Below the pieces are notes generated by a model, which did not search any database, was not told the DNA's origin, and worked only from the letters and a program-made list of their open reading frames with translations. Below are positions 1-11,852 of a stretch of 11,852 bases of DNA, one piece after another. Origin of the DNA: Actinomycetes bacterium (GTDB lineage Bacteria; Actinomycetota; Acidimicrobiia; Acidimicrobiales; Microtrichaceae). The translations under genes were made by a program, and so were the position numbers. Positions within the stretch are counted from its first letter, which is position 1; every line of letters starts with the position of its first letter. The stretch spans positions 1 through 11,852 of the forward strand of contig JAEZAI010000568.1 in the NCBI GenBank assembly GCA_023427825.1, given 5' to 3'.

Positions 1-97
1 TCCTCGGTGTACCGGCGCGTCGTCGGCTTCCCCGGCACTTGTTCTCTCGGCATGACTCCATCCTCATCTCAAAGGTCTGGAGCCTCCAACGAACCCA

Positions 98-1507
98 GTG
101 CGGTTCACCTACGGCTACGACCCCGCCGGACGGCTCACCAACCTGACCCTCCCCAACGGCGACACCCAACTCCGCGGACTCAACCCCAACGGCCTCCCCG
201 AAACCGTCGCCAACACCATCTCAGCAACCACCACCACCTGGACACTCGACTGGGACCCAGACGGCGACATCGACCAACTCGCCGCACTCAGCCAAGGCTC
301 CGCAACGACCGACCTCGTCTCGACCACCGGAACCCCACGAGGAGTCGCCTCCAAGGGCGCAGACCACACGGTGCTCGCCTCCGACATCCACGGCTCCAAC
401 ATCAACTCCACCGGCGCCGGCGTCCCACGAGCCAACAGCTACAACGCCTACGGCGCACCAACCGGCACCGACACCCTCAGCCCCAAACTCGGCTACCGCG
501 GCGAACTCACCCTCGGACCCCTCCTCAACCTCCGAGCCCGCGACTACCAGCCCACCACCGGCGCCTTCACCACCACCGACCCCATCAACGGAGTCCCCGG
601 CACCACCACCCTCAACAACCCCTACCACTACACCAACAACAACCCCCTCAACCTCGTCGACCCCACCGGACTCCGACCCGACGACACCACCACCGGCTGC
701 GAATCAGCCCTCATCCCCATCGTCTGCGAATACCACGACGAGATCATCACCACAGCCGCCATCGTCCTCAGCCTCGCCGTCGGCGCCATAGCCGGCCCAG
801 TGATCCTCGCCGCCTACGGCCCCATCCTCGGCGGCGCCATCTCCGGCGCCCTCGGCGGAATGGTCTTCAGCATCGCCGACCAGCTCGGCCGCACCGGCCG
901 AATCGACACCGATCGCCTGCTCTTCGACACGTCCCTCGGCGCGGTCGGTGGCGCCGCCGGCGGAGCATTGGCCGAGCTCCTGGCACCGGCAGCCAAAGCC
1001 ATGTCCTTCGGCAGAGCCCGGACACCATGGAGCTCACCAATCGCCAACGACGCCTCGGCCGCTGCGGCCCAAAGCTCCGATGACGCAGCCCGAGCAGCCA
1101 CAAGAGCGCCAGGCGGGGGTGGGCATCTGACGGACCCGAATCCGTCGCCGTACCAGGTGCATATCGATCCTCGTACGGGGCGTGGCCCGATGGGCATCGA
1201 CACGTCGGGGTACAAGGGCCCGGCGACGGCGAACGGCGGTGTGCGGAACTCGCGGGCGTTCTGGGACGACTGGGCTGAAGCGTACCCAGATACCCTGAGC
1301 CCGACGAACCAAGCGAGGGTCTCGGGGCCGCGACCGCGGTCGCCGCAGGTTGATGACCAGTGGGTCCAGCACTTCCCTGAGACCGCCGGCAATCGAGGGG
1401 AGACGCTGGTTCACCATCACCTCGACTGTGGCCCCACGGCGATTGCGCTGCCACAGTCGGTTCATGGGAACACGCCGGGTTTCGGGATCTGGCATGCAGG
1501 CTGTTGA
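98..1507 (+). CDS. RHS-family polymorphic toxin, C-terminal tip (orphan fragment) with HNH/EndoVII-like toxin domain
   Basis: This 469-aa frame is the C-terminal part of an RHS/YD-repeat toxin. Residues 1-130 hold degenerate YD repeats (FTYGYDPAGRLTNL). The RHS core end signature follows at about 131-191: LGYRGEL, LRARDYQPTTGAFTTTDP, NPYHYTNNNPLNLVDPTG. Residues 216-260 are a Gly/Ala-rich hydrophobic stretch. After a linker, residues 343-469 form a distinct domain ending in ETLVHHHLD (435-443), LPQSVHG and GIWHAGC. This resembles HNH/EndoVII-superfamily nuclease toxins of the GHH or EHHH type. RHS proteins normally exceed 1,000 residues, so most of the cage is missing. The same frame has a TGA at 53-55, the GTG at 98 has no Shine-Dalgarno sequence, and expression as drawn is doubtful. 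Codons up to about 1100 end almost always in C; later codons do not. Family call is strong, nuclease subtype moderate. Confidence 0.85.
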   Translation: MRFTYGYDPAGRLTNLTLPNGDTQLRGLNPNGLPETVANTISATTTTWTLDWDPDGDIDQLAALSQGSATTDLVSTTGTPRGVASKGADHTVLASDIHGSNINSTGAGVPRANSYNAYGAPTGTDTLSPKLGYRGELTLGPLLNLRARDYQPTTGAFTTTDPINGVPGTTTLNNPYHYTNNNPLNLVDPTGLRPDDTTTGCESALIPIVCEYHDEIITTAAIVLSLAVGAIAGPVILAAYGPILGGAISGALGGMVFSIADQLGRTGRIDTDRLLFDTSLGAVGGAAGGALAELLAPAAKAMSFGRARTPWSSPIANDASAAAAQSSDDAARAATRAPGGGGHLTDPNPSPYQVHIDPRTGRGPMGIDTSGYKGPATANGGVRNSRAFWDDWAEAYPDTLSPTNQARVSGPRPRSPQVDDQWVQHFPETAGNRGETLVHHHLDCGPTAIALPQSVHGNTPGFGIWHAGC

Positions 1508-1516
1508 GGTGACGCT

Positions 1517-2128
1517 GTGATCGAGACTCTGGAGGACCTGGTCGCTCATCTCGAGCAGGCGGCCGAAGCCGAACCTGATCTGGCCGGGGAGCTTGTGTTG
1601 CGGCCGCCGGGGTGCTCGGAGGAGGAGGTCGCCAGCGTGACGGCGCTGCTGCCGGGTCTTCCTGAGGGCTACCTGTCGCTTCTCAGGCGGTTCGCTCTTG
1701 GCGGGGTGACGATCGGCTACTTCGTGTTGTCGCCACCGATGAGCGGCAGCGACTCGATCGTCGACGCTCTGGTGTTGGCCAACGGCGAGCGGAACGCCTT
1801 CAGCGAGGAGACGGCCCGGCGCCGGCTCTTCATCGTCGCCGCCAACCAGAGCGACTGGCTGTGCGTTGCGGGCGAGGACGCTCAGCGCCCTGGGGAGGTC
1901 TGGCGCATCGACCTGGGCTATGGACCGGAGCCGCTGTTCTCCCGTGTGGCGGACAGCTTCGAGCAGCTGCTGATCGGAGCGGGCCGCCTCGACGAGATGG
2001 CGTTGGGTGGCGCTGAAGGTTGGCTACCAGTGGACGACTTCGTTGAGGACATGCAGTCGCTGGGACTCGACGACGAGCAACTGGGCAACTGGCGCTTGTT
2101 CGCCCAAGCGGCCTTCGTCAGCTCGTAG
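1517..2128 (+). CDS. SMI1/KNR4-like immunity protein
   Basis: This 203-aa acidic protein lies directly behind the RHS toxin tip and is most likely its immunity protein, which would bind and neutralise the toxin domain in the cytoplasm. The sequence shows the SMI1/KNR4 pattern: a start like PPGCSEEEVASVTALL (about 30-45), LPEGYLSLLRRFALGG (about 49-64), then alternating strands including a Trp-containing segment QSDWLCVAGED and the closing helix VADSFEQLLIGAG (about 143-155). It has no signal peptide and no membrane segment. The start is GTG at 1517, nine bases after the toxin stop, with GAGGTGA at 1506-1512 acting as ribosome binding site and overlapping that stop codon, so the pair looks translationally coupled. 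The tight coupling and the frequent use of this superfamily as polymorphic-toxin immunity proteins support the role. Specific neutralisation of this toxin is inference. Confidence 0.8.
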   Translation: MIETLEDLVAHLEQAAEAEPDLAGELVLRPPGCSEEEVASVTALLPGLPEGYLSLLRRFALGGVTIGYFVLSPPMSGSDSIVDALVLANGERNAFSEETARRRLFIVAANQSDWLCVAGEDAQRPGEVWRIDLGYGPEPLFSRVADSFEQLLIGAGRLDEMALGGAEGWLPVDDFVEDMQSLGLDDEQLGNWRLFAQAAFVSS

Positions 2129-2199
2129 CAGCCGCCGTCCTGCGTCTCAGATGGCTTTGCCGCCGCTGATGACCGCGCGGACGCGGGGTTTGGTGAGGG

Positions 2200-2225
2200 T
2201 GGAGTTGCCACGAGTTGATGGACAC
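2200..2225 (+). repeat. IS3 element left terminal inverted repeat
   Basis: TGGAGTTGCCACGA at 2200-2213 and TGGACAC at 2219-2225 match the reverse complement of the right end; the five bases between differ at four positions. It marks the outer boundary of the insertion sequence and is the expected transposase binding and cleavage site. Confidence 0.8.
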
Positions 2226-2262
2226 CTGATTCTGGGGAGGACCCCAGAGGAGGGAGGCCCGG

Positions 2263-2532
2263 ATGGGTCGTCCAGCGAAGTACCCGACCGAGTTCCGTCG
2301 GGAGGCCGTTGAGCTCGTTCGTAGCTCGGGACGACCGGTTGCGGAGGTGGCCCGGTCGCTCGATATCGCCGAGGACCGAGAGGCCCGCGAACGCGACGCT
2401 GCGCCCGACGCGTTGAGCGAGTCCGAACGCGAGGAGCTGAAGCGTCTTCGCAAGGAGAACGCCCAGCAGCGCCTGGACATGGAGATCCTGCGGAAGGCCG
2501 CAGCGTTTTTCGCCAGGGAGACGAACCGGTGA
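2263..2532 (+). CDS. IS3-family transposase OrfA (shortened HTH)
   Basis: This 89-aa protein is the DNA-binding OrfA of the IS3 element. It starts MGRPAKYPTEFRREAVELV, continues into the first HTH helices (PVAEVARSLDIAE, 25-37), and ends in a leucine-zipper-like helix (ELKRLRKENAQQRLDMEILR, 58-77) followed by KAAAFFARETNR. Relatives normally have a recognition-helix stretch of the type 'STLxNWVK' after 'DIAE'. Here the sequence runs straight from DIAE into DREARERD, so about eight to ten codons seem to be missing in frame. OrfA proteins are usually 95-105 aa. AGGAGGGAGG at 2249-2258 serves as ribosome binding site. The stop overlaps the orfB start. DNA binding, and so transposition, may be impaired. 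Confidence 0.85.
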   Translation: MGRPAKYPTEFRREAVELVRSSGRPVAEVARSLDIAEDREARERDAAPDALSESEREELKRLRKENAQQRLDMEILRKAAAFFARETNR

Positions 2533-3401
2533 CCGGCTTCCGGTTCGTCGACGAGCACCAAGCCGAGTACCGCATCGCTGATCTGTGCCGTGTCGCCGGG
2601 GTGTCCCGGTCGGGCTTCTACGCCTGGTCGACCCGCGAGCCGTCACCTCGAGCGGTCGCGAACGCCGAGCTGCTCACCGAGATCCGTGCGATCCACACGA
2701 CGTCTCGCGGAACCTACGGGGCGCCACGCGTGTGCGGGCAACTGCGCCGCAACGGCATCCACGTGTCGCGGCATCGTGTCGCTCGCCTCATGGCAGCCAA
2801 CGGGCTCGTCGGCGTGCACGGTCGACGCCGCTGGCGGCGCGGCACCCACCCCGAGATGGTCACCTCGCAGGACCTGCTGCAACGCGACTTCACCGCCCCA
2901 GCCTCCGATCTGCGCTGGGTCGCCGACATCAGCGAGTTCCGCTGCTGCGACGGCAAGCTCTACCTCGCCGGCATCATGGACCTCCACGACAAGACCGTCG
3001 TCGGCTGGTCGATGAGCGAACGCCAGACCACCGACCTCGTCGTCGCCGCACTCGTCATGGCCCTCGGCCGACGTGAACCGTCCGACGAGCTGCTGCACCA
3101 CGCCGATCACGGCTGCCAATACACCTCGGTCGAGTTCACCAACCGGCTCGCGGACTGGGGACTCCGAGCGAGCCACGGATCCGTCGGCGACTGCTTCGAC
3201 AACGCCGCGATGGAATCGTTCTGGGCGACGCTCAAGCGGGAGATCCGCCACCTCCACGGAGCGTGGGAGGACCTCACCCGATCCCAGCTACGCACGATCC
3301 TCTTCGACTACATCGAGGTCTTCTACAACCGCTCACGTCACCAGCAGCGCCTCGGAGACCGCACCCCCGCCGAGACCTACGCTGCGACCCGAGCAGCCTG
3401 A
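2529..3401 (+). CDS. IS3-family transposase OrfB (DDE integrase, rve fold)
   Basis: This 290-aa protein is the catalytic subunit that cuts and joins the element ends. It has the usual N-terminal HTH_21-like region (SRGTYGAPRVCGQLRRNG, 59-76) and an RNase H-like core. The DDE triad is visible at D133 (WVADISEF), D193 (HHADHGCQYTS) and E229 (DNAAMESFWATLK), with the YNRSRHQQRLGDRTPAE tail typical of the family. Length is normal. The frame is -1 relative to orfA, and the GTG start at 2529 overlaps the orfA TGA (GTGA). It could therefore be made by translational coupling or by a -1 frameshift, for instance on the T5 run at 2506-2510. OrfB appears intact even though OrfA is shortened. Confidence 0.95.
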   Translation: MTGFRFVDEHQAEYRIADLCRVAGVSRSGFYAWSTREPSPRAVANAELLTEIRAIHTTSRGTYGAPRVCGQLRRNGIHVSRHRVARLMAANGLVGVHGRRRWRRGTHPEMVTSQDLLQRDFTAPASDLRWVADISEFRCCDGKLYLAGIMDLHDKTVVGWSMSERQTTDLVVAALVMALGRREPSDELLHHADHGCQYTSVEFTNRLADWGLRASHGSVGDCFDNAAMESFWATLKREIRHLHGAWEDLTRSQLRTILFDYIEVFYNRSRHQQRLGDRTPAETYAATRAA

Positions 3402-3416
3402 TCTGTCACAACCTAC

Positions 3417-3442
3417 GTGTCCACGAGATCGTGGCAACTCCA
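3417..3442 (-). repeat. IS3 element right terminal inverted repeat
   Basis: On the minus strand this reads TGGAGTTGCCACGA, a five-base spacer, then TGGACAC, mirroring 2200-2225. It begins 16 bp after the orfB stop codon, which is the usual compact layout for IS3-family elements. Confidence 0.8.
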
Positions 3443-3629
3443 GGGAGGGCGTCGAGGACGTTGAGGAGGCTGGCGCGGTCGTCGCCGGCGAGTTCGTGGG
3501 CTTGGGCGAGGTGATCGGTGAGGCCGGGGTCGTCGACGTGGAGGGGTCGTCGGGGGGTGTCGTCGACGGTGAGGTAGCCGAGGGAGACGTTGAAGATGGT
3601 CGACCCTGGGTTTCGTGGAGTCGGGTTAC

Positions 3630-3721
3630 TGGATTCTGTGGTTGCTGTCCTCTAGGAGGACACCATGGGACGATGTGGATACCCGGCCGAGTTCCGGCGA
3701 CGAGCGTTGCAGATGAGCTGA
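3630..3721 (+). mobile_element. Left-end remnant of a second IS3-type element with truncated orfA
   Basis: From TGGATTCTGTGGTTGC at 3630 the sequence looks like an IS3-type left end. It is followed by AGGAGGA (3654-3660) and an ATG at 3665 that encodes MGRCGYPAEFRRRALQMS before a TGA at 3719-3721. This matches the first residues of IS3 OrfA proteins (compare MGRPAKYPTEFRREA in the intact copy), but the amino acids and DNA differ, so it is a different element. No orfB, no rest of orfA and no matching right terminal repeat are present nearby. TGTCCTC and GAGGACA around a TAG centre (3647-3663) form a 7-bp inverted repeat just before the start codon. Confidence 0.6.
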
Positions 3722-3807
3722 GCATCGTCCCCTCCGGCATCAGCTGATCCGCCGTCAGAGGTGGTGGCGGCGGTCATGCGGCGTCAGCGGTTGCGAGCCG
3801 TGGTCGC

Positions 3808-3822
3808 CTTCACGACGTGAAG
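3808..3822. promoter_or_regulatory. 15-bp perfect palindrome upstream of the nuclease-like gene
   Basis: CTTCACG-A-CGTGAAG is a palindrome with two 7-bp arms around one central base. It lies 60-150 bp before the candidate starts of the nuclease-like gene, in a stretch (3722-3881) where I see no gene. It could be a dimeric repressor site. No clear -10/-35 pair was identified with it. Confidence 0.35.
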
Positions 3823-3914
3823 CTCCTGTCGGTCATAGCGAACGGCACGTTCCCGCCGAACCGGCTTGCCCGACTGCGATTGTGCGCGACGCGTTCGCAG
3901 CCACAGTCATCGGC

Positions 3915-4841
3915 ATGAGCGAGCCGTCACCCCGTCCAGGCTCTGGGTCTTTACCCATGTCCAAGGCCGCTGTGGCTCAGCGGGTGGATTCGGAACAAGA
4001 TGGCGGTGTGGAGCTGAGTCAGGACCTGCTTGCACGCGCCCCAGAGGCATTCGCTTCAGAGGCAGCACTCATGTGGCCGCTCGCGGCCGGCGCGTCAGCA
4101 CTCGGGCCGGCCGACGGCCGAGACGCCGCTGAACGGATCTCGTTCTTCGAGGTCGCCGCTGCCGAGGGCGTGCCCGACATGTTGATCGTCGAGTTCGACC
4201 AGGACGCAATCCAGCGCCGCGTTGCAGCGGGCCTCGACGCTGTCGTCGCAACCACTACGGCCCGGGCCCTATGGGCGCTCACGGATCGAGCGCTCACTGT
4301 CGACGAACTTGCTGAGATTCTCACGATGACTCCTGCGCACGTGCGACGGGGCATCCTCCCCCAGTTGGCCGACGCTGGCCTCGCCGACCGCGATGTCGAC
4401 GGGCGCTGGGCTGGGGCAGACGGTGTGGCGCCGCTGGTCCGCTCGGTCGTGGCCGTCGAAGCGAAGCTGAGCGACTGGCGAGGTGGTTTCAAGCAGGCGC
4501 GCCGCTACACCCGATTCGCGAACCAGACCTACATGGCGCTCGACGCCCGACGTGCACGGCCCGCTCGGCGCTACGCCGGCCACATGGCTGAAGCGGGCGT
4601 GGGTCTTGCGACCGTCGATGCTTCCGACGGCCGTGTTCACGTCCACCGCAGAGCCCGCTGGCGGAAGCCGGCGGTGCGATGGGAGTTCTTCCTCATCGGC
4701 GAACGCGTGTGGGAACGAACCCTGGCCGGCACACGAAGCGGGCCCACGTTCGACGTGTTCGGCCGTCGGCCAGACCCGACCCCCGACACCGCAGACACCT
4801 CGACGTGTGTCGTGGCAGGTCACGAGTTCGCCGCTATGTGA
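3915..4841 (+). CDS. Predicted RecB-like PD-(D/E)xK nuclease-fold protein with inserted winged helix
   Basis: No gene name is recognised. From the ATG at 3915 the product has 308 aa; a GTG at 3882 would add 11 residues and ATG 3957 would remove 14. Numbering from the GTG at 3882, the sequence shows FFEVAAAEGVPDMLIVEFD (88-106, candidate 'PD' acidic residue D99), a winged-helix segment LTVDELAEILTMTPAHVRRG (about 138-157) with DAGLADRD as wing, then VVAVEAKLSDWRGGFKQARRY (189-209). The last block gives the ExK pair E193/K195 and a QxxxY motif (Q205-Y209) as in RecB-type nucleases. A C-terminal region (ARWRKPAVRWEFFLIGERVW, about 258-277) follows. The arrangement suggests a nuclease fold whose D and ExK strands are separated by the winged helix. 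It may cleave DNA or only bind it. Its 3' end overlaps the convergent barrel gene by 8 bp. The fold call is moderately sure, the function unknown. Confidence 0.75.
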   Translation: MSEPSPRPGSGSLPMSKAAVAQRVDSEQDGGVELSQDLLARAPEAFASEAALMWPLAAGASALGPADGRDAAERISFFEVAAAEGVPDMLIVEFDQDAIQRRVAAGLDAVVATTTARALWALTDRALTVDELAEILTMTPAHVRRGILPQLADAGLADRDVDGRWAGADGVAPLVRSVVAVEAKLSDWRGGFKQARRYTRFANQTYMALDARRARPARRYAGHMAEAGVGLATVDASDGRVHVHRRARWRKPAVRWEFFLIGERVWERTLAGTRSGPTFDVFGRRPDPTPDTADTSTCVVAGHEFAAM

Positions 4842-6204
4842 GCACCGACGACCAGGTGTCGAGGTGGTGCGGGACATCGTCACCCGTCGGTTTCACCGGG
4901 GCGGGCAGCGCGGCGATGAGATGACGAGCCGCTCGAACCGTCCTGCGGGCGTTCCGCCGGGAATCACCGGGGGCGACCGCCGCGGTGAGCGCCGCTGCAG
5001 AGTGCACGTAGTGGTAGCCGACAAGGTTGAGCTTCCAGTTCGGCGGCGGGTTCAGGTCGGGTTGCAGCGCCGTACAGAAGGTGCACCCACACGAGGTGTA
5101 GTTCGACTGTCCGACGAGCTGTGCGTGCGTCGGCTGCTCGATCGTGTGGATGAACGGTGTCGAGAAGTAGCGCTTCTTCGGGACCGCCTTCGGTTGGCCA
5201 GGAGGCGATTTGATGATGCGGACGGCGCCAAAGTGGCGGTCCGAGATCGAGGTCGCCGTGCCGAACCCGTTCGCTCCGAGAGCGAGCGCCACCCATCCCG
5301 TCAGATCGCTGTTGGGGAGCACCAGCACCTTGTCCTCATCGGCGCACACGGCGACCAGTTCCTTGTATCCGTCGAGGACCTGGCGATCGTTCAGCTGCCC
5401 GTAGGTGGGTTCAACGATGGGCCAGTGGACCCGGACGAACCAGTTTGGCTCGTGGCTGTCGACGATCTCCTCGAGGAGCTGGTCCCGGAGTGCGCTCGTC
5501 GTCAGCCACTGGCGGGCGACGGTGATGTTGACGAACATCGGGGCGTCACCGACGATCGATCGGGCGAGTGCCACGTGGTCCATCGTTGCCTTCAGCGACG
5601 CGGCTGCCGTCGCAGCGTCGAGCGTTCCGGTAGGCGTCAACAAGACCGTGGCACCACAGCGAACCTGTTCAGCGAGGCGGCGTGTCGTCCAAGCAGCGTC
5701 GGGCGTCGATGGAAGCGGCAGCACCAGGTGCGGCCAGTGTTTCATTGCCGTGTCGCTGACGTCGTTGAAGTGCTCCTTGTGAAGGTGGACCTCCGGGTCG
5801 ATGAACCTGATCGCTGTGTTCGGGAACTTCGAGACGAACGACCGCACCGACCCCCCTCCCTGTCGGCAAGGAACGATCAGTCCGACCCCGCACCGACCCG
5901 CGGCCTGGGCGCGTGATTCACCGACGACACGGTTGAGCCCGTTCGCGTATTGGTGACTCTTGTGCACGAAGATCGTCTTGAGATCGCCTGAGAGGAACGC
6001 GGCGAGCTCGGCGCTGCTTCGCGCGTTCGCTTCGAGCGCCTCGAAGTCCGGGTCGCCGGTGGGATGCTCCGGCACATCCAGTGACCGTGTCGTGTCACCA
6101 GAGAAATCCGCGTCGGTTCCTTCCGGCGTGTCGTCGACGTCGTCGAGATCGGCGCCGCCGTCTACCTCATGGCGGTCGGGCGCTGCGTCATCGTCGGTTG
6201 TCAT
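4834..6204 (-). CDS. Unknown protein: acidic N-tail plus TIM-barrel-like domain with TGT-like CxCxxC...H motif
   Basis: This 456-aa soluble protein is second in an operon behind a kinase gene; its ATG at 6204 follows the kinase stop by 15 bp, with GAGAGGA as ribosome binding site. Residues 1-50 are acidic and disordered-looking (DDVDDTPEGTDADFSGDTTR). Residues 75-330 alternate strands and helices as in a beta/alpha barrel: VGLIVPC, AIRFIDPEVHL, HLVLPLP, ATVLLTPTGT, MFVNITVAR, NWFVRVHWPI, KVLVLPNSD, then GANGFGTATS. At 372-377 a CGCTFC motif is followed by H398 and H401. That spacing resembles the zinc site (CxCxxC, then His about 25 residues later) at the end of the tRNA-guanine transglycosylase barrel. 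The TGT nucleophile Asp (in 'FDC') would align with FGT here, so ordinary base exchange is unlikely. Barrel fold: fair confidence. TGT kinship: tentative. Confidence 0.8.
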   Translation of the reverse strand: MTTDDDAAPDRHEVDGGADLDDVDDTPEGTDADFSGDTTRSLDVPEHPTGDPDFEALEANARSSAELAAFLSGDLKTIFVHKSHQYANGLNRVVGESRAQAAGRCGVGLIVPCRQGGGSVRSFVSKFPNTAIRFIDPEVHLHKEHFNDVSDTAMKHWPHLVLPLPSTPDAAWTTRRLAEQVRCGATVLLTPTGTLDAATAAASLKATMDHVALARSIVGDAPMFVNITVARQWLTTSALRDQLLEEIVDSHEPNWFVRVHWPIVEPTYGQLNDRQVLDGYKELVAVCADEDKVLVLPNSDLTGWVALALGANGFGTATSISDRHFGAVRIIKSPPGQPKAVPKKRYFSTPFIHTIEQPTHAQLVGQSNYTSCGCTFCTALQPDLNPPPNWKLNLVGYHYVHSAAALTAAVAPGDSRRNARRTVRAARHLIAALPAPVKPTGDDVPHHLDTWSSVLT

Positions 6205-6219
6205 CGGGTTCCTCTCCCG

Positions 6220-7089
6220 TCACTTGTGGAGTCGTTTCAGTGCGCTCGCAGAGCTGCCCCGCTTGTAGAGGGTTGGCTCAAGCCACTTCTCGATGAGGTC
6301 GCTGATTGCTGAAGGACAGGCCGAGCAGTCAGGTGGCCCGGCGCCCATCGCTGCCAGTGCTTCCGCCTCCGACATCTTCGACGCACGGTCGCCGTAGAAG
6401 GGGTGGCGTCGGTTGGCGAGAATGAACGACATCGTTCCGAGCGCCCACAGATCCGTGGCCTTCTTTGCCCGCTCGGGACGGACCTGCCCAGGAGACATGA
6501 ACGCCGGCGTTCCCATCAGTGCCGGGTACGCGGTCAAGGTGGCGCGGTCCTCAATACGGACCAGACCCAAGTCCAGCAAGACGGGTTGTGCCCACTCTCC
6601 ATCGCGCAGGGCGACGTTCTCGAACTTCACGTCGCGGTGGATGCTGTTGGCGCGGTGGAGGGCCTGGAGCCCCTCGAGCACCCCACGACAGAACTCGACC
6701 TGTTCGTCGCCGCTGGGCCAGCTGCCCGTCCGCAGCTTGGATGCGGCGTCGCCGCCTGGCACGAACTCGCAGCGGAAGAACGCTCGGTCCTCTCCGCCGA
6801 TGGATCGTCGACCGACATCGTTCAGCCGGACGACATGCGAAGAACTACACCTGCGTAGCCCCTCGGCTTCCTGCTCGAGACGGTCAGGCGGATACGCCGA
6901 CTGCAGGATGACCTTCACCGCTTCGACGTCACCGCCCGTGGAAATCTTCCAGGTTTCGCCGAATGCGCCGGACCCGAGATGGTCGGCGTCGTCGCACCCG
7001 AATGCGGATACCAACTGTGCTGAACTCAGCTGAGGCGACGCAGGTTCGTCTAAAGAAGTCAGGTCGAACCAGAACTCGACGACTTGCAT
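6220..7089 (-). CDS. Soluble Hanks-type Ser/Thr protein kinase
   Basis: This 289-aa protein has the main kinase motifs: glycine loop GSGAFG (39-44), VAIK-type lysine K59 in VEAVKVI, a likely C-helix Glu in RLEQEAEGL (E72/E74), catalytic loop HRDVKFEN (151-158), DLG at 173-175 replacing DFG, and activation-segment end GTPAFMSP (193-200) where the usual APE is changed to SPG. ATDLWALGTMSF (211-222) is the conserved F-helix region. Because K59, D153, N158 and D173 are all present, activity is expected. It has no transmembrane segment and no PASTA or other sensor domain. A 35-residue N-terminal extension precedes the kinase core. The start is ATG 7089, with purine-rich AAGGAAGGG upstream. It is transcribed with the barrel protein 15 bp downstream, which makes that protein a likely partner or substrate. 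This is inference. Confidence 0.92.
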   Translation of the reverse strand: MQVVEFWFDLTSLDEPASPQLSSAQLVSAFGCDDADHLGSGAFGETWKISTGGDVEAVKVILQSAYPPDRLEQEAEGLRRCSSSHVVRLNDVGRRSIGGEDRAFFRCEFVPGGDAASKLRTGSWPSGDEQVEFCRGVLEGLQALHRANSIHRDVKFENVALRDGEWAQPVLLDLGLVRIEDRATLTAYPALMGTPAFMSPGQVRPERAKKATDLWALGTMSFILANRRHPFYGDRASKMSEAEALAAMGAGPPDCSACPSAISDLIEKWLEPTLYKRGSSASALKRLHK

Positions 7090-7122
7090 GAGTCGTCACC
7101 ACCCTTCCTTCTCTCAAGAGCG

Positions 7123-7148
7123 ATCGTAGCGACGAACTGTTTCAGTTC
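7123..7148 (-). promoter_or_regulatory. Possible promoter/operator of the kinase operon
   Basis: On the minus strand TACGAT (7128-7123) has the TAnnnT form of a -10 box about 35 bp before the kinase ATG. Just upstream lies the inverted repeat GAACTG-AAA-CAGTTC (7148-7134), where a repressor could overlap the promoter. No convincing -35 box is present. Confidence 0.3.
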
Positions 7149-7277
7149 CTCACGAGGCATAGCCCCACGGGACGTGCGGCTCGGGTTTTCGCAGTCATTG
7201 ATTCGTCCAACACCCCGTGGAGGCCGTTAGAACGATGCGCGCCGACAGCGACCCGGCGAAGCGCTCGTGGATGTGCA

Positions 7278-7305
7278 GCAGGTGCCCGCAGATGCGGGCA
7301 CCTGC
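7278..7305. repeat. 28-bp perfect inverted repeat (13-bp arms, 2-bp centre)
   Basis: GCAGGTGCCCGCA, then GA, then TGCGGGCACCTGC. Pairing is perfect across all 13 positions. It lies 64 bp before the nearest candidate start of an excisionase-type gene. CACCCGC/GCGGGTG and ACCTGCAGGT, which shares the CAGGT/ACCTG core, follow within 50 bp. It could be an operator or recombination site. It lacks a T tract, so a simple rho-independent terminator is less likely. Confidence 0.6.
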
Positions 7306-7395
7306 ACCCGCGAGGGTAGGCACTCATGTGCGGGTGGGGCATCTACCTGCAGGTTGGGGACTCGGACCATGGGCGAAGCTGGTACCAGTAGAGAC

Positions 7396-7609
7396 ATGGG
7401 CGAGCCCGATGCAGAATGGATGTCGACCGCTGCTGCCGCCGCCGCTTGTGGTGTCAGTTCGGACCGTCTACGGGTTCATCAACGCGGGTGACCTCGCCGT
7501 GTTCCGCATGGGTCGGGTGATCAAAGTTCGGCGTTCGGACCTCGACTCATTCATCGAGTCGTGTCGGGTCCAGCCGGGAGACCTCACCGGCCTTCAGGAC
7601 GCCGGCTGA
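7396..7609 (+). pseudogene. Excisionase/MerR-like HTH protein, frameshifted
   Basis: Two frames together make a small HTH_17-type protein of the kind found as excisionases or antitoxins. The first frame (ATG 7396, or 7369/7420) gives EWMSTAAAAAACGV. From about 7451 the -1 frame continues VSVRTVYGFINAGDLAVFRM, then GRVIKVRRSDLDSFIESC and VQPGDLTGLQDAG, ending at 7609. The joined sequence fits the family pattern of two helices (AAxxxGVSxRTVYxxI), then the beta wing (RMGRVIKVRRSDL) and the final helix. The break maps to GGTGTCAG at 7450-7457, where loss of one TG from a GTGTGT run explains it. Either the gene is dead or the sequence has an indel error. The last 16 bp overlap the convergent minus-strand gene. 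Family call is good; exact role is unknown. Confidence 0.65.
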
Positions 7610-8121
7610 CGACAGGAGAATCGCGGCCCTGACTCGGCGGAGGCCCAAACCGCCGAACTAATGGAACGAGGTCCGCAATGCTCGTCAGGACCGGCCGTCG
7701 GCGCCGCGCCGGACACCGTCCCCCCGAGCCGCGAGGCGAACGCCTCGGCCAGTTCGAGCCAGTCGTCGACCGACGCCCGCTCGTCGGACAGGGACTCGAG
7801 GCACTTGCGTGGAGTCCAGTGCGCGGGCACCTGCCGCGGAACCGACCACCGACCCTGATCCCAGACGATGATCGGACCTAGTCGCCGCGCCGACTTGCCG
7901 ATCCCACGCCACAAGAACTCGCCCGGGTGCTTCGAGACGCTGGGGAACTCGGTGGAAGGTGTCCACGACCGCCACACACGGTCGAAGGACAACTCGAACC
8001 GCAGCTTCCTGCTGCTCACGGCCGTCACCCCGCATGTGAGCAGCCCGGCGCCAAGGCCCTCCACAACACGTCGCACCTGCTGGTCCTTGCCCGTCATGAC
8101 AGTCACGCTACGGGCTGCCAC
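7594..8121 (-). CDS. Hypothetical protein, basic and Trp-rich
   Basis: I do not recognise this 175-aa protein. The frame has the GC3 bias expected of real coding DNA and reads as a compact, Trp-rich domain: FELSFDRVWRSWTPSTEF (42-59), HPGEFLWRGIGKSARRLGP (about 65-83), IIVWDQGRWSVPRQVPAHW (84-102), and a helix DDWLELAEAFASRLGG (about 118-133). The tail after 135 is low-complexity. The start is GTG 8121 or ATG 8097 (eight codons later); neither has a strong ribosome binding site. There is no signal peptide or membrane segment. It converges on the excisionase-type gene with a 16-bp overlap. Upstream at 8165-8182 two AGTCAAC repeats spaced one helical turn apart may be regulatory. Confidence 0.6.
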   Translation of the reverse strand: MAARSVTVMTGKDQQVRRVVEGLGAGLLTCGVTAVSSRKLRFELSFDRVWRSWTPSTEFPSVSKHPGEFLWRGIGKSARRLGPIIVWDQGRWSVPRQVPAHWTPRKCLESLSDERASVDDWLELAEAFASRLGGTVSGAAPTAGPDEHCGPRSISSAVWASAESGPRFSCRQPAS

Positions 8122-8461
8122 TGACAGTCCAGAGCTGCACTGCCGCAGCAGGCAGCGGAGCGGGAGTCAACGCGCAGTCAACAAACGAGTCCAAAGGGAT
8201 CACTTGATGTCGAGCCACTCGGCGAACTGAGCAGGTCGCCGCTGTCGGTGCGGGTCATCGTCGCGAGCGACGGCGTGAGCCGCGGTTCGACGAGTGGACC
8301 TTCACCTCCTGTCGGCTGATCACCACAGACTGCGGGTTGCTCTCGCCCTCGAGGGCGCACCCATTCGACGTCGCGAACACGTCGCAGCGACGCCGAGCCG
8401 GCCGTGCGGGTCTACTGCCCCGTGTCATTCACGTGACCCCTAGATTGACATGTAGGATGTC
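8122..8461. other. Intergenic region between divergent unknown genes
   Basis: No gene is supported in this 340-bp stretch; open frames are short and lack family features or ribosome binding sites. It separates two divergently transcribed genes and contains AGTCAAC direct repeats at 8165-8171 and 8176-8182, on the side of the minus-strand gene, and the start of the -35/-10 promoter at 8445-8472 for the plus-strand gene. Confidence 0.6.
8165..8182. repeat. Two AGTCAAC direct repeats, 11-bp period
   Basis: AGTCAAC at 8165-8171 and again at 8176-8182, separated by GCGC. The 11-bp period places both copies on one face of the helix, as in tandem regulator sites. They lie about 45-85 bp upstream of the minus-strand gene's possible starts. 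Read on the minus strand each gives TTGACT, a fair -35 box, but no matching -10 follows. Confidence 0.35.
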
Positions 8462-8472
8462 GTGTCTACACT
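8445..8472 (+). promoter_or_regulatory. Consensus-like promoter, probably giving a leaderless transcript
   Basis: TTGACA (8445-8450) is a perfect -35 box. TACACT (8467-8472) is a good actinobacterial -10 of the TAnnnT type, with 16-bp spacing. Transcription would begin near 8479-8480, exactly at the ATG at 8480. Small inverted repeats GACAT-GTAGG-ATGTC (8447-8461) and GTGT-CT-ACAC (8462-8471) overlap the promoter and could be operators. Confidence 0.55.
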
Positions 8473-8479
8473 GCATGCG

Positions 8480-8956
8480 ATGTGTGATGAATCCCGGATA
8501 GAGAGAGCCTGTGGGATCGAGACGACGCAGGTGTCCACTACAGGGGCGGACGAGCCCACAACGATGAGCGGCGGCGACAGCGCAGCATTCTCGGGAGCTC
8601 AACTGGTCCGCGAATGGCGCTGGGAGGACGGCGGATGGTCCTCGCTGCTCGCCGACAGCGGCGCCCGAGTCGCCGCGGTCGGCTACCTCGTCGGATCTCG
8701 CGCAGCGCAGACCGGGTCGGGCCTGCTCGAACTTGCCGACCTCGAAGTCGACGGCGACGGCGAGCTCGAGAGCGAACGAGTCGATCAGCTTCGATCCGCG
8801 GTCATCGGCGCCGAGCTCAACCGAAGCTCCGAACTCATGGAGCGACTCGTACTGGCACTCGAACGCGCCTTCGACACCGGAATCCGCCGCGCATGCGGAC
8901 CGGCTCCGGTCACCCACGGCGACGGTAGCGACCCGCCGCCGCTCTCGACGCAGTGA
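8480..8956 (+). CDS. Hypothetical protein, acidic
   Basis: I do not recognise this 158-aa protein. The body (about 36-140) reads as a folded domain with good GC3 bias: QLVREWRWEDGGWSSLLADS (41-60), ARVAAVGYLVGSRAAQ (62-77), an acidic stretch LADLEVDGDGELESERV (85-101) and a helix SELMERLVLALERAFDTGIR (117-136). The ends are low-complexity. I place the start at ATG 8480 because the promoter at 8445-8472 would begin transcription there. A GTG at 8462 lies inside that promoter, and ATG 8564 is a possible shorter start. It has no membrane or signal segment. A small HTH gene follows 58 bp downstream in the same direction, possibly in the same transcript. Confidence 0.6.
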   Translation: MCDESRIERACGIETTQVSTTGADEPTTMSGGDSAAFSGAQLVREWRWEDGGWSSLLADSGARVAAVGYLVGSRAAQTGSGLLELADLEVDGDGELESERVDQLRSAVIGAELNRSSELMERLVLALERAFDTGIRRACGPAPVTHGDGSDPPPLSTQ

Positions 8957-9014
8957 GCCGCTCAACAGAACCAACCCGAGGATCTCAGACCAACACCCGC
9001 GCTTGCGCGCGGCG

Positions 9015-9383
9015 ATGTCGACGCTGCCCGGCAAACCGTCCACACCCGCCGTGAAGGCCACCCCTACGATCGCCACCGTGACCAACCGGGGGAACCGCGT
9101 GAGGCCAGGCGGACCAGCCGCCTACATCACCGCCGGGACGTGGCCTGACGGCACGATCGCCGCGGACGCACCCCACGCGATCCGTTGGGCTGCGGAGATC
9201 TCACGTCGGCTGAAGGCCGCTCTCTCGAACACGTCGACAACCGCGGTTGCCGCCGAGCTCGGCATCGCTCGCTCCACCCTTTACGACATCATCAACGGCA
9301 CGACATGGCCGGACTTCGTCACGATCGCCGACCTCGAAGTCCTGCTCGACATCGAACTGCTGCCCCGGTCGAACCGTCGCTGA
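9015..9383 (+). CDS. Small helix-turn-helix DNA-binding protein
   Basis: This 122-aa product has a likely XRE-type HTH in its C-terminal half: AIRWAAEISRRLKAALSNT (55-73), TTAVAAELGIARSTLYDIIN (75-94) as the helix-turn-helix proper, and FVTIADLEVLLDIELLP (101-117) as the closing helix. The N-terminal 50 residues look disordered, so a later start such as GTG 9078 is possible; neither start has a clear ribosome binding site. CCGCGC-TTGC-GCGCGG (8997-9012) could form a hairpin just before ATG 9015. It follows the acidic hypothetical gene by 58 bp and may be its regulator or a partner antitoxin. That role is inference from position only. Confidence 0.6.
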   Translation: MSTLPGKPSTPAVKATPTIATVTNRGNRVRPGGPAAYITAGTWPDGTIAADAPHAIRWAAEISRRLKAALSNTSTTAVAAELGIARSTLYDIINGTTWPDFVTIADLEVLLDIELLPRSNRR

Positions 9384-9532
9384 GACGACTGGGCTGCACC
9401 AACGAGACACGGCCACGCGACGACCGTCTCAGTCGGCGAATCCACATCGGTTCCGGTCGACCTTCGATCGCGTGCTGCGCTTCCGTGCCCACCGTCGTCA
9501 GGACACCCCACGCCCGTGCGGTCACGGGCGTT

Positions 9533-9578
9533 GTGCCACCGCTGACCAGAGCCGTCGCCAAGAGGTGGCACGTCAGCG
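9533..9578. repeat. Interleaved inverted repeats between two convergent genes
   Basis: GTGCCACC (9533-9540) pairs with GGTGGCAC (9564-9571), and the adjoining CGCTGAC (9540-9546) pairs with GTCAGCG (9572-9578). The arm order is A-B-A'-B', so the two stems exclude each other or cross. They lie just past the antitoxin stop on the minus strand, in the 230-bp gap 9384-9613 where I see no gene. Confidence 0.45.
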
Positions 9579-9613
9579 CCGGCGTTGACCAGTTCGCGGA
9601 CCCACTCTCTGCC

Positions 9614-10006
9614 TCAGGTCTGGCCCGTCCAGGCCCGTGCCTGCCGCTCAGCCGCTGCGACGACGGCATCAGGTTCGTCCCGTAGCGCCTCCCACGGCGT
9701 TCGGCCGGACAGCCGCGCGTTCGGAGAAGCCATCCAGCGCGCCGCGGCGAGACCGTCTGCGGCCTCCAACAGCGCAGCAAGCACCGGCTGGAGCTCGGAC
9801 GTGGCTGCCGTCGAGGCGCCGTCTGCTTGGAACTGAGCGGCTGGGTACACCCACCGTCTCGATCGGGTCTGCACCCCGAGCACCTGGCCACGGCGACGTC
9901 GCCGGTCGAGCTCGGCCAGGCTGACCCCCATCAGTTCGGCCGCCGGCCGAGTGGTCAGGCAAGGCCCGAGGATGTCGTTCCAAGGCGAGACCGCCGTCCG
10001 CTCCAT
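9614..10006 (-). CDS. MbcA/ParS/Xre-family antitoxin-like protein
   Basis: This 130-aa protein matches antitoxins that usually pair with RES-domain toxins. An N-terminal DNA-binding module reads LTTRPAAELMGVSLAELDRR (about 16-35), followed by a wing-like GQVLGVQTRSRRWVYPAAQF. The C-terminal toxin-binding domain (DUF2384-like) is recognised in LQPVLAALLEAADGLAAARW and then PNARLSGRTPWEALRDE, VVAAAERQARAW. The start is ATG 10006; an upstream in-frame GTG at 10024 is an alternative, and neither has a good ribosome binding site. It lies 34 bp behind an unknown minus-strand gene and is probably cotranscribed with it. No RES domain is visible on either side, so either the toxin is lost or the unknown gene is a different partner. 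Family call is good. Confidence 0.7.
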   Translation of the reverse strand: MERTAVSPWNDILGPCLTTRPAAELMGVSLAELDRRRRRGQVLGVQTRSRRWVYPAAQFQADGASTAATSELQPVLAALLEAADGLAAARWMASPNARLSGRTPWEALRDEPDAVVAAAERQARAWTGQT

Positions 10007-10035
10007 GGATTCAGGGTAGGACACTCGCCGTGGCG

Positions 10036-10053
10036 GGAGGTCAGCCGACCTCC
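10036..10053. repeat. 7-bp hairpin at the stop of the unknown gene before the antitoxin
   Basis: GGAGGTC-AGCC-GACCTCC forms a stem with a 4-nt loop that contains the TGA (10043-10041) of the upstream gene. Placed between the two minus-strand genes, it could attenuate readthrough or affect translation of the antitoxin. There is no T tract. Confidence 0.4.
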
Positions 10054-10503
10054 TCCGGGGCAACGAGCCATCTGTAGAACGGGTCGAGCAGACGGCGTGC
10101 CTCGACGACCCACTCCGCCCACGGCCCGTCGAGTGATGCCCCGTAGTCCGGCGGCTCATAGAACGTCGGAACGGCACTCCGCACACCTGTCCGTGCACGA
10201 TCCTTCTCCAGCCGGCGGGCAACCTCGCGCTGGGAGGGGAAGCGTCGGCAGCAACCCCAAGGCCAGCTCCAACGACTCGGTCGTCGCGTTCAGCGGAAAC
10301 GCTTCCGCCACCACTGCCGCTGTGCGAAGGTCGCGTCCGAACCTTCGTTGACCCCACGGGGTCGAGGTGTGGGCGAGGCTGTCCTGAAACGTGTGCGGCC
10401 GCACTCGGACGATCCGCACGACGCGGTCGGGGCGAGGGGGCACGTCGTCGACTTCTTGGTCGAGGCGATCAGCCAGTTTGGATGGCAAGCCTGTGCTTCC
10501 CAC
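10041..10503 (-). pseudogene. Unknown protein upstream of the antitoxin, with one frameshift
   Basis: No family is recognised. Two minus-strand frames join into a plausible 154-aa protein. The first, from about GTG 10503, reads KLADRLDQEVDDVPPRPDR, VRPHTFQDSLAHTSTPWG, RTAAVVAEAFPLNATTESLE, LALGLLPTLP. The second reads SQREVARRLEKDRARTG, VRSAVPTFYEPPDYGASL, DGPWAEWVVEARRLLDPFYR and ends at 10041. The join needs one C fewer in the CCCC run of the minus strand (GGGG at 10236-10239). Both halves keep GC3 bias, so the break is recent or is a sequencing error. It precedes the antitoxin gene by 34 bp, the usual distance for toxin-antitoxin partners, but no RES-toxin motifs are seen. The start is uncertain; sequence upstream of 10503 in this frame is antisense to the DUF4242 operon leader. 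Confidence 0.5.
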
Positions 10504-10686
10504 GCAGGAGGTTGGCAGGTCGAGGCTGCCATCGTCTCTTCGCGTCCGGTCAAGCGTGCGCAGCTGGACGCGAGTGGCGGGCGGGGCCACGGTGCCGGCC
10601 TGTCGGGGGATCTCCCTACGTTCACACGCTCGGTCACACGGCTCTGGGCGAGGGTGGGTGACATCGCCACGACGAAGGAGCTGGTC

Positions 10687-10959
10687 ATGCCGAGGTACGT
10701 GATCGAACGGAGCATCCCGGGAGCCGGAACCCTGAGCGGTGCCGAGCTTCGCGACATCAGCGCGAAGTCGAACGAGGTCCTCGCGGGCATGGCGCCACGC
10801 GCGCAGTGGAGCCACAGCTACGTCACCGGCGACAAGATCTATTGCGTCTACATCGCCGATGACGAGGACGCGGTGCGTGAGCACGCCGCGTGCGGTGGTT
10901 TCCCCGCCGACGTCGTCGCGGAGGTCCACGCCGTCATCGACCCGGTCACCGGTGCCTGA
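10687..10959 (+). CDS. DUF4242 family protein (SCO4226-like)
   Basis: This 90-aa protein matches the small ferredoxin-like DUF4242 family, in which the Streptomyces SCO4226 protein binds nickel. Motifs are MPRYVIERSIPGAG (1-14), WSHSYVTGDKIYCVYIADDE (41-60) and HAACGGFPADVVAEVHAVID (66-85). The length is typical. ATG 10687 is preceded by AAGGAG at 10675-10680 with 6-nt spacing, a strong ribosome binding site that settles the start against the longer open frame. It is the first gene of a plus-strand operon with an OsmC-type gene starting about 8 bp after its stop and then an FAD oxidoreductase. DUF4242 and OsmC genes are often adjacent in actinobacteria. Function in this operon is not established. 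Confidence 0.88.
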   Translation: MPRYVIERSIPGAGTLSGAELRDISAKSNEVLAGMAPRAQWSHSYVTGDKIYCVYIADDEDAVREHAACGGFPADVVAEVHAVIDPVTGA

Positions 10960-10967
10960 CGGTCACC

Positions 10968-11471
10968 GTGGACGCCGAGGCACTTCGCACGATCCAGGCC
11001 CCGCTCGAGGCGCGCTACCGCGCGGCGCCCGACGCCGCGACGGTGACGCTTCCGGCCGAGGGTGTCCTCGGGGGGAGACGATCTCGTGCTCGGTGGACGT
11101 GGGCCGGGCGATGGTCGAGGCCGGGCTGCAGACCGCGACCGGAGGCGACCGTAGCTTCGCCTGTTCAGGCGACATGCTCCTGCAGGCGCTCGTCGCCTGC
11201 GCGGGCGTGACCCTCAGGGCGGTGGCCACCTCCCGTGGGATCGTTGGTCGACGGCACGGTCCGAGCCGAGGGTGACCTCGACGTTCCGGGCACGATGGGC
11301 GTCGATCGGCAAGCACCGGTCGGGTTCCGGAACCTCCGCCTGATGTTCGAGGTGGACGCGGATGCGTCAGAAGAGGAGGTCGGGGCCCGGGTGGCGACGA
11401 CCGAGCGGTACTGGGTCGTGTTGCAGACGCTGCGCAAGGCGCCGTCGATCACGCTGGGCCGGGCGCTGTGA
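10968..11471 (+). pseudogene. OsmC-family protein, readable across two compensating frameshifts
   Basis: The sequence encodes an actinobacterial OsmC/Ohr-like protein (thiol-dependent peroxide detoxification fold) of 167 aa if two indels are corrected. Frame one reads DAEALRTIQAPLEARYRA, DAATVTLPAEGVLGG. After the G6 run at 11070-11075 (one G missing), the next frame reads ETISCSVDVGRAMVEAG, FACSGDMLLQALVACAGVTL, RAVATSRGIV. After one extra T at 11244-11245, the original frame returns with DGTVRAEGDLDVPGTMGVD, APVGFRNLRLMFEVD, TERYWVVLQTL. The first conserved Cys (VACAGVTL) is present. The position I expect to hold the second Cys of the family (ERYCVV) is Trp. The start is probably GTG 10968. 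The stop overlaps the next gene's GTG. Because the indels cancel, sequencing error is as likely as decay. Confidence 0.7.
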
Positions 11472-11852
11472 CGTCGATCGAAACCGACTACCTCGTCGTC
11501 GGTGCGGGTGCCTCCGCGCTCGCCTTCACCGATGCGTTGATCAGCCAGTCCGACGTCGACGTGGTCATCGTCGAACGCCGCTCGCAGCCCGGCGGTCATT
11601 GGAACGACGCGTACCCGTTCGTCCGCCTCCACCAGCCCTCGGCGAGCTACGGCGTGAGCTCGCGAACGTTGGGCGCCGATGCGATCGACCGGACCGGTCC
11701 GAACGCCGGCTTCTACGAACGGGCAAGCGGTACCGAGATCTGTGCGTACTTCGCCGAGGTGCTCGACCACGACCTGATCGGTTCGGGTCGTGTCCGCTTC
11801 TTTCCGATGTGCGACTACGTCGGCGACTGGGCCGACACGCACGCGTTCGAAT
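11468..11852 (+). CDS. FAD/NAD(P)-dependent oxidoreductase, 5' part
   Basis: This is the N-terminal 128 codons of a flavoprotein that continues beyond the window. Near the N-terminus is a Rossmann dinucleotide-binding motif, YLVVGAGASALAFTDAL (8-24), with G12, G14 and A17 in the GxGxxA pattern. The second strand is VDVVIVERRSQPGGHWND (30-47), where E37 would bind the ribose and PGGHW the FAD. FVRLHQPSASYGVSSRTLG (51-69) is characteristic of monooxygenase-like flavoproteins of actinobacteria. The GTG start at 11468 overlaps the OsmC stop (GTGA), so translation is coupled to that gene, or reinitiates there. Substrate and exact subfamily cannot be judged from this part. Confidence 0.88.
   Translation, partial: MTSIETDYLVVGAGASALAFTDALISQSDVDVVIVERRSQPGGHWNDAYPFVRLHQPSASYGVSSRTLGADAIDRTGPNAGFYERASGTEICAYFAEVLDHDLIGSGRVRFFPMCDYVGDWADTHAFE

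Follow-up and report, generated by a model that had tools for sequence, protein, structure and literature searches.

The window, by which we mean the whole 11,852-nucleotide stretch of DNA analysed here, carries a compact unit of three genes encoding a Ser/Thr kinase, a protein with a zinc motif and, in convergent orientation, a nuclease-like DNA-binding protein. The kinase gene comes first (6220..7089, minus strand; 289 aa) and is separated by 15 bp, counted between longest ORFs (6205..6219), from the second gene (4834..6204, minus strand), which encodes an unnamed 456-aa zinc-motif protein that, judged by motif and strand order, resembles a TGT-like barrel; these two ORFs and their spacing are as the initial annotation gave them. 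The third gene lies on the plus strand at about 3957..4841, its longest ORF running from 3882 to 4841 with an ATG at 3957 that suits the alignment better, and its tail overlaps that of the barrel gene by 8 bp (4834..4841), an overlap of tails that recurs in 18/22 loci. The initial annotation had described a two-gene system and had listed the nuclease-fold gene at 3882-4841 (plus strand) as a mere neighbour, a view that has to be revised because this convergent gene is equally conserved (27/28 loci) and belongs to the conserved unit. Promoter/terminator and RNA-family scans returned nothing of use.

The kinase is a soluble Hanks-type enzyme that is essentially a single kinase domain, with a Pfam Pkinase match (E = 1.9e-30; 106.6 bits against a curated cut-off of 31.7) that spans residues 36-285 and, as had been claimed, no membrane or sensor domain in the window protein. 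The catalytic Lys, alphaC Glu, HRD Asp, Asn and DxG Asp are all present in 22/22 cassette kinases, and K59, E74, H151-R152-D153, K155, N158, D173 and G175 are invariant across the 22 aligned cassette copies (the codon for the catalytic D153 lies at 6631..6633, minus strand). At position 201 of the APE motif, G replaces E in the window kinase alone (1/22). Its best PADLOC matches are to PD-T4-6 (8.6e-34) and mad6 (7.7e-33), which we attribute to the generic kinase fold. PD-T4-6, MAD6 of MADS and PglW of BREX type 2 are Hanks-type kinases, as is the kinase of the unit. PD-T4-6 is a stand-alone kinase gene with anti-phage activity, whereas the kinase described here is fixed in a three-gene set; the PglZ, PglX, BrxC and MADS genes of BREX type 2 and MADS are not part of the unit, and its partners differ from those of the named defence kinases in being two families without any model. 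PglW has a NERD nuclease joined to kinase domains (PMC12839542).

The third gene appears, from motifs and weak wHTH matches, to encode a PD-(D/E)XK-like (restriction-nuclease-like) protein into which a wHTH domain is inserted. E193 and K195 are kept in 22/22 copies, and E60, E90 and D99 in 21/21 sequences reaching that far, such that the motif set E, (P)D, ExK is present in order in the kinase-type copies; in the window, the D99 codon of the PD motif lies at 4176..4178 and the E193-x-K195 codons of the ExK motif at 4458..4466, both on the plus strand. The nuclease part has no PDB or Pfam match over threshold, and the sole Pfam-type nuclease match is HSDR_N, found in 2/19 third proteins with a best E of 0.074.

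Conservation and distribution of the three genes

All three genes, with order and orientation fixed, are present in 27/28 distinct loci, the remaining one being decayed, and the third gene is retained as consistently as the kinase (22/23 loci first, then 5/5 further). The count of 28 leaves out L072, which is the Kineococcus unit again with an identical third protein, and L030, which is L007 again. Conserved linkage across genomes, which the initial annotation had set in advance as its test, is therefore what we found. The spacing between kinase and barrel genes in 21 other loci ranges from 80 bp apart to a 4-bp overlap (more with over-long starts). The three proteins have diverged in parallel (Mantel rho 0.77, 0.68 and 0.79; 0/1000 permutations as high; 21 loci), and the third gene is single-copy per genome in 4/4 host genomes tested.

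The loci other than the window are actinobacterial and lie on scattered genomes and plasmids, with named copies on Arthrobacter sp. FB24 plasmid 3 and Kineococcus radiotolerans pKRAD01, and the unit has spread horizontally. It is rare, with matches in 12/1486 genome searches (seeds and repeats counted), and has been found so far in Actinomycetota, the genome-contig scan having used one peptide pattern; a partial relative, P0013, bears the label of a Comamonadaceae MAG. Searches of phages and viral contigs with a few peptide patterns each did not find the unit. Two weak genome-search matches (L073 and L074) were dismissed as chance on their sequences, L122 was not recovered by profile search, and at L124 a barrel relative is present and the third gene was not found.

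The unit constantly links two families that lack a Pfam, NCBIfam or PADLOC model to a kinase, and no description of the combination was found in Pfam, NCBIfam, PADLOC or the literature (main text of open-licence full texts). The module is real, conserved and apparently undescribed, and it has the appearance of a so far uncharacterised module for conflict or regulation, whose mechanism we infer below. The earlier proposal of a new system holds in that no PADLOC, Pfam or NCBIfam system covers the pair, and needs amending in that the unit comprises three genes. Were kinase and barrel a two-gene, kinase-regulated pair with the barrel as effector, one would expect the adjacency of the two that is seen in 27/28 loci, and to this extent the pairing originally claimed stands. 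In the 28 loci, however, the third gene is no less constant than the kinase, and five more distant barrel relatives have a convergent gene and no kinase, such that we consider a self-sufficient pair improbable.

The zinc-motif protein and its likeness to TGT

The second protein is as unrecognised as had been claimed: at E values up to 1 it matches nothing in Pfam, NCBIfam or PADLOC, and when 32 relatives were compared with Pfam, no family was hit by two or more of them (best E 0.0085). Residues Q180, G303, W304, G310 and F347 are invariant in 38/38 barrel sequences. A putative zinc site, CxCxxC...H (C372, C374, C377 and H398; 5011..5091, minus strand), retains its Cys in 35/38 and its His in 37/38 with one gap; the spacing of the His varies, and the Cys residues are missing from three members, L006, L009 and L014. 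This motif is common to the barrel and canonical TGT (PF01702), and lies beyond the last predicted strand, the location that it has in TGT. Judged by eye, D136 could correspond to the first TGT Asp (36/38), and the position of the TGT nucleophile is occupied by G, S or T in 38/38.

Profile comparisons were less clear. PF01702 is matched by 0/32 barrel relatives up to E = 10, and hhalign gave P = 0.12 for the barrel against three TGTs and P = 0.012 and 0.018 with a set of 32 bacterial TGTs drawn from 35 loci. With the larger set, the profiles did not establish membership in the TGT family: the local alignment score of 26.2 beats 100/100 column-shuffled nulls (maximum 25.7) yet has a P of its own of 0.018, and in the global alignment 93/100 nulls are as high. 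The positive control, DpdA against TGT, reached 25.5, no better than the barrel, which means that the test is low in power. The best local profile match pairs GATVLLTP of the barrel with GADIMFAFDE of TGT. A match of the barrel to DpdA was likewise not established, 8/60 shuffles being as high; this set comprised ten phage DpdAs (phage L102, without an annotated gene, was left out), all of which lack CxCxxC, unlike the barrel of the unit. PDB profile searches with the barrel and the third protein gave chance matches only. A relationship of the barrel to TGT is statistically not established, and the motif-level likeness is suggestive. Of the TGT-like TIM-barrel with a metal-type motif that had been put forward, the CxCxxC...H motif was borne out and family membership was not, the profile tests being non-significant.

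These features bear on whether the unit could be a Dpd-like restriction-modification system, in which the barrel would swap guanine for a 7-deazaguanine in DNA, leaving the third protein to restrict DNA that lacks the modification. The zinc site and strand order are TGT-like and a nuclease-like gene adjoins the barrel gene, as such a system would have it, but Dpd-type chemistry is disfavoured because full-length QueC is present in 0/20 host genomes (completeness not given), with partial matches over 46-70 of 210 positions in 6/20. Canonical TGT is found in 6/20 hosts versus 35/60 sampled Actinomycetota (34 over the cut-off), the nucleophile-Asp position is G, S or T throughout in our alignment by eye, and there is no dpd gene among the three; together these make base exchange by the unit very improbable. 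A TGT-family gene also occurs in BRC (BREX-related capture) systems, a predicted defence system (PMC12839542). BRC has PglZ, HerA/FtsK, STAND and DUF4007 components, all absent from the unit.

Genomic setting and distant relatives

In the window, the neighbours are an Rhs/Tox-HNH-HHH gene adjoined by a weak SUKH match, an IS3 element and an excisionase-type HTH, which is the island setting that the initial annotation described; its statement that housekeeping neighbours are absent also agrees with our survey, in which no core metabolic operon was seen and most neighbour genes were tallied only. Plasmid or conjugative settings were recognised for L001, L002, L020, L011, L016, L022, L118 and L123, and by shared families for L008 and L015. 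No neighbour family is common to more than 4/23 loci (clustering of all ORFs of at least 90 aa), and the unit is therefore not tied to any fixed element or island.

Defence-type neighbours include Wadjet JetABC by L019, an ApeA-like gene without a PADLOC match by L007, and an NB-ARC/TPR gene by L008. A comparison was made between 126 of the 173 neighbour genes listed for 21 loci and, as controls, 115 of 120 genes lying in 20 stretches from four host genomes; these stretches were hand-spaced and not matched to island regions. At E <= 1e-20, the cassette side matched JetA, JetB, JetC, PDC-S01 and mad3, among the 25 of 30 models listed, and the control side gave single-protein matches to mad3, PsyrT, DpdF, C3a193, PDC-M37B, DolB and mad8; at 1e-5, where the cassette side alone was scanned, there were 107 models, 25 of them listed. 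An enrichment of defence genes around the unit was not demonstrated relative to these control stretches, and the phage-defence role originally suggested drew no support from the comparison; an anti-phage function of the unit is plausible.

Five more distant relatives of the barrel all have a convergent gene (5/5) and none has a kinase (0/5). The convergent gene is homologous to the third gene in L117, L120 and L121 (hhalign probability 94.6; 0/60 nulls as high) and has no recognisable kinship to it in L118 and L123 (3/60 and 2/60 nulls as high). An XRE-ImmA/IrrE metallopeptidase occupies the kinase position in L117 and L118, and an ImmA/IrrE-like gene in L121 was recognised by eye only, having been missed by phmmer with the other two; in a PDB search the L118 metallopeptidase weakly matched CapP (E 0.00019), and a named copy of the protease form is that on A. 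agilis pAAG24-80. Known ImmA/IrrE-controlled modules are ImmA-ImmR, IrrE-DdrO and CapP-CapH. The barrel and its convergent partner are foreign to these, and the kinase-type units, that of the window included, have no protease in the unit. Because a kinase and a metallopeptidase both act on protein, their exchange hints that both are directed at a neighbouring protein within the unit. On inspection, the ExK motif is lost in L117, L120 and L121, and nuclease activity therefore cannot be universal.

The same observations lend themselves to a reading by analogy with ICEBs1, in which ImmA relieves ImmR repression. The unit might then be a maintenance device or regulatory switch of plasmids or integrative conjugative elements with no part in defence, a wHTH repressor being relieved by the kinase or the ImmA/IrrE protease. 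The plasmid and conjugative settings, the metallopeptidase at the kinase position, the loss of the nuclease motif in distant relatives (by inspection) and the annotation of the Kineococcus copy as an Rrf2-type regulator are all consistent with this. We nevertheless think it rather unlikely, since E, D and ExK are kept in every kinase-type copy reaching them and a pure repressor needs none of these, while conjugative genes were identified in a minority of the 23 neighbourhoods (mostly tallied genes) and no mobile-element gene family occurs in more than 4/23 loci.

The intact nuclease motif of the kinase-type copies would in turn suit a toxin-antitoxin-like arrangement, with the PD-(D/E)XK protein as a toxic nuclease restrained by kinase and barrel, as would a compact mobile unit in which one effector-like gene stands on the opposite strand with overlapping tails (18/22). 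Three genes with an enzyme partner would be unusual for such a pair, however, and the nuclease motif has been lost (by inspection) from distant loci that retain the barrel, so that we regard this arrangement as unlikely.

A proposed conflict-type module and its possible signal

Our preferred reading, held tentatively and with somewhat less than even confidence, is that the unit is a mobile three-gene conflict-type module that combines a zinc-motif TGT-like barrel, a convergently encoded PD-(D/E)XK-like DNA-binding protein and, upstream, a protein-modifying enzyme. The barrel may act as a sensor, binding a nucleic-acid or nucleobase signal from an invading or competing element. A covalent switch would then be thrown by the kinase (or protease), which would phosphorylate (or cleave) either the barrel or the third protein, and the third protein would act on DNA, as a nuclease in copies with an intact motif and, in the others, perhaps as a repressor or scaffold. 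The outcome may be that the host, or the element carrying the unit, is protected, and if the unit does protect either of them, the barrel would represent a new candidate sensor family for bacterial immunity.

A bolder version of this conflict-type module, which we consider a long shot, would make it a new class of immune module in which a TGT-derived, non-exchanging barrel senses modified guanines or tRNA/DNA fragments, and an interchangeable kinase or ImmA/IrrE protease relays the signal to the product of the convergent gene, a DNA nuclease or repressor. One candidate signal for such a sensor barrel would be the 7-deazaguanine DNA of actinophages with ParB, DpdA and QueC, and some actinophages carrying these three genes were seen.

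Three genes in fixed order

The initial annotation had placed a soluble Ser/Thr kinase and a partner gene 15 bp apart on one strand, and both frames proved open and intact, with the kinase at 6220-7089 (minus strand, 289 aa) and the partner at 4834-6204 (minus strand, 456 aa). The window kinase is a Hanks-type domain without anything else and retains its catalytic residues, while at the APE-motif Glu position (6487-6489) it alone among 22 aligned kinases has Gly, the other 21 having Glu, which may leave it less active. No family model matched the window's partner protein. A third gene on the plus strand (3882-4841) meets the partner gene tail to tail with an 8-bp overlap, and an ATG at or near 3957 suits the conserved part of its protein.

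A plasmid tblastn search revealed two partner relatives, on Arthrobacter sp. FB24 plasmid 3 and Kineococcus radiotolerans pKRAD01, each preceded by an annotated Ser/Thr kinase and followed by a convergent relative of the window's third gene (one record annotates it as an Rrf2-type regulator, the other does not list it). Scanning the partner alignment, via one peptide pattern, against 84,980 species, each represented by a single genome, yielded 20 loci, all in actinobacterially named records. Profile searches of all ORFs then revealed kinase, partner and convergent gene, arranged and oriented alike, in 22 of 23 loci including the window, the exception being L018 of Nocardia cyriacigeorgica, which has the partner gene and a weak third-gene remnant without a kinase; at locus L021 the contig ends near the third gene, which is partial there. 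Genome sampling added five distinct loci with all three genes (L031, L032, L070, L109 and L110), such that kinase-partner linkage and gene order are kept in 27 of 28 distinct loci. Because the convergent gene is part of the unit in those 27, the two-gene system originally proposed was not borne out. Partner and third gene overlap tail to tail in 18 of 22 loci, and the three proteins have concordant identity matrices (Mantel rho 0.77, 0.68 and 0.79 over 21 loci; 0 of 1000 permutations as high).

The partner and third proteins

Evaluated by eye, the strands of the partner alignment are compatible with a barrel of eight strands that precedes a CxCxxC motif and a His, the arrangement of tRNA-guanine transglycosylase (TGT). 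The suggestion of a TGT-like TIM barrel agrees with strand order and metal motif, but none of 32 partner relatives matched PF01702, and partner-TGT profile comparisons gave no clear result either way. The TGT nucleophile is an Asp; at the partner position aligned with it by eye, all 38 sequences have G, S or T. Units from Leifsonia and Microbacterium (L006, L009 and L014) have lost the three barrel Cys and keep the His, the kinase and the third gene. As full-length QueC was absent from 20 host genomes (partial matches in six) and canonical TGT was present in only six of the 20, these hosts do not look, from their gene content, like 7-deazaguanine makers. Phages of such hosts may have 7-deazaguanine DNA modification, given a ParB-like gene near dpdA in the actinophages Typha, Sour, Finch and Rinkes (L103, L105, L106 and L107) and a QueC-like gene also in view in the last three.

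The third protein carries the motifs E60, E90, PD99 and E193-x-K195, the last two separated by a wHTH-like segment. Its ExK is invariant (22 of 22), as are the earlier acids in all 21 sequences reaching that far, and library searches recognised only the wHTH part, weakly. A search of 5.8 billion proteins, with scoring limited to the 7997 candidates sharing most words, gave 17 relatives among the matches listed, unnamed or "hypothetical". Two relatives (P0029 and P0030) lie on contigs equal in size to those of partner relatives P0005 and P0003, so the partner-third gene linkage probably extends to these pairs. Another, P0026 (448 aa; longest contig 21,477 bases), shares 92% identity with the third protein of the window and is thereby a second, very close copy.

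Distant partner relatives without a kinase

In genome G1387 (locus L117), an XRE-ImmA/IrrE metallopeptidase gene lies directly upstream of a distant partner relative, on the same strand and in place of the kinase. On the opposite strand is a 209-aa protein without the ExK motif, whose alignment to the third gene has an hhalign probability of 83 (P = 9e-6, none of 100 shuffles scoring as high). On plasmid pAAG24-80 of Arthrobacter agilis (L118), an annotated ImmA/IrrE gene precedes a partner relative, which is followed by a convergent gene, and the L117 and L118 metallopeptidases are 38% identical. This distant partner type with a convergent gene also occurs in genomes L120 and L121 and Tsukamurella plasmid L123. 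Grouped, the L117, L120 and L121 convergent proteins show a match to the third gene (probability 94.6, P = 7e-8, none of 60 nulls as high), and those of L118 and L123 resemble one another (E 2e-10) with no recognisable likeness to that gene (3 of 60 nulls as high). Inspection by eye shows an XRE protein upstream in L121 that contains a HEIGH motif, missed by phmmer with the L117 and L118 ImmA/IrrE proteins; no ImmA/IrrE-type gene is in view at L120 or L123, the latter having a TniQ-family gene upstream. Across these five loci, a convergent neighbour is present in five, a third-gene homologue in three and ImmA/IrrE in two plus the one by eye; at a sixth distant locus, L124, the third gene was not found. 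By eye, the divergent neighbour of the kinase-less barrel in L120 (minus strand, 1-1359) resembles an AvcD-type protein with a P-loop and a deaminase.

The longest-persisting part is the zinc-motif protein with its convergent neighbour, and the changing part is the protein-modifying enzyme in front. On the simplest reading, the kinase or protease would target one of the remaining two proteins, freeing or silencing it. Known modules under ImmA/IrrE control include ImmA-ImmR, IrrE-DdrO and CapP-CapH. The strong constraint on the nuclease motif in kinase-type units makes DNA cutting by the third protein a reasonable effector step; where that motif is lost, the protein could only bind.

Rarity, mobility and possible role

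Matches were few, occurring in 3 of 396 genomes in an Actinomycetota sample (one the seed genome) and, in three sampled orders, in 5 of 396 (two judged chance, one seed, one a unit already known), 3 of 397 (all previously known units) and 4 of 297 (one seed, one distant relative). Across 1486 genome searches, kinase-type units numbered 12, a tally that includes seeds and repeats and draws on possibly overlapping samples. In Arthrobacter gallicola (L019), the copy shares 55% identity with its Kineococcus plasmid counterpart versus 30% with the one from Arthrobacter FB24, which points to horizontal transfer. A plasmid setting or conjugative-type genes occur in 8 of 23 neighbourhoods (L001, L002, L020, L011, L016, L022, L008 and L015, the last two counted through shared gene families), and a comparison of all ORFs of at least 90 aa showed no neighbour family common to more than 4 of 23 loci.

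Individual units adjoin JetABC (L019), an NB-ARC/TPR protein (L008) or an ApeA-like gene (L007; N-terminal domain above cut-off, HEPN domain below, no PADLOC match), and PDC-S01 lies near L012; ordinary stretches used as a control gave no basis for claiming defence-gene enrichment beside the unit. The nuclease motif, rarity, mobility and a few defence neighbours together tip the balance slightly towards a role in conflict with phages or competing elements, over one purely in regulating the carrying element. The defence system PD-T4-6 is a single kinase. A search of open-licence full texts found no paper on the kinase, partner and third-gene combination. In PMC12839542, TGT genes are described as part of BREX-related capture systems and of Dpd, and PglW as a kinase with a NERD nuclease, neither of which corresponds to the three-gene unit.

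A large neighbour shared by two loci adjoins the unit in L003 (12397-15537, 1046 aa; no Pfam match) and L004 (12574-16026, 1150 aa). In the window, an Rhs-core protein with a terminal Tox-HNH-HHH nuclease domain (98-2128) is adjoined by a SUKH gene (weak SMI1_KNR4 match, E = 0.0016, below cut-off), together a polymorphic toxin with its probable immunity partner. An IS3-family element occupies 2263-3401 in two overlapping frames. An ARAGORN tRNA-Cys (gca) call at 9813-9897, which falls within a long minus-strand frame (9614-10357) resembling an antitoxin by eye, is probably false.
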